Source: a virus | Virus record (IMG/VR): IMGVR_UViG_3300036800_000051 | Span: 1-41,981 of that record | Length of the DNA stretch: 41,981 bases | Reading direction: 5' to 3' (one strand) | Program-made: the position numbers and the translations under genes | In this document: one piece after another, positions 1 to 41,981 of the stretch | Layout: each line of letters opens with the position of its first letter | Numbering within the stretch: the first letter of the stretch is position 1 | The notes under the pieces: generated by a model | Databases searched by the model: none | What the model saw: only the letters and a program-made list of their open reading frames with translations | Told to the model about the DNA's origin: nothing

Positions 1-363
1 GTGCCGCCACTTCTTCAACTGGCGTTCCCCCGGCAGCTTCAGCTTCTCCTTCTGAAGCTCTAAGAACAAGCCGTGAGCTTTCGCGAGATCCGCGGCATCC
101 ACTTCTGACCAGCCCCGGACGATCGCCGCCTGAAACGCGTTGCCTGACATTCCGCACCCCTGGCAATGCCACAACCCCGTCAGCAGGTTGATCGAGCAGG
201 ATGGCTTGCGATCCTCGTGCGAGTGCGCCTGAGGATTCGCAAAGCACTTGATCGGTGCCTCTTCTGCGCTGGAGCGGGGCAGGGCAACGCCCAGCTTGGA
301 GTAGAACCCCGTCACGTCAGCGGTCGCTTCTGACCGCAGCCAATCGAGTTCGGCGGTGCTCAT
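1..363 (-). CDS. DNA primase, CHC2 zinc-finger N-terminus (partial)
   Basis: The reading frame runs off the left edge, so only the first 121 residues are present. Residues about 40-70 form a CHC2-type zinc-binding module: C40, His in the segment AHSHED, then HCQGCG with C67 and C70. A Pro-Ser-Cys stretch precedes the final pair, as in primases that make RNA primers at replication forks. The start overlaps the stop of the upstream gene by ATGA (360-363). The catalytic TOPRIM or helicase part would lie outside the window. A primase-helicase fusion and a stand-alone primase are both possible. Confidence 0.8.
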   Translation of the reverse strand, partial: MSTAELDWLRSEATADVTGFYSKLGVALPRSSAEEAPIKCFANPQAHSHEDRKPSCSINLLTGLWHCQGCGMSGNAFQAAIVRGWSEVDAADLAKAHGLFLELQKEKLKLPGERQLKKWRH

Positions 364-605
364 GCGGCGACCTCGAGCTCCCGGTCAGCCGGCTGCTGTG
401 ATATCGCCTGATGAACGTAGACCGCGCCGGCCTCGTCGGCACGGTCATATCGAGTGGCGCAAAGCAGCCAACGAATCGAGATCAGCAACCCATTACGAGC
501 ACGCCGCATCGGGTCAACGTGAATCCACACTGGCGTTTCGCCATCCAGTTCGCAGGGACCCTCCGCACCATCAAACGGACCGCCGATGAGCTTGATCATG
601 CGCAT
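360..605 (-). CDS. Small phage protein with GGPFDG motif
   Basis: About 81 residues, starting MRMIKLIGGPFDG if the ATG at 605 is used. An upstream TTG at 629 would overlap the SSB-like gene by more. Short proteins opening with a Met-Ile-x-Leu-x-Gly-Gly-Pro-x-Asp-Gly pattern are common in actinobacterial phages and have no known function. It sits between the SSB-like gene and primase in one operon, which suggests a replication-period accessory role. That role is inferred only from position. Its stop overlaps the primase start. Confidence 0.65.
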   Translation of the reverse strand: MRMIKLIGGPFDGAEGPCELDGETPVWIHVDPMRRARNGLLISIRWLLCATRYDRADEAGAVYVHQAISQQPADRELEVAA

Positions 606-606
606 C

Positions 607-1086
607 TCAAAACGGCGGCTCGTCGCCAAACTGCTTGCCGGTCGGCTTCGGTTGCGGCTGAAAGCTTGCCGGCGCTTCGAATGGTTCGGGCTGGCTCGGA
701 GCGATCGGAGGCGCCGAAGATGAACGGTTGCCCTGGCGCTCCTCGGGCGGCAGTTCCGCGTCCCAGTTGAACTCCGGCTCTTTGCCGCCGGTCACGCGAT
801 AAGCATGAAACCCGTTGCCACCCGACCTCGGTGCACGTTTACCGATGTAGGTGACCTCGATCTCGTCACCCTGACCCGGCCGGCGACGCGCGAGCTCAGA
901 CCGGAGAACCTGATGAAACGCATGGATCGTCCGTTCGGTGCCAGCCTCCTCAGCGATCGTCACAATCGGATATGAGCCATAGCCAAGGTCGGGTCCCATC
1001 GCCACTGAGACGACGCGGCCCTTGATCTTGTCACCTGCCTCGGGACGCCACGCTTCGGGGAAATCTGCCTGAGTTTCGTCGGTCAC
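607..1086 (-). CDS. SSB-like OB-fold protein with acidic C-terminal tip
   Basis: 159 residues. The N-terminal ~100 residues alternate short beta-like segments (KGRVVSVAMG, YPIVTIAEE, EIEVTYIGKR, FHAYRVT), consistent with an OB fold. A Pro/Ser/Gln-rich disordered linker follows. The protein ends in GDEPPF, close to the DDDIPF-type tip through which bacterial SSB proteins recruit partners. It directly precedes primase, as single-strand binding proteins often do in phage replication modules. Sequence similarity to canonical SSB is weak, so the call rests on layout, tip and context. The start is ATG after a GAAAGGATC ribosome site. Confidence 0.6.
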   Translation of the reverse strand: MTDETQADFPEAWRPEAGDKIKGRVVSVAMGPDLGYGSYPIVTIAEEAGTERTIHAFHQVLRSELARRRPGQGDEIEVTYIGKRAPRSGGNGFHAYRVTGGKEPEFNWDAELPPEERQGNRSSSAPPIAPSQPEPFEAPASFQPQPKPTGKQFGDEPPF

Positions 1087-1147
1087 GCTGATCCTTTCGT
1101 GCTGAGTTGCCGGGGAATTTTTCTACTAGTTACTCGCCCTCGCGCGG

Positions 1148-1166
1148 GCGCGCATGGCGTGCGCGC
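1148..1166. other. GC-rich hairpin
   Basis: A perfect 7-bp inverted repeat GCGCGCA/TGCGCGC with a 5-nt loop. It lies about 60 bp before the SSB-like gene in the direction of transcription. No T-run follows on the minus strand, so it is not a typical intrinsic terminator. Confidence 0.5.
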
Positions 1167-1170
1167 GCGA

Positions 1171-1224
1171 TCACCTGAAAGGAAAAAATGAGCAATCACC
1201 AACTACCAAACTCTGAATTTTCAT
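1171..1224 (-). pseudogene. 17-codon ORF, possible remnant of a small phage gene
   Basis: The minus strand shows AAGGA eight bases before an ATG, then MKIQSLVVGDCSFFPFR and TGA. The same frame stays open past the TGA with an Arg/Ala-rich stretch up to a TAG at 1126-1128. The opening resembles small phage proteins that begin with a lysine-leucine-glutamate/valine-gly-asp-ser-Phe-Phe pattern and run on with basic residues. It may be a gene broken by a nonsense change, or a leader peptide for the SSB-primase operon. Low confidence. Confidence 0.3.
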
Positions 1225-1421
1225 TTCTAATTTCCTTGAAGTAGTTTAAGTAGTTCTTAGGGCCAAAAGGCATAACCAGCGGATGAGGACGTGTTTGATC
1301 GACTCCGGTTTCGGTCCGGAGCGTCAACTAACCTTTTCGGTTGCAGCCAATACCTGACGGGGGTCTAGAACCGGCCAGGCAGCGGGCTGGTGGATCACTC
1401 AGATGCTGGGCGGTGCTCGCG

Positions 1422-1841
1422 TCATGCGCGTCCTTGGCTAGCGAGGTCACGAAGAGTCTTTACGGCCTTCTTGTTTTTTCTCTGGAGCTGAGTGGTCAGG
1501 CTCTGAGCCTGACGCATCGTCATAGCCTCCGTTGGCGCGCCCCCAAGCTTCACGATGTACGCAACCTGTTTCGCTGTCGCGGGACGCTTTTTCCTCGGGG
1601 ATTTGACGGATCTGGTCCCGTGAAAAAGGCTGTGGCAGCGACGGCAGAGGACCGTCAGATCACCCAGGCGCTCGTCGCCGAGCCGCTCATAGGTCCGGTG
1701 GTGAACGTCAAGCTCCTTCGGGGTGTTGCAGACGGCGCAGCGATGCTCGAAGTCTCTTAGGGCGAGCTCGCGCATCTGGCGCCAGTGATCGGACCGGAGG
1801 TAAATCTCGCGGTATTCCCGTTGCTTAGCTGAGAGGCTCAT
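1422..1841 (-). CDS. HNH endonuclease
   Basis: 139 residues. The HNH core occupies residues about 30-75: CAVC, then DVHHRTYERLGDE, then LCRRCHSLFHG. This gives two zinc-binding CxxC pairs around the catalytic His-His. The C-terminal third (ATAKQVAYIVKLGG onward) resembles a short DUF3072-like helical domain seen at the tail of some phage and actinobacterial proteins. Such proteins nick or cut DNA and serve in packaging, recombination or homing. It is the last gene before the intergenic region, and its start overlaps the previous stop by ATGA (1838-1841), so it behaves as an operon member. Confidence 0.85.
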   Translation of the reverse strand: MSLSAKQREYREIYLRSDHWRQMRELALRDFEHRCAVCNTPKELDVHHRTYERLGDERLGDLTVLCRRCHSLFHGTRSVKSPRKKRPATAKQVAYIVKLGGAPTEAMTMRQAQSLTTQLQRKNKKAVKTLRDLASQGRA

Positions 1842-2125
1842 CGAACCTCCGGAGCTTCGACGTCAGGGACCAAATTCGTGGTGTTCGCCGCTCGGATCAG
1901 CGCGGTCACCGCAGCCGCCGGCATGTACCCCCCAAGATCCTCCACCACCAGGCGCCACAAAGTTCTGGCCTGGTCCTGGTTGCCGCCACAAAGTTTCACG
2001 CACGCCTCCCCAGCGGCTTTCTGATCCTCCGGCGCGTATACCGGGCCGTGAGGATGCTTGTGAGCCTCCTGGAGGGCTTCTGCGGTCACGCTGAACGCGT
2101 GGGCGAGCTGTTCCAAAGCGTTCAT
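1838..2125 (-). CDS. Uncharacterised early protein
   Basis: 95 residues from the ATG at 2125, which overlaps the upstream stop as ATGA (2122-2125). A GTG nine codons upstream (2152) would extend it, but the overlap favours 2125. The protein is mostly helical, with MNALEQLAHAFSVTAEALQE at the start and a DQARTLWRLVVEDLGG segment. No catalytic motif is visible. It sits between a zinc microprotein and an HNH nuclease in the early operon. I do not recognise the family. Confidence 0.65.
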   Translation of the reverse strand: MNALEQLAHAFSVTAEALQEAHKHPHGPVYAPEDQKAAGEACVKLCGGNQDQARTLWRLVVEDLGGYMPAAAVTALIRAANTTNLVPDVEAPEVR

Positions 2126-2274
2126 CCCGACCGCCTCAGCAGCCCGTAGCACCGGTCACAGTGCCCGCGGTGAACATCCGCCTGGAAACGTTCGCACGAA
2201 TCGCAATACCACGGTTCGACGCGCCGGAGGCCGATCGGCAGGCGGAGAGTGATCTCATAGCCGGCGAGGATCAT
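2122..2274 (-). CDS. 50-aa zinc-binding microprotein
   Basis: A 50-residue frame from ATG 2274 to TGA 2122. Its start overlaps the VRR-NUC stop as ATGA (2271-2274) and its stop overlaps the next start as ATGA (2122-2125). It contains WYCDSCERF, then HRGHCDRCYGLL. The two CxxC pairs with a histidine between them should bind one zinc. The flanking four-base overlaps on both sides are strong evidence that this short gene is real. Function is unknown; zinc microproteins of this kind often bind nucleic acid or a protein partner. Confidence 0.7.
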   Translation of the reverse strand: MILAGYEITLRLPIGLRRVEPWYCDSCERFQADVHRGHCDRCYGLLRRSG

Positions 2275-2630
2275 CGACGCCCCAACGTCAACTCGACATC
2301 ATCCCAATCCTTAGGTGTCCAGATGCGGACCTTCACCACATCCGGGGCACCCTCGGCCACCAGAGCCAAAGCATCCAGCCACACGCGCTGAGAGGGTCTC
2401 AGACGCCCCTTCTCGGCTTTGAGCTCGGCGATCACCAGCACGCCGTTACGCGTCACCGTCAAATCAGGCCAGCCGGCGGCACCGGCGTCTCCGACGAACC
2501 GTCCCGGAGCGACCTGACGACGCGAATCCTCGAAATGAGCCGAAAGCCAGCCGAACCGTTGCGCGTAGTCGAGCACAGCACGCTGAAACTGGCGCTCTGA
2601 GACCTTCACGATCGCCGGGGGAGCGCTCAC
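2271..2630 (-). CDS. VRR-NUC domain nuclease
   Basis: 119 residues from GTG 2630, chosen because it forms a GTGA overlap with the upstream HNH stop. The sequence shows the VRR-NUC layout: an N-terminal helix (SERQFQRAVLDYAQRFGW), then GWPDLTV with the metal-binding Asp, then VLVIAELKAEKGRLRPSQ with the Glu-x-Lys motif. This PD-(D/E)XK fold cuts branched or flapped DNA. In phages the small stand-alone forms act in recombination or replication fork processing. Two nucleases in a row (HNH then VRR-NUC) suggest a joint role in processing DNA. Confidence 0.85.
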   Translation of the reverse strand: MSAPPAIVKVSERQFQRAVLDYAQRFGWLSAHFEDSRRQVAPGRFVGDAGAAGWPDLTVTRNGVLVIAELKAEKGRLRPSQRVWLDALALVAEGAPDVVKVRIWTPKDWDDVELTLGRR

Positions 2631-3013
2631 GTTCGCTCTCCGGTCAGGCGCTGGATGCACTGGCGGAGCGACATGTGCCCGGCCATATGGGAGCGTTCCT
2701 CAGAGAGCTGCGGTAATGCGAGAATCGGTTCTAGGTCGATCCGGCCGTCGTCGAAATCTCGATGACAGGTTCTGCAAAGTGGAATAACGCAAGCAGGCTC
2801 AGAGCAACCGCCGGACGTTCGTGGCGTCAGATGAGCTGGATCACAGCCCAGAGCACCGCAATGCAAACAAAGCCGATCGCGAGTTTTGATCCTCTGAGCC
2901 AAACTCGCCGGCGACACAGGACCATGCTTTAGGCTCCGGACGCTCGACGCGCGTCCTCGGGTGGTGAACTCGCGAACCTTGTCCGGTGAGGATTTCAAAG
3001 CCGACCTTTTCAC
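2627..3013 (-). CDS. HNH-type recombination nuclease
   Basis: 128 residues from GTG 3013, set by a GTGA overlap (3010-3013); longer starts are possible upstream. A basic N-terminus (KRSALKSS...) leads into LCLHCGALGCDPAHLTPR and a later PLCRTCHRDFDDGRIDL. That gives two CxxC pairs and a His in the HNH position, with AHLTPR replacing the usual His-His. The pattern resembles phage recombination nucleases such as NinG-like or RusA-neighbour HNH proteins. Its product ends inside the VRR-NUC start, so the two are probably co-translated. Confidence 0.7.
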   Translation of the reverse strand: MKRSALKSSPDKVREFTTRGRASSVRSLKHGPVSPASLAQRIKTRDRLCLHCGALGCDPAHLTPRTSGGCSEPACVIPLCRTCHRDFDDGRIDLEPILALPQLSEERSHMAGHMSLRQCIQRLTGERT

Positions 3014-3123
3014 AACAGGCCTCGGCATTCGGGACATGGCAGCATCAGGCCGGACCATTCGCCGCGAGCGCCACACACCCGGCACCAGCGAGGAAGAGTT
3101 GGGGTGAAATCGCCGGCGGTCAC
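3010..3123 (-). CDS. 37-aa zinc-ribbon microprotein
   Basis: GTG at 3123 overlaps the upstream stop as GTGA, and its own TGA overlaps the HNH start as GTGA (3010-3013). The 37-residue product carries WCRVCG and PCPECRG, two CxxC pairs 16 residues apart, as in a minimal zinc ribbon. Longer starts in this frame run through unrelated sequence and are less likely. Function unknown; its place next to nuclease genes suggests a nucleic-acid or protein adaptor role. Confidence 0.6.
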   Translation of the reverse strand: MTAGDFTPTLPRWCRVCGARGEWSGLMLPCPECRGLL

Positions 3124-3530
3124 GCGATTCTCCGCAGTCCGGCGCCGTCGACTCGGCCCGCTTCCTTCAAAGCTGACAGGATCGACTGTTTCGCGTTCAC
3201 GACCGCTTTCAGTGACCCTATGCGTTTTTCCATTCGTTTGCGCGACGCGGTAAGGCTGGAGTAGCGGCCTAACAGGTCGGCGCTCATTGCCCGGTTCGCG
3301 AGACGAGTTCTGAGTGCTTCGGGTGGGAACTTCTCGCCGTCCTGAATGTGCCGGGTCCAAAGTCCCTCCTCGTGCGCGGCCCGGAACTCTTCGATCTCCA
3401 TCTCCACAGGCGTCAACGCTCGCTCGAGATCGGCAAGCTTGCCTGACAGGTCGTTGAGCTCCAGGGTTGCCGTGTCGAGCTCGACCATGATCGTGACCGG
3501 ATCCTGCGGGTCGCGTTCGCGTTCAACCAT
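3120..3530 (-). CDS. Coiled-coil early protein
   Basis: 136 residues, strongly helical with heptad-like Leu/Ala/Glu spacing: a first coil around residues 15-60 (LELNDLSGKLADLERALTPV) and a second around 85-125 (basic, SRKRMEKRIGSLKAVVNAKQ). No catalytic motif is seen. It starts eight bases inside the upstream gene and ends in a GTGA overlap. It may be a scaffold or binding partner for the nucleases downstream or for the neighbouring 156-aa protein. Family not recognised. Confidence 0.7.
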   Translation of the reverse strand: MVERERDPQDPVTIMVELDTATLELNDLSGKLADLERALTPVEMEIEEFRAAHEEGLWTRHIQDGEKFPPEALRTRLANRAMSADLLGRYSSLTASRKRMEKRIGSLKAVVNAKQSILSALKEAGRVDGAGLRRIA

Positions 3531-3993
3531 TCCGGCTCACCGTCACCCGACGCTCACGCTCAGCGGTACGAGCCAACCCATTCACCGTCTCAGCGATCGG
3601 ACCGCCGAGCTTTCTCAAAGCCGTAATCCCCGCCTTCCGCGTCTTGTACGAAATAATTGTCTCGACGGCGGCATCCACAGCTTCGACGCTCAACCGGCCC
3701 GCGTCCACATGCTCCAACAGCGCCTGACGCAGTTCTGCGCCATCCCATTCTTCTGACGGCGCCGGCGACTGGCCAACGATCTTCAATTCATCGGCACGCA
3801 GGGTCCATGAGGCCTCGCGATCCATGCGGGACAGGAGTTCGCGGGACACGAGTCGCTTGAACTCGCGCAGCACACTTTCGAACTCGCGCAGGTCCGCAAG
3901 ATACCGGCCCAGCTCCGGGCTGGGACTATCAAGGCTCAGCGGTTCCCCGGTAGCCGGGTTGACGAGCTGGGTGGATGGTTGAATGTCGCTCAT
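3523..3993 (-). CDS. Uncharacterised helical early protein
   Basis: 156 residues. A short N-terminal tail (LVNPATGEPLSL) precedes a long helical region with many charged residues, including LREFESVLREFKRLVSRELL and a C-terminal KTRKAGITALRKLGGPIAE segment. No known motif is visible. Its start codon shares one base with the stop of the upstream gene (TGATG at 3991-3995). With the coiled-coil protein downstream it forms a pair that could act as a complex, for example as DNA-binding or nuclease-modulating factors; this is speculation. Confidence 0.7.
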   Translation of the reverse strand: MSDIQPSTQLVNPATGEPLSLDSPSPELGRYLADLREFESVLREFKRLVSRELLSRMDREASWTLRADELKIVGQSPAPSEEWDGAELRQALLEHVDAGRLSVEAVDAAVETIISYKTRKAGITALRKLGGPIAETVNGLARTAERERRVTVSRNG

Positions 3994-4181
3994 CAGATCG
4001 TCTCGAAGTCGTCGTTATGAACGATCACCAGTGCGCCGCGAAGGTCGAGAACGCTCGTGCCGGGAAGCTGGTGCGGCGTGACGAACGTGCCCGCCCAACC
4101 AGCCATCGCGCTCCACTGGTGGCTGGGCTGATCGACGATCCGTACCGGCGTGCCGTAAGCAAGCGTGAGAGCGTCGGTCAC
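3993..4181 (-). CDS. Uncharacterised 62-aa protein
   Basis: GTG at 4181 overlaps the upstream stop as GTGA (4178-4181). The product has a beta-like pattern: PVRIVDQPS, WAGTFVTPHQLPG, SVLDLRGALVIVHNDDFE. This looks like a small SH3-like or beta-barrel fold that ends in acidic residues. The frame is open further upstream to 4484, but that part is Arg/His-rich shadow of the neighbouring gene, so the short version is preferred. No function assigned. Confidence 0.6.
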   Translation of the reverse strand: MTDALTLAYGTPVRIVDQPSHQWSAMAGWAGTFVTPHQLPGTSVLDLRGALVIVHNDDFETI

Positions 4182-4507
4182 AACTGGTCGCCCCGTTTCT
4201 CCGGGATGGGCTCGACCGAATCGGGGGCGGCGTAGACGAAGAGCCAGCCGATCGCGTCCGCCGCCCGTCCGCCGTTGTCCCAGCCGATGAGGTACGGGAT
4301 CGGCGAAATGAGACGGGCGTGCCGGTCGGTCCACTCCAAGTCCTTGATGTAGCCCGTCAGCTCGGGATGGCGAACGCTGCGAATCCGCGTGCCGATCGGC
4401 AGGAGGCACGCCATGATCGCGTCGCGGCCATGATCCGGGCACTCGTCGGTCCATGTGCGCGTGCCGTCTGGATGCCGCGTGCAAGTGCAGATATCCACTG
4501 CGGTCAC
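4178..4507 (-). CDS. Uncharacterised protein with N-terminal Cys/His cluster
   Basis: 109 residues from GTG 4507 (GTGA overlap with the upstream stop). The start contains CTCTRHPDGTRTWTDECPDHG, a Cys/His arrangement that could bind zinc. The remaining part looks like a small beta-barrel: IGTRIRSVRHPELTGYIKDLEW, YLIGWDNGG, GWLFVYAAPD. A short barrel that presents aromatic residues may bind DNA or a partner protein, but I recognise no family. It is co-translated with the genes on both sides. Confidence 0.65.
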   Translation of the reverse strand: MTAVDICTCTRHPDGTRTWTDECPDHGRDAIMACLLPIGTRIRSVRHPELTGYIKDLEWTDRHARLISPIPYLIGWDNGGRAADAIGWLFVYAAPDSVEPIPEKRGDQL

Positions 4508-4800
4508 CGTTTCGTGCTCCAGTCGTCCCTCGGCTCGTCCGGGACGGGGTCGAGGTCCACTTCCACGAGTTCTTCTAAGGCTTCGGGACGCGAATCGGGC
4601 GGCTTAGATCCGGCCAGGGTCGCGTCGATCTGGAGTCGCAGCGCGTGAAGCTGGGTGCGTGTGAGATAGAGAGTGGTGATGTGCTGTCTGCTGCGAACCC
4701 ATACCGCAAACCAGTTAGGACTGGAGGCGTGGATTTCGATTGTGGTGCCGGTGGTGACCGTGATCGGCTCGCCGGCGCTGTCGTTAGGCTTTATCGGCAT
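4504..4800 (-). CDS. Uncharacterised 98-aa protein
   Basis: ATG at 4800. The N-terminal half is beta-rich (EPITVTTGTTIEIHASS, WFAVWVRSRQHITTLYL). A helix follows (RTQLHALRLQIDATLAGS), then an acidic tail with EELVEVDLDPVPDEP. The pattern suggests a small alpha/beta domain with a disordered acidic end. It overlaps the upstream small gene by 17 bases, and its stop overlaps the next start by GTGA. No catalytic residues are evident. Confidence 0.65.
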   Translation of the reverse strand: MPIKPNDSAGEPITVTTGTTIEIHASSPNWFAVWVRSRQHITTLYLTRTQLHALRLQIDATLAGSKPPDSRPEALEELVEVDLDPVPDEPRDDWSTKR

Positions 4801-4945
4801 CGGAGTTCTCTCCTCCGGTCACGCGCCTGGCAGCGACACACTGCGCAGGCGCTTCTTTTGTAGGCGTCAGGTGGTGTTCGCGGATGGCGCGGCGTTCGTC
4901 TAGCCACCAGAGGAGCGCGTCGAGCCAGGAAACCAGCCGGGTCAT
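4784..4945 (-). CDS. 53-aa amphipathic early protein
   Basis: Starts at ATG 4945, which overlaps the stop of the zinc-ribbon gene as ATGA (4942-4945). The N-terminus is a Trp/Leu-rich helix (MTRLVSWLDALLWWLDERR) that could be amphipathic or membrane-associated. A basic, polar tail follows. The ending overlaps the next gene by 17 bases. No family is recognised. Confidence 0.5.
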   Translation of the reverse strand: MTRLVSWLDALLWWLDERRAIREHHLTPTKEAPAQCVAARRVTGGENSDADKA

Positions 4946-5100
4946 CTGTATCTCCAGTGGCCACAGCTGCGGCACTTGTCGATATCCCAGCCATCAAAGT
5001 CAAGATTGGTTGAGCCGCACGCCTCGCAGCACACGATGGACTTCCCATCGTCATCAAGAGCCACGGGGGCGAATCGCGGTTCCCGATCGCGATTGCTCAT
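4942..5100 (-). CDS. 52-aa zinc-ribbon protein
   Basis: The start is ATG 5100, forming ATGA with the methyltransferase stop (5097-5100). The product has IVCCEACGSTNLDFDG and DKCRSCGHWRYR, two CxxC pairs with a Gly-x-x-Asn turn, the layout of a zinc ribbon as found in ribosomal or transcription-factor microproteins. Because it follows the methyltransferase directly, it may help that enzyme bind DNA, or act alone. That link is only positional. Confidence 0.65.
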   Translation of the reverse strand: MSNRDREPRFAPVALDDDGKSIVCCEACGSTNLDFDGWDIDKCRSCGHWRYR

Positions 5101-5621
5101 TGCGATAGCTCCAGCTGGGCGTCGAAGCGCTCCCACGCGTCGCTGACGGCGTGCGAGCCAGGGAACAGATCCTCGAACTCGTCGCCCGGCCGAGCGCCAA
5201 GCCACCGGAACAGCCACGAGCAAAACGCGGGCGGCTTGCTACCAGTGACGTAGCCCTCAGGCTTGGGACGAAACGTATATTGCTCGGGCGAGCAGACAAG
5301 CGTGTCTCGAAGGTTGCTCGCGGGAGGGCGGGCCCAGCGCACAACGACGGGCTCCCAGCCAAACACGCCGTGACCACTCATCGGTGGGGCGATCGGTTTG
5401 TGCCACGACAGAATGCGCACGTCCGACGGGCAGCAGCCAAGCACCTCTTGCAGCCCCCGGTTCGACGTGGACAGTGCCCAGCCGTCGAAGTGACTCAGCG
5501 TGCCCTCGATCAACTCTAGGTGGTCGACCTCACCCGCATAGTCCGGATGGTCGCCGTAGTGACGTTTCGCCTGTCCCGGGTACGGCGGGTCGGCGTAGGC
5601 AAGGAGCCTCCGCTCGCTCAT
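5097..5621 (-). CDS. DNA methyltransferase, DPPY type
   Basis: 174 residues. The N-terminus gives YADPPYPG, the DPPY motif IV of N6-adenine or N4-cytosine methyltransferases at residues 11-14. The C-terminal part, GSKPPAFCSWLFRWLGARPGDEFEDLFPGS, resembles the motif X/I region in a circular permutation, as in MT-A70-like or phage ParB-associated enzymes. The substrate is DNA with S-adenosylmethionine as methyl donor; the likely role is to shield phage DNA from host restriction. No target-recognition domain is present and there is no paired restriction gene. ATGA overlaps on both sides place it in the operon. Confidence 0.85.
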   Translation of the reverse strand: MSERRLLAYADPPYPGQAKRHYGDHPDYAGEVDHLELIEGTLSHFDGWALSTSNRGLQEVLGCCPSDVRILSWHKPIAPPMSGHGVFGWEPVVVRWARPPASNLRDTLVCSPEQYTFRPKPEGYVTGSKPPAFCSWLFRWLGARPGDEFEDLFPGSHAVSDAWERFDAQLELSQ

Positions 5622-5743
5622 CTGTCACCGTCCCGGGCGATAGCGGCCGCAACCATCAGAGCTGCCCTATCCGGATAGGCGGACTCAGGGCCAAGCTCAT
5701 AAGCGATGAAAGCCCGGAGCACAGAAGCGAACAGACGGGTCAT
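5618..5743 (-). CDS. 41-aa microprotein
   Basis: ATG at 5743 and TGA at 5618 each sit in an ATGA overlap with a neighbour (5740-5743 and 5618-5621), which supports a real gene. The product MTRLFASVLRAFIAYELGP plus a polar second half forms one amphipathic helix and an Ala-rich helix (RAALMVAAAIARDGDR). No function can be proposed. Confidence 0.5.
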   Translation of the reverse strand: MTRLFASVLRAFIAYELGPESAYPDRAALMVAAAIARDGDR

Positions 5744-5949
5744 CGCACAGCCTCCAGCTTTTTGGCCTCGACTGGCCCGTTGGGAGCCCAGAGCGTTGCC
5801 GCTTTCTTCTCGGGCCAGCCCGCGCCGGGGTCCCACGGATCCTCAGCAGCCTCCCCGGCGTAGTGATCTCGTGTGCAGACCAGCCGCACTCCGAACCAGG
5901 TTGCGTGATCACCGAGCTTGTAGTGGTGCGGGACACGCCACTCGCTCAT
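5740..5949 (-). CDS. Uncharacterised 69-aa protein
   Basis: Begins at ATG 5949 (ATGA overlap at 5946-5949). The sequence is rich in Trp, His and Tyr: MSEWRVPHHYKLGDHATWFG, then LVCTRDHYAGEAAEDPWDPG, then a basic C-terminus. It may form a small beta-rich domain. The frame is open to 5985, but that extension is Gly/Arg-rich and lies outside the overlap logic. No family recognised. Confidence 0.55.
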   Translation of the reverse strand: MSEWRVPHHYKLGDHATWFGVRLVCTRDHYAGEAAEDPWDPGAGWPEKKAATLWAPNGPVEAKKLEAVR

Positions 5950-6128
5950 CCTCGCCTCCAGTCGTAAGCCTCGGCCTCCCAGCACTGCTCCAGCAAAATC
6001 AGCTCCAACCGCCGCTCATCCTCACGCTGGCGACGCCGGTCAATCCAGTCGCACAGGCCGAAGATCGCCAGGACAGCCAGGATCGGAGCGAACGCCCAAA
6101 CCACAGCAATCGCGAGCGGAGTGCTCAC
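5946..6128 (-). CDS. 60-aa single-span membrane protein
   Basis: GTG at 6128 forms a GTGA overlap with the preceding gene's stop (6125-6128). Residues about 4-26 (PLAIAVVWAFAPILAVLAIFG) make one hydrophobic span. A basic then acidic helix, DRRRQREDERRLELILLEQC, follows, likely cytoplasmic. Small inner-membrane proteins of this type in early operons may alter host physiology or block superinfection; nothing in the sequence decides this. Confidence 0.6.
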   Translation of the reverse strand: MSTPLAIAVVWAFAPILAVLAIFGLCDWIDRRRQREDERRLELILLEQCWEAEAYDWRRG

Positions 6129-6301
6129 GACTTGTCGTCCAGCCGGTTGAGCGCCCGCTGAGCCCGCTCAAACGTCCACAACGTCCGCTTCGAACTCCAG
6201 TGCTCCCGAATATCGACGAGGGCTTCGCGGGCGATCTCGAGCTGGAGTTCGAGCCGGCGGATTTCGCGTTCGCGGGTCGGGCCGACAATGTCACGCGTCA
6301 T
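6125..6301 (-). CDS. 58-aa helical protein
   Basis: A frame from ATG 6301 to TGA 6125 whose stop overlaps the membrane protein start (GTGA). The product starts MTRDIVGPTREREIRRLEL and continues as one long charged helix with heptad-like Leu and Ile spacing, ending in NRLDDKS. This suggests a short coiled coil. It overlaps the next gene upstream by 11 bases. It is too short for default ORF calling but well supported by the overlap chain. Confidence 0.55.
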   Translation of the reverse strand: MTRDIVGPTREREIRRLELQLEIAREALVDIREHWSSKRTLWTFERAQRALNRLDDKS

Positions 6302-6422
6302 TCTGGGCCTCCTGAAGAGGGGCCCCCACGACCGCTGGCGGATCGGGAGGAACGGCCGTGGGGGCTGGCCGCTTCCGTGCGGCAGGGGGGAAAAGGTCGG
6401 CTAGGCGAGCAACGCGGTTCAC
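6291..6422 (-). CDS. 43-aa Pro/Ala-rich microprotein
   Basis: GTG at 6422 overlaps the XRE regulator's stop as GTGA (6419-6422). The product has a basic helical start (VNRVARLADLFPPAARKR) and a Pro-rich middle with little order. It is the first gene after the Cro-like regulator. Only the overlap and operon position support it. Function unknown. Confidence 0.45.
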   Translation of the reverse strand: MNRVARLADLFPPAARKRPAPTAVPPDPPAVVGAPLQEAQNDA

Positions 6423-6661
6423 GCCGGCGCCTTCTCGTCGGAGTGATCGGTCAGCAGCCAGGCAAGGTCGACGCCAAGCTCCAGGGAGAGCACCGAGAGA
6501 TAGCGATCTTCGGGCCGGTGCAGGCCTTTCTCCCACTTGTAGATCATCGTCTGGTCAGCGTCGATGCGGCGACCAAGCTCGCGCCGGGTCAGGCCTAGCT
6601 CGTCGCGCCGGACACGAATGTTCTCTCCGACGATCTGCTTGATTTGCCGAATGATTTGCAT
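6419..6661 (-). CDS. XRE-family regulator, Cro-like
   Basis: 80 residues, nearly all one helix-turn-helix domain: ENIRVRRDELGLTRRELGRR, then the recognition helix DADQTMIYKWEKGLHRP, then a C-terminal LGVDLAWLL stretch. It heads the early operon and is transcribed divergently from a related regulator. It therefore fits a Cro-like role, repressing lysogeny genes or its own promoter. It shares the HTH layout and the phrases ELGLTRR, WE-G-HRP and AW-L with the divergent protein, so the two are likely paralogues. The promoter gives a very short leader. Confidence 0.85.
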   Translation of the reverse strand: MQIIRQIKQIVGENIRVRRDELGLTRRELGRRIDADQTMIYKWEKGLHRPEDRYLSVLSLELGVDLAWLLTDHSDEKAPA

Positions 6662-6763
6662 CTACAACCTGCGCAGAGCATACTACGGCACCTCATGCAT
6701 CGTCAAGCCGCGACGGATAATTCGCATATAAACGCGCAGCATCGGCGCCTTAGGTTGCAACTC
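6662..6763. promoter_or_regulatory. Divergent regulator switch region
   Basis: The gap between the two XRE genes carries promoter and operator candidates. Half-sites CAACCT (6665-6670) and AGGTTG (6752-6757) form an inverted pair near its two edges. Two similar GCGCAG-AGCAT blocks lie at 6671-6680 and 6734-6742. ATGCAT (6695-6700) is palindromic. A plus-strand TATAAA at 6727-6732 could be the -10 of the CI-like gene, without a good -35. This layout fits a lysis-lysogeny switch; the binding sites are not proven. Confidence 0.5.
6677..6706 (-). promoter_or_regulatory. Sigma70-type promoter for the early operon
   Basis: Read on the minus strand: TTGACG (6706-6701), an 18-bp spacer, then TATGCT (6682-6677). 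Transcription would start near 6670, about nine bases before the Cro-like ATG, so the leader is extremely short. Confidence 0.6.
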
Positions 6764-7174
6764 GTGGCGAGCGATCAGGCCGTTCAAATCGGAGCGCGGC
6801 TGCGCAAACGCCGCGCAGAGTTAGGGCTGACGCGTCGCCAGCTGTCGCAGCGGATGGAGGGTCTTGCGACCGAGAACGATCTCTACCGCTGGGAATCCGG
6901 CAAGCACCGGCCCCAGGACGACACCCTTTCGGCTATCGCCCGCGCCCTGGACCGCGACTATGCGTGGGCGCTCGGCCTAAGCCCGGACGAGACAGACGCC
7001 GACGTCGAGTGGGATGACGCGCTCGAGGAAAGGATCATCCAGCGTCTCGGCGAGCTGGAAGAGCAGATACGTCTGCTGCGGGCCGAGCTAGTAGTCCGCG
7101 ATGCGGAAGTGCAGAAACAAATCGCCGAAGGAGTGCGGACCATTCAGGCGTCTCTACATCAGCCGCCGCAATGA
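6764..7174 (+). CDS. XRE-family repressor, CI-like
   Basis: About 136 residues from GTG 6764; TTG 6755 and an upstream ATG at 6644 are alternatives. The HTH domain occupies roughly residues 8-65 (GARLRKRRAELGLTRRQLSQ, ..., LYRWESGKHRPQDDTLSAI). A charged coiled-coil C-terminus follows (ERIIQRLGELEEQIRLLRAE) in place of a LexA-type peptidase domain, so RecA-driven self-cleavage is not expected. It is the only clear plus-strand gene in the early half and faces the Cro-like gene. This is the best candidate for the lysogeny repressor. Its 3' third overlaps a minus-strand gene. Confidence 0.75.
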   Translation: MASDQAVQIGARLRKRRAELGLTRRQLSQRMEGLATENDLYRWESGKHRPQDDTLSAIARALDRDYAWALGLSPDETDADVEWDDALEERIIQRLGELEEQIRLLRAELVVRDAEVQKQIAEGVRTIQASLHQPPQ

Positions 7175-7268
7175 GCGCTTTGCGAGCCGTTTCGGTGGGA
7201 TGCTCGGAGAACGTCACGGCATCCTTGCCTCGGTGGACGGTGAGCACTGGCGGCTGGCTTGACGACAT
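7035..7268 (-). CDS. 77-aa protein overlapping the repressor gene antisense
   Basis: ATG at 7268 is preceded by a near-perfect ribosome site GGAGGAG eight bases upstream, and a consensus-like promoter lies at 7386-7415. The N-terminal half reads like a genuine protein (VLTVHRGKDAVTFSEHPTE, TARKALIAAADVETPEW). The C-terminal half is Ala/Arg-rich and lies antisense to 140 bp of the repressor gene. A competing plus-strand frame (7171-7458) overlaps it, starting with ATGA at the repressor stop. I prefer the minus frame for its signals. No family recognised. Confidence 0.5.
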   Translation of the reverse strand: MSSSQPPVLTVHRGKDAVTFSEHPTETARKALIAAADVETPEWSALLRRFVSALPHRGLLARPAADVSALPARRDAG

Positions 7269-7385
7269 ATGCGACTCCTCCGTGATTCCGGATTGCACCC
7301 GACCTCTAATCAGCCACCTAATCCGACCTCCCTTCCCAAAGGGTCGAATTGCGCGCCGCCCGCTCGATAGCTCTATTGCACCCGC

Positions 7386-7415
7386 AGGATATTCAGACCG
7401 TCAACTTGATGTCAA
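7386..7415 (-). promoter_or_regulatory. Promoter facing the repressor gene
   Basis: Minus strand TTGACA (7415-7410), an 18-bp spacer and TATCCT (7391-7386). A second GTTGAC copy inside the spacer forms a direct repeat 11 bases apart, as an operator might. A CGACC/GGTCG hairpin lies in the ~110-base leader. The transcript would read through the 77-aa gene and then antisense to the repressor. Confidence 0.55.
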
Positions 7416-7491
7416 CATCCAAGCAGCCACGCAACAACGGATTGCGCAGAGTTTTTGAGCAATGGGCATAAAACCTCCAGAAACGCGAAAC

Positions 7492-7520
7492 GGCCCGGCC
7501 TCCACAAAGGAAACCGGGCC
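7492..7520 (-). terminator. Late-operon terminator
   Basis: A 12-bp stem GGCCCGGTTTCC / GGAGGCCGGGCC (two G-T wobbles) with a 5-nt loop, followed on the minus strand by GTTTCGCGTTT. It lies 53-81 bp beyond the holin-like gene, at the end of the late gene string, as expected for the terminator of that operon. Confidence 0.65.
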
Positions 7521-7572
7521 ATTCCACACGACGCCACTCGGCAGGGGCAGCCGCTCACATCAACATAGCGTT

Positions 7573-8004
7573 TCAGACGGTCGGAGCCACCGGGGGGACA
7601 GGGGCGGGAGCGGGGGCAGCGGGAGCAGGCGCAGGACTCGGCTGAGGCAACTGGGCCACCAGCTCGTTGAACTGCGCCTGCACCGCCCTTTGCGCCTGAG
7701 CGATCGCGTCATCCACCAGATTGTTCGCCCCTGGATCCGCCTTCTCCACCGCGGAGACGACCGGAACCGCTCCCGTCTCGATCGAATGGACCACCTTCGC
7801 CACCTTCGGGTCCTTCTCGACGTCGTGGATCAGCTTCACCATCGCCGCCGCCCCCGCAGTAGCCCCAGCAATCCCCAACGCGTTGATTCCCGACGCGTCG
7901 AGATGAATTCCGTACTTCGCAGCGGCGGCGGCTAGCCAGGCTGAGCCGGCGGCGACAATCGGGGTAGCGATCCCAAGCAGCAGCTTGGTTGGGTTCAGAC
8001 TCAT
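7573..8004 (-). CDS. Holin-like membrane protein
   Basis: 143 residues. Two hydrophobic stretches (LLLGIATPIVAAGSAWLAAAAA at residues ~8-29 and INALGIAGATAGAAAMVKLI at ~40-59) are followed by a charged region and a Pro/Ala tail (PAPAPAAPAPAPVPP). This is a common layout for actinophage holins, which pierce the inner membrane at lysis. It is the last gene before the late terminator. The start is ATG 8004 after a GAAGGAGAATCT ribosome site, also in ATGA overlap with the upstream gene. Holin function is inferred from topology and position. Confidence 0.6.
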   Translation of the reverse strand: MSLNPTKLLLGIATPIVAAGSAWLAAAAAKYGIHLDASGINALGIAGATAGAAAMVKLIHDVEKDPKVAKVVHSIETGAVPVVSAVEKADPGANNLVDDAIAQAQRAVQAQFNELVAQLPQPSPAPAPAAPAPAPVPPVAPTV

Positions 8005-8255
8005 AGATTCTCCTTCGGGACGATGTCATTATGAAAGTGCTTGCGGCAGACGGGCTGCCCATGCTCAGGATGCGCATGCCCCAGCCGCCAGCAACGCGGC
8101 TCACCGCAGTTGTGATGCCGATACGCGGCAACGAGAAGACCGACCAGCGTGACCTCGCCAATATCCGACCCCGGACCTGACCACCAGGCGTAGCCGTTGC
8201 CGTGCTCTGTGTGGAGCACATAGGTCTGGAAGGCAACCCAGAGCCAGTGGATCAC
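8001..8255 (-). CDS. 84-aa membrane-associated lysis-region protein
   Basis: GTG at 8255 forms GTGA with the upstream stop. The N-terminus is aromatic (MIHWLWVAFQTYVLHTEHGNG), followed by a hydrophobic segment SDIGEVTLVGLLVAAYRHH that may span the membrane. A Cys/His-rich end (CGEPRCWRLGHAHPEHGQPVC, HFHND) could bind metal. Short proteins with this pattern sit beside lysis genes in many actinophages. Their role is unknown. Confidence 0.6.
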   Translation of the reverse strand: MIHWLWVAFQTYVLHTEHGNGYAWWSGPGSDIGEVTLVGLLVAAYRHHNCGEPRCWRLGHAHPEHGQPVCRKHFHNDIVPKENL

Positions 8256-8455
8256 GCCGCCCAGTCCGCCGGGATTGTGATCTCTCCCAACAACTCCGGA
8301 ACCACCACCTGAGCCCGGTCGAGCTCCTTGCGATCCAGGAGCAGGTCGTGGAGCGTCTGGCAGTTACGAACCCTTAGCTGGTCGGAAGCCCAGCCGATCA
8401 CCTCGTAGAGATGATGATCGAGCTGGAAGTATGTGTCGGGAGCGAACTCGTCCAT
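8252..8455 (-). CDS. Uncharacterised 67-aa protein
   Basis: ATG 8455. The product is acidic and folded-looking: FQLDHHLYEVIGWASDQL, then DLLLDRKELDRAQVVVPELLG. The beta-alpha mixture suggests a compact soluble domain. Its stop overlaps the start of the next gene by GTGA and it lies four bases after the lyase-like gene. No function is suggested. Confidence 0.55.
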   Translation of the reverse strand: MDEFAPDTYFQLDHHLYEVIGWASDQLRVRNCQTLHDLLLDRKELDRAQVVVPELLGEITIPADWAA

Positions 8456-8459
8456 ACGC

Positions 8460-9554
8460 TCATGGCCCGTAGGGTGGGTCGACGATCGTGGAAGCTACAG
8501 ACGCGTAGGTTGGCCCCGCGGCAGGGGATCCGTGATAGAACGTGCTCGTGTAGCCGGCCCCTGAGTTGTTGCGATAGTTGTTGATCTGCACCCAGTTCGC
8601 GGACTGGTCAGTAGCCCCGGGGATCAGCGTCGGATAGTGCAGTGTCTGGGAACCACAACCAGACAGCGTTGAGGAGTCAGAGCAGGAGAACGTGACCGGC
8701 TGGCCGTCTTCCCAGAGCTGAACCTCGCCCACACCGGGACTCGTGGAGAACACCATGTGTTCGATGAAGTCGTGCCACTTGCCGTCGGCTGCGAGATTGC
8801 CTCGCCAGAGCGTCTGTCCGCCCCCTGAACGGCCAGACGTGTTCCCACCGTAGCCGAACACGGTGCAGCCGCTGGGGTTCTCGTAGGCGTTCAGGCCGTT
8901 GCTCGGCGACCCGCTCGTCGGTGCTCCGAACTGCTCGTTGAACATGTCCAGCGTGTTGGGACTGGACCCGATGTGGCAGGGCAGCCCGTTGACCGGGATC
9001 AGGATCGGAATCGAGATGTAGTAGGACCCCGGCGCGATGAAATGCTTCGAATCCCAATCCAGGCGCTGTTCACACGACCAGGCGCACGTCTGCGGAGTCA
9101 CCTTCTGCTCGAGCACCGTCTGCCCGGAGCCAAGCGGATCAGGAACGCAAGTGTTCACGGCTCCGTCTGACGTGGTGTAGCCCGGCGCCGGGTTGATCGA
9201 AGCCCACAGATTGGAGCCGCCGCACGACGAAGCGAACGAACCAAACCACGTCGTCCCAGCGCCCGTCGGATTGCCCGCTGCTACGGCTTTGGGAGGATGA
9301 ATAGCCCCGACGCGGCGTTTCCCGCCCGGGACCGGCTTAGGAGCGGGATGCTGGTTGTGAGCGCGCCGGCGAACCCGGCGACGAACATGCCGAGCGCAGT
9401 TGGCGTGGTGGTGAGGGTGATGGCGATACGTGCAGTGACGGTGGTGGTGAACTCGGTGGTAGGCGCTCGCTGCTGGCGTAGCCAGGAACAGGGGACCAAG
9501 CAGGGCACCAGCCAAGCAGCCGCACACGACGGGCACACGGGAATAACGAAGCAT
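8460..9554 (-). CDS. Secreted polysaccharide-lyase-like protein
   Basis: 364 residues from ATG 9554, chosen because a GGAGG ribosome site lies eight bases upstream and the protein then opens with a clean signal peptide (VVCGCLAGALLGPLFLATPAASA). A His/Arg-rich linker follows (HHHRHCTYRHHPHHH). Residues ~150-364 look like a jelly-roll domain of the heparin lyase I type (PF14099-like): GKWHDFIEHMVFS, VQLWEDGQPV, WVQINNYRNN. Six or more cysteines suggest disulphides. The role could be degrading host capsule or wall polymer at release, or a lysogenic conversion function. The family call is from pattern memory only. Confidence 0.55.
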   Translation of the reverse strand: MLRYSRVPVVCGCLAGALLGPLFLATPAASAYHRVHHHRHCTYRHHPHHHANCARHVRRRVRRRAHNQHPAPKPVPGGKRRVGAIHPPKAVAAGNPTGAGTTWFGSFASSCGGSNLWASINPAPGYTTSDGAVNTCVPDPLGSGQTVLEQKVTPQTCAWSCEQRLDWDSKHFIAPGSYYISIPILIPVNGLPCHIGSSPNTLDMFNEQFGAPTSGSPSNGLNAYENPSGCTVFGYGGNTSGRSGGGQTLWRGNLAADGKWHDFIEHMVFSTSPGVGEVQLWEDGQPVTFSCSDSSTLSGCGSQTLHYPTLIPGATDQSANWVQINNYRNNSGAGYTSTFYHGSPAAGPTYASVASTIVDPPYGP

Positions 9555-9559
9555 CGGGT

Positions 9560-10246
9560 CTACCTCCCCAGCGGGGCGGCGTTTAGGGGAATCCCCCGGA
9601 TCCGCCAGTGCCCATGCTGCGAATCTGAGCCCCGGTCGACCTGGAGCTCGGCGCTCATCCACTCCTGAGGACCAGCGAAATGCGCCCTCCCCGGAAGACC
9701 CCGGATGTGCCACTCGCCCGTCCCGAGATCCACTGTGCCCTCAAACCGGGCCATCCCATGAGGCCTCGGAGGGATAACCGGGGAGATGCCCTGAAAGAAG
9801 TTCGCCAGCGCAACATTACGGTCGACGGGTCCGGGGTCAGCGAACTGGTCAGCATCAGCCCACTCCGGGATCTGAGCAACATTGTTGTAGTGCGCGACCC
9901 ACCGTTTGATCCGCCGCCCATACTTCGCGAGAGTGTTCAGAAGCCCCTGTTTCTCCCACACGTCCAGGCTCGCGTACACGCACACCAGCGGCACGTTCAG
10001 CCTCACCTGAGCTGCGACCCAGGCTTCGGCCTGGGGGACAGACATATCCCCGCGCTCGCAGTCACAGGCGAACACGTCAGGACCCAACCGGCCGAACACA
10101 GTGATCCCGTACAGCTTCGCGTGAGGCAACCGGGCACGAACCGCAGTCAGATTCGCGAAAGCACCGTCAGCGTAGTACACGCCGTACTGGGAGTTCGGGT
10201 TGAGGTTTCCCGCGGTGACAGCATCCTCAAAATCGATGAGGGTCAT
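9560..10246 (-). CDS. Glycoside-hydrolase-like endolysin candidate
   Basis: 228 residues. The first ~150 read like a TIM-barrel of the GH25/DUF1906 kind: YGVYYADGAFANLTAVRA, LYGITVFGR, FACDCERGDMSVPQAEAWVA, LVCVYASLDVWE, KRWVAHYNN. The CDCERGD and Trp-x-Ala-His-Tyr segments sit where active-site acids occur in such folds. A C-terminal repeat pair, GTGEWHIRGLPGRAHFAG and HGHWRIRGIPLNAAPLG, looks like a small wall-binding module. It is flanked by holin-like genes, so a peptidoglycan hydrolase is the natural reading. No signal peptide is present, so it would need a holin. Confidence 0.55.
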   Translation of the reverse strand: MTLIDFEDAVTAGNLNPNSQYGVYYADGAFANLTAVRARLPHAKLYGITVFGRLGPDVFACDCERGDMSVPQAEAWVAAQVRLNVPLVCVYASLDVWEKQGLLNTLAKYGRRIKRWVAHYNNVAQIPEWADADQFADPGPVDRNVALANFFQGISPVIPPRPHGMARFEGTVDLGTGEWHIRGLPGRAHFAGPQEWMSAELQVDRGSDSQHGHWRIRGIPLNAAPLGR

Positions 10247-10431
10247 TTGGTAAACCCGCCCGACGCATACAGCAGAATCAGCAGGAAGATCACGAACGCG
10301 ATCAACCCCACCGCCGGCTGGGGAGCGTGCAGCACATAGATACCGATCGCGTACACGATCACCCCAACCAGCAACGCGACGAGCAGAGCCACGAGAATCG
10401 CGCCGAGCGCGACAGCTCCAACAGCCAACAT
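10243..10431 (-). CDS. 62-aa two-span membrane protein, holin candidate
   Basis: Residues 2-34 and 41-58 are hydrophobic (LAVGAVALGAILVALLVALL and AVGLIAFVIFLLILLYA), with a short turn between. The start is ATG 10431 after AAGGAGTTTTC, and its stop overlaps the lysin start by ATGA. Being paired with the lysin makes it a second holin or antiholin candidate beside the 143-aa one. Confidence 0.6.
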   Translation of the reverse strand: MLAVGAVALGAILVALLVALLVGVIVYAIGIYVLHAPQPAVGLIAFVIFLLILLYASGGFTK

Positions 10432-10446
10432 GAAAACTCCTTAGAG

Positions 10447-10746
10447 TCAGGTTTTAGACGGACACTGCAAAGGATGCAGCGCCCGGATGGTGCGCTGCTC
10501 ACCGGTCACGCTCGCCCGGATCGTCGCCGGGCTAATCCCCGGAATCCCATGCGGATGATGCTTCAGAAAACTCTGGGCAGACTGAGACCGATTGCGAAGA
10601 TCATCACGAAACGCGCACAACGCCTGGGTATCTGACTGCTGGTTGGCTCCGATCCGATCACCCAGATTGAACGCCTGCCAGTCCGCGTAAGCAGCCTGGG
10701 TGAAAATGATCGCCAGCATTACGATGAGAGCGTTGGTGCGAGTCAC
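10447..10746 (-). CDS. Membrane-anchored or secreted 99-aa protein
   Basis: GTG 10746 (GTGA overlap with the upstream gene). A hydrophobic N-terminus (NALIVMLAIIFTQAAYA) serves as a signal or anchor. The remaining ~75 residues form a helical, basic domain with two cysteines (ALCAFRDDLRNRSQ..., ALHPLQC). Proteins of this shape occur next to the DUF7201-like coiled-coil gene in actinophage lysis regions and may take part in envelope disruption. A spanin role is possible but unproven. Confidence 0.55.
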   Translation of the reverse strand: MTRTNALIVMLAIIFTQAAYADWQAFNLGDRIGANQQSDTQALCAFRDDLRNRSQSAQSFLKHHPHGIPGISPATIRASVTGEQRTIRALHPLQCPSKT

Positions 10747-11102
10747 AGCACACCATGGGATTTCAGGAACCCCACCAATACCGTTGCACAGATTGCCGTC
10801 ACCCCTAGCCAGAACGTTCGCCGAGAGATCTGCTTCTCGTTGGCCTCCTTGAGCTGCCGGTTACGGTCCGCTTCGACCGCATCCCGTGTGACCAAGGTTC
10901 CAGCAATCCCATCAACTTTTTCGCTGAGCTCAGAGATACTGTCCTTTAACGCCTGAGCGTTCTGGGCGTGCTTCTCGATCGAACCATTGATCGCCTTGAA
11001 CCGGTTCTCATGGTCACGCAAATGCGAATCCACATCCGCATCGCGTCGTCCTTGGGTGTAGGCGACCTTGAACGCCCGGTCGCGCTCAGAATCATCCTCC
11101 AT
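10743..11102 (-). CDS. Tail-anchored coiled-coil membrane protein
   Basis: 119 residues from ATG 11102; the open frame extends to 11135. Residues ~25-75 form a coiled coil (LRDHENRFKAINGSIEKHAQ, ISELSEKVDGIAGTLVTRD). Residues ~92-112 make one C-terminal membrane span (FWLGVTAICATVLVGFL). Proteins of this plan lie in many phage lysis cassettes, often next to holins, and might modulate them. It overlaps the small-terminase candidate by 11 bases. Confidence 0.6.
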   Translation of the reverse strand: MEDDSERDRAFKVAYTQGRRDADVDSHLRDHENRFKAINGSIEKHAQNAQALKDSISELSEKVDGIAGTLVTRDAVEADRNRQLKEANEKQISRRTFWLGVTAICATVLVGFLKSHGVL

Positions 11103-11631
11103 CCTCAGACTCCGCCGTAACCTCAGCTGGAGCATCCGGCAAAGTGAGTACTCCCTTGGCTACGAGAGACCGGAGGATCTCCTCGGCGTTACGGCTCTCC
11201 GTGATCTGCGACGGCCTACCCGTGAGCGACAACAGCTTGTCGGTATTAGCCTGTGCGACTCTCGCTAACGCAGCAGCAGACTTGGCGGGTTCCGGGTCAC
11301 GGTCTTTCTCCAGTCGTTCCTTCGCTCGTGTGACTGCGAGGCGTTGCGCGTCGATTGCTTCCTGGACAGCGTCGCGCATGTCATTGGAGATCGTCTTCTC
11401 CTTGAGCACGCCCATCTGCTCGCGGATCTGCTCATAGCGCTCCCAGTACTTCGTACGCGTCCACTCCATCAGCGTGGTGTGATTCGGGACCCGCCGCCCA
11501 TCCGGATTGTTAGCCTCGAGCCACCGGACAGCCGCAGGAGCGTTACCAACCCACGCGACCATCGCTTGAAGGCAACGGTCTACCTCTTCTTGGGAGTAGG
11601 CGTGCGCCGGCCCTGAGTTCGTTGCTGCCAT
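11092..11631 (-). CDS. Terminase small subunit candidate
   Basis: 179 residues from ATG 11631. Residues ~10-55 hold a helix-turn-helix (SQEEVDRCLQAMVAWVGNAP, AAVRWLEANN, RVPNHTTLMEWTR) with the look of a transposase- or TerS-type DNA binder. A central helical region follows (MRDAVQEAIDAQRLAVTRAK), then a C-terminal domain, as in TerS proteins that recognise packaging sites and form rings. The gene is ~26 kb from the large subunit, which is unusual but known in some podovirus maps. Alternatives are another HTH regulator. Moderate confidence. Confidence 0.5.
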   Translation of the reverse strand: MAATNSGPAHAYSQEEVDRCLQAMVAWVGNAPAAVRWLEANNPDGRRVPNHTTLMEWTRTKYWERYEQIREQMGVLKEKTISNDMRDAVQEAIDAQRLAVTRAKERLEKDRDPEPAKSAAALARVAQANTDKLLSLTGRPSQITESRNAEEILRSLVAKGVLTLPDAPAEVTAESEDGG

Positions 11632-11635
11632 CTGA

Positions 11636-11809
11636 CTACTTGCGACCCCGGCGCTGGCGAAGCACAGCCTGCACCGACTCTTTCTTCGCCGACGCCTGCG
11701 CCATATTTTTAGCCCCGTATTTCTTTGCTCCGATCGTGTAGGCAAGCCCTCCAGGGTTCTTCACCCCTTGCGCGGCGAGCTTCCCAGCCAACTGGCTGAA
11801 CGCAGACAC
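11636..11809 (-). CDS. 57-aa basic protein
   Basis: GTG 11809 follows an AAGGAG ribosome site seven bases upstream, and the frame ends in TAG four bases before the TerS candidate. The product, VSAFSQLAGKLAAQGVKNPG plus a Lys/Arg-rich remainder ending RQRRGRK, matches the plan of short basic phage proteins with a KNPGGLAYTIGAKKYG-like core. They are often next to structural genes and may bind DNA. Below the usual ORF size but well supported by signals. Confidence 0.6.
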   Translation of the reverse strand: MSAFSQLAGKLAAQGVKNPGGLAYTIGAKKYGAKNMAQASAKKESVQAVLRQRRGRK

Positions 11810-11820
11810 TGTGTTCTCCT

Positions 11821-12573
11821 TTACTCGTAGGAAGCGGGATAGTTCGCGCGGGTGTGCTCGCCCTGCGAAGGCGGCGACAGGTTCTTCCCGAACGGCTGAG
11901 CCAAAGGCGCATACCGATACTTCGTCCGCCGGCTGGGCGGGACTGCTGTTTGAAGCGGAAGGATCATGTGTTTGTCCACCGCCGGGGTTGCTCCCACTCG
12001 GTCATGGCCGGTTGGTGGAAGCCGCCAGCCCCCCATCGGCTGATGTCCCGTGATCACATCGGACACAGCCGCATACGGGACCGGCACCGACCGCAACAGT
12101 GGAGTCGACGGAATGTTGGGATGACCAAAATCAAGCGGCAATCCCGGTTGGGCGGGAACCTCCAGCCCGCCTGGCGCTCCCGGCTCCGGAGAAGACCAGC
12201 GGTACTGAACCCCAGGGTTTGCTGCGGAGAGAGCGTTCAGCAGCTTGGACAGCTGCGCACTCGTCGGTGTCTGCCCGGAGCCCTTTTGTTGGCCCTGCAC
12301 CGCTTTAGCCAGCCTGGATGTGAGCTGCTGCTTCGCGGACTTCGGTGCCGGACGAGCCGTCTGACGCGGCGGCGGTGGGCTCATCGCCCGTGCTTTCGCT
12401 GCTCCCAGCATCGCCATCGGAGCCTGACGTGCCGCGGGCCGCGAAGGGATAATCGCGACGCCGCGAGGATTCGCTCCTGTGTGCAGGTTGGCTACCGGTG
12501 GAGGGGGAGCTTTCGGAGCCGGCCGCGATGGAACGATCGGCGGCCCGCGCGAGTTGTAGCCAATGGCAGGCAT
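11821..12573 (-). CDS. Proline-rich virion-associated protein with shared N-terminal module
   Basis: 250 residues. It begins MPAIGYNSRGPPIVPSRP, almost the same as the 1277-aa protein encoded at 13825-17658. It also carries one copy of the LGAAKARAMSPP repeat. The rest is Pro/Gly/Ala-rich with little predicted fold, ending SQGEHTRANYPASYE. It sits between the TerS candidate and the virion lysozyme among ejection-type genes. A small capsid- or ejection-associated protein is a reasonable reading. The start follows AGGAGAACTGA. Confidence 0.6.
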   Translation of the reverse strand: MPAIGYNSRGPPIVPSRPAPKAPPPPVANLHTGANPRGVAIIPSRPAARQAPMAMLGAAKARAMSPPPPRQTARPAPKSAKQQLTSRLAKAVQGQQKGSGQTPTSAQLSKLLNALSAANPGVQYRWSSPEPGAPGGLEVPAQPGLPLDFGHPNIPSTPLLRSVPVPYAAVSDVITGHQPMGGWRLPPTGHDRVGATPAVDKHMILPLQTAVPPSRRTKYRYAPLAQPFGKNLSPPSQGEHTRANYPASYE

Positions 12574-12582
12574 TCAGTTCTC

Positions 12583-13686
12583 CTAGAACGGCGCCGGCTG
12601 TCCGACCGGTCCCGGTGATCCTGAATCCGCAAACCCAATCTCAAACCATCCCGGCACCGTCGCATTACCAATCCCGTGTGTGCCGGTGTGCGAGATCACC
12701 TGACCAGCCGTCACCTGCTGCCCCGGTTGCACGGTCGAGAGCGTGTGACCGAAGTACAAGGTTCGTCCCGCGTACGGGCCGCTGGTGAAATGGATGACCG
12801 GATATGACGGGCCGAAACCGTTGGGATCGGATTTGACCGCAACGACGAACCCTTTGCCGTTAGCTAGGACTGCGCCACCGGGATTGGTTTGCCCATCACG
12901 CCCCTGATCCTTGCGACCCTGGATGTACTGGGCGCCTTTGGGCAGAAACCCGGCTGCGATGCTTCCCGCCGGAAGACTCTGGAGTCCCTGGTGTGCGGTC
13001 AGGACGGTGCTTCCCGCGGCCTGCTGAAGCTTGCTCTGCGCCTGCTGAAGGGTTTTGGTGCCCTGAAAGTCCGCGACGTTCGGTGCCTTCGTCGTCAACA
13101 ATCCCGTCGACAGGAGTGGGTTGGGACCAATGTTTGCGCCCTTTGGTCCGATATCCCACGGGCTGCTCGAGCTCTGATTCAGGAACGATCCGGCGATATA
13201 CCGGCTATTCGCCTTGTTGTAGCCCGCCTGGTCGAACGTCGGGACCGTAACACTCGACGATCCTGGACTCTGCGGCAACGTCCCAGCGGTCGACGAGCTC
13301 TTATCACCGAGGGCTTGCTGGGCGTAGCCGATCCGGTTGCCCAGCATCGGCGTCCCCGGCCGCTCATAGATATTCGAGAACAGGGTTGCCGCGGTCCCCG
13401 GATCCTTAGCTTGGCGTAGTTGAGCCGCCAGCCCGGAGTACGGGCCTTTGAGATCCTGAGCCAGATATCCCAGTGCTGCTTGAGCTGACGTGGTTGGCAG
13501 CCCCCGCGACTGCGCGTATTTCACCAGGCCCGTGTACCGGCCGCCCTGCCATTGCGCCAACCCTCCACCACCACTAGCCGGGTTGTCGGAGGATTCTTGC
13601 ATCAGGTTGCCCGCGATCCCGGCCGCGCCGACACGGCCTACGATCGGAGCGAGCGACGCGACGATCTGCCCGGGAGAGAGAGCCAT
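12583..13686 (-). CDS. Virion lysozyme with degenerate M23-like domain
   Basis: 367 residues. Residues ~15-110 match the phage tail lysozyme layout (PF18013-like): GAAGIAGNLMQESSDNPAS, GLAQWQGGRYTGLVKYA, YLAQDLKGPY, with the catalytic Glu in MQESS. A long Gln/Ser/Ala linker follows. Residues ~265-365 resemble an M23 metallopeptidase (FVVAVKSDPNG, LYFGHTLSTVQPGQQVTAGQ). The usual C-terminal His-x-His is replaced by WFEIGF, so this half is probably inactive or only binding. In the virion it would open peptidoglycan during DNA entry. Confidence 0.8.
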   Translation of the reverse strand: MALSPGQIVASLAPIVGRVGAAGIAGNLMQESSDNPASGGGGLAQWQGGRYTGLVKYAQSRGLPTTSAQAALGYLAQDLKGPYSGLAAQLRQAKDPGTAATLFSNIYERPGTPMLGNRIGYAQQALGDKSSSTAGTLPQSPGSSSVTVPTFDQAGYNKANSRYIAGSFLNQSSSSPWDIGPKGANIGPNPLLSTGLLTTKAPNVADFQGTKTLQQAQSKLQQAAGSTVLTAHQGLQSLPAGSIAAGFLPKGAQYIQGRKDQGRDGQTNPGGAVLANGKGFVVAVKSDPNGFGPSYPVIHFTSGPYAGRTLYFGHTLSTVQPGQQVTAGQVISHTGTHGIGNATVPGWFEIGFADSGSPGPVGQPAPF

Positions 13687-13711
13687 TTGACGTGAGCGCT
13701 ACCTTTCGTGT

Positions 13712-13828
13712 ATGCGCTGGATATATCTCGCGCCGCTGGGGGCCCTGTACATGCTGCTGGTGCTGTTCGGCGTCGCCGCCTGGCTGGCGGTCGCCTACGA
13801 ACTGCTGCACCACGCTGGCGTGCTCTAA
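13712..13828 (+). CDS. 38-aa plus-strand membrane peptide candidate
   Basis: A short plus-strand frame in the gap between two minus-strand genes. It encodes MRWIYLAPLGALYMLLVL then FGVAAWLAVAYELLHHAGVL, an almost perfect single membrane span with flanking Tyr/His/Trp. Its stop overlaps the end of the 1277-aa gene. No good ribosome site precedes it (the ATG follows CTTTCGTGT). GC-rich DNA can encode Leu/Ala stretches by chance, so this is only a candidate. Confidence 0.3.
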   Translation: MRWIYLAPLGALYMLLVLFGVAAWLAVAYELLHHAGVL

Positions 13829-16800
13829 CCCCAACCGCCCGAAGAAGAAGACGAACCGCCCCAGCCTCCCGAAGTTGAGGATCCGCCACCCCAGCCACCC
13901 GAGCTGGAGGATGACCCTCCAGCCGCCTTCGACGCCTTGAGCGCCATCTGATGCTGAGCGATCACCTGAATATCATCAGGACGGGGATAGAGCCCAAGAG
14001 CGCTGGCCAGAACCTTCTGACTAGCCGGACCGCTCGCCGCTTGTTTGGCTGCCTGATAGGCCTGTCCGGCTACTGACTTGTGGGTCAACGGATCCTCGTG
14101 GACAAACGGGACGCTATCTGATTGCTGTAGCTGCGTACCGTCGTGCAACTCCTGAGTCAGCCGGTAGGGATAGCTCATCGCCGCAAAGCTGTTGAGCAGC
14201 GAAAACACGTTGTTCTTATACTTCGCGCCAGTAGGGGTCGTGCGGTAGATCGCGTTGAGCAGCGGCTGGACCTCCGGTGGGATCGCCTGGGCTGCGCCAG
14301 CAATGCCTTCCTGGGGCAGTGATGTGCCGATGCTGCCAACCGGACTGGAGCGCGCAAAGTCGATCGAGGTCAAATGCCCGTTCTTGTCGAAGTACAGGCG
14401 CGAGTACGCGTAGGGGAGATCGTCGCCGCCGAGCAGCTTCTTGACCTCGTCGTTGTGCAGCTTCGCCATCTCCCCAACCAGGGCTGTGGCAATCGGATGA
14501 TGTAATGGCAGCACGTAGAACAGCGTCCGGGCAGCGTGGCGCATGAAGCTGTAGAACAGGACCGCCCGGTTGTTGATGAACTTGCGCTCAAACGACGTGA
14601 ACCGGGCATAGTCGCCCATCATGTTCACCGTGTGGCGTCCCAGCTCCTCAGCGGTGTGCATGTTGGCGATCTGGGCCAGCATCTGCTTTTTCGGGCCAAC
14701 CGTGAACACGTGACTAAACCGGTTCGCTGCCGACTGGCCCAGCGACATGTCCTTAGCCATGCTGTCCAGCGCCGCACGCTTGGTGGCGTTGTAGTAGACC
14801 ATCCGCCGAAAGAAATTGGACTGCATGTCCTCGGCGCGAAACAGGACATGAAACGGGTTCGCCATCGACGCGACCGACCCCACGTTGAACCGGCCGATCC
14901 CCTGCTGCTTGAGCTTCTCCCAGCCCGCAGCAAGCTTGTTCGGCGCTGTCGACCCGAGCCGGTCAGAGCCGCCTTGAGCCCGTCCGCCGGCGTGAGAGTC
15001 GACAACCGCACGCTCCTCGTCGGTCAGTCCGTGCCACCAGAGGGGAAACTTCGCTGCGTCGGACAGGATCCGCCCCCGAGTACCGAACGCTGCAAGGACC
15101 ATATGCGCCAGCGTGTTCATCACCAGAAACGACGGCGACCCACCCAGGATCAGATGCCCCGCGGTGCCCTGGAGCTTTCCAACCAGCCGCCCGCCGAGAC
15201 CCGACGGCGATAGCGAAGAGTGGATCTCCTTGTAGGCCGTGTTCGGAAGCGCCTTCCAGCCGGTGGTCTTTAGAAACTGCTCGTCCTTGCCGAGCGCCCC
15301 CAATGTTTTGCCCGGCGCGGAGTGGGTTTCCATCAGGTCGCGGAGCATCTGGTTGGCTTCGAGCTCAGGCGGGGCGCTGCCGGCGCGAGACTCCGCAGAC
15401 GGGACGCGAGGAGTTGCGGCTTCGCTGGCGCCCGGTTTCAGTCCTCGCTCCTCCAGCGTGGATTCGCGCAGTCGTCCGGGGTTGTATAGCCGCACGTTCT
15501 CGGCCTTGTGGCCGTCGAACTGCATCGCCCGGAGATACTCGCGGCCGGTCAGCTTGTCCGCCGCTCGCTTACCCAAACCCGCAGCTTCGATCGCTGCGGC
15601 GCTCGGCTCCGGCAACGAGGCGCGGCGGAGCATCTCGTCGACCATCGGCCACTGGTGCCCCACCTTGATCGATCGCGCCAGCCCACTCGTGTACGCGCGA
15701 GGATCGCGCCACACCGACCCACCTTTGAACAGTGCGAACTGCGACTGCTTGGGTCCCGGCATTGCCCGTTGCCCCGAACCCTGCGTATAGTTTCCCAGCT
15801 TCTCCTGGGGGACGTCGCGGTGCGGGACGTAGGATGGCTCCGGCAGACCGTGAGCTTGCGCAGCGGCCCGCACGCGGCTGCTGTAGTCCGCAAGCAGCCC
15901 GGGACGAGCGTGATCATATGTTTCCGGCCCGGAGCCGTGACGCGCCTGGTGGAGCGCATCCGCGAACGTCGCCTGATGCTCCCCGCCGCGAGCGTTGATC
16001 GTGTCCGGGTGCTCAATCCCGAGCGCTTCTCCCTGAGGACGCAGCCGCCGAGCCTCCGCTACCGGCTGGCGCAGATAGGAGTCCGGCATCGCGCCTTCCA
16101 ACCGAACGTTGCGTGCGCCCTCCTGCTTGACAAACTTCGTCAGACGCGGCGTCAGCCACTTGCCGACGTTGTCATGCAACGCCTGGAGGGTCGGTAGCTC
16201 GTCAACCTGGGCAGCCCACTCCGGCGGAATGTGATTCCCCGGACTCTGTGGATGCTCGGCGCGGTCCTTGACGATGCTCGCGATCCGTGCCTGGAGCGCA
16301 TCCTTGGCCGCCTGAATACCACGATCCAGCGGCACGATGCCTTCGAGCACCACCGGGGTGGCGCGACGCTCCCACGACGACATGCGCGCCAGGCTCCGGT
16401 TCGCACCATTGCGAACCTCGGTGTTGAGCTTGTCCTGCATCATCCGGCGATACTTGGACGCCACGAACGATGTCAGTACTCGCTGGGAGCGGTTGCCGAA
16501 CAGCGGACGAACCTCGTTAGCTCGCGCGGGGATCTCTCCCGGGGCTCGAGCTTCCTTGACGGCCCGCAGCTTGTCCTCGGCCCGCTGTGCAGTAACCCGC
16601 AACGCTGTCTTAGCCAGATTCTGTGGTCGAACCTCTCCGCCGGCGGTACGCAACCCCGGACGCTCGCGAGTCAGAAACCCCGGAGCCCTCCCAGCCAGTC
16701 CCTCTCCCGCCCTGGTCACATCCACGGCAGCGCGTCCAGCGGTCGCATCCAGCCCCCCGACGACCCCGAACGCGTCGAGAGCCTCGGGTCCGGCGCCCTG

Positions 16801-17658
16801 CTGTGCGATCCGGTTGATGAACGCCTGATCGTTGCCGTTATACAACGGCCCGTAACGGCTGCCGTAATCGTTGACCATCCCGTGATACAGGTCAGAGAAC
16901 GCTTTGCCCGGCCCCTCCTGCACCACTCTGACCGGAAGCTGCGCCAACGCGGCAACGCTTCCTACGGCAGCGTTGCCAAGCCCGGTGATCGTTTTGGGGA
17001 TCGCTGATGGTGACTGAGCGAACGCCCGGGTGACGTCAACTGGTTCGCGGGCGAACATTGACGCCAACTTTGTTGGCACCATCCCCGCCTCTTGCACCTT
17101 GCCGAACGGGTTCGCAGCCGGCTTGGACCCCTTCAGCGATCCTGCCAGGTTCTGCCCGAGGCGAAATCCGGTACCGGACGGGTTTAGCGCAGCCTCACCG
17201 ATCTTCTCCAGATGCAACGACTGGAGCTTCCCGAGCGCGTTGCTGAACGCCACCCCCAAGCTTGGCCCCGAGTATTTCGCCGGGAGATACGGATCCATCA
17301 ACGTGGCGCGGTTGCCCATCTTTGCCACCGCATCCCGAACCGCTCTCACCGTGACCGGATCAGCCTTACCGGAAAGCACTCCCCGAACAACCGCAGCCTG
17401 ACCCCGCGGGTTCTGAGCAGCGAACACTTGCTGCATCGCCTGATGAGCCCCCTGAACCGGGGCGGGGGTCATCGCTCGTGCCTTTGCTGCTCCGAGCCGC
17501 TCCATCGGCGGAACGGGACGCGGCGGCGGAACAGGCGGACTCATCGCCCTAGCTTTCGCTGCTCCCAAAGCCTCCATTGGCGGCGGCGGAGCAGCCTTCG
17601 GCGCCGGCCTCGGCGGGAGGATCGGCGGCCCGCGAGAGTTGTAGCCGATCGCGGGCAT
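13825..17658 (-). CDS. Large 1277-aa ejection-type virion protein
   Basis: By far the longest gene. Residues 1-75 are a Pro-rich module with two LGAAKARAM repeats, shared with the 250-aa protein. The bulk is helical and charged, without a recognised domain. Residues ~1050-1130 hold hydrophobic-aromatic segments (FINNRAVLFYSFMRHAARTL, FYVLPLHHPIATALVG) that could insert into membrane. The C-terminus is Ser/Gly/Trp-rich (GGWGGGSSTSGGWGG). Very large late proteins in podoviruses act as internal virion or ejection proteins (gp15/gp16-like). The position between the virion lysozyme and further Q/A-rich proteins supports that. Confidence 0.6.
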   Translation of the reverse strand: MPAIGYNSRGPPILPPRPAPKAAPPPPMEALGAAKARAMSPPVPPPRPVPPMERLGAAKARAMTPAPVQGAHQAMQQVFAAQNPRGQAAVVRGVLSGKADPVTVRAVRDAVAKMGNRATLMDPYLPAKYSGPSLGVAFSNALGKLQSLHLEKIGEAALNPSGTGFRLGQNLAGSLKGSKPAANPFGKVQEAGMVPTKLASMFAREPVDVTRAFAQSPSAIPKTITGLGNAAVGSVAALAQLPVRVVQEGPGKAFSDLYHGMVNDYGSRYGPLYNGNDQAFINRIAQQGAGPEALDAFGVVGGLDATAGRAAVDVTRAGEGLAGRAPGFLTRERPGLRTAGGEVRPQNLAKTALRVTAQRAEDKLRAVKEARAPGEIPARANEVRPLFGNRSQRVLTSFVASKYRRMMQDKLNTEVRNGANRSLARMSSWERRATPVVLEGIVPLDRGIQAAKDALQARIASIVKDRAEHPQSPGNHIPPEWAAQVDELPTLQALHDNVGKWLTPRLTKFVKQEGARNVRLEGAMPDSYLRQPVAEARRLRPQGEALGIEHPDTINARGGEHQATFADALHQARHGSGPETYDHARPGLLADYSSRVRAAAQAHGLPEPSYVPHRDVPQEKLGNYTQGSGQRAMPGPKQSQFALFKGGSVWRDPRAYTSGLARSIKVGHQWPMVDEMLRRASLPEPSAAAIEAAGLGKRAADKLTGREYLRAMQFDGHKAENVRLYNPGRLRESTLEERGLKPGASEAATPRVPSAESRAGSAPPELEANQMLRDLMETHSAPGKTLGALGKDEQFLKTTGWKALPNTAYKEIHSSLSPSGLGGRLVGKLQGTAGHLILGGSPSFLVMNTLAHMVLAAFGTRGRILSDAAKFPLWWHGLTDEERAVVDSHAGGRAQGGSDRLGSTAPNKLAAGWEKLKQQGIGRFNVGSVASMANPFHVLFRAEDMQSNFFRRMVYYNATKRAALDSMAKDMSLGQSAANRFSHVFTVGPKKQMLAQIANMHTAEELGRHTVNMMGDYARFTSFERKFINNRAVLFYSFMRHAARTLFYVLPLHHPIATALVGEMAKLHNDEVKKLLGGDDLPYAYSRLYFDKNGHLTSIDFARSSPVGSIGTSLPQEGIAGAAQAIPPEVQPLLNAIYRTTPTGAKYKNNVFSLLNSFAAMSYPYRLTQELHDGTQLQQSDSVPFVHEDPLTHKSVAGQAYQAAKQAASGPASQKVLASALGLYPRPDDIQVIAQHQMALKASKAAGGSSSSSGGWGGGSSTSGGWGGSSSSSGGWG

Positions 17659-19119
17659 TTAGAAGCCGGGAACCTGCGCGTTCGCCGCAGAGGTCGGTGG
17701 CTTGGAGTTGTACTGTGCGCCTGAGTAGTTCGGTGCGGACGGAGCGGCACCCCGGCGGTAGCGGTTGCCGATGATCAGCCCGAGCTTGTTCAGCTCGGTG
17801 ATCTGCTTGTTCGTGAGATACCCCCAGCCGTTGAGGGCGTAGGCAGAGTCAACCAGCGCCGGATCAAACCGCGTCCTGGCGGGATTGCGACCATCAGCCA
17901 AAAGACCGCGGATCTGCTGCTCGGTGAGTCTCTGCCCCGGTTTCATCCCGAGTGCCGTAGCGTCCTTTTGCGACAGTGGCCTCTGCGCGTCGGTGATGAG
18001 CTGACGCAGCGTGTCTATCTGACCAAACGCCTTCTGCTGCTGGGCGGGAGTCTGCGTCCGTTGACCGGTGGGCGTGGTCGCCGGCAGCTTCGCTCCTGTC
18101 GGCACCCGGTAGGCCCCGAGACCGTGAGAACGCAGGTACGCGTCCTTGGCTTGACCGGCGCCGAACTTCTGCACATCGAGCTGATAGGTACGATCCGAAC
18201 GCATCTGTGCGAGCTGCTGACCATTCAGAGCGATGTTCTGCGCCCGAGTAGTCAGCGCGTTACGAGCATTGTTATTCGAGACCGTCGCCTGGAGCGACTG
18301 CTGTTTGATTCCCAACCCCGCCCGCGAGATCTGGTTTGCAACCTCCTGCTGACGCAGCTTCCCCAAATCCGTTGCTGTCAACGCGCCCTTCTGCGCCTGC
18401 AACGCCGCGATCTTGCTCACGAGCGGCTCGTTTTTCACCGTTCCGGACTGCGCGATGTTCTTCAAAGCCTCCTGGCCCTGGAGACCATACGTCCCGAGTT
18501 GGCTGTTGGTCATCTGCTGATAGTTCGCACCCTGATTCGCACCCAAACTCCGGTACGTCCCCGCCTGCTGGGCAGCCAACCCCTGCTGGCGGGCGATTTG
18601 CGCCGCCAAATCCGACGTTGCCGCGTTCGCGATCCCGCCCTCACCCTGCGGGGCGTACTTCATCAAGGACGACAACGCATTCTGCCCCTGGCTCGCAAGC
18701 TGGGTTTGGGTGTCGTTCCCGATCCCCTGAAGCTGCGAGTTCAGCCCAGAAGCGATGTTCCCCGAGTTCGCGGCGCCCTGCTGCACAAACGGTTCCAATT
18801 GGTTGTAGAACCCGCCGGTCAGCTTCGCCGTCCCCTGCGTCTGAGCATTGTTCGCCGCGATCTGCTTCTGGAGCTCTGCGAGTGGTCCTTGGGTTTGCGC
18901 GTTCGCGAGCCCCTGAGCAGCCTGCATCAGCGACTGGCCCGACAATGCCTGGTTGGGGTTCAGGAGAGGATTCGAGGCTTGTCGTGCCGCGGGCCTTCCC
19001 GGAGCGACCCTTTGGAACACCCAGTTCCCGCGTCCGGTTCCTACAGACGTGTAGCCTTTCGGCGCGACTGGTTTGCTGGGGCCGCTGGGAGCGGCGATAC
19101 GGCCGGCGGGAACAGCCAT
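17659..19119 (-). CDS. Gln/Ala-rich internal virion protein candidate
   Basis: 486 residues, rich in Gln, Ala, Asn and Leu, with long helices (LASQGQNALSSLMKYAPQ, AAQIARQQGLAAQQAGTYRS). It opens with a Pro/Arg-rich head that shares GRPAARQA with the 250-aa protein. It ends in a folded tail (LTNKQITELNKLGLIIGNRY). Composition and place between two other ejection-type genes suggest a virion-internal protein released with DNA. No enzymatic motif is visible. The start is ATG 19119 directly after the previous stop (TAGATG). Confidence 0.55.
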   Translation of the reverse strand: MAVPAGRIAAPSGPSKPVAPKGYTSVGTGRGNWVFQRVAPGRPAARQASNPLLNPNQALSGQSLMQAAQGLANAQTQGPLAELQKQIAANNAQTQGTAKLTGGFYNQLEPFVQQGAANSGNIASGLNSQLQGIGNDTQTQLASQGQNALSSLMKYAPQGEGGIANAATSDLAAQIARQQGLAAQQAGTYRSLGANQGANYQQMTNSQLGTYGLQGQEALKNIAQSGTVKNEPLVSKIAALQAQKGALTATDLGKLRQQEVANQISRAGLGIKQQSLQATVSNNNARNALTTRAQNIALNGQQLAQMRSDRTYQLDVQKFGAGQAKDAYLRSHGLGAYRVPTGAKLPATTPTGQRTQTPAQQQKAFGQIDTLRQLITDAQRPLSQKDATALGMKPGQRLTEQQIRGLLADGRNPARTRFDPALVDSAYALNGWGYLTNKQITELNKLGLIIGNRYRRGAAPSAPNYSGAQYNSKPPTSAANAQVPGF

Positions 19120-19899
19120 CTAGCCTCCCTTCCCAAACGTGATCGTCGCCCCCAAAGTCCTGCCCTTGCCCTTGCTCTTAGCGACCGCTTTAGTCAACTG
19201 CTGGCGCGACGTTGGTTTCCTCGCCGGCGCTGGAACCGGAGCCCTCCTGGGAGCGGGAGCTTTGATCGGCGCCTGTCCGGTAGCCGGATTAGCAGCCGCC
19301 GCTTTCGTAGCCCGGCCTACCGCAAGGTCGTACTGCTGGTTGTTGAAGATCGGGATGCCGCCCTGCAACCCCGCGATCTGACTGGCAATGCCTGCTTGCT
19401 TCTGCGCATTGGACGTTGTCGCCGCAGTCTGCTTGGTCAAATACGTGTTGTTCAGGTCCCCGAGACTCTGGTCATACCCCGAGCTGTACAACGCACCCCG
19501 AGCGTTCGCGCCCTCCTCCAGCTTCAACTGGTCCCGCGGCTGCTGGTAGGCCAGCTGGGCGAGAGCTGATTGGAGCGCGGTCGTGTCGTTCTGCCCCGTA
19601 GCCGTCAACGTATTGACCTGGTTGTTGACCCGGAACTGGTTTGCCGCCAGATTCCCGAAATACGTGGAATCCAACGGGGACGCGGGAGCTTGGCCACCAC
19701 CCGTAGGAGCTGCTTGGGGTGCTGAAACCTGGGGTCTCGCCGGAGCGGGCGCGGGAGCACGCTGGGGTTTGGGAGCCGGGAATGTGAGCGTCGCGCCCAC
19801 CGGCCTGGGAGCGCGCGCGGGACCGCCCGGCCTGGGACCTTTCGGAGCCGGGTCGGGCCGCGGACCGGGGGTGATCGCTGCTCCGCCTGAAATAGCCAT
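19120..19899 (-). CDS. Pro-rich/helical virion protein candidate
   Basis: 259 residues with a Pro/Ala/Arg head (PGPRPDPAPKGPRPGGPARA), a Gln/Asn-rich helical centre (NQFRVNNQVNTLTATGQND, LAYQQPRDQLKLEEGANA) and a basic tail ending GRTLGATITFGKGG. The segment GATLTF near the head is echoed as GATITF at the end. It has a strong AAAGGAGG ribosome site. It is the third member of the ejection-protein group by position and composition. No domain is recognised. Confidence 0.55.
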   Translation of the reverse strand: MAISGGAAITPGPRPDPAPKGPRPGGPARAPRPVGATLTFPAPKPQRAPAPAPARPQVSAPQAAPTGGGQAPASPLDSTYFGNLAANQFRVNNQVNTLTATGQNDTTALQSALAQLAYQQPRDQLKLEEGANARGALYSSGYDQSLGDLNNTYLTKQTAATTSNAQKQAGIASQIAGLQGGIPIFNNQQYDLAVGRATKAAAANPATGQAPIKAPAPRRAPVPAPARKPTSRQQLTKAVAKSKGKGRTLGATITFGKGG

Positions 19900-19913
19900 T
19901 TACGCCTCCTTTC

Positions 19914-20324
19914 CTACCAGCCGAGCACAAGCCATTGAAAAAGAAACGACGTCGACAACGAAACCGAACTGGACGCGTTGAACGTCACCGACGTCGAACT
20001 GCCCCCCACCGACCAGAACACATACTGTCCCGACGTGCCGATCAGCATCGCGTGCGCCACCCAATTCGAAAAGCTTCCCAGGCCCGTCGTGACCGTCGCT
20101 GACGCCGTACTCGTCCCCGAGAACACGATCGTCCCCCCACCCGCCGCCAACTGCATCGTCGGACTCGTAACCCCTTTGACGCCACTGAGGTTCGCGAGCG
20201 CGGTTGCTGGAGCAGCAACATCGGAGAGGTTGTTAGAGGCAACCAGCGGGTTTAGCGCCTGGAGCTGCTCGAGGTCGGCGGTCATGTCCTCGAAGCTGGT
20301 GATCGGCAGCCATTTGAACCGCAT
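19914..20324 (-). CDS. Fibre-like structural protein, 136 aa
   Basis: The N-terminal half has the phage tail-fibre phrase NNLSDVAAPATALANLSGVK, typical of repeats found where fibre domains join. The C-terminal half is beta-rich (TIVFSGTSTASATVTTGLG, QYVFWSVGGSSTSVTFNASS) and ends aromatic (FLFQWLVLGW). It probably forms a small virion spike, tip or chaperone-like fibre piece. The ribosome site AAGGAG lies five bases before ATG. Confidence 0.6.
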   Translation of the reverse strand: MRFKWLPITSFEDMTADLEQLQALNPLVASNNLSDVAAPATALANLSGVKGVTSPTMQLAAGGGTIVFSGTSTASATVTTGLGSFSNWVAHAMLIGTSGQYVFWSVGGSSTSVTFNASSSVSLSTSFLFQWLVLGW

Positions 20325-20333
20325 CGAATCTCC

Positions 20334-20362
20334 TTGACGTGCCGTGAAAGTCCGGGTAGCGT
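20334..20362 (+). promoter_or_regulatory. Promoter of the secreted moron
   Basis: Plus strand TTGACG (20334-20339), a 17-bp spacer and TAGCGT (20357-20362), opposite to all surrounding genes. The leader runs about 75 bases and includes the two-hairpin RNA element. Confidence 0.6.
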
Positions 20363-20383
20363 GGGCGCGTTACTTCACTAAGC

Positions 20384-20437
20384 GGCCCGGCAGCGCTGTG
20401 AACGCCCCGGGCCATGGCCTAAGACCCCAGGAGGTCT
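20384..20437 (+). ncRNA. Two-hairpin leader RNA element, copy 1
   Basis: Hairpin 1: stem GGCCCGG (20384-20390) with CCGGGCC (20407-20413), an asymmetric CA/C internal loop, an inner stem GCG/CGC and loop CTGTGAA. Hairpin 2: AGACC (20422-20426), loop CCAGGA, GGTCT (20433-20437). The ribosome site AGGAGGT lies in the loop and 3' arm of hairpin 2, eight bases before the moron ATG. A second copy with compensatory changes lies at 24145-24196. Likely a translation-control element. Confidence 0.6.
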
Positions 20438-20445
20438 CAGACATC

Positions 20446-20709
20446 ATGAAGCGTACCTTTGCAGCGCTGCTCACCGCAGCCACCCTCACATCCCCCGCGA
20501 TTGCGGCTGCCTCTCCTAGTCCGGATCCGACGCCCCAGTCCGTCCATCGTTATGCGGAAATCTGCCCGGCTCCCTACCATCGGGTCCAAGTGCGTGTCTC
20601 TGTCTACCACCGGGAGCCGAACGGCCACCTGAGGCTCGTCCGGCGCTACTGGGTCGGCAAGCCATACCTCACCGGTGGCTACAACCCAAAGCGCTGCCAC
20701 CGGGTCTAA
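20446..20709 (+). CDS. Small secreted protein, moron
   Basis: 87 residues from ATG 20446, preceded by AGGAGG. It opens with a clear signal peptide (MKRTFAALLTAATLTSPAIA, then AAS). The mature part is ~60 residues, basic and Tyr/His-rich, with two cysteines (EICPAPYHRVQVRVS... KRCHRV) that could pair. It is alone on the plus strand in the late region, with its own promoter and leader, so it fits a moron expressed from the prophage. The target or partner is unknown. Its stop overlaps the end of the facing gene by four bases. Confidence 0.7.
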   Translation: MKRTFAALLTAATLTSPAIAAASPSPDPTPQSVHRYAEICPAPYHRVQVRVSVYHREPNGHLRLVRRYWVGKPYLTGGYNPKRCHRV

Positions 20710-21290
20710 GCGTTATACGCGTACAGCTGGGCGGTCATGCTGATCACCGAAGCTGCGGCCTGATTCGCGCTCCAGTTCACGCCAAGCAGATAAAACGCGG
20801 TAGCGGTAAGCGGAAGAGCGAACTGGCCACTTTCAGCGCCATACCATCCCCCGCCCGATGCGGGGTTCACCGCAATCGTCGAGCCGCTGACCGCAGACCC
20901 ATAGCCATAGCCAAAAACACCAGAGCCACCCGTCACAGCCGTAATCGGGTATAGGCCGAACGTCAGCGTCGCACCAGGAGCCGTGTTATTGGTCAAAACT
21001 GCTACACGAACACGCGCATAAGCCGTCTTCCCGGCCACCTGAAAATCTGTGGGCTGCGAACTCAAGCCCGCGTCTCCCACCCATACCGGCGGCGACTGGG
21101 AAATCTGATAAGGCCCACCAGTTACCGATCCAGAGACCAGATTGCTGTCCTGCAACAGCAACCGGCGCACACCATTGTTCGGGTTCGCGAGCTGCGTGTC
21201 CTTGATCCCAGCAGACGACGACAGGTTGTTGGTGTCGATCCCACCGTTGATCACGTTCTGGATAGTCGTGAACCCATTCTGGATCTTCAC
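20706..21290 (-). CDS. Fibre/receptor-binding structural protein
   Basis: At least 194 residues if GTG 21290 is the start. The same frame continues upstream with protein-like codons (PVLNQPDTTEDVK before IQNGFTTIQNVINGG) to a TGA at 21351-21353 without any ATG, GTG or TTG. ATA at 21345-21347 lies at good distance from a GGGGG run. The body is beta-rich (YARVRVAVLTNNTAPGATLT, LPLTATAFYLLGVNWS), as in short tail fibres. It directly follows an HNH gene, which may have displaced the native start. Confidence 0.6.
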   Translation of the reverse strand: MKIQNGFTTIQNVINGGIDTNNLSSSAGIKDTQLANPNNGVRRLLLQDSNLVSGSVTGGPYQISQSPPVWVGDAGLSSQPTDFQVAGKTAYARVRVAVLTNNTAPGATLTFGLYPITAVTGGSGVFGYGYGSAVSGSTIAVNPASGGGWYGAESGQFALPLTATAFYLLGVNWSANQAAASVISMTAQLYAYNA

Positions 21291-21359
21291 GTCCTCCGTC
21301 GTGTCCGGCTGATTTAGGACAGGGATCTGAAGTGAAATGGTTCCTATAGGTCATTCCCC

Positions 21360-21995
21360 CTAGGTGGTGACCGTGTCGCGTTCAAGATCGCTGTAGAGGC
21401 GCAGAATCTCGCGCGCCCATTCAAGTTTGTCCAGCACCCGCTGCCCAGTCGGATGGCGGCTGCTCCAAAGCTCAAGATTCTCGATGCGGTTGTCGCTTCT
21501 CACGCCGTTCCGGTGATGGACGGTTTCATCGGACAGCAGCGGGCGACCGAGGTGAGCTTCCATGACGACTCGATGTTCGGGCCTATTGTGGCCCTGGCCA
21601 ACTGAGACAACTCGGTATCCGTTCTGGTCGGTGTAGCCGGTGCCTTTAGGCGCAATTCGTAGCAAAACAGGACCAGGCGTTCCCGTCCTACGTACGCGCT
21701 GGTAGTGCAGGCCACAGAAGCCATTGGCATACAGGACACGCTCGCAGCCCTCCACACCACACAGCTTCGTAGACATATCCCCCGCCTTGCGCTGATGCTG
21801 GTAATGCAACTGGCAGTACCCGCGTGCAAAGTGGGTCCGTTCACAGTTAGCCACGGAACAGGGCTTCTGGGATCGCTTGGCCTTTCCGCCTTGGACAATG
21901 CGCTGGTAGTGCTTAGCGCAATAGCCACGCGCAACGTGCGTGTTTGAGCAATCGGCAACCGAGCAGCCACTCACAGTCAGCCAATGATAGTGCAC
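21360..21995 (-). CDS. HNH homing endonuclease with three zinc knuckles
   Basis: 211 residues from GTG 21995, starting right after the stop of the tail propeller gene. The N-terminal half has three tandem units with the exact spacing C-x4-C-x9-C-x2-H (residues ~11-29, 46-64 and 79-97). These are DNA-binding knuckles. The C-terminal half carries the HNH_3-type core [33 protein letters not shown]. It is a free-standing homing endonuclease wedged between two structural genes, and the gene after it lacks a normal start. Lateral transfer is likely. Confidence 0.85.
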
Positions 21996-23438
21996 TCACT
22001 GGACGACTGTGTCGCGTCGATCGTGCAAAATCATCAGGTAAGAATCAACCGTGTCCGCGGTGTTCGACGTAGCACCGAACACCATGCTGAACGCGTTAGC
22101 AACACCAAGCGTGTAAACCCGCCCTCTGAGGATCGAGGCCGCGCCGCCAAACAACTGCGGTCCGCCGAACGGCTGCGAGCCACCAAAGTTCGTGCCCGCC
22201 ACACTCGCGAACACGTTCGACCGGATCAAAGTCTCCGTGCCCGCGAAATCCTTGGCGAGACTGAAATCAACGGTCCCCTGCCCGTCGAAACGGACCTGGC
22301 GAAGCCGTTTGCGGTAGTACGGGGTCGGAAACAAACGCCGGCGGAAATAGGACGGGGATTGCCACGGCCCCCGCCATATCCAAGTGAAGTTGGTGCCGTT
22401 GTCCTGGTTTACTCCCGGGACGAAACACTGGTCCACGATCGCTGAGGTCGCCTTCCCGGAATACAGCTGAGCAGAGCCGACGGGATGCCACACCGCGAAC
22501 TGGTTAGACCCAAACGAATGCCGCCACCACGAATTCAGCGTGGTGTCCCAGTCCAGGGTCGTGTCGTTTGACCCTCCACCCGTCCCCGCTACGCTGAGGT
22601 AGTAGTGCCCGTTGAAGTACACGCCCGCGGCCTGGGTTCTTTGCCCGCCGACCTGATCGATCGTGGGCTGGATAATGTCCGAGATCGGCTCTAGCTTCGA
22701 CCCGTTCGTCAGATACACACCACGATCCTCTGACAAAAAGTAAGTGCCCAAAGGTCCGGATTTCATCGTCCGGTGCGCCACACACCCAATCTGATTCGAC
22801 AGCTCGCGGATCGACGGAGCAGCCGTGTCCGCGATGATCCAGATCTTCCTCGGCTTAGCTACGAGAACATAGTTCCCGACCCGGCCAAGCGCGGTGATCG
22901 CTCCACCGTCCCCTGGATCAAAGTCCGCGAAGCCCGCGCCCGTAAGACTTGCAGGATCCCAATTGGTGGGATCAGCTAAAGCTGACCAAAAGACCCGCGA
23001 CGGCGTAGCCGCAACACCGCTGATGAAGACTTGATTATTGGCGTAGACGCAATATTTGCCATTGGGGACGGCTACGGTGCCGGTTGCATTTGTCCAGCTG
23101 CCGAGTGTCCCGCTCCCACTTCCCTGTACTGGCGTATCGAGGGAATTGATGCCGTAGAGCGGCCCTTGGCCAGAGACGATCGGAGCCGACACAAATTCCC
23201 AGCGAGCGTTACTCGTAAGCCCGGTTTTGATGCTGGTTACAGCGCCCCCGGTGCTGACCGCGACTAAGGTCGTCCCCGTAGCCCCAATCAAGACCGATGG
23301 TGTAACAGATTCCAGCGGAAACAAAGACGTAAGCGCGCTCGCTGGAGTCGCGAACGTGTTCAAGCCATTCCGTTTGACGATCGCCCCGGCAACAGTCCCC
23401 TGAACGTTTGAGAGGTCGCGACTGGGAAGAGGACCCAA
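21996..23438 (-). CDS. Tail propeller/tubular protein, frame break at 5' end
   Basis: 480 residues from TTG 23438, but coding sequence extends further up: FYTNFSQGLNTKSAPYLLD reads in frame to about 23500. The ATG at 23517, with a good GGGGG ribosome site, enters in another frame and stops after eight codons (MAVPLFLH). One extra T in GTTTC would explain it; without it the protein would start MAVPLFYTNFSQGLN. The body looks like a beta-propeller tail protein (FWSALADPTNWDPASL, YVLVAKPRKIWII), similar in size to podovirus tail-tubular B proteins. It lies directly after an HNH gene. Confidence 0.7.
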   Translation of the reverse strand: MGPLPSRDLSNVQGTVAGAIVKRNGLNTFATPASALTSLFPLESVTPSVLIGATGTTLVAVSTGGAVTSIKTGLTSNARWEFVSAPIVSGQGPLYGINSLDTPVQGSGSGTLGSWTNATGTVAVPNGKYCVYANNQVFISGVAATPSRVFWSALADPTNWDPASLTGAGFADFDPGDGGAITALGRVGNYVLVAKPRKIWIIADTAAPSIRELSNQIGCVAHRTMKSGPLGTYFLSEDRGVYLTNGSKLEPISDIIQPTIDQVGGQRTQAAGVYFNGHYYLSVAGTGGGSNDTTLDWDTTLNSWWRHSFGSNQFAVWHPVGSAQLYSGKATSAIVDQCFVPGVNQDNGTNFTWIWRGPWQSPSYFRRRLFPTPYYRKRLRQVRFDGQGTVDFSLAKDFAGTETLIRSNVFASVAGTNFGGSQPFGGPQLFGGAASILRGRVYTLGVANAFSMVFGATSNTADTVDSYLMILHDRRDTVVQ

Positions 23439-23523
23439 GCCCTCATCAAGCAGGTAGGGAGCAGATTTCGTGTTCAGCCCCTGGGAGAAGTTAGTGTAGA
23501 AACAAAGGGACAGCCATCCCTGA

Positions 23524-24144
23524 TCACCCCCTTAGCGCGCTGATACGCGCATCGGAAACGCCAAACTTGTACGCAAGTTCTCTGCCGCTGCCGTAGTAAC
23601 GCGACGCAGCTCTGATCTCTGCAATCTCCTGCTCTGTCAGCGGCGTCTTGCGCTCTGGCATCGAGGGTCCGGTCCAGATGCGTTCGGGAGCGACGAAGCC
23701 TTCGGCGGGAAGAACGTCCCTCCATGTTTTGCCCGCACGAATTGCCGCGACATTCATCTCTGAGATCCCGTACCGTGCGGCAAGCATGCGACGGGGGACC
23801 CACGGCTGCGCCTTGATCTCAGCTACTTGCTCACGCGTAACCCTTGCAAGGCGCCCGCGCTGGACATTTCCCGCTGGACGCGCCAATACGAGATGGTCAG
23901 GATTTACGCACCGACGATGCCGACAATCATTTCCGCCGGGACAAGTTACGTCAGCGTTGTGGCACATATGGTCTAGCTGCATGCCTTTCGGGACTGGTCC
24001 GTGAACCTGCTCCCAATACCACCGATGAGCGGTGTAAACCTTGTCGCCACGACGGACCCGACCGTATCCGTTGCGAGTTCCCCACTGCCAGATCCAGCAT
24101 CCCGTTTCAGGGTCGACAGCGTACTCGGTATCCTGCTGCTGCAT
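23524..24144 (-). CDS. HNH homing endonuclease
   Basis: 206 residues from ATG 24144; a GTG at 24204 lies inside the conserved RNA element and is less likely. The N-terminal part has a GCWIWQWGTRNGYGRVR segment typical of phage HNH_3 proteins. The HNH core follows: HRWYWEQVHGPVPKGM, LDHMCHN, CRHRRCVNPDHLVLA, with Cys ligands. Two C-terminal helix-turn-helix repeats (EQVAEIKAQPWVPRRMLAAR and EQEIAEIRAASRYYGSG) resemble the NUMOD/HTH modules that give site specificity. It is wedged between the adaptor and tail genes. Confidence 0.85.
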   Translation of the reverse strand: MQQQDTEYAVDPETGCWIWQWGTRNGYGRVRRGDKVYTAHRWYWEQVHGPVPKGMQLDHMCHNADVTCPGGNDCRHRRCVNPDHLVLARPAGNVQRGRLARVTREQVAEIKAQPWVPRRMLAARYGISEMNVAAIRAGKTWRDVLPAEGFVAPERIWTGPSMPERKTPLTEQEIAEIRAASRYYGSGRELAYKFGVSDARISALRG

Positions 24145-24196
24145 CGAAGATACCCCTTCGGTGTCATGCCCCGGGCCGTTCACGCGGTGCCGGGGC
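24145..24196 (-). ncRNA. Two-hairpin leader RNA element, copy 2
   Basis: Minus strand. Hairpin 1: GCCCCGG (24196-24190) with CCGGGGC (24174-24168), the same CA/C internal loop as copy 1, inner stem CCG/CGG and loop CGTGAA. Hairpin 2: CGAAG (24160-24156), loop GGGTAT, CTTCG (24149-24145), ending directly before the HNH ATG and covering its GAAGGGG ribosome site. Compared with copy 1, base pairs in the outer, inner and second stems have changed on both sides. Confidence 0.6.
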
Positions 24197-24217
24197 GCTT
24201 TCACTACATTCTACCTG

Positions 24218-24880
24218 CTAGTAGCCCCATTCGCTGCCGTACACGGACCAGCCCCGCCCGGCGAGCGACCGGCCACCATCCCACATGCCCGCCAACTGGG
24301 TGGGAGCGTCGTCGTTGGGGAATTTCACATCCGCGGAAAACTCAGCCAAACCCTTGTCATACAACGCCTGCCACTGCTGAGCGGTCGTGGGATCATCCTC
24401 TGCCCGGTAGCACTCCGCTACAGCACTGTAGATCAGCAGGTTGTGATAGTCGGCCGGGATTGTCGGCACATCCGTATCGTTCGCCAGGACTGCTGGAAGC
24501 TTCCAGTAGCGGACTTCGATCGGATATGGCTGATCCGGCGTCGGGTACAGGTGAACGTTCGCGGCGTCCAGCGCATAGTAGGTCGGCGCGCCGGAGCTGT
24601 TGATGCTCCGGTCGATGTCTCGGAGGCTGACCGCGAACATTTCCTGCTGGCGGCTCGTGTCCCGAACCGACCGGACCCGGGCGAAATCGGTGGGGAGGGC
24701 GTAGAGGTTGGTGCCGGCGATCGTGCTGTAGTCGTTCGTCGACTCGTCGACGTAATAGTCGACACGCCTGATCATGTTGAAGTACGCGTTGTTCACGTAC
24801 GCGGTGATTCTGCTGGCCCCGAAGTAGGTGGGATCGAACCCGCAGTTCATCACCTCAGTGCGAATCTCTAGAAGCTGCAA
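24218..24880 (-). CDS. Head-tail adaptor (connector) protein
   Basis: 220 residues. The start (MQLLEIRTEVMNCGFDPTYF, ITAYVNNAYFNMIRRVDYY) and the centre (LYALPTDFARVRSVRDTS, VHLYPTPDQPYPIEVRYWK) follow the podovirus adaptor pattern (T7 gp11-like or P22 gp4-like): helical ends with a small beta domain. LLIYSAVAECYRAEDDP near the C-terminus is a helix common to the family. It would join portal and tail. Its place between capsid and tail genes agrees. Confidence 0.7.
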   Translation of the reverse strand: MQLLEIRTEVMNCGFDPTYFGASRITAYVNNAYFNMIRRVDYYVDESTNDYSTIAGTNLYALPTDFARVRSVRDTSRQQEMFAVSLRDIDRSINSSGAPTYYALDAANVHLYPTPDQPYPIEVRYWKLPAVLANDTDVPTIPADYHNLLIYSAVAECYRAEDDPTTAQQWQALYDKGLAEFSADVKFPNDDAPTQLAGMWDGGRSLAGRGWSVYGSEWGY

Positions 24881-25058
24881 GACGCCTCCTCTGCGATGCT
24901 CGTAGAGCCCGGTTCAACTGCGCTTTGTCTGAGCCCTTCCCGGAATGCTTCACGCCCGTCCTAGGGATCAACCGTCCGCACCCCACACACACCAGAGCGG
25001 GAACCAGGGCCGTGTCGTCGGGCACCATCGGACCCTGGCAAGCGTTACACGCTGTCAT
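24855..25058 (-). CDS. 67-aa zinc-ribbon protein
   Basis: ATG 25058. The product opens MTACNACQGPMVPDD and continues LVCVGCGRLIPRTG, two CxxC pairs ~19 residues apart, then a basic helix (KAQLNRALRASQRRRLAASR). The gene overlaps its neighbours on both sides (14 and 26 bases), so it belongs to the structural operon. The ribbon plus basic tail may bind DNA. The frame reaches 25232 upstream, but that is shadow. Confidence 0.55.
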   Translation of the reverse strand: MTACNACQGPMVPDDTALVPALVCVGCGRLIPRTGVKHSGKGSDKAQLNRALRASQRRRLAASRDSH

Positions 25059-25530
25059 TCGGCTTGTTCGGGAAGAACGACCTGCCCTTATACCGCTCCC
25101 CGAGATCTCGCCTGAGAGCGTGAGCGGCCTGCTCCCCCAGCTCCCCGAGCTGCTCGTGAAACCGCTCCCGGCTCTGCTTCCTGGCTTCAAGCGTGGCTTT
25201 CTCGAGCTCGTCGGCATAGTGATACTTGCCACGCCCTTGAGGATCGATCCGCTCGATCCGTTTCACCACCCTCTGATCCAAACCCGCCCATGTTCCCGAC
25301 GCCGTCTGATACGCCTGCACTGTGAGCACCAGATGCGTTTCCCGGCCGTCGTCTGATTCGTGGTAAACGCACCAGAACGGTGGGTTGCCGTTCTCCGCGA
25401 ACCGGACCTTCAGCCCCTTGTCGATCCGTTTCAGGTCGGCAGCTACCGATGATGCGTCGGCGCTGATGAGCACGAACCGGCCGTCGCCGGCTTGGCGGAT
25501 CTGTTCGACTGTGGCCGGTTCGATGCGCAC
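25045..25530 (-). CDS. Uncharacterised head-region protein, 161 aa
   Basis: The N-terminal two-thirds are alpha/beta: RFVLISADASSVAADLKRID, LKVRFAENGNPPFWCVYHE, THLVLTVQAYQTASGTWAG. A long charged helix, LEKATLEARKQSRERFHEQL, closes the protein. Proteins of this plan lie between capsid and adaptor genes in podovirus-like maps and are not characterised. Could be a minor head or assembly factor. No catalytic motif seen. Confidence 0.6.
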   Translation of the reverse strand: MRIEPATVEQIRQAGDGRFVLISADASSVAADLKRIDKGLKVRFAENGNPPFWCVYHESDDGRETHLVLTVQAYQTASGTWAGLDQRVVKRIERIDPQGRGKYHYADELEKATLEARKQSRERFHEQLGELGEQAAHALRRDLGERYKGRSFFPNKPNDSV

Positions 25531-25531
25531 G

Positions 25532-25858
25532 TCAATACCCGAACGCCGTGACCTGGAACGTTGACGTCGACAGGCTCAGCGTGCTGCCCATCTCCGCGGC
25601 GCCGGCGAACACCTTCAGCTTCTGGTTAGGAATGTCGTAGTAAACCTCCGACGGGCTGTTCGCGCCGATCACCTTCCCAGACGAGATCGCGAACACCACC
25701 GTCCCCAACCCCAGCTGAGCGGGCGTCAGAGCACTCCCGCCCGTGGGATAGGACGAATCTCCGACAATGTCGGTGTTCGTGACCTTCAGGCTCCCCACGG
25801 ACGCATCGGACGTGGATTGCGAGTTGCTGGTGTTGCGAGTAATTGCTCCAAGTGCCAT
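25532..25858 (-). CDS. Capsid decoration or head-fibre protein candidate
   Basis: 108 residues from ATG 25858 after an AAGGAGCCTTC ribosome site. The open frame extends to 26002 but overlaps the capsid gene and lacks signals. The sequence is Ser/Thr-rich and beta-type (SLKVTNTDIVGDSSYPTGGS, GLGTVVFAISSGKVIG, LSLSTSTFQVTAFGY). Lying right after the major capsid gene and its terminator hairpin, it fits a decoration or head-fibre protein. No homologue is recognised with certainty. Confidence 0.55.
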   Translation of the reverse strand: MALGAITRNTSNSQSTSDASVGSLKVTNTDIVGDSSYPTGGSALTPAQLGLGTVVFAISSGKVIGANSPSEVYYDIPNQKLKVFAGAAEMGSTLSLSTSTFQVTAFGY

Positions 25859-25892
25859 GAAGGCTCCTTCCGGGTCAGAGGAAAACCGGTAA

Positions 25893-25922
25893 GCGGGCGG
25901 CCAGCCGAAGCTGACCGCCCGC
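25893..25922 (-). terminator. Terminator hairpin after the capsid gene
   Basis: Minus strand GCGGGCGGTCAGC-TTCG-GCTGGCCGCCCGC: a 13-bp stem (one G-T wobble) with a stable UUCG loop, followed by TTACCGGTTTTCC. It would partly stop or stabilise the transcript just after the major capsid gene and so raise capsid mRNA over downstream genes. Confidence 0.7.
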
Positions 25923-25934
25923 AGTACTACATGC

Positions 25935-27221
25935 TCAGGTGCGAACCACTGGGACGTCGTCGTTGATGTTGATGAACTTGCCGTTCCGGTTCGGAGCGAC
26001 ACAGGTCAACACGGCATCCCAAACCATCCAGGCTTGCCACACGCGAGCCTTCGTGCCCAGCGACGAGCCGTCCTTGAGATACAGGATCGAGCCCTTCCCA
26101 TCAGGCGCTTCGAGCCAGTCCGGGGGGCCGAGCTGCGCCCACGCGAAGGACTGCTTGTTGATCAGGAATCCCTGGCCGGCGGGGCAGTCCACGTCGGCGA
26201 GCATCGGGATCGGTGTCCCACCCGCGGACACGGGGATTGCTCCCGCGTACCCGCCTTCGGGCTTGGTGACATTCCCGTCGTTCCAGCGCATCTGCGACGT
26301 GAACGTGTTTGCCAACCGGCGCTGACCTCCGAGGGTCAGCATCCCGAGTTCCGGGGTTTTCCCGGACCGCTGACGGATCGTCTGCGCCAACGCCATGATC
26401 CCGTCCGTCGAGGGGTTCGCCTGACCGAAGTCCTTGACGTTCGAATCCCAGAACGGGTTGGTGGACGAGTTGATCTGATGCAACGTCCGAGACGTCGAGC
26501 AGATGTTGCGCAGCCCGTCGGACTCCTGGGAGCGATCCCCGGAGACATACACCCCGTAGGTGTTATCGACGCTGATCGCCGCACCCGAGATCGTCACGTT
26601 CGCGACCGTCTGGTTGGCCGACGCCGGAGCACCCGTATAGGCGACCGCGGTGACGGTACGGCCCACCGCACCCGTGCCCGTGGCTCCCGAGGAACGAACG
26701 ATCACGTCGATCGGATCCCCGACCGCGACGAACTGACCCGAGTCCACGGCGAACGTGTTCACGGTCGCCTGGGTGGTCGTGCAGGACGCCAGGAGACCGT
26801 CCCCGGTGCCGTACACGATCCGGGTGACATCCTTCTTCATGTCCGTCAACGCCAGGTCCATTTCGAACGTGAGGGTCCGCACAAACGACCCCTCATCGGA
26901 CTTGGACTGCTTGATCGCCTGGTCGGACAGCTCGATGCCGGTGTCGAAATACTTCATTCCGACGATCCCGTCCAATGTGCCCTGCGTCCCCGCGGTGGCG
27001 AGCTGGCCGCCGTCGGTGACCGCACCACGCCCGCGGTTACGGGAGCTGTGGACCGGGAAGATCAACTGCCGGCCGAACCCGGTGAACGTGCCCAGCTGGT
27101 TCGCGTCGGTCTTGGTGATGATGTCGAGCATCTGGGTTTCCTGGTTGAGCTGCTCAACCCAAGGACCCCTGTAGACGTTTTTGAGCAGGGCGTCTACCCC
27201 TGTTAGGTTCTGCGTCGCCAT
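25935..27221 (-). CDS. Major capsid protein, HK97-like fold
   Basis: 428 residues. Helical N-terminal arm (MATQNLTGVDALLKNVYRG, WVEQLNQETQMLDIITK), then FGRQLIFPVHSSRNRGRGAV, the typical region before the E-loop. A central A domain follows with an Ala/Thr/Gly-rich insertion (AVDSGQFVAVGDPIDVIVRS). The C-terminal part is KTPELGMLTLGGQRRLA, and CVAPNRNGKFININDDVPV. It is preceded by a scaffold gene and followed by a terminator. The insertion at residues ~150-230 may be an I-domain-like or surface-exposed beta domain. Confidence 0.8.
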   Translation of the reverse strand: MATQNLTGVDALLKNVYRGPWVEQLNQETQMLDIITKTDANQLGTFTGFGRQLIFPVHSSRNRGRGAVTDGGQLATAGTQGTLDGIVGMKYFDTGIELSDQAIKQSKSDEGSFVRTLTFEMDLALTDMKKDVTRIVYGTGDGLLASCTTTQATVNTFAVDSGQFVAVGDPIDVIVRSSGATGTGAVGRTVTAVAYTGAPASANQTVANVTISGAAISVDNTYGVYVSGDRSQESDGLRNICSTSRTLHQINSSTNPFWDSNVKDFGQANPSTDGIMALAQTIRQRSGKTPELGMLTLGGQRRLANTFTSQMRWNDGNVTKPEGGYAGAIPVSAGGTPIPMLADVDCPAGQGFLINKQSFAWAQLGPPDWLEAPDGKGSILYLKDGSSLGTKARVWQAWMVWDAVLTCVAPNRNGKFININDDVPVVRT

Positions 27222-27243
27222 TTAGGCATCGCCTCTTTTCTTG

Positions 27244-27291
27244 GTACAGCGCTAGGGATTCATTGACTTCATGACCGCCCTAACGCTGTAC
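27244..27291 (-). promoter_or_regulatory. 14-bp hairpin before the capsid gene
   Basis: GTACAGCGTTAGGG pairs with CCCTAGCGCTGTAC (minus strand, 27291-27278 and 27257-27244) with one G-T wobble and a 20-nt loop, about 23 bases before the capsid ATG. No T-run follows. Its first arm overlaps the GCGTT arm of the adjacent RNA element, so the two folds exclude one another. Confidence 0.6.
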
Positions 27292-27343
27292 GCGAGATCC
27301 CCTGGCCCGTGAAGGCTGTAGAAGCGCCCTGGCGTTGGTTGGT
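27282..27343 (-). ncRNA. Scaffold-flanking RNA element, copy A
   Basis: Minus strand: CACCAA (27343-27338), stem AACGC (27336-27332) paired with GCGTT (27286-27282), CAGGG directly inside the 5' arm and CGTACA ending at the 3' arm. Copy B before the scaffold gene has GACGC/GCGTC instead, a compensatory change. The middle differs in sequence. It sits between the scaffold and capsid genes. Confidence 0.5.
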
Positions 27344-27354
27344 GCTGGTGCTGC

Positions 27355-28194
27355 TTATGCGCGATTGGAGTTCCTGAGGAACTCGATCGCTGCGTCTGTA
27401 ACGCGAGGATCCTCAATCGACTTGTGCTGCTCCGGGCTTACGTCCGGAACCCCGCCCGTCTCCGCGGGTGCGGGAGCGTCGACCTTGCCTTGCAGAACCG
27501 TTTTCTCATACTGGTTCTGCCACCGCTGAAGATCATCGTAGGCGCGGGGGATCGCGTTCATCGGATCAGACTCGATGTAGCGTCCCGCGAGCGTGTTGAT
27601 CAGCTCCTCGGTGTCCTTGTCAAACTCTCCGTGCTTGCCTTTCAGCTCGGAGAGTTGCCCTTCGATGAACTGGCTCGCCTCGGCCATCGCTGCCTGCTGA
27701 TCCTGCTGCTGGAAGCGACCGTCATACGCTTCGAACTTTGACATCAGCGGGCCGAGCTTGTCTTCCAGCAGCTTTTCGAACTGCTGTTGCGACGGGTCCT
27801 GAAACCCGTAGTCGTCCTGCTGGTCTTGCGGCTGCTGTTGTTGCTGCTGCTGGTCGGGAGTCAGCCCGTTTGCTTGGGAATAGCCTTCCCACCATTGCTT
27901 CATCGCCTGCGGATCAGCCATCGCCTGGAACAGCTGCACCGCATATGAAGCATCTTCCGGAGATAGCTGGCTCACCCCGGTTTCCGAGAACGGCTCCCAC
28001 TGCTTGCGGAACTCGGCCTGGTCCTGGAACCGTTTGGTTACCTGACCATCCCAGTCTCGGAAAACGGGCTCCACGTCGCCGCGAAGCTCCTCCGGGATTC
28101 TGTCGAGATACTCCTGGTAGGGAGCACCTTGTGTGCCTGGATCGCCCTGGCCCTCTTCGGGCTGTACGTCATCGGCGGGATCAGTGACGGACAC
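27355..28194 (-). CDS. Capsid scaffolding protein
   Basis: 279 residues from GTG 28194 (GAGGAG ribosome site eight bases upstream). The protein is very acidic and Gln-rich, mostly helical, with a poly-Gln run (DQQQQQQQPQDQQ) in the middle and a helical C-terminal third (QFIEGQLSELKGKHGEFDKD, NTLAGRYIESDPMNAI). Its location immediately before the major capsid gene, and this composition, are typical of scaffolding proteins that guide procapsid assembly and later leave. No protease gene is adjacent. Confidence 0.75.
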   Translation of the reverse strand: MSVTDPADDVQPEEGQGDPGTQGAPYQEYLDRIPEELRGDVEPVFRDWDGQVTKRFQDQAEFRKQWEPFSETGVSQLSPEDASYAVQLFQAMADPQAMKQWWEGYSQANGLTPDQQQQQQQPQDQQDDYGFQDPSQQQFEKLLEDKLGPLMSKFEAYDGRFQQQDQQAAMAEASQFIEGQLSELKGKHGEFDKDTEELINTLAGRYIESDPMNAIPRAYDDLQRWQNQYEKTVLQGKVDAPAPAETGGVPDVSPEQHKSIEDPRVTDAAIEFLRNSNRA

Positions 28195-28210
28195 CCATCA
28201 CTCCTCTCTC

Positions 28211-28271
28211 GACGCTGTAGCGTGCGGCTGTGGCCTTGGCTCCTGGCCGCTGCCCCTGGCGTCTATTGGTG
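28211..28271 (-). ncRNA. Scaffold-flanking RNA element, copy B
   Basis: Minus strand: CACCAA (28271-28266), GACGC (28263-28259) paired with GCGTC (28215-28211), CAGGG after the first arm, CGCTACA before the second, and an inner GCGGC/GCCGC stem. It ends just upstream of the scaffold ribosome site (GAGGAG). See copy A at 27282-27343. Confidence 0.5.
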
Positions 28272-28276
28272 TTGGG

Positions 28277-28465
28277 CTACTTCTCGGAAGCTTTGCGAAT
28301 GAGACGCTGAGCCTTTTTCTCCGCGCCATTCAGGTCCTTCGGCTCCGGCCCTTCGTCCTCGTCGGCGACGTCTTTGCGCTGAGCGGTTTTCAGCTTGTCC
28401 AGCGCGGACTGCACGTCGGCGATGAGAGCGTCAACGTCCTTGTCTTCGGTGCTCTCAGTTGCCAT
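28277..28465 (-). CDS. Small acidic helical protein
   Basis: 62 residues, highly charged: MATESTEDKDVDALIADVQS, then a helix LDKLKTAQRK, an acidic run (DVADEDEGPEPKD) and a basic tail (EKKAQRLIRKASEK). The sequence looks disordered or helical only. Situated before the scaffold gene, it could be a minor scaffold or assembly accessory. Function not determined. Confidence 0.55.
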   Translation of the reverse strand: MATESTEDKDVDALIADVQSALDKLKTAQRKDVADEDEGPEPKDLNGAEKKAQRLIRKASEK

Positions 28466-28712
28466 ACACGCCCCCGGTGATCTTCACCGTCGACCGGCCC
28501 TGAGACTGCAACCACAACGGCCCCGTCGTGAATGCCTGCGAGCTGCCGACCGTGATCGGGGTTGACGGACCGTTCAGCGCCGTCAAATAGTTCAACGTTG
28601 CCGCCGAACCCGTGATGTTCGCGACCGTGACCGTGTCCCCCGGGTTGATCTGCACCGGAACGAAATCGGACTGGTCAGAGTCGTTGTCGCCAATGTCGAG
28701 CTGGAGGCCCAT
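28455..28712 (-). CDS. Stand-alone spike-anchor-like beta protein
   Basis: 85 residues, all beta-type: VPVQINPGDTVTVANITGSA, VGSSQAFTTGPLWLQSQGRS, TVKITGG. It shares a plan with the N-terminal ~85 residues of both spike genes (33721-36855): a V-P-I/V-x-P start, G-S-A/T-x-x-V-x-N/T, S-Q-x-F-T-x-P-x-W-L, then V-x-V/I. It may be the virion-side partner or a free copy of that anchor domain. ATG 28712 overlaps the upstream stop by one base (TGATG). Confidence 0.6.
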   Translation of the reverse strand: MGLQLDIGDNDSDQSDFVPVQINPGDTVTVANITGSAATLNYLTALNGPSTPITVGSSQAFTTGPLWLQSQGRSTVKITGGVYGN

Positions 28713-28921
28713 CAGATCGCCATTCCGGTGTTAGCGCCCGTTGTCCATGTGATCGGCGGCGACGGAACAGTCGTCGTCTGTGGGCTGATCCAAATCGGTT
28801 GACCGGGCCGGACCCACGGCGAACCACACGGATTCCACCACGGGTAGTAGGGAGAGGGGCTTGGTGCCGCACGCTGCCCGCAAACAGAACAACGACCGCA
28901 ACCAGGGCAGATCGTCATCAC
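28712..28921 (-). CDS. 69-aa Cys/Pro-rich small protein
   Basis: Starts at GTG 28921 (GTGA overlap) or ATG 28918. The first residues TICPGCGRCSVCGQRAA give three CxxC-type spacings and probably bind a zinc. The rest is Pro/Trp/Tyr-rich (SPYYPWWNPCGSPWVRPG, ISPQTTTVPSPPITWTTG), unlikely to fold alone. It is in the head gene cluster between the SAP-like protein and the anchor-like beta protein. No function can be assigned. Confidence 0.5.
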   Translation of the reverse strand: MMTICPGCGRCSVCGQRAAPSPSPYYPWWNPCGSPWVRPGQPIWISPQTTTVPSPPITWTTGANTGMAI

Positions 28922-29403
28922 CGGCCTCCGGTGCGCTCCGACGGACGCACATCCGAATACGAAACCTCGAGCAGCTCGTTGCGCGCATCCCGGCTGCGGA
29001 TCAGGATCACCGACGGATACCCCGTCTGAGGATCATGATGCACCGTGTCGACATACGCGCCGAACCGGCCCTGATCCGGACCCGAGATCACGTCAACCCA
29101 CGAGCCCAGCATCGCGTCGTCCTCGGACCGGCGGGTGCGACTGTCGACCATCGTCACCGGAGCAACCGGCTGAGCTTCCACGATCGCCTGCGCAATATCC
29201 GACTTCGTCGCTCCCGAGGGTACGTCGGCGCCGAGCACCTGCGCGGTGGTCTGGAGCTCTTCTTTCTTGAAGTCGCCGGCGAGCTGCTGCGGGTCTGGTG
29301 TGACCACAGCCGGCGGGGGTGTCACAGCTTCAACGGGCGCTGGCTGAGCGGCTTCGGCCGCCTGGGGATCGGGTGCGGGCTGGGTGGGCTGCTCATCGGC
29401 CAT
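28918..29403 (-). CDS. Head-region protein with SAP/HeH-like segment
   Basis: 161 residues. A disordered Pro/Ala head is followed by FKKEELQTTAQVLGADVPSG and ATKSDIAQAIVEA. This helix-extended loop-helix pattern of the HeH/SAP type is often used to bind DNA or link virion proteins. The C-terminal ~60 residues look like a small beta-barrel (GSWVDVISGPDQGRFGAYVD, YPSVILIRSRDARNELLEVS), KOW-like. It follows portal, and the start overlaps the portal stop by 11 bases. Likely a minor head or portal-associated protein. Confidence 0.6.
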   Translation of the reverse strand: MADEQPTQPAPDPQAAEAAQPAPVEAVTPPPAVVTPDPQQLAGDFKKEELQTTAQVLGADVPSGATKSDIAQAIVEAQPVAPVTMVDSRTRRSEDDAMLGSWVDVISGPDQGRFGAYVDTVHHDPQTGYPSVILIRSRDARNELLEVSYSDVRPSERTGGR

Positions 29404-31498
29404 TACCGGCTCCTGTTCGTTGCGGTTGTTTCATCTGCTGGAGTCGCGCCTGGTGCTGCTCAGCAGCCTGCTGCATCCGCTGCTGATGCTGCTCCCGGGC
29501 GTGCTGGAGTGTCTGCTCATGCGTTTCCTGCTGCTGGCGCTGGGATTGTTCTTGGGATGCGGCCTGATAGCCCTGCTGCTGGCCCGCGGCCTGCTGTTGC
29601 TGTTGCTGCTGAGCCATCTGGCCCTGCAACCCGGCTTGGGCTTGGGCCTGAGCTTGTTCCGGGGGCGGCTGACCTTGAGCCTGAGCCTGGAGAGCCATGG
29701 CTTGCTGCTGGGTTTGGGACAGTCTCGCCCGGTGTGCAGCAACGTGCGTTTCGATGATCTGTTTGATCTGCGGGTTGAACGTCTGATACCGCGCCTGGCG
29801 CTGGAAGCTCTCGTGCCCTTCGATATGCCCCTGGTCGTCGTCATAGTCATTGATCGGCAGGTCCGCGCCGATCGACATTCGCGAGTTTTCGCTGTTGACC
29901 TGATTCTCGGTGTCGGAGTACTCCTGCACCAGACGCTCCGTCGCACCCATCCCACTGTCTCTGAGGAACTGGGCGAGCTGCCGGCCGTGCGGCGGGTTGC
30001 CTGACTGGACGAAGAACGTCATCCAGTCTTGGATCATCGCCTGCTTCGCCGCCTTTGACTGCGGGAACGCCGACCCGGCTTGCACGTTGAGGGTGGTGTT
30101 GCCTTTCAGCATCGCGCCCTTGAAATCGAAGATCTCCCACGCGTCGTCTCCACCGCCGATCTTGATCGTCCGCGCGTCCGTATAAAAGTGCGACACCAGC
30201 CGGAGGATCTTTTCGCCGAACCTCCCGATTTGCTCCTCATAATCCTGCATCCCCAAGCCAAGCCTCGTGTCATCAGCCTCCTGTAGGAGGGTGATCGCTG
30301 AGGCGGCGGTGACGCCGGGGGGGACGTTGGCGTTGGTGACCTCGTGCTGACCGGAAATGTCCTCGATCGCCTGTTCGATCCGTTGGACCTCGTCGGTCAC
30401 ATACTCCGGAAGGGGGGGAGCTTCGAGGTATTTCGGCAACGCGTTCGGGCTGCCAATGTCATCGTAGAAGTACGCGCCGCCGGGCTGGGAGAACGAGTCC
30501 AAGGTCTTGTCGGAGTCCTGCACCCCCTGCTTTGAAATCAGGAGGGTGGGGTTGCCGATCCGGTTGCGGTTCTCCGCCATCTGGCTCCGAACCTTGTTCA
30601 GCTCCGTCTGCGGCCCGCGGAGCATCTCCACCACCGACATCGGCCACAACCTGCCTGGGACAGGGATGCCGGTCAGCATCACATAAGGCATCGGATCAAA
30701 CGGCTTCTCGTCCTGAGCAAGGATCTTGCCCTGAGCCCACACGATCCGGCAACCCTTCGGATGCTTCGACGACGGCTTTGACCAGTACTCGCGGATCTTC
30801 ACGCCCCGATACCCACCACTCGAGCCCTGGACGCTCGAGCTGCCCATCATCCGGGCTTCGATTAGCCCCGGGTTCGCGGGAGTGTCCGCTTTCAGCTTCA
30901 CCCCGAACCGTTTCAGCACATACTCCACGGATTTGATCGACTCTTCGATCAGCCACTCCGCGTCGGGGAAGCTGTCGCAGATCGGATCCACGAACATCTG
31001 AAATGGAGACCGGACCTCGACCCTGACGTCCCCCTGGCTGATCTGCTTCGCCTGAACCCGAGTCTGGAGCTGCTGGGAGAGGAGCAATGCGGTGGACTGG
31101 TCGCCGCGCATCGCCTTCCCCTGATCATCCGTCAAAACCTTCTGGTCAGGACCCACCAGAACGTTGACGGGATCGCCGATCGTGCTGTCCCAATAGCACT
31201 TCAGGAACCCCGAGCCGCAGATCCGCGACCACTCCAACGCTTTCAAAGACTGCTCGTGCATCTTCAGGTGACGCCACATGTAGCGCATCACCCGTTCAGC
31301 CAGTTCCGCGGCGTTGGAGTCCTCCTCGTCGCCCGTGTTCGGGGTGACGGTGAACACCGGCCGGTTCTTCGTCATCTTCGCCAACTCGGTCCGGACGCAT
31401 CCCGCAATCCGGTTCTCCACCACCGTAATCCGGTTACCGCTGAGAACCGGTTTATGGAGACGATCGCCAGCCCAGCTCAACCATTGAGCTCCCTGCAA
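29393..31498 (-). CDS. Portal protein (main open part)
   Basis: 701 residues if read from TTG 31498, which directly follows an in-frame TAG and has no ribosome site. With the 35-codon segment upstream the intact protein would be ~737 residues. Features: RITVVENRIAGCVRTELAKM near the start, a KFLKCYWD-like GSGFLKCYWDST, a crown/clip region, and a Gln-rich coiled C-terminal tail after residue ~610 (many QQ runs, e.g. QAAGQQQGYQAASQEQSQ). Size and layout fit podovirus portals, through which DNA is packed and released. Gene order (terminase, portal, scaffold, capsid) agrees. Confidence 0.8.
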   Translation of the reverse strand: MQGAQWLSWAGDRLHKPVLSGNRITVVENRIAGCVRTELAKMTKNRPVFTVTPNTGDEEDSNAAELAERVMRYMWRHLKMHEQSLKALEWSRICGSGFLKCYWDSTIGDPVNVLVGPDQKVLTDDQGKAMRGDQSTALLLSQQLQTRVQAKQISQGDVRVEVRSPFQMFVDPICDSFPDAEWLIEESIKSVEYVLKRFGVKLKADTPANPGLIEARMMGSSSVQGSSGGYRGVKIREYWSKPSSKHPKGCRIVWAQGKILAQDEKPFDPMPYVMLTGIPVPGRLWPMSVVEMLRGPQTELNKVRSQMAENRNRIGNPTLLISKQGVQDSDKTLDSFSQPGGAYFYDDIGSPNALPKYLEAPPLPEYVTDEVQRIEQAIEDISGQHEVTNANVPPGVTAASAITLLQEADDTRLGLGMQDYEEQIGRFGEKILRLVSHFYTDARTIKIGGGDDAWEIFDFKGAMLKGNTTLNVQAGSAFPQSKAAKQAMIQDWMTFFVQSGNPPHGRQLAQFLRDSGMGATERLVQEYSDTENQVNSENSRMSIGADLPINDYDDDQGHIEGHESFQRQARYQTFNPQIKQIIETHVAAHRARLSQTQQQAMALQAQAQGQPPPEQAQAQAQAGLQGQMAQQQQQQQAAGQQQGYQAASQEQSQRQQQETHEQTLQHAREQHQQRMQQAAEQHQARLQQMKQPQRTGAGNGR

Positions 31499-31606
31499 CT
31501 AGAAGTATGCCAGGTCCATAAACCATCCTGGCTCGAGCATTCTCCGGGCAGCACGCGCCTGAAGGTGCAAATCATCTAGCTCTTTAGTTACTGGATCAAC
31601 TGACAT
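31499..31606 (-). pseudogene. Portal N-terminal segment ended by in-frame TAG
   Basis: ATG 31606 is the natural portal start: GGGAGG lies 12-17 bases upstream and the 35 codons read as a portal N-terminus (MSVDPVTKELDDLHL, then RRMLEPGWFMDLAYF). TAG at 31501-31499 then interrupts and LQGAQWLSWAGDRLHKP continues in the same frame. The phrase before and after the stop (FMDLAYF-x-LQGAQWLSW) joins naturally into the conserved start of such portals. Either a nonsense change, a sequence error, or stop readthrough. Confidence 0.6.
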
Positions 31607-31625
31607 ACTGTGGCATCACCTCCCT

Positions 31626-31898
31626 TCACTCATCGTTACTTAGTCCATAGTCAGGGTCGATGTCGACGGCGCCGACCTTGCCCCACTCGTCAGGCTCGCG
31701 CTCCGGAAGCTCGAACTCCGCAACGTCTCTGGTGGGCACGATCTCGGGGCGCTGGATGCGCGTCAGCAACTCTCTGCGTTCCAAAACCCACTGGGCTTCG
31801 GCCTCTCTGCGACCATCGAGGAGCGAGAGGATGATGCGCAGCATGATCAGTGCGACGGCCACGATCACGGCAGCCTCTGAAGAAGCGATGATCAGCAC
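31626..31898 (-). CDS. 90-aa single-span membrane protein
   Basis: GTG 31898 follows an AAGGAGTCTT ribosome site. A hydrophobic helix (VLIIASSEAAVIVAVALIML, RIILSLL) spans residues 1-27. A basic segment follows and then a long acidic tail (FELPEREPDEWGKVGAVDID). The N-terminal half of the longer frame up to 32048 overlaps the next gene and is likely shadow. The gene sits between tail-spike genes and portal. It may be an inner-membrane protein for assembly or exclusion. Confidence 0.55.
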   Translation of the reverse strand: MLIIASSEAAVIVAVALIMLRIILSLLDGRREAEAQWVLERRELLTRIQRPEIVPTRDVAEFELPEREPDEWGKVGAVDIDPDYGLSNDE

Positions 31899-31906
31899 AA
31901 GACTCC

Positions 31907-32938
31907 TTAGGGAACTGGTGGGGCGACCTGCTGGAGTTGGGTCCACGGAAACACGTTCCATGGGTTGCTCGTGCCCGATGCTGCGGCGTTGTAGGGATCC
32001 CAGAACCCCGGCTGCGGGTAGGTGACCTGATCCAGCGGGATCTCGCAATACCCCGACCCCTGAGTGTGATGATCCTCGAGCACGATGTTGACCGTGCCGC
32101 CGGTCGCATCGCAGACGATCATCCCGTAATCCCTAGCCATCAGCTGGGTGCAGGTCTCAAACGCTGTGAGAGTGGTTGGCGGCTGGTAGTCGGCTGGGAG
32201 GGCGAAGATCGCGCCTTCAGGGACCGCCTGGGCGTTGGAGCCCTGGACGTTGTGGATCTCGGCTTGACCGTCGTTACGGACCGCCGGCGCCAAGTGCGTG
32301 CCCGTGGTGTCCGAGACTTGGATGCGCAGCATGTGCGGCGGGACGGTGCCGTTCCTGAGGTAGTCCTGGAACTCGCTCATCCGCAGCATCCCGGCGATCA
32401 GCGGCAGCCCGGAAGCAGAGACGCCCCAACCGTTGGGGAACGCGCCGGGATGGTTGTAGATGTTCGGCACGTAGCCACCGAACGACGCTGAGAACGGGCC
32501 GTCGAGTGAGCCGTGCGCGTTCCACAGCCAGAACTCGAAGCACTCCCCCGACTCGGTAACGACGACGTAGGGCCGATCGTTCGAGTTGGCGGCTGTCACG
32601 TAGTTGGGCGGGACGGGAACGCTCTTGCAGATCGCGGGCAGGCCGTTCAGGTCGGTGTCCTGGTAGACCGTGGTGCCCTGGTTGAGCTGTACCGGCACTC
32701 TCCGACACGCGTCGGGAACGTGGACGATCTGAACTGATGAGCTGTAGTCCACGCTGATCGTCTGCCAGCCCAATGGATAGAAGCCAGAGATTGGTGTGCT
32801 GGTTTTCGTGCGGGTGGCCTGAGCGGCGAGCTTGGCCGCATAGCCGTTGGCGTCGTTGACGATCGTGCGCATGCGGCCCGTAGCCGGGTCATCTAACGGG
32901 GTGTTCCAGAACGTGCCGGGAAACCATTGGCCGGTCAT
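31907..32938 (-). CDS. Uncharacterised 343-aa spike-region protein
   Basis: Beta-rich and aromatic. Segments include FWNTPLDDPATGR, SGFYPLGWQTISVDYSSSVQ, YVVVTESGECFEFWLWNAHG, GVSASGLPLIAGMLRMSEFQ, EGAIFALPADYQPPTTL and QLMARDYGMIVCDATGGTVN. Together they recall a family of secreted actinobacterial proteins with a His-Trp and Glu/Asp-rich pocket and an opening for glycan. I do not recall a definite enzyme name. It lies with the fibre and spike genes, so it may bind or cut a surface polymer. No collagen- or helix-type fibre is seen. Confidence 0.5.
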   Translation of the reverse strand: MTGQWFPGTFWNTPLDDPATGRMRTIVNDANGYAAKLAAQATRTKTSTPISGFYPLGWQTISVDYSSSVQIVHVPDACRRVPVQLNQGTTVYQDTDLNGLPAICKSVPVPPNYVTAANSNDRPYVVVTESGECFEFWLWNAHGSLDGPFSASFGGYVPNIYNHPGAFPNGWGVSASGLPLIAGMLRMSEFQDYLRNGTVPPHMLRIQVSDTTGTHLAPAVRNDGQAEIHNVQGSNAQAVPEGAIFALPADYQPPTTLTAFETCTQLMARDYGMIVCDATGGTVNIVLEDHHTQGSGYCEIPLDQVTYPQPGFWDPYNAAASGTSNPWNVFPWTQLQQVAPPVP

Positions 32939-32950
32939 CTGAGCTTCCCT

Positions 32951-33724
32951 TCAGCCGACGACTCTGATGATCACAAATCCGCTACCACCCGCTGCACCGT
33001 TACCGCCCGCACCTGGGCCGGTTCCGCCGTTCCACGCGCCTCCACCACCGCCACCGCCACCGGCTCCAGTGTTCGCGGCAGGATTCGCGGCGTTGAGACC
33101 AGCTGTGGTACCAGAAGTGCCTGAGCCTCCTCCAGCGCCCCCATCCGCCGATGTACCAGACGCTCCCGCGCCTCCACCGAGAAGGGTGGTAGCTGGGCCT
33201 CCGCCTCCTCCGCCGCCAGCCGACCAGCCTTCGGGCCAGCCCGCGGCTCCGCCGCTGAACCCGCCGGTCATGGTGGTTTGGCCTGGCGCCTGGGAGGTGC
33301 CTGTGCCCCAGGCGTGGGTAGGCCCCACCGCGCTTGTGCTGTTAGCCGCCGAGCCGTTTCCTCCCCAGCCGGCCTTGCCTTTGACCGCAACGCCCGTCCC
33401 GGTAACCGTGGTGTCCCCGGCAAAGCCACCGCCGGTTCCCGGAGAACCGCCTGCCGCGCCGCCGGTGCCAGCACTGCCGCCCGTTCCGATCGTGACGTTC
33501 AAGGTCGTGTTTGCACCTACCGAAACGATTTGTGTCTGCGAGCCGCCAGGGTTACCGCCCGACCCGCCGACCTGAGCGATAGCGCTTGACGCCGAGCCAC
33601 CGCCCCCGCCGCCGGCCCCACCACCGACACAGGTGATTTCCAAGAGGTTCGCGCCTGGCGGGATCGGCCATGCCGAATTGGTGGCCGTAATGAGGGTCGT
33701 GGACGGGACGAGAGGCAGGCTCAT
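32951..33724 (-). CDS. Glycine-rich tail-fibre/adhesin protein
   Basis: 257 residues, dominated by poly-glycine loops (GGGGGGSASSAIAQVGGSGG, AGGGGGGGPATTLLGGGAGA). The ends are ordered: SAWPIPPGANLLEITCVGGG at the start and GGSGFVIIRVVG at the end, the pattern of Gly-rich phage fibre domains (Gly_rich_2-like, polyglycine-II sandwich as in S16 gp38). Such tips recognise host surface receptors. The repeated GGAGG units are prone to slip and recombine, so host range may vary. ATGA overlap with the spike gene upstream. Confidence 0.7.
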   Translation of the reverse strand: MSLPLVPSTTLITATNSAWPIPPGANLLEITCVGGGAGGGGGGSASSAIAQVGGSGGNPGGSQTQIVSVGANTTLNVTIGTGGSAGTGGAAGGSPGTGGGFAGDTTVTGTGVAVKGKAGWGGNGSAANSTSAVGPTHAWGTGTSQAPGQTTMTGGFSGGAAGWPEGWSAGGGGGGGPATTLLGGGAGASGTSADGGAGGGSGTSGTTAGLNAANPAANTGAGGGGGGGGAWNGGTGPGAGGNGAAGGSGFVIIRVVG

Positions 33725-35196
33725 TGGGTGTTCGAACTCGTTAGCGTGGTGGTGTCAACGCCACCGGTGGTGGTTCCGTTGCCGGGATTGATATTGATGT
33801 GTTTGCCGGTGCCGAGATGACCAACATTTCCGGTGATCGCGATGTTGTTGATCACCGCGGTGCCGTGACCCTGGAGCTTGATGTCGTCCACGGTCGCTTC
33901 GATGTAGTTTCCGTTAATGCTGGCACGGGAGGCGAGGCAGAGGAGCCCAACCCCACCGGCCCCAAGCGAGAACAGGCGATTACCTCTTGCCGTCACACCC
34001 GAAATGCACAACGGATCGTTACTCAGCGGCGTCGAATCGTTCGTCACAGCAAGCGCATACAGGCCGGTTCCGTTCTGAACACAGGTGTTCCCGGAAATGT
34101 CGATGTTCTTGACGTTGGGCGCCCCCCCGGTAGTAGTTCCGCCCTGCTCAACAGCTATCGGCCAGCCCGCCCCACTCACGCTGCACGTATTGTCGTTGAC
34201 ATGCGCATCCATGTCTGGATCGGTGCGGGTAGCACCATCCTTGCTGACCAGGCAAATCCCGATCGTCGCGAAGTTTTCGACAATGTTCTCACGCGCCCAG
34301 ACATGCTTGAGGGGATTGGTCGACCCGTGCGCGGCGTTGATGAAATTGATCGCGTTATATCCACCAGCCGTACCGCCGTTTAGAACCTTGTTGCGATACA
34401 CCCACAGATGATCCGAATCCTCAAAATTGACAAGCGACGTTGCAGAACCACTCGCCTCGCAGTCCTCGATGGTGATGTGCGACGACTGGCCGGTGTAGAG
34501 AAGGCACTGGAACGCCGTTTCGGTTCCGGTCCCGATGACTGTCAGGCCACGCAACGCAAACTGTGTGATCGGTGGACCCCAGAAAAATGCCTGGTTGGTC
34601 GTGTAGCTCGACAGGCGAGTGACCGAGGCACCATGAGCATGCATATCCACGTAAGAGACATTCCCGGTCAGGCTCGTGATCTGATAATTGTTCGGTGGAA
34701 CGAGCAGTTTGAACTTGACACCATTCGCCGACCCCTTGTTGTGAGCGGCAGCGAGAGCTGCCGTCCACGTCGAGGTCATATCCCCGCTCGTATAAGTCCC
34801 ATAGTCCAGCACCGACAGGAAATCCCGGAGCGCCCGGTTACGCGGCGACGCGGGGGCTTGAATCGGAGAGGTCGGGTCGGTTGACGTGTCACCAATCCCC
34901 CCCCCGGAACCCAAGGCAAGAGGGTTGTCTTGCGCCCATTCGCTCCAGATGCTCGTCACCTGCACCGTCACCCCAGCCAACGACGATGCGATCAGCCACA
35001 CCGGGTTCGTGAACGTCTGGGATCCCCCGGGAGCAATGGAACCCTGGTTGTTTCCGGCGGATACCGGAAGGCTGTTTGACCAGTACACCGTCCCGCCCGT
35101 ATTGTCGACGGTGACCAGGGCACTACCGCCTTGGGGTTCGATGGGGACGGCGTGGTCGGTGCCGACCTCGAGATTGTAGAGCGCGGGATCAGGCAT
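33721..35196 (-). CDS. Tailspike 1, right-handed beta-helix
   Basis: 491 residues. Residues 1-~85 are the anchor module shared with the neighbouring spike (EVGTDHAVPIEPQGGSALVT, NQGSIAPGGSQTFTNPVWL). After a Pro-rich linker, RDFLSVLDYGTYTSGDMTST begins the pectate-lyase-type superfamily start (usually D-Y-G). Later units such as HITIEDCEASGSATSLVNFE, NIDISGNTCVQNG and NNIAITGNVGHLG are beta-helix rungs with Asn ladders. It likely binds or digests a host surface polysaccharide. Catalytic acids cannot be assigned. Confidence 0.75.
   Translation of the reverse strand: MPDPALYNLEVGTDHAVPIEPQGGSALVTVDNTGGTVYWSNSLPVSAGNNQGSIAPGGSQTFTNPVWLIASSLAGVTVQVTSIWSEWAQDNPLALGSGGGIGDTSTDPTSPIQAPASPRNRALRDFLSVLDYGTYTSGDMTSTWTAALAAAHNKGSANGVKFKLLVPPNNYQITSLTGNVSYVDMHAHGASVTRLSSYTTNQAFFWGPPITQFALRGLTVIGTGTETAFQCLLYTGQSSHITIEDCEASGSATSLVNFEDSDHLWVYRNKVLNGGTAGGYNAINFINAAHGSTNPLKHVWARENIVENFATIGICLVSKDGATRTDPDMDAHVNDNTCSVSGAGWPIAVEQGGTTTGGAPNVKNIDISGNTCVQNGTGLYALAVTNDSTPLSNDPLCISGVTARGNRLFSLGAGGVGLLCLASRASINGNYIEATVDDIKLQGHGTAVINNIAITGNVGHLGTGKHININPGNGTTTGGVDTTTLTSSNTQ
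34950..35193 (-). repeat. Spike-anchor module, copy 1
   Basis: The first ~83 codons of spike 1 closely match the first ~85 codons of spike 2 (copy at 36610-36852) at both protein and DNA level, for example the stretch covering NQGSIAPGGSQTFTNPVWL. The rest of the two proteins differs. This fits anchor-domain sharing or recombination between spikes. Confidence 0.65.
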
Positions 35197-36855
35197 TTAG
35201 AACGCCTGCCAAGACCAAGTCGGAGCTACCGAGTAGGTGAGCGAGATGATCGCGTTGGCTGGGACCATCACCATGCTCAGCAACGGCTGGGAGACGGTGT
35301 CGACCAGAACCGCGGTAACCGTCCCACCCGAGATCTGTACCAGGCAGGGACGGCCGAACGGGTTGCGGATCGCTACCGTGCTCACAGGAACGGCGGGGGC
35401 GGCGCCTGACGTGAACGGCAGGGTTTGCTGGAGAAGGTTCACGATCGTCTTGTAGCTCGTGTAGCCCGTGGTCGAGCCGCCAGAACCAACGATTATGGGG
35501 GCGGCAACCCCAACCTCGGCGTCGGTCGTGCACGCCCACACCGCGTCCACTGGAGTGATAACGCTCGCGTCGAGAACGTCAGCAACCCGGACCGTGGAGT
35601 TCGGCACCCCGCCACCAGCAACCGTTGTCTGAACGTTCCAGCTTCCGATATGCACCGGGGTGGCGCTGTTGTGTCTCTGACTGCCGTTCACGGTCCCGTT
35701 CGCCAGCGGGGAGATCGGCGTGGCAGAACCAGGGTTGGTGGACGCGATCCCGTACGCGTTGTTCCAGTCGATCAGATAGTCAATCCGGGAGATCTGCGTA
35801 GAGTTATCCACATAGAGCGCAGCGCCAGCCGTCAGGAAGGTAACCACTCGCTTGACGTGAGCAACCTCGCCGAGCATCGGGCCGCCCAGCCAGCCGGTAC
35901 AAACCAGCGTATCCCCAAGAGTGCCGTAGCTGTCGCCGTAGAACGGGAAAATAACCGGGATCGCCTGAGGGTTGGTACAGACAACCAACGTGCCCAGGCT
36001 GGCCGCCCAGTCGGTATCGAACTGCAATAGGCCGTCCCAGGTAAAACCGGTGAGAAACCCCGCGTCGATTCCGCAGATCACCGGGCTGGCTGACCGGATC
36101 GTGACGTCCTGAAGGCTGAACTGAAACTGGTTTATCAGCGAGCCGCCGGAATGACCTGAACAGAAGCTCGCGGGACCACCAAAAATGCTGGCGATACCCC
36201 GGCTCGAAACATAGGCCGGAGCACTCGCGAGTGTGGATTCGATGACGGTGCTGGACGTGTTGGTGATATAGCCATCATCGTTGCCGCGAGGGATGCCAAC
36301 AAGTTGGATCACGCCCCGGGACGTGCTCGACCAAGGCAACGGGATCTGCGCCCACTGGCCGTTCGCTCCCGCCTGGACCGGACCACCGATCGTGTATTTC
36401 TGCCGGTTGTCGAGAATGATCCGGACCTTCGCGGCGCCGTTACCAACCAGGTTCGCAGCGTCGGCGTGTGCTGCGAGAAACCCGGCGGTCTGATCTGTTG
36501 GACCCGAGTCGTATTTTGAGAACATCAGGTCGGTCGCCTGACGCCCCGGTGCTGACATCGACCAGACATGGGACCCGGGAGGGCTGCCCGACCACTGATC
36601 CCAAACACTCGTCACCTGAACCGAGACTCCCGCCGGTGCCGAGGCTCTCAACCACACCGGGTTCGTGAACGTCTGGGATCCACCGGGAGCTATCGACCCC
36701 TGGTTGGTTTGGGCGGACACCTGAGGGTTGTCAGCCCAGTAGACAGTTCCGCCTGTCTGGTCAACCGTGACGGTCGCGGTGCCGCCCTCCGGTTCGATGG
36801 GAACCGGATGATCCGTCGAGACGTCGACGCTGTAGAGCTCCGGCCCGGAAGGCAT
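35197..36855 (-). CDS. Tailspike 2
   Basis: 552 residues. The N-terminal ~85 residues are the same anchor type as tailspike 1 (VSTDHPVPIEPEGGTATVTV, NQGSIAPGGSQTFTNPVWL). The central part is beta-rich (VRIILDNRQKYTIGG, RGVIQLVGIPRGNDDGYITN, FQFSLQDVTIRSASPVICGI), compatible with another beta-helix or jelly-roll. The C-terminus, FGRPCLVQISGGTVTAVLVD plus VMVPANAIISLTYSVAP, looks like a small terminal trimerisation or receptor-binding beta domain. Two spikes on one anchor suggest two host receptors. Confidence 0.7.
   Translation of the reverse strand: MPSGPELYSVDVSTDHPVPIEPEGGTATVTVDQTGGTVYWADNPQVSAQTNQGSIAPGGSQTFTNPVWLRASAPAGVSVQVTSVWDQWSGSPPGSHVWSMSAPGRQATDLMFSKYDSGPTDQTAGFLAAHADAANLVGNGAAKVRIILDNRQKYTIGGPVQAGANGQWAQIPLPWSSTSRGVIQLVGIPRGNDDGYITNTSSTVIESTLASAPAYVSSRGIASIFGGPASFCSGHSGGSLINQFQFSLQDVTIRSASPVICGIDAGFLTGFTWDGLLQFDTDWAASLGTLVVCTNPQAIPVIFPFYGDSYGTLGDTLVCTGWLGGPMLGEVAHVKRVVTFLTAGAALYVDNSTQISRIDYLIDWNNAYGIASTNPGSATPISPLANGTVNGSQRHNSATPVHIGSWNVQTTVAGGGVPNSTVRVADVLDASVITPVDAVWACTTDAEVGVAAPIIVGSGGSTTGYTSYKTIVNLLQQTLPFTSGAAPAVPVSTVAIRNPFGRPCLVQISGGTVTAVLVDTVSQPLLSMVMVPANAIISLTYSVAPTWSWQAF
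36610..36852 (-). repeat. Spike-anchor module, copy 2
   Basis: Second copy of the anchor-encoding DNA, at the start of tailspike 2. See the copy at 34950-35193. Confidence 0.65.
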
Positions 36856-36858
36856 TGG

Positions 36859-37182
36859 TCAAGCAGACGCGATCGTGACGGCAACCGTCCCGCCGGCGAT
36901 GTTGGTCGTGACCACAGCCCGGACGAACCGGGCGGGAATCCCCGCGAAGTTCCCCGCCGTCACCGTAGAAGCCGTCACAGCAGGCTGGCCTGTGGAGGGT
37001 TGAAACCAGTTCTGGTTGTCATGGGAAAGCTGGAGCACAACCACTCCGGCGGTGATCCCAGCGGAGCCGGTGATCACGATGCTGTGGTTCGCCATCGACC
37101 CGTCGTTGTCAAGCATGTTCCCGATCCCGGTGGTGCTTCCTGGGATGAGGCTTATGAGTGATTGGGTTCTCTGATCGCTCAT
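36859..37182 (-). CDS. Beta-sandwich structural protein, 107 aa
   Basis: ATG 37182 (TAATG overlap of one base with the previous stop). The sequence MSDQRTQSLISLIPGSTTGI leads into SIVITGSAGITAGVVVLQLS, WFQPSTGQPAVTASTVTAG and ARFVRAVVTTNIAGGTVAVT, a compact Ig/jelly-roll-like beta domain. It lies between the terminase-side zinc protein and the spikes. A head decoration, fibre connector or neck protein are options. Confidence 0.55.
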   Translation of the reverse strand: MSDQRTQSLISLIPGSTTGIGNMLDNDGSMANHSIVITGSAGITAGVVVLQLSHDNQNWFQPSTGQPAVTASTVTAGNFAGIPARFVRAVVTTNIAGGTVAVTIASA

Positions 37183-37529
37183 TACTCTCCCGCCAACAAC
37201 TGTTTCAGGGTTTGGTTCTCGCGCCGGAGCTGGTCGCGTTCCATCATCAACTGCCGGTTGAGTTGAAGATGTCTCTGGTGCAATCCCGGCTTGTAGTCCA
37301 GCGTCTCCGCTGCTTCTCGGACGCACGCTTCGCACAGGTGCAACTCGTCGATACTGTCCAGGACAGCGCCTGACACGTGGTCGACGATCGCCCCCCTATT
37401 GATCGCCGCGTCAAAGTTCACGAACCGCACCCTTGGATCGGAGGATTGGAGGCATGCGGAGCACCTGGCGGGTCTGGGATCGCTGATTTTCGAGCGGCTG
37501 ACACGCTCGGCGAGAACACTGCTGGTCAT
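37182..37529 (-). CDS. Zinc-finger/coiled-coil protein
   Basis: 115 residues from ATG 37529, with AAAGGAGCC upstream. CSACLQSSDPRVRF and DELHLCEACVREAAETLDY give two CxxC pairs about 40 residues apart that can bind zinc. A basic coiled coil follows (QLNRQLMMERDQLRRENQTL). The layout could serve as a DNA- or protein-binding adaptor. It follows the large terminase directly, so a packaging accessory role is one possibility. Confidence 0.55.
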   Translation of the reverse strand: MTSSVLAERVSRSKISDPRPARCSACLQSSDPRVRFVNFDAAINRGAIVDHVSGAVLDSIDELHLCEACVREAAETLDYKPGLHQRHLQLNRQLMMERDQLRRENQTLKQLLAGE

Positions 37530-37551
37530 CAAAGGCTCCTTTCTCGGAGCG

Positions 37552-40065
37552 CTAAACGAAGATTCCGGGACCTGAACCGTTGTCGGCCATCGCCGGGCGT
37601 TTCAACCGTTTCAGGTGATGACGAAGAATCCGGTCCTTCTGCGTCTCGTTCGGCCTCGGCATATCCACATCAGGCTTCAACGGACGCGCCATAACGATAT
37701 AGCGAAGCGCGTCCAAACAATTCAGGACAAGGAGCCCGTTTGCGAAAAATTCCGCGTGACCGTAAACCGTGAGGTTATGAACCGGCGAGCTTCCGGCGGC
37801 GTGATTCGCTACCACACGCACGGGAGCAACACTGCTGCCGGGAATACTTGTTGACTCGAAACGCTCCCCCGCAGACCGGGCAATCTCGCCTCTCGTCGTC
37901 GACGCCCGACGCTCGACGCCACGCCGATTTGCACTTATTGGAGCAGAACCGGTCCAAGTCACGCCGGGTGACGCATTCGAAGTCTGCGCCGCAGTGGTCG
38001 CAAACACGGGGGACAGATACTCGAGTCTCCCAGGTAGCCCTGCCGTGCTCGCTGTGCCACGCTCTGCCTTCCGGCGAAGAATGCCAAGCCACCGCCAGCG
38101 GCCGGATCGTCTCGGCGTGCCGTCGCGCCCGCTCGACACGTTCGGCGTCCATATGCAACGCAATGTGCTCAGCCCGGGTGATGCATTCCAGGTTGGCGAT
38201 AGCGTTATTGAGGGGGTTCCCGTCGCGATGGTGTATATCCCAGCCGCGGGGGATAACGCCGTGAGCGGCCTTCCAAATCTCGACGTGCAAGTCGCCAACA
38301 CCTTTGCGACGGTCCGCCACGTGCGGTCGAAAGTAGACGCGATCTGCTCTCTGCTTCGCGTCCAGATACCGACGGAAGCGAACCCCTTGAAACTCGACCA
38401 TTTCGACTCGTGACACAACAACATTGTATCGCCACACCGAACAGCGTCGAGACGCAGAACACGCTGACAGCCATCGCGTTGCACAACACACGGATGGTCT
38501 TCAGAGCCGGTCAACTCTCGACCATCCTCAAAACGCAACGTTCTCACCGCGGTCGTCCGAGTTGGTGCTGACGCCACAACCGTGCAATAGCCACCGCGGG
38601 TGAGTACCCGATCACCAAGCCTCACCGCTTCGATCGCAACATCACCACGCGCTGTCGCGACCAGCGTCCCCGCAACAAAACAATGGTTGTCGCGGTCCAC
38701 CGGCCGCTCCGGCGCAGCGTTCTCCGTTCGCGTTGAATCTTTCATCCACCGGTACTTTTTGAACTCCTCGCGCAACACCACACAGTTCGCCGTCACCCGC
38801 AAACGGTCAGCCTCGAGCCGCTGGCGAACCTTGTCGATACCTGTCCGCTCGTTCGTCTGCCCCGGAAACGTGTAAATCCCATGGTCAGCAAACTCCTGCT
38901 GATCACCCCGACCCGTCTGATTATTCCGATTCCGGGCCGCCGGATCGATCACATACCACCGAGGCTTCACCCGCCACCGATCGTTACGATTACCAATCTC
39001 CGCGCAAATATCCCGGATCGTCTTGTCCTTGAGCGCGATCTCGTCAAACACAACCATCGTGTCCGCCTGATCGAGATAGCAGAACAGGACCGCGCACAAA
39101 TGGCGGATCCCCGGGTCGATCCCCGCGAACACCTCCACACCCTCCGGGACTGATGAGAGCTCCGGGATCACATGCTCCCGAGTGAACTCCGGGAAGATCA
39201 ACCCCGCGAACGCGCTGAACTTCCCCGACTTGCGCGACGCCCTTTCCTCGCTGCTCAACCCCGACAAAACCCACTGCTTCGCCTGCTCATTCAAATACGG
39301 GTTGTCGTCCATGTCCACGACAACGATCCGAACATCCTCGTCGGACAGCTGCCCACGCTCCCACGGCGCGAAAAACTCGTCGTAAATCCAGTTCATACCA
39401 TGCAACGGCGTACACCCATACAACTCTTCGCCGCCATAATCAATCAGCCGCATCAAACACTCACGCCGAATATCCGCCCGCGGCTCCTCGTCATACACAA
39501 CCCGGTGCAAGGCCGCCCCGCCGAACTTGTCGAGATCCTGGTCGTTCGAAAAAAACTGGACCCACGACCCATTCTTGAACCTCAACATCCGCGCGACCTT
39601 GTCCCACGCCCGATCAAAACTTCCGCCCTTCAAACTCTCCCGCGGACACCACTCCCGGAACTTCTGAAGAACAACCCCCTCCATCGTGTTCGTCAAATCC
39701 GGAGTGACCACCCGCCCATAAAAAGGAGGCTCCCACCGCTTGAACCCCTGGAGATGTTCAGGAACCAGCTCCCAATCCAAGCACTGCACGATCGTGTCCA
39801 CCATCGTGCAAGTGCTCTTCCCCGACCGGTTGCCTCCAAGAAACAAACGGCTCGGAGGATGCGGCGCCCCCATAAACACCTGCTGCTTCTCATGCGGCTT
39901 GAACGCCAACAGAGGATTGCGTTTGAACGCCTCCTCAACCTCCCGCAACTGATCCGCAACCAGCTGCCGCTCCGCTTTAGGAAGCCTTGCGAGAGCGCCC
40001 GGATCAATCTGAAGGCCGGCCAGGGAGAGGCTCGCTGGCGAACTGGCCCCAGAGGGCTTACCCAT
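37552..40065 (-). CDS. terL: Terminase large subunit with intein
   Basis: 837 residues in one frame. N-extein: Walker A GGNRSGKST (residues 77-85), Walker B VVYDEEP (~189-195), nuclease acids in AGIDPG (D317) and YVIDPA (D374). At residue 461/462 the frame enters an intein (CFVAGTLVATARGD...) and leaves it at residue 782/783 (...LLVLN|CLDALRY). It thus splits the conserved third nuclease motif DHxLDALRY. C-extein: 55 residues. After splicing the enzyme (~516 residues) would be an ordinary ATP-driven packaging motor and headful nuclease. It overlaps the XRE gene by eight bases. Confidence 0.85.
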   Translation of the reverse strand: MGKPSGASSPASLSLAGLQIDPGALARLPKAERQLVADQLREVEEAFKRNPLLAFKPHEKQQVFMGAPHPPSRLFLGGNRSGKSTCTMVDTIVQCLDWELVPEHLQGFKRWEPPFYGRVVTPDLTNTMEGVVLQKFREWCPRESLKGGSFDRAWDKVARMLRFKNGSWVQFFSNDQDLDKFGGAALHRVVYDEEPRADIRRECLMRLIDYGGEELYGCTPLHGMNWIYDEFFAPWERGQLSDEDVRIVVVDMDDNPYLNEQAKQWVLSGLSSEERASRKSGKFSAFAGLIFPEFTREHVIPELSSVPEGVEVFAGIDPGIRHLCAVLFCYLDQADTMVVFDEIALKDKTIRDICAEIGNRNDRWRVKPRWYVIDPAARNRNNQTGRGDQQEFADHGIYTFPGQTNERTGIDKVRQRLEADRLRVTANCVVLREEFKKYRWMKDSTRTENAAPERPVDRDNHCFVAGTLVATARGDVAIEAVRLGDRVLTRGGYCTVVASAPTRTTAVRTLRFEDGRELTGSEDHPCVVQRDGCQRVLRLDAVRCGDTMLLCHESKWSSFKGFASVGIWTRSREQIASTFDRTWRTVAKVLATCTSRFGRPLTALSPAAGIYTIATGTPSITLSPTWNASPGLSTLRCIWTPNVSSGRDGTPRRSGRWRWLGILRRKAERGTASTAGLPGRLEYLSPVFATTAAQTSNASPGVTWTGSAPISANRRGVERRASTTRGEIARSAGERFESTSIPGSSVAPVRVVANHAAGSSPVHNLTVYGHAEFFANGLLVLNCLDALRYIVMARPLKPDVDMPRPNETQKDRILRHHLKRLKRPAMADNGSGPGIFV
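37720..38682 (-). other. Intein in the terminase (Hint domain, 321 codons)
   Basis: Begins at Cys (38682) and ends at Asn (37720), with Cys as the first residue of the C-extein. N-half blocks A and B: CFVAGTLVATARGDVAIE and LTGSEDHPCVV with the block-B His. C-half blocks F and G: VHNLTVYGHAEFFANGLLVLN. The penultimate residue is Leu instead of the usual His, which some inteins tolerate. The middle ~200 codons of the terminase frame are Arg/Ser/Thr-rich and match no fold, because they are the shadow of the HNH gene encoded in another frame (37775-38401). Confidence 0.75.
37775..38401 (-). CDS. HNH endonuclease nested out of frame in the intein
   Basis: 208 residues from ATG 38401, in the frame one base back from the terminase frame. 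The HNH_3-type core has WDIHHRDGNPLNN and ANLECITRAEHIALH. Two Cys4 zinc modules follow (CDHCGADFECVTRRD...CSNKC and CPVCGGAF...CCSRAC). Its stop (37775) falls just before block F of the intein. It fills precisely the site of a homing-endonuclease domain but is not fused to the splicing domain. Initiation may be weak (only GAG near ATG) or use frameshifting. Confidence 0.75.
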   Translation of the reverse strand: MVEFQGVRFRRYLDAKQRADRVYFRPHVADRRKGVGDLHVEIWKAAHGVIPRGWDIHHRDGNPLNNAIANLECITRAEHIALHMDAERVERARRHAETIRPLAVAWHSSPEGRAWHSEHGRATWETRVSVPRVCDHCGADFECVTRRDLDRFCSNKCKSAWRRASGVDDERRDCPVCGGAFRVNKYSRQQCCSRACGSESRRRKLAGS

Positions 40066-40366
40066 TCGCTACGCCACAACCCTCAGTACCAGACGGCGAA
40101 AACCTAACCCGGCCCTCCACAAACGCCCTAGAGCGCTCCTTGAACCACCGCTTACGAGCCTCGGCATCCAAAGGAGCCGATGGATACTGGTTGCGGACCG
40201 GCGGCTTGGGCGTGATGCCAAGAATCTCAGACAACAACACCACCTGAGCCCGATTCGGCTCACGCCCAGCCTCCCACTTCGCAACCAACGACTGCGAAAC
40301 CCCACACCCCTCCGCCAAATCCCCCTGCGACAACCCACGCTCCACACGCAACCCCTTCACATCCAT
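40058..40366 (-). CDS. XRE-family regulator preceding the terminase
   Basis: 102 residues from ATG 40366 with an ideal AAGGAGG ribosome site. Residues 1-50 make a helix-turn-helix (MDVKGLRVERGLSQGDLAEG, CGVSQSLVAKWEAGREPN), followed by a tail (KPPVRNQYPSAPLDAEARKR) of unknown fold. A cluster of GGAATA sites, some as palindrome, lies 11-60 bases upstream of its ATG. It is the first gene of the late operon and overlaps terL by eight bases. A role as late-operon autoregulator is suggested. Confidence 0.8.
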   Translation of the reverse strand: MDVKGLRVERGLSQGDLAEGCGVSQSLVAKWEAGREPNRAQVVLLSEILGITPKPPVRNQYPSAPLDAEARKRWFKERSRAFVEGRVRFSPSGTEGCGVANG

Positions 40367-40376
40367 GTCGGCCTCC

Positions 40377-40427
40377 TTGGAATATTGCTTGGAATAACCG
40401 CGCCCATATTCCAAACACCGGAATAAA
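40377..40427 (-). promoter_or_regulatory. GGAATA operator cluster
   Basis: Four GGAATA sites in 50 bases: 40379-40384, 40391-40396, 40407-40412 (inverted, TATTCC) and 40420-40425. TTGGAATA (40389-40396) and TATTCCAA (40407-40414) make a perfect 8-bp inverted repeat with a 10-bp gap. TTGGAATA also repeats directly at 40377-40384. Good binding site for the adjacent XRE protein. Confidence 0.6.
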
Positions 40428-40715
40428 GAGCAACGGACCATGGGCAGCCAAATGCAAGCCAGTCGCGGGCGCCCATAAATCAAAAGTTTTGATCTTTGAC
40501 TCCGACCCCCTGCCTGCCCGGCCTCTACGTGCTGACATGCAACGAACTTGCTGGCCGCCGGCGCACCTCGACGCTAGCCTGGGCGGCTAAAAACATGCGA
40601 GATGCAGGGAGATCGTGGAGCTGGCTGTGGTGCTGTACGTCTACAGCCGACCGGCTGTGCATACGTGGTGCTCAGTAGATAGTGCTGGTCAGCGTGAAGC
40701 CAGCGGCGTGAGCGC
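40428..40715. other. Intergenic region before the late operon
   Basis: About 290 bp without a convincing gene between the RHH gene and the late operon. It includes the palindrome ATCAAAA-G-TTTTGAT (40479-40493) and a hairpin ACAGCC-GACC-GGCTGT (40643-40658), placed as a possible terminator of the RHH transcript. No tRNA or attachment site was recognised, though an attachment site could lie here near the recombinase. Confidence 0.4.
40479..40493. repeat. Perfect AT palindrome
   Basis: ATCAAAA G TTTTGAT, a 7+1+7 palindrome in a GC-rich neighbourhood. Possible binding site for a dimeric regulator (RHH or XRE) or a crossover region for the recombinase. Confidence 0.4.
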
Positions 40716-40916
40716 CTAGCGGTGGTCTCGTTGGTGCCTGTTATTGGCTGTTTCGTCGTTGCTTTGGTGTGTTTCTGGTAGCCAGGAGAGGATGTATTGG
40801 GTGCGGCTGAGTCCGTTGGTTGTTGCTGAGTGGTCAATGCGTTCCAGAATGTCGTCTGGGATGCGCATGTTGACGTTCTGGCCGCTGGGTGGCGTGCGTT
40901 TGGCTGTGTCGCTCAT
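40716..40916 (-). CDS. Ribbon-helix-helix DNA-binding protein
   Basis: 66 residues from ATG 40916 (ATGA overlap with the upstream stop). The centre QNVNMRIPDDILERIDHSAT and TNGLSRTQYILSWLPET has the RHH pattern: a beta strand with alternating residues, then two helices. A polar Asn/Thr-rich tail follows. Such small proteins act as repressors or as part of toxin-antitoxin or partition systems. It is the last of a four-gene string that begins with the recombinase. Confidence 0.75.
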   Translation of the reverse strand: MSDTAKRTPPSGQNVNMRIPDDILERIDHSATTNGLSRTQYILSWLPETHQSNDETANNRHQRDHR

Positions 40917-41113
40917 GAGCGCTCGTCCTTCCGCTTTGCCAGGTGGTAATCCCGGTCTCGCTTGCGGTTGCGCTCACGGTTTTGGCGTTTCCACTCGCGC
41001 GACCATTCGCGCTGTCGCTCGGCTCTCGCGGGGTCGGCGCGAAACTTCCGGTTGGCGGTCTGGTTGCTCGTGAGGGAGCCTTCGCTTTGCTCAGGTTTCG
41101 ATTGTTCGCTCAT
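40913..41113 (-). CDS. Basic 66-aa protein
   Basis: ATG 41113 (TGATG overlap). After a polar Ser/Gln/Glu head the protein is a single highly basic helix (RKFRADPARAERQREWSREW, then KRQNRERNRKRDRDYHLAKR). It should bind nucleic acid, but no domain is recognised. Its frame is open to 41260 but the extra part is Arg-rich shadow. Linked to the RHH gene by ATGA. Confidence 0.55.
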   Translation of the reverse strand: MSEQSKPEQSEGSLTSNQTANRKFRADPARAERQREWSREWKRQNRERNRKRDRDYHLAKRKDERS

Positions 41114-41295
41114 CAGACCTCTAGAAACCTGGCGTTGCGGGACTGTTTGCGAATCAGGATCTTGGTGGACTTTCCGCGTTCGGCTAGGAGCTTCTTTCGT
41201 CCGCGGGCGTATTCCTCGGCGGCGCGTAGCGTGAGATTGCCTGCGCATTGCCCGTCCCAATCAAAAACGTCGTATCGGCGGCGAAAGCGAATCAT
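41113..41295 (-). CDS. Uncharacterised 60-aa protein
   Basis: ATG 41295 overlaps the recombinase stop as ATGA; GTG 41376 would extend it by 27 polar residues. Sequence: MIRFRRRYDVFDWDGQCAG, then LRAAEEYARGRKKLLAERGK and KILIRKQSRNARFLEV. The alpha/beta pattern is compact and basic. No family is recognised. Possibly a recombination directionality or accessory factor given its position, but nothing in the sequence proves it. Confidence 0.5.
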   Translation of the reverse strand: MIRFRRRYDVFDWDGQCAGNLTLRAAEEYARGRKKLLAERGKSTKILIRKQSRNARFLEV

Positions 41296-41963
41296 CTCGT
41301 CTCCGGAAGGCTGGCTCTGTGCCGTCTGGGATGCCGTGAGACGCCCAGAGCGGTGCTGATCGTGTTCGGACGCCACAACACTCCTCCCCTAGCTGTGGGG
41401 ATCTCCTGAGCGTTCAGATAATCCGCGATCTGCTGATACGTCGAGCCGGTGCTTCTGAGAATCTGGATTTGCTGGACGATCTCGGGACGATCACTAACCG
41501 AGCCTTGGTTGATCGGCTCGCCTCGCCTGCGTTTCTCCTGAAGCGCGTTCCGGGTGTTCTCAGCGATCACCTTGCGCTGCCATTGCGCAAGAGCGGCCAT
41601 CATATGCGCGATCAGCTCGCCAGCGGGAGTGCTCGTATCCAGATCAAAATCGAGAACCACGAGAGCTTTGTTGGCGTCGTTGAACCACTCCACCAGCTGG
41701 ATGAAATCCCCAATGGATCGGGTCAGCCTGTCGAGTCTCGTGACGACCAGACCCTCAGCCTCATTATCGGCAAGGCGTTTGAGAGTGTGTTGCAACACTT
41801 CGCGGCCCAAATCCTTGCCGGAACCCTGCTCGTGCGCGACATCGGTGATCGGCCAGAGCTTCCCGGCGGCGTGATAGCGGATCTGATAGTCCTGAGCCGC
41901 CAGGGATTTCCCCGACTCCTCCTGGTCCGCGGTGCTGACGCGGGCGTAGCCGAGGACTTTCAT
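41292..41963 (-). CDS. Serine recombinase (resolvase/invertase family)
   Basis: 223 residues. Catalytic domain residues 1-~135: YARVSTADQ with Ser10 as nucleophile, the LVVTRLDRLTRSIGDFIQL active-site arginine helix and the AHMMAALAQWQRKVIAENTR helix. The C-terminal part (GSTYQQIADYLNAQEIPTAR, GVLWRPNTISTAL) is a short DNA-binding HTH. There is no large zinc-ribbon C-terminus, so it is not a classic large serine integrase. It may integrate the phage, resolve or invert DNA. ATGA overlap with an upstream gene outside the window. Confidence 0.85.
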   Translation of the reverse strand: MKVLGYARVSTADQEESGKSLAAQDYQIRYHAAGKLWPITDVAHEQGSGKDLGREVLQHTLKRLADNEAEGLVVTRLDRLTRSIGDFIQLVEWFNDANKALVVLDFDLDTSTPAGELIAHMMAALAQWQRKVIAENTRNALQEKRRRGEPINQGSVSDRPEIVQQIQILRSTGSTYQQIADYLNAQEIPTARGGVLWRPNTISTALGVSRHPRRHRASLPETR

Positions 41964-41981
41964 CGCTGCTCGGCCATCTTC
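41960..41981 (-). CDS. 3' end of an upstream gene (partial)
   Basis: The last codons (...MAEQR then TGA at 41962-41960) sit in an ATGA overlap with the recombinase start, so another gene of the same operon most likely continues beyond the right edge. Nothing else can be said. Confidence 0.4.

Follow-up and report, generated by a model that had tools for sequence, protein, structure and literature searches.

A repeated internal-loop RNA unit at phage scaffold and capsid genes, a candidate autogenous operator co-varying with a scaffold residue

The DNA analysed here, called the window, is the whole 41,981-nucleotide stretch of a viral record (IMGVR_UViG_3300036800_000051), for which no close direct DNA similarity was found among known phage records. 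A gene on its minus strand, located between the portal and capsid genes, is taken here as the scaffold gene from its position and shape. The features considered below are as follows, in the direction of transcription.

28263-28211, minus strand: scaffold-leader element with terminal stem P1 GACGC/GCGTC, from the sequence and homologous elements in relatives
28258-28255 and 28218-28216, minus strand: outer loop of the scaffold-leader element, CAGG opposite ACA, from the sequence
28245-28242 and 28231-28229, minus strand: nested second unit of the scaffold-leader element, CAGG opposite ACA, from the sequence
28201-28210, minus strand: Shine-Dalgarno (SD) stretch of the scaffold gene, GAGAGAGGAG, from the sequence, directly adjoining P1 of the putative operator
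27355-28194, minus strand: putative scaffold gene, 279 aa with a GTG start, from the open reading frame list and its place between the portal and capsid genes
28168-28143, minus strand: third unit, in scaffold codons 9-18, CGUACA GCCC GAAGA GGGC CAGG GCG, encoding VQPEEGQG
28050-28048, minus strand: Asp49 codon of the putative scaffold gene, the residue co-varying with RNA loop base 3
27336-27282, minus strand: capsid-leader element with terminal stem P1 AACGC/GCGTT, from the sequence
27331-27328 and 27289-27287, minus strand: loop 1 of the capsid-leader element, CAGG opposite ACA, from the sequence
27319-27317 and 27304-27301, minus strand: loop 2 of the capsid-leader element, ACA opposite CAGG, from the sequence
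27244-27291, minus strand: alternative 14-bp hairpin, arms 27291-27278 and 27257-27244, from fold, conservation, covariation and energies
27230-27237, minus strand: SD stretch of the capsid gene, from the sequence
25935-27221, minus strand: major capsid protein gene (PHROG 14242 'major head protein', E 2.8e-53)

Family searches assigned the putative scaffold gene to no scaffold family, and its homologues in Arthrobacter and Microbacterium phages belong to PHROG 33339, a family of unknown function. The protein was modelled as all-helical, with residue 49 inside helix 35-70 (pLDDT around 90 there). Fold searches with this model recognised no known RNA-binding fold and returned no solved structure resembling it.

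An earlier note on this DNA had described an RNA element before both genes. Both leader elements are indeed found on the minus strand, and the observation extends further than first noted. Each leader of the window contains a joined pair of units, nested in the scaffold copy and mirrored in the capsid copy. The covariation of the terminal stem between the two copies (GACGC/GCGTC versus AACGC/GCGTT) also stands. In contrast, the CACCAA that was counted as part of the element is not kept in relatives, and the third unit, within the scaffold coding sequence, was absent from the earlier list. The elements and leaders of the window alone do not fold much better than shuffled sequence (z -0.66 to -2.0). 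Thus, the window by itself is weak evidence for an element, whereas together with the comparison the evidence is far beyond chance.

Comparison of relatives defines the unit as an internal loop, 5'-[C/U]A[G/A]G opposite AC[A/G]-3', flanked by two short helices, P1 and P2, with the consensus nnnGC[C/U]A[G/A]GGCC-loop-GGUAC[A/G]GCnnn. Among 44 core units the covariation score was 0.416, compared with 0.133 for shuffled units (none of 500 shuffles scored as high), and 64 cells were changed on both sides of the helices, compared with 20 in shuffles, with both helices covarying. Because the units were selected by a pairing criterion, of which only the two outer P1 pairs are free, the paired fraction of the inner pairs is inflated. 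Loop base 1 and the final base of the opposite strand occurred as C.A in 36 units, U.G in 18, U-A in three and A.A in one, and never as C-G, as expected of a wobble geometry. No scaffold residue tracked this position beyond lineage signal, which is consistent with an internal wobble pair. The G.U pair at the base of P2 is nearly invariant (42 of the 44 core units).

A strict scan for the unit in 114 related loci gave 2.97 per kb in scaffold leaders, 2.15 per kb at the start of the scaffold coding sequence and 2.21 per kb in capsid leaders, with a background of 0.04 per kb elsewhere on the sense strand and 0.01 per kb on the antisense strand; the enrichment in these three places is roughly 50-70-fold over the rest of the sense strand. 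A single-unit covariance model built from the 44 cores (R1) had 54 matches in 70 related loci, 52 of them on the sense strand, and its matches in 61 bacterial control loci were split evenly between the strands. R1 scores the two-loop copies of the window weakly (14.3 bits), and its search of the window's own genome came back empty, so that it is the two-loop relatives and the unit scan that place the window in the family. No match at the curated threshold was obtained with Rfam 15 for the window and 15 relatives, where sub-threshold chance matches covered short stretches only. A metabolite riboswitch was considered and set aside, given the lack of an Rfam match and the occurrence of the units only before phage scaffold and capsid genes, although a new ligand class is conceivable. 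A degenerate pattern matched more than 120 sites across unrelated bacteria; these look like chance, and some were reused as controls. The capsid profile detected no relatives in bacterial genomes.

The units are mostly intergenic and promoter-like sites often lie just upstream, which might suggest an element acting at the level of DNA, such as a recombination, packaging or transcription factor site. We give this reading hardly any credence, since the strong bias toward the sense strand, the C.A/U.G wobble covariation without C-G, the near-invariant G.U pair and the direct contact of the operator with the SD all indicate action as RNA.

Searches with the capsid protein provided sets of 12, 36, 80 and 22 related viral loci, referred to by L numbers. 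Isolated relatives include the Arthrobacter phages Brad, Jasmine and Casserole, the Microbacterium phage Shocker and the Cellulosimicrobium phage DS1, whose capsid proteins are 26-31% identical to that of the window, and relatives keep the order of portal, scaffold candidate and capsid genes. The unit precedes the putative scaffold gene in about 70 divergent phages, isolated ones included, at a distance of 15-24 nt from the start codon, and almost all relatives of the window's clade that could be read carry the scaffold-leader element. Where a phage has a simple unit, the distance from the 3' end of this unit to the scaffold start downstream is in most cases 13-24 nt and often 18, and in phages with several units, these span the SD and the early codons of the scaffold gene. 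A conserved RNA structure is therefore found at the translation start of the putative regulator's own gene, which is what defines an autogenous operator by location. The isolated phages carry a minimal form with a single hairpin, GAGU-CAGG-GCC...GGU-ACA-ACUC in Brad and CGC-UAGG-GCC...GGU-ACG-GCG in DS1. No clear leader unit was found in the Manatee Spring phages ctEqG8 and ctLwi270.

Leaders contain one, two or three units depending on the phage. Chains of three or more units were observed in the scaffold leaders of L092 (5048-5123), L093 (5025-5098), L330, L333 and L348, and L088 repeats the complete element in tandem within its scaffold leader (4963-5027 and 5081-5138).

A promoter-like site ending 8-17 nt upstream of the operator was seen in 15 of 67 phages, compared with a control rate of 0.5%; phages with such sites include L241, L249, L265, L270, L290, L293, L309, L313 and L325. 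With a promoter just before it, the operator would form the 5' end of the scaffold-capsid mRNA, and these sites suggest a dedicated scaffold-capsid mRNA beginning at the operator in those 15 phages. No promoter-like site was found before the operator of the window.

A mirrored unit also lies in scaffold codons ~5-18 of many relatives, where it encodes [V/A]QPx(E)GQG. In L079 and L037 both arms of this unit change together through synonymous codons (CAA/CAG for Gln, GGT/GGC for Gly). The Val before QP is encoded by GTA in 19 of 19 cases, compared with 218 of 1014 elsewhere. Furthermore, for the Gln of GQ[G/D/E], CAGG phages use CAG in 32 of 34 motifs, whereas nine of the ten CAAG phages having this motif use CAA at its first occurrence (the exception being L418), although the other Gln codons of CAAG-phage scaffold genes are CAG and CAA in a ratio of 252:39. 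As judged from this codon usage, the unit in the coding sequence is under selection at the RNA level.

At the third base of the loop most phages have G, whereas about twelve lineages have A. The switch between CAGG and CAAG is concerted across the units within a phage (L089, L332, L337 and L348), and where these phages have the unit in the coding sequence, it is also CAAG like the leader units. Such a concerted change indicates a common, phage-specific factor acting in trans.

When all columns of the scaffold and capsid proteins were scanned against loop base 3, scaffold position 49 stood out. In CAGG phages this residue is Asp in 69 and Glu in 11, so that all 80 have an acidic residue, whereas in CAAG phages it is Asn in three, Gln in three, Ser in two, Glu in three and Asp in one (L301). 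In eight of ten CAAG lineages position 49 carries a residue that no CAGG phage has; among 637 columns the runner-up reaches four of ten, and none of 300 permutations of pseudo-labels gave a maximum of at least 8. On a tree of the capsid protein the RNA base changes 10 times, and residue 49 follows in seven of eight supported independent pairs and never in the opposite direction (p 0.016). In CAAG phages that were found after the correlation had been noticed, residue 49 is S, S, Q, E and L, Asp occurring in none of the five. The pairing of Asp or Glu with G and of Asn or Gln with A is ordinary hydrogen-bond logic. There are exceptions: L301 has Asp alongside CAAG, and members of the L252 group have Glu, a residue also present in G phages.

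Close relatives of L301, whose unit lies at about 3028-3056, are L291 and L292 (89% capsid identity), which have CAGG and Asp; the combination in L301 may be of recent origin or may contradict the contact proposed. Many relatives in which no leader unit could be recognised lack the Asp region or have something else in its place; L302 and L321 have Asp at this place, though a leader unit was not found there by eye. In L287-L289 and L295, which lack a leader unit, the Trp-Asp motif is retained, and a possible large unit, UCC-CAGG...ACA-GGA, lies inside the start of the scaffold coding sequence.

The co-evolution with residue 49 suggests, at the level of sequence comparison, that the scaffold protein is the RNA binder. 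The capsid protein was rejected as the binder, since no capsid column follows the RNA base and L348 and L330, with capsid proteins 99% identical, differ in the RNA base as well as in residue 49. DNA identity between these two phages is 0.68-0.87 between positions -75 and +224 relative to the scaffold start, a stretch that takes in the operator as well as the N-domain where residue 49 lies, whereas the flanks are mostly at 0.92-1.0. As this pair illustrates, the RNA and the scaffold N-terminus are adjacent and can recombine together, so that a different binder, either another phage protein or a host ribosomal or RNA-binding protein, could be imagined with residue 49 following by linkage only. 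However, linkage would favour many N-domain columns, whereas a single one stands alone (8/10 versus 4/10); the change recurs in about ten lineages; and a change from D/E to N/Q/S makes chemical sense for recognising A in place of G. In addition, the phage-specific loop sequences would find no explanation in a conserved host factor. We therefore regard a different binder as unlikely.

Considering the co-evolution with a scaffold residue, translational self-control by the scaffold seems a better reading than the one proposed in the earlier note, and we think it likely that the element is an autogenous translational operator, which the scaffold would bind to repress its own translation. Free scaffold would bind the units around its own ribosome binding site, in the leader and often in codons ~5-18, and the bound scaffold would block translation initiation, so that scaffold synthesis would drop as unassembled scaffold accumulates. 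The side chain at position 49 would contact loop base 3, Asp or Glu with G, and Asn, Gln or Ser with A. Both the physical binding and the repression are what we infer from the arrangement and co-evolution of the units. Alternatively, the scaffold may bind the RNA in order to nucleate assembly or to activate, by gathering scaffold and coat at their mRNA, and not to repress; the presence of units within the coding sequence and ahead of the capsid gene, as well as the chaining of two or three units, would fit such a role. This appears improbable, though, because the conserved distance to the SD and start suits steric control of initiation, while a nucleator needs none.

The capsid copy is found in the window's clade and in L083 and L085. 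Others lack it, among them L066/L086, where the capsid protein is 81% identical and the scaffold copy is kept. From this distribution the capsid copy appears to be a derived, clade-specific addition, and the scaffold leader the primary site. The alternative hairpin of the window, including its GCGTT arm, exists as the earlier note had drawn it; this arm also belongs to the capsid operator. The hairpin, which stops 22 nt short of the capsid start codon, is much more stable than shuffled sequence (z -5.16). It is present in about 10 of the 12 members with a capsid copy (weak in L075 and L076), which agrees with the proposal of mutually exclusive folds in the capsid leader. Its arms change together (GCGTTAGGG/CCCTAACGC and GCGTCAGGG/CCCTGACGC), and it ends 13-22 nt before the capsid start across relatives. 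In the ten phages tested, the hairpin was favoured over P1 of the operator by 6-17 kcal/mol. The hairpin would consequently be the default fold, and the scaffold could act only through early or tight binding. The scaffold copy has no alternative hairpin.

Several capsid leaders differ in form. In L064 (4213-4270), as in L065 and L095, the hairpin loop is large and contains a repeated CAGTCACTGT-like sequence. The distant relative L326 has a mirrored unit, UGUACAGCCCCUAAGAGGGUCAGGGCA, in its capsid leader and no unit in its scaffold leader, an independent capsid copy. In L083 and L085 the hairpin is absent and a short ORF lies between the capsid-leader operator and the capsid gene (about 25 codons, within 3989-4160, in L083; about 19 codons, within 5820-6000, in L085). 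In L083 the ORF stops after the capsid SD and ahead of the capsid start, much as in translationally coupled genes. Control by coupling would fit this arrangement. A leader peptide, MKSMNP, in the hairpin loop of the window was also considered and is not kept in relatives.

The earlier note had interpreted the element as a processing site, attenuator or ligand switch setting the ratio of scaffold to capsid, which needs no binding by the scaffold. Its emphasis on the scaffold-to-capsid balance and on exclusive folds holds, and the bistable capsid leader with its strong, conserved hairpin speaks for it. The attenuator part is not supported: there is no terminator-like site on the coding strand, and a G+C-rich stem followed by a T-run was not found on the minus strand in 27200-28500. 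Nor did the analysis give any sign of a processing site. Moreover, the widespread copy is that of the scaffold, without the alternative hairpin, and the co-evolution with a scaffold residue would be left unexplained. Control without scaffold binding is accordingly a very improbable account of the element.

Under autogenous control by the scaffold, the window's clade would have a second operator in the capsid leader, where the P1 arm competes with the stronger hairpin beside the capsid SD. Free scaffold, probably binding during RNA synthesis, could hold the operator fold and prevent the hairpin, and capsid translation would thereby be tied to the level of free scaffold. As the bases immediately before the SD would become unpaired on binding, we lean weakly toward raised capsid synthesis, that is, toward activation of the capsid gene by the scaffold. 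A more general proposal, which we consider possible but somewhat short of an even chance, is that a widespread class of dsDNA-phage scaffolds are sequence-specific RNA binders with a readable position 49, forming a homeostat that would match scaffold to coat through the scaffold's own mRNA and, in the window's clade, through the bistable capsid leader.

How phages set the ratio of scaffold to coat is an old question, for which a concrete RNA unit and a partner residue are now at hand. With these, the CAGG/CAAG variants and the cultured phages carrying the unit (Brad, Jasmine, Shocker and DS1), the question becomes directly testable. If the proposal is true, tools for tethering or regulation would gain a new RNA-protein recognition pair, whose G and A forms are possibly orthogonal. 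No publication describing the element was found in a literature search, outside of which lies a survey of 224 candidate structured RNAs.

Among known systems, the scaffolding protein of phage P22 reportedly regulates itself, as Wyckoff and Casjens are said to have found in 1985, the unassembled scaffold lowering its own synthesis. The scaffold of the window is likewise predicted to lower its own synthesis when unassembled, but it has no detectable relation to the P22 scaffold. To our knowledge, neither an RNA operator motif nor a recognition residue is known for P22, and a literature search found no described operator for this self-control, whereas an RNA unit, a repeat architecture and a recognition residue are predicted for the window's family. 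In the RNA phage MS2, as in R17, the coat protein represses translation by binding a small hairpin that covers a ribosome binding site; the MS2 operator, a single hairpin marked by a bulged A and a motif in its loop, controls the replicase and not the gene of the coat protein itself. The predicted system of the window resembles it in combining a virion-assembly protein, a small hairpin and repression of translation, and differs in that its unit is a repeated internal loop, on the protein's own mRNA, in dsDNA phages. Ribosomal-protein leaders are RNA structures near the SD that are bound by the gene product, as is predicted for the leader structures here, but the window's family shows no rRNA mimicry, involves no ribosomal protein and belongs to no Rfam family. 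T4 gp32 is an autogenous translational repressor and a sequence-independent binder of single-stranded DNA (Virol J 2004, PMC535899). The window's scaffold would share with it autogenous translational repression by a phage protein, unlike gp32 through a structured internal loop that seems to co-evolve with the protein in a base-specific manner. In summary, autogenous control by phage assembly proteins is of a known kind, while the RNA unit, the protein family and the recognition position appear to be new.

Follow-up and report, generated by a model that had tools for sequence, protein, structure and literature searches.

We report that the terminase large subunit (TerL) gene of the viral DNA analysed here (the window, the whole stretch of 41,981 nucleotides) very probably harbours a mobile contiguous intein whose homing endonuclease is an HNH protein in its own right, with its gene in the -1 frame of the linker DNA. 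Inteins are usually described as a Hint domain with a fused nuclease, or as Hint alone. In the explanation that we propose, the TerL frame would be translated straight through as Hint-N, a disordered linker and Hint-C, and the Hint domain would then fold, excise itself together with the linker and restore TerL. The HNH protein would be made separately: its start codon would lie where Hint-N ends, initiation signals are seen there, and it would use either its own promoter (start 6 nt past a -10 box) or a Shine-Dalgarno sequence, with translation stopping within the Hint-C coding DNA. The nuclease would cut intein-free TerL genes near NH|xDALRY, and repair would copy the element in. Over the overlap, selection would preserve the amino acid sequence of the HNH in one frame and mere openness in the other, as is seen in relatives. 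The features of the element in the window are the following:

37552-40065, minus strand: TerL precursor ORF, comprising N-extein, intein and C-extein (837 aa, no break)
37720-38682, minus strand: intein, Cys1 to Asn321, followed by +1 Cys (Hint_2 match, boundaries, Foldseek)
38407-38682, minus strand: Hint-N, intein residues 1-92, with blocks A and B (AlphaFold2 pLDDT 94-97)
37843-38406, minus strand: linker in the TerL frame, residues 93-280, predicted to be disordered (pLDDT mostly <50) and overlapping the HNH gene
37720-37842, minus strand: Hint-C, residues 281-321, with blocks F and G (high pLDDT, AlphaFold2)
37775-38416, minus strand: HNH nuclease gene in the -1 frame, 213 aa from the preferred GTG, with ATG 38401 as alternative start (HNH_3, PHROG, model)

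The precursor was recognized as TerL by Terminase_6N (Pfam) and PHROG terL matches, and Hint_2 was detected at residues 462-510 of its ORF (1e-8, Pfam). Within the precursor the intein extends over 321 residues from Cys462 to Asn782, directly before the +1 Cys, which reproduces exactly the 37720-38682 assigned to a terminase intein by the first-pass annotation. That this is a Hint intein is borne out by the Pfam match, by the confidently modelled halves and by Foldseek matches of the model to gp41-1, GyrA and Hedgehog Hint structures; in the AlphaFold2 model, obtained from an alignment of 37 sequences, both Hint halves have high confidence and the 188-residue linker almost none. The intein ends as for cis-splicing (Cys1, Asn321 and +1 Cys; 137 of 145 relatives likewise have Cys or Ser first, Asn last and then Cys, Ser or Thr), and an intein-free homologue, the TerL of Cellulosimicrobium phage DS1, aligns across the junction of the spliced window TerL (DNHCLDALRY in the window versus NDHAFDSAKY in DS1). 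Block B of the window reads SEDH, with Ser for the Thr of TxxH and His63 kept, and the penultimate residue is Leu (a Leu-Asn end), the penultimate His being absent; splicing activity of this copy is therefore not assured.

The HNH frame, one base back from the TerL frame, lies within the linker DNA and is complete, with two zinc modules. Its product matches HNH_3 (3e-14, Pfam) and PHROG HNH (1e-39) and yields a model of mean pLDDT 96. Its stop codon, TAA at 37777-37775, falls in the H-N codons of block F. Foldseek with the HNH model gave no significant match (I-HmuI, E 0.65), and phmmer with the protein gave none against PDB and NCBIfam. An HNH gene had previously been placed at 37775-38401; its stop at 37775, two zinc modules and frame hold, and the start is revised, GTG 38416 being likelier than ATG 38401. 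Among 33 sequences, the window being part of the alignment, His57, His58, Asn66, Asn70, His79 and eight Cys are invariant. These residues bear on the possibility that the window copy is decayed, either a splicing Hint with an HNH relic or an active HNH with poor splicing. The penultimate Leu and the block B Ser would fit such decay, and no close relative of the window intein on which selection could be tested occurs in the sets searched, nor a near relative of its virus in the phage collection. However, the HNH frame is free of stops, its model is confident and it carries the invariant His, Asn and Cys residues of its relatives, as derived with the window in the alignment, and we consider decay unlikely.

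A tblastn search with the HNH revealed the nested layout in three annotated terL genes, those of Tetrasphaera phage TJE1, Rhodobacteraceae phage LS06-2018-MD07 and Acinetobacter phage Highwayman, in whose records the nested HNH is unannotated. A set of 249 loci, from three IMG/VR scans together with phage-collection and bacterial loci, was classified by purpose-built profile HMMs for Hint-N, Hint-C and HNH. The viral scan with the window HNH as lone query returned no relatives, an alignment query being required, and the search of genome contigs gave four relatives, one of them nested (L097, from a Selenomonadaceae MAG). The nested layout, with both Hint halves in one ORF, was represented by 158 distinct HNH genes, the HNH lying at -1 in all 158 and in frame with Hint in none. 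As GC content in the first locus set ranged from 0.32 to 0.67, the openness of the Hint frame is more than a high-GC effect. In 17 further loci the layout was split, the Hint halves being found on separate ORFs with the same HNH family between them, and 35 loci showed an HNH without detected Hint, many of them a free gene next to an intact terL; free-standing HNH genes of this family stand beside terL in Pseudomonas phage PAE1 and Sphaerotilus phage SN1. Two overlapping frames, one for a splicing-type Hint host protein and one for a separate homing-type nuclease, as first suggested for the window, are the best-supported reading and recur in more than 150 divergent loci.

In the window alone, the Hint frame contains no stop codon across the HNH when about 2.4 are expected, a weak result (P 0.015 to 0.04). 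The family was therefore assessed through 145 one-ORF representatives at 70% identity, in which no Hint-frame stops were observed across the HNH against 284 expected from synonymous codon shuffles and 565 expected from the codon usage of neighbouring genes, while the unused third frame contained 2389 against 2555 expected. HNH genes outside one-ORF inteins, taken as controls, showed no avoidance (136 observed and 136 expected in split loci, 171 and 165 in free ones). Furthermore, a Met whose next residue is K, N, T, I or M forces a Hint-frame stop; such pairs occurred at 0 of 193 Met in nested HNH proteins versus 21 of 90 in the others. Since the one-ORF class is defined by openness, the absence of stops is to some extent a matter of definition, and the dipeptide count is a consequence of it; the informative part of these statistics is the number of loci, the single frame and the controls. 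The result that is weak for the window alone becomes decisive with the family. Shuffling also gave about 2 expected Hint-frame stops per nested HNH gene at -1 versus about 18 in the third frame, so that -1 is the easy frame for nesting this HNH family.

Selection was assessed independently of openness by asking, for 11 pairs of closely related sequences, in which codon phase substitutions fall. They peaked in Hint-N at the third position of the Hint codons, in the overlap at the second (position 3 of the HNH codons) and in Hint-C at the third again, the phase switching at both junctions. In the same pairs, dN/dS in the overlap was 0.23 for the HNH frame and 1.38 for the Hint frame of the same DNA; the two Hint halves gave 0.27 and 0.10, and the extein 0.06. 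Phase switch and dN/dS together indicate purifying selection on Hint and HNH in the relatives and none on the linker peptide. Thus, as regards constraint in the two frames, a point raised by the first-pass annotation, in the relatives the HNH frame is constrained, as are the Hint halves, and the linker peptide of the Hint frame is not. The middle of the intein, earlier described as 200 codons that look like nonsense, is the 188-residue linker, predicted to be disordered and showing the elevated ratio in the relatives.

The nested HNH genes carry start signals of their own. They begin with ATG in 132 of the 145 representatives, with GTG in 8 and with TTG in 3, and the nearest upstream in-frame stop lies at a median of 12 nt and within 30 nt in 74% of the relatives. 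Shine-Dalgarno pairing at the starts is above background (p 9e-20), and a -10-like TANNNT box is found exactly 6 nt before the start in 35 of 145 loci, versus 1 to 3 at the other offsets tried; a -35 element peaks at a spacing of 16 nt from this box, and an extended -10 is present in 21 of the 35. Loci with the box tend to lack a Shine-Dalgarno, and vice versa (p 3e-7), as expected if leaderless-type and Shine-Dalgarno-led starts are alternatives. At the other end, the HNH stop lies inside the Hint-C coding stretch in 145 of 145, and 79 of these stops fall at two sites that block F determines. The window has the box-type signal, so its nuclease probably starts at GTG 38416. Together with a neighbouring motif and the TerL target site, discussed below, it is located as follows:

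38423-38450, minus strand: predicted promoter-like site, TCGACG (38450-38445), 16 nt, TACAAT (38428-38423), then 6 nt to GTG 38416
38434-38448, minus strand: TerL-target-like DNA motif GACGCTGTTCGGTGT, candidate operator (10/11 positions)
37699-37713, minus strand: TerL target-site motif GACGCGCTTCGCTAT, coding for DALRY in the C-extein, 6 nt after the intein (11/11 positions)

An independent scan returned TCGACG-N16-TACAAT-N6-GTG, spanning 38450-38414, as the sole promoter-like site in 37700-38750. The first-pass annotation had left the choice between internal initiation and -1 frameshifting near AAATGG. Programmed frameshifting, which would yield a Hint-N-HNH fusion in part of the translation events, would agree with an HNH that is always at -1 and with a window -1 frame open back to 38491. 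Against it stand the ATG codons, the Shine-Dalgarno or -10 signals and the upstream in-frame stops of the relatives, which close the HNH frame, and in the window the overlap holds no slippery heptamer and AAATGG shows no sign of a frameshift site. Frameshifting is not supported and has a small probability; independent initiation of the HNH, to which start signals and upstream stops point, is favoured.

The host frame could also be a non-splicing in-frame insertion tolerated as a TerL loop. Indeed, an out-of-frame HNH in an open host gene without Hint has been described for the ShiLan domain and the Pacc40 insertion of phage methylases (PMC11855218), with the same relative frame as in the window. 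The host gene there is another one, no Hint or splicing domain is present and the HNH is only remotely similar (E about 0.001). The window is not of this type, as Hint is found on both sides of its HNH (Pfam, AlphaFold2): the nuclease sits between the parts of a complete Hint fold that has Cys1, the terminal Asn and the +1 Cys, the Hint halves are under purifying selection in relatives and the insertion site is the TerL nuclease motif. A tolerated loop is, in our estimation, highly improbable. Even less credit is due to assembly or sequencing indels at both junctions masking an ordinary in-frame Hint-HNH-Hint fusion, an explanation invited by the metagenomic origin of the window and by a linker that reads as nonsense: the same frame is found in 158 distinct loci and also in finished isolate genomes, which already refute the explanation, and the HNH genes have their own starts and stops. 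The two compensating frameshifts envisaged earlier are hence rejected, and the out-of-frame layout is confirmed as a real mobile-element architecture rather than a sequencing error. A group I or II intron removed at the RNA level, suggested by the frequency of HNH genes in phage introns, can be practically dismissed, as there is no Rfam match at E up to 1, the host frame is open throughout and the Hint halves are conserved.

All exteins examined that had a family match were TerL, mostly interrupted at a (D/N)H|xDALRY-like motif, and the insertion point is a conserved motif of the TerL nuclease; the HNH family is tied to this one TerL site across the three layouts. The DALRY-spelling DNA motif GAYRCNNTNMGNTAY also occurs about 20-60 nt upstream of the HNH start. 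Its mean matches are 9.8/11 in split and 8.9/11 in free loci versus 7.4 in shuffles, and at least 10 matches are found in 43% of nested loci versus 1% of extein windows, in a comparison where motif definition and test share the same data, part of the motif overlaps the -35 element and part of the frame-0 signal could be protein-level. As the motif lies in different Hint-N frames (DALRYGD, LIQSDI) and in non-coding DNA, what is conserved is apparently the DNA sequence itself. The promoter of I-TevI, immediately before its ORF, is overlapped by an operator that resembles the homing site (PMC2988022), and the target-like motif before the HNH start suggests, by analogy, a similar operator. As with the I-TevI autorepressor, the putative operator of the window overlaps a predicted promoter before the nuclease ORF; I-TevI is a GIY-YIG enzyme, whereas the window nuclease is an HNH with its site inside intein coding sequence. 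The upstream motif showed no locus-specific match to the TerL site beside it (core identity 0.62 with its own site and 0.63 with others, p 0.78), so there is no support for specificities that co-evolve or for a target copied recently.

In the unrooted HNH tree, the three layouts (nested, split and free) are intermingled, with 13 changes, at least 3 of them forced by starred branches; a single origin of nesting is not shown on this tree. The nearest relatives of the window HNH by tree path are free-standing genes. A broader reading, which we hold at somewhat less than even probability, is that one stretch of intein DNA encodes the end of Hint-N and at the same time serves as nuclease promoter, autorepressing target-copy operator and nuclease start, and that the element passes from one to another of three forms (free-standing, split-intein and nested), nesting always at -1 because this HNH family leaves few stops there and Hint-C supplies the stop.

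Several known systems resemble parts of this arrangement. In full-length inteins of the PI-SceI type, as in the window, the nuclease-coding stretch splits Hint at the usual place and the target is a conserved motif in an essential gene, but their nuclease is an in-frame domain, whereas that of the window is a separate -1 frame protein. Dassa and colleagues reportedly described, in 2009, fractured genes, in which a nuclease gene separates the two halves of a split intein. There too the nuclease is encoded separately between the Hint halves, although these are separate ORFs, whereas in the window they form one ORF and the nuclease overlaps it fully. That work is cited in PMC3229294. The free-standing genes of PAE1 and SN1 share HNH family and neighbour gene with the window and, unlike it, lie outside any intein. 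Full-text searches of the literature, in a corpus that mostly excludes subscription papers and preprints, brought up no intein that is contiguous and has its nuclease out of frame, so that priority is not assured; the earlier suggestion of a new form holds to this extent, and is tempered by the ShiLan insertion (PMC11855218) and the fractured genes, which were already known.

With the nuclease on a gene of its own that overlaps the intein completely, splicing and homing can evolve separately, and the layout forms a bridge between contiguous and split inteins, free-standing HNH genes and ShiLan-type insertions. It also renders testable how a hidden nuclease is expressed, the question raised by ShiLan, in terms of a dedicated promoter or ribosome-binding site within host coding sequence. 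For the start chosen in the ShiLan paper no ribosome-binding site was detectable (PMC11855218). In Mycobacterium phage ShiLan (L250:8516-9100) the hidden HNH lies at -1 and has a second in-frame GTG at 8594, with GGAGG 4 nt upstream.

Some further loci depart from the simple layouts. Lactobacillus phage CL2 (L090), Brochothrix phage BL3 (L092) and Vibrio phage 1.238.A (L093) hold apparent split inteins, in which the annotated TerL appears to end in the Hint-N half and is followed by the HNH and then by Hint-C with the TerL C-terminus on separate ORFs, these downstream ORFs being partly unannotated. A free HNH stands beside a second, partial TerL DALRY copy, located before it in L198 (2041-2083) and L200 (140-179) and after it in L219 (2693-3712), as if the HNH gene had inserted at the same site in TerL, leaving a replacement 3' end behind. 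A single TerL ORF (L057:656-3874) contains two inteins at different sites with a -1 frame HNH in each, and two others (L071:98-3676 and L080:2-3694) combine an in-frame LAGLIDADG-type domain with an out-of-frame HNH intein. Finally, the PHROG profile phrog_30251 ('terminase large subunit', 799 columns) matches the nested-intein TerL L068:53-2449 over nearly its full length, so that the intein seems to be built into the profile.
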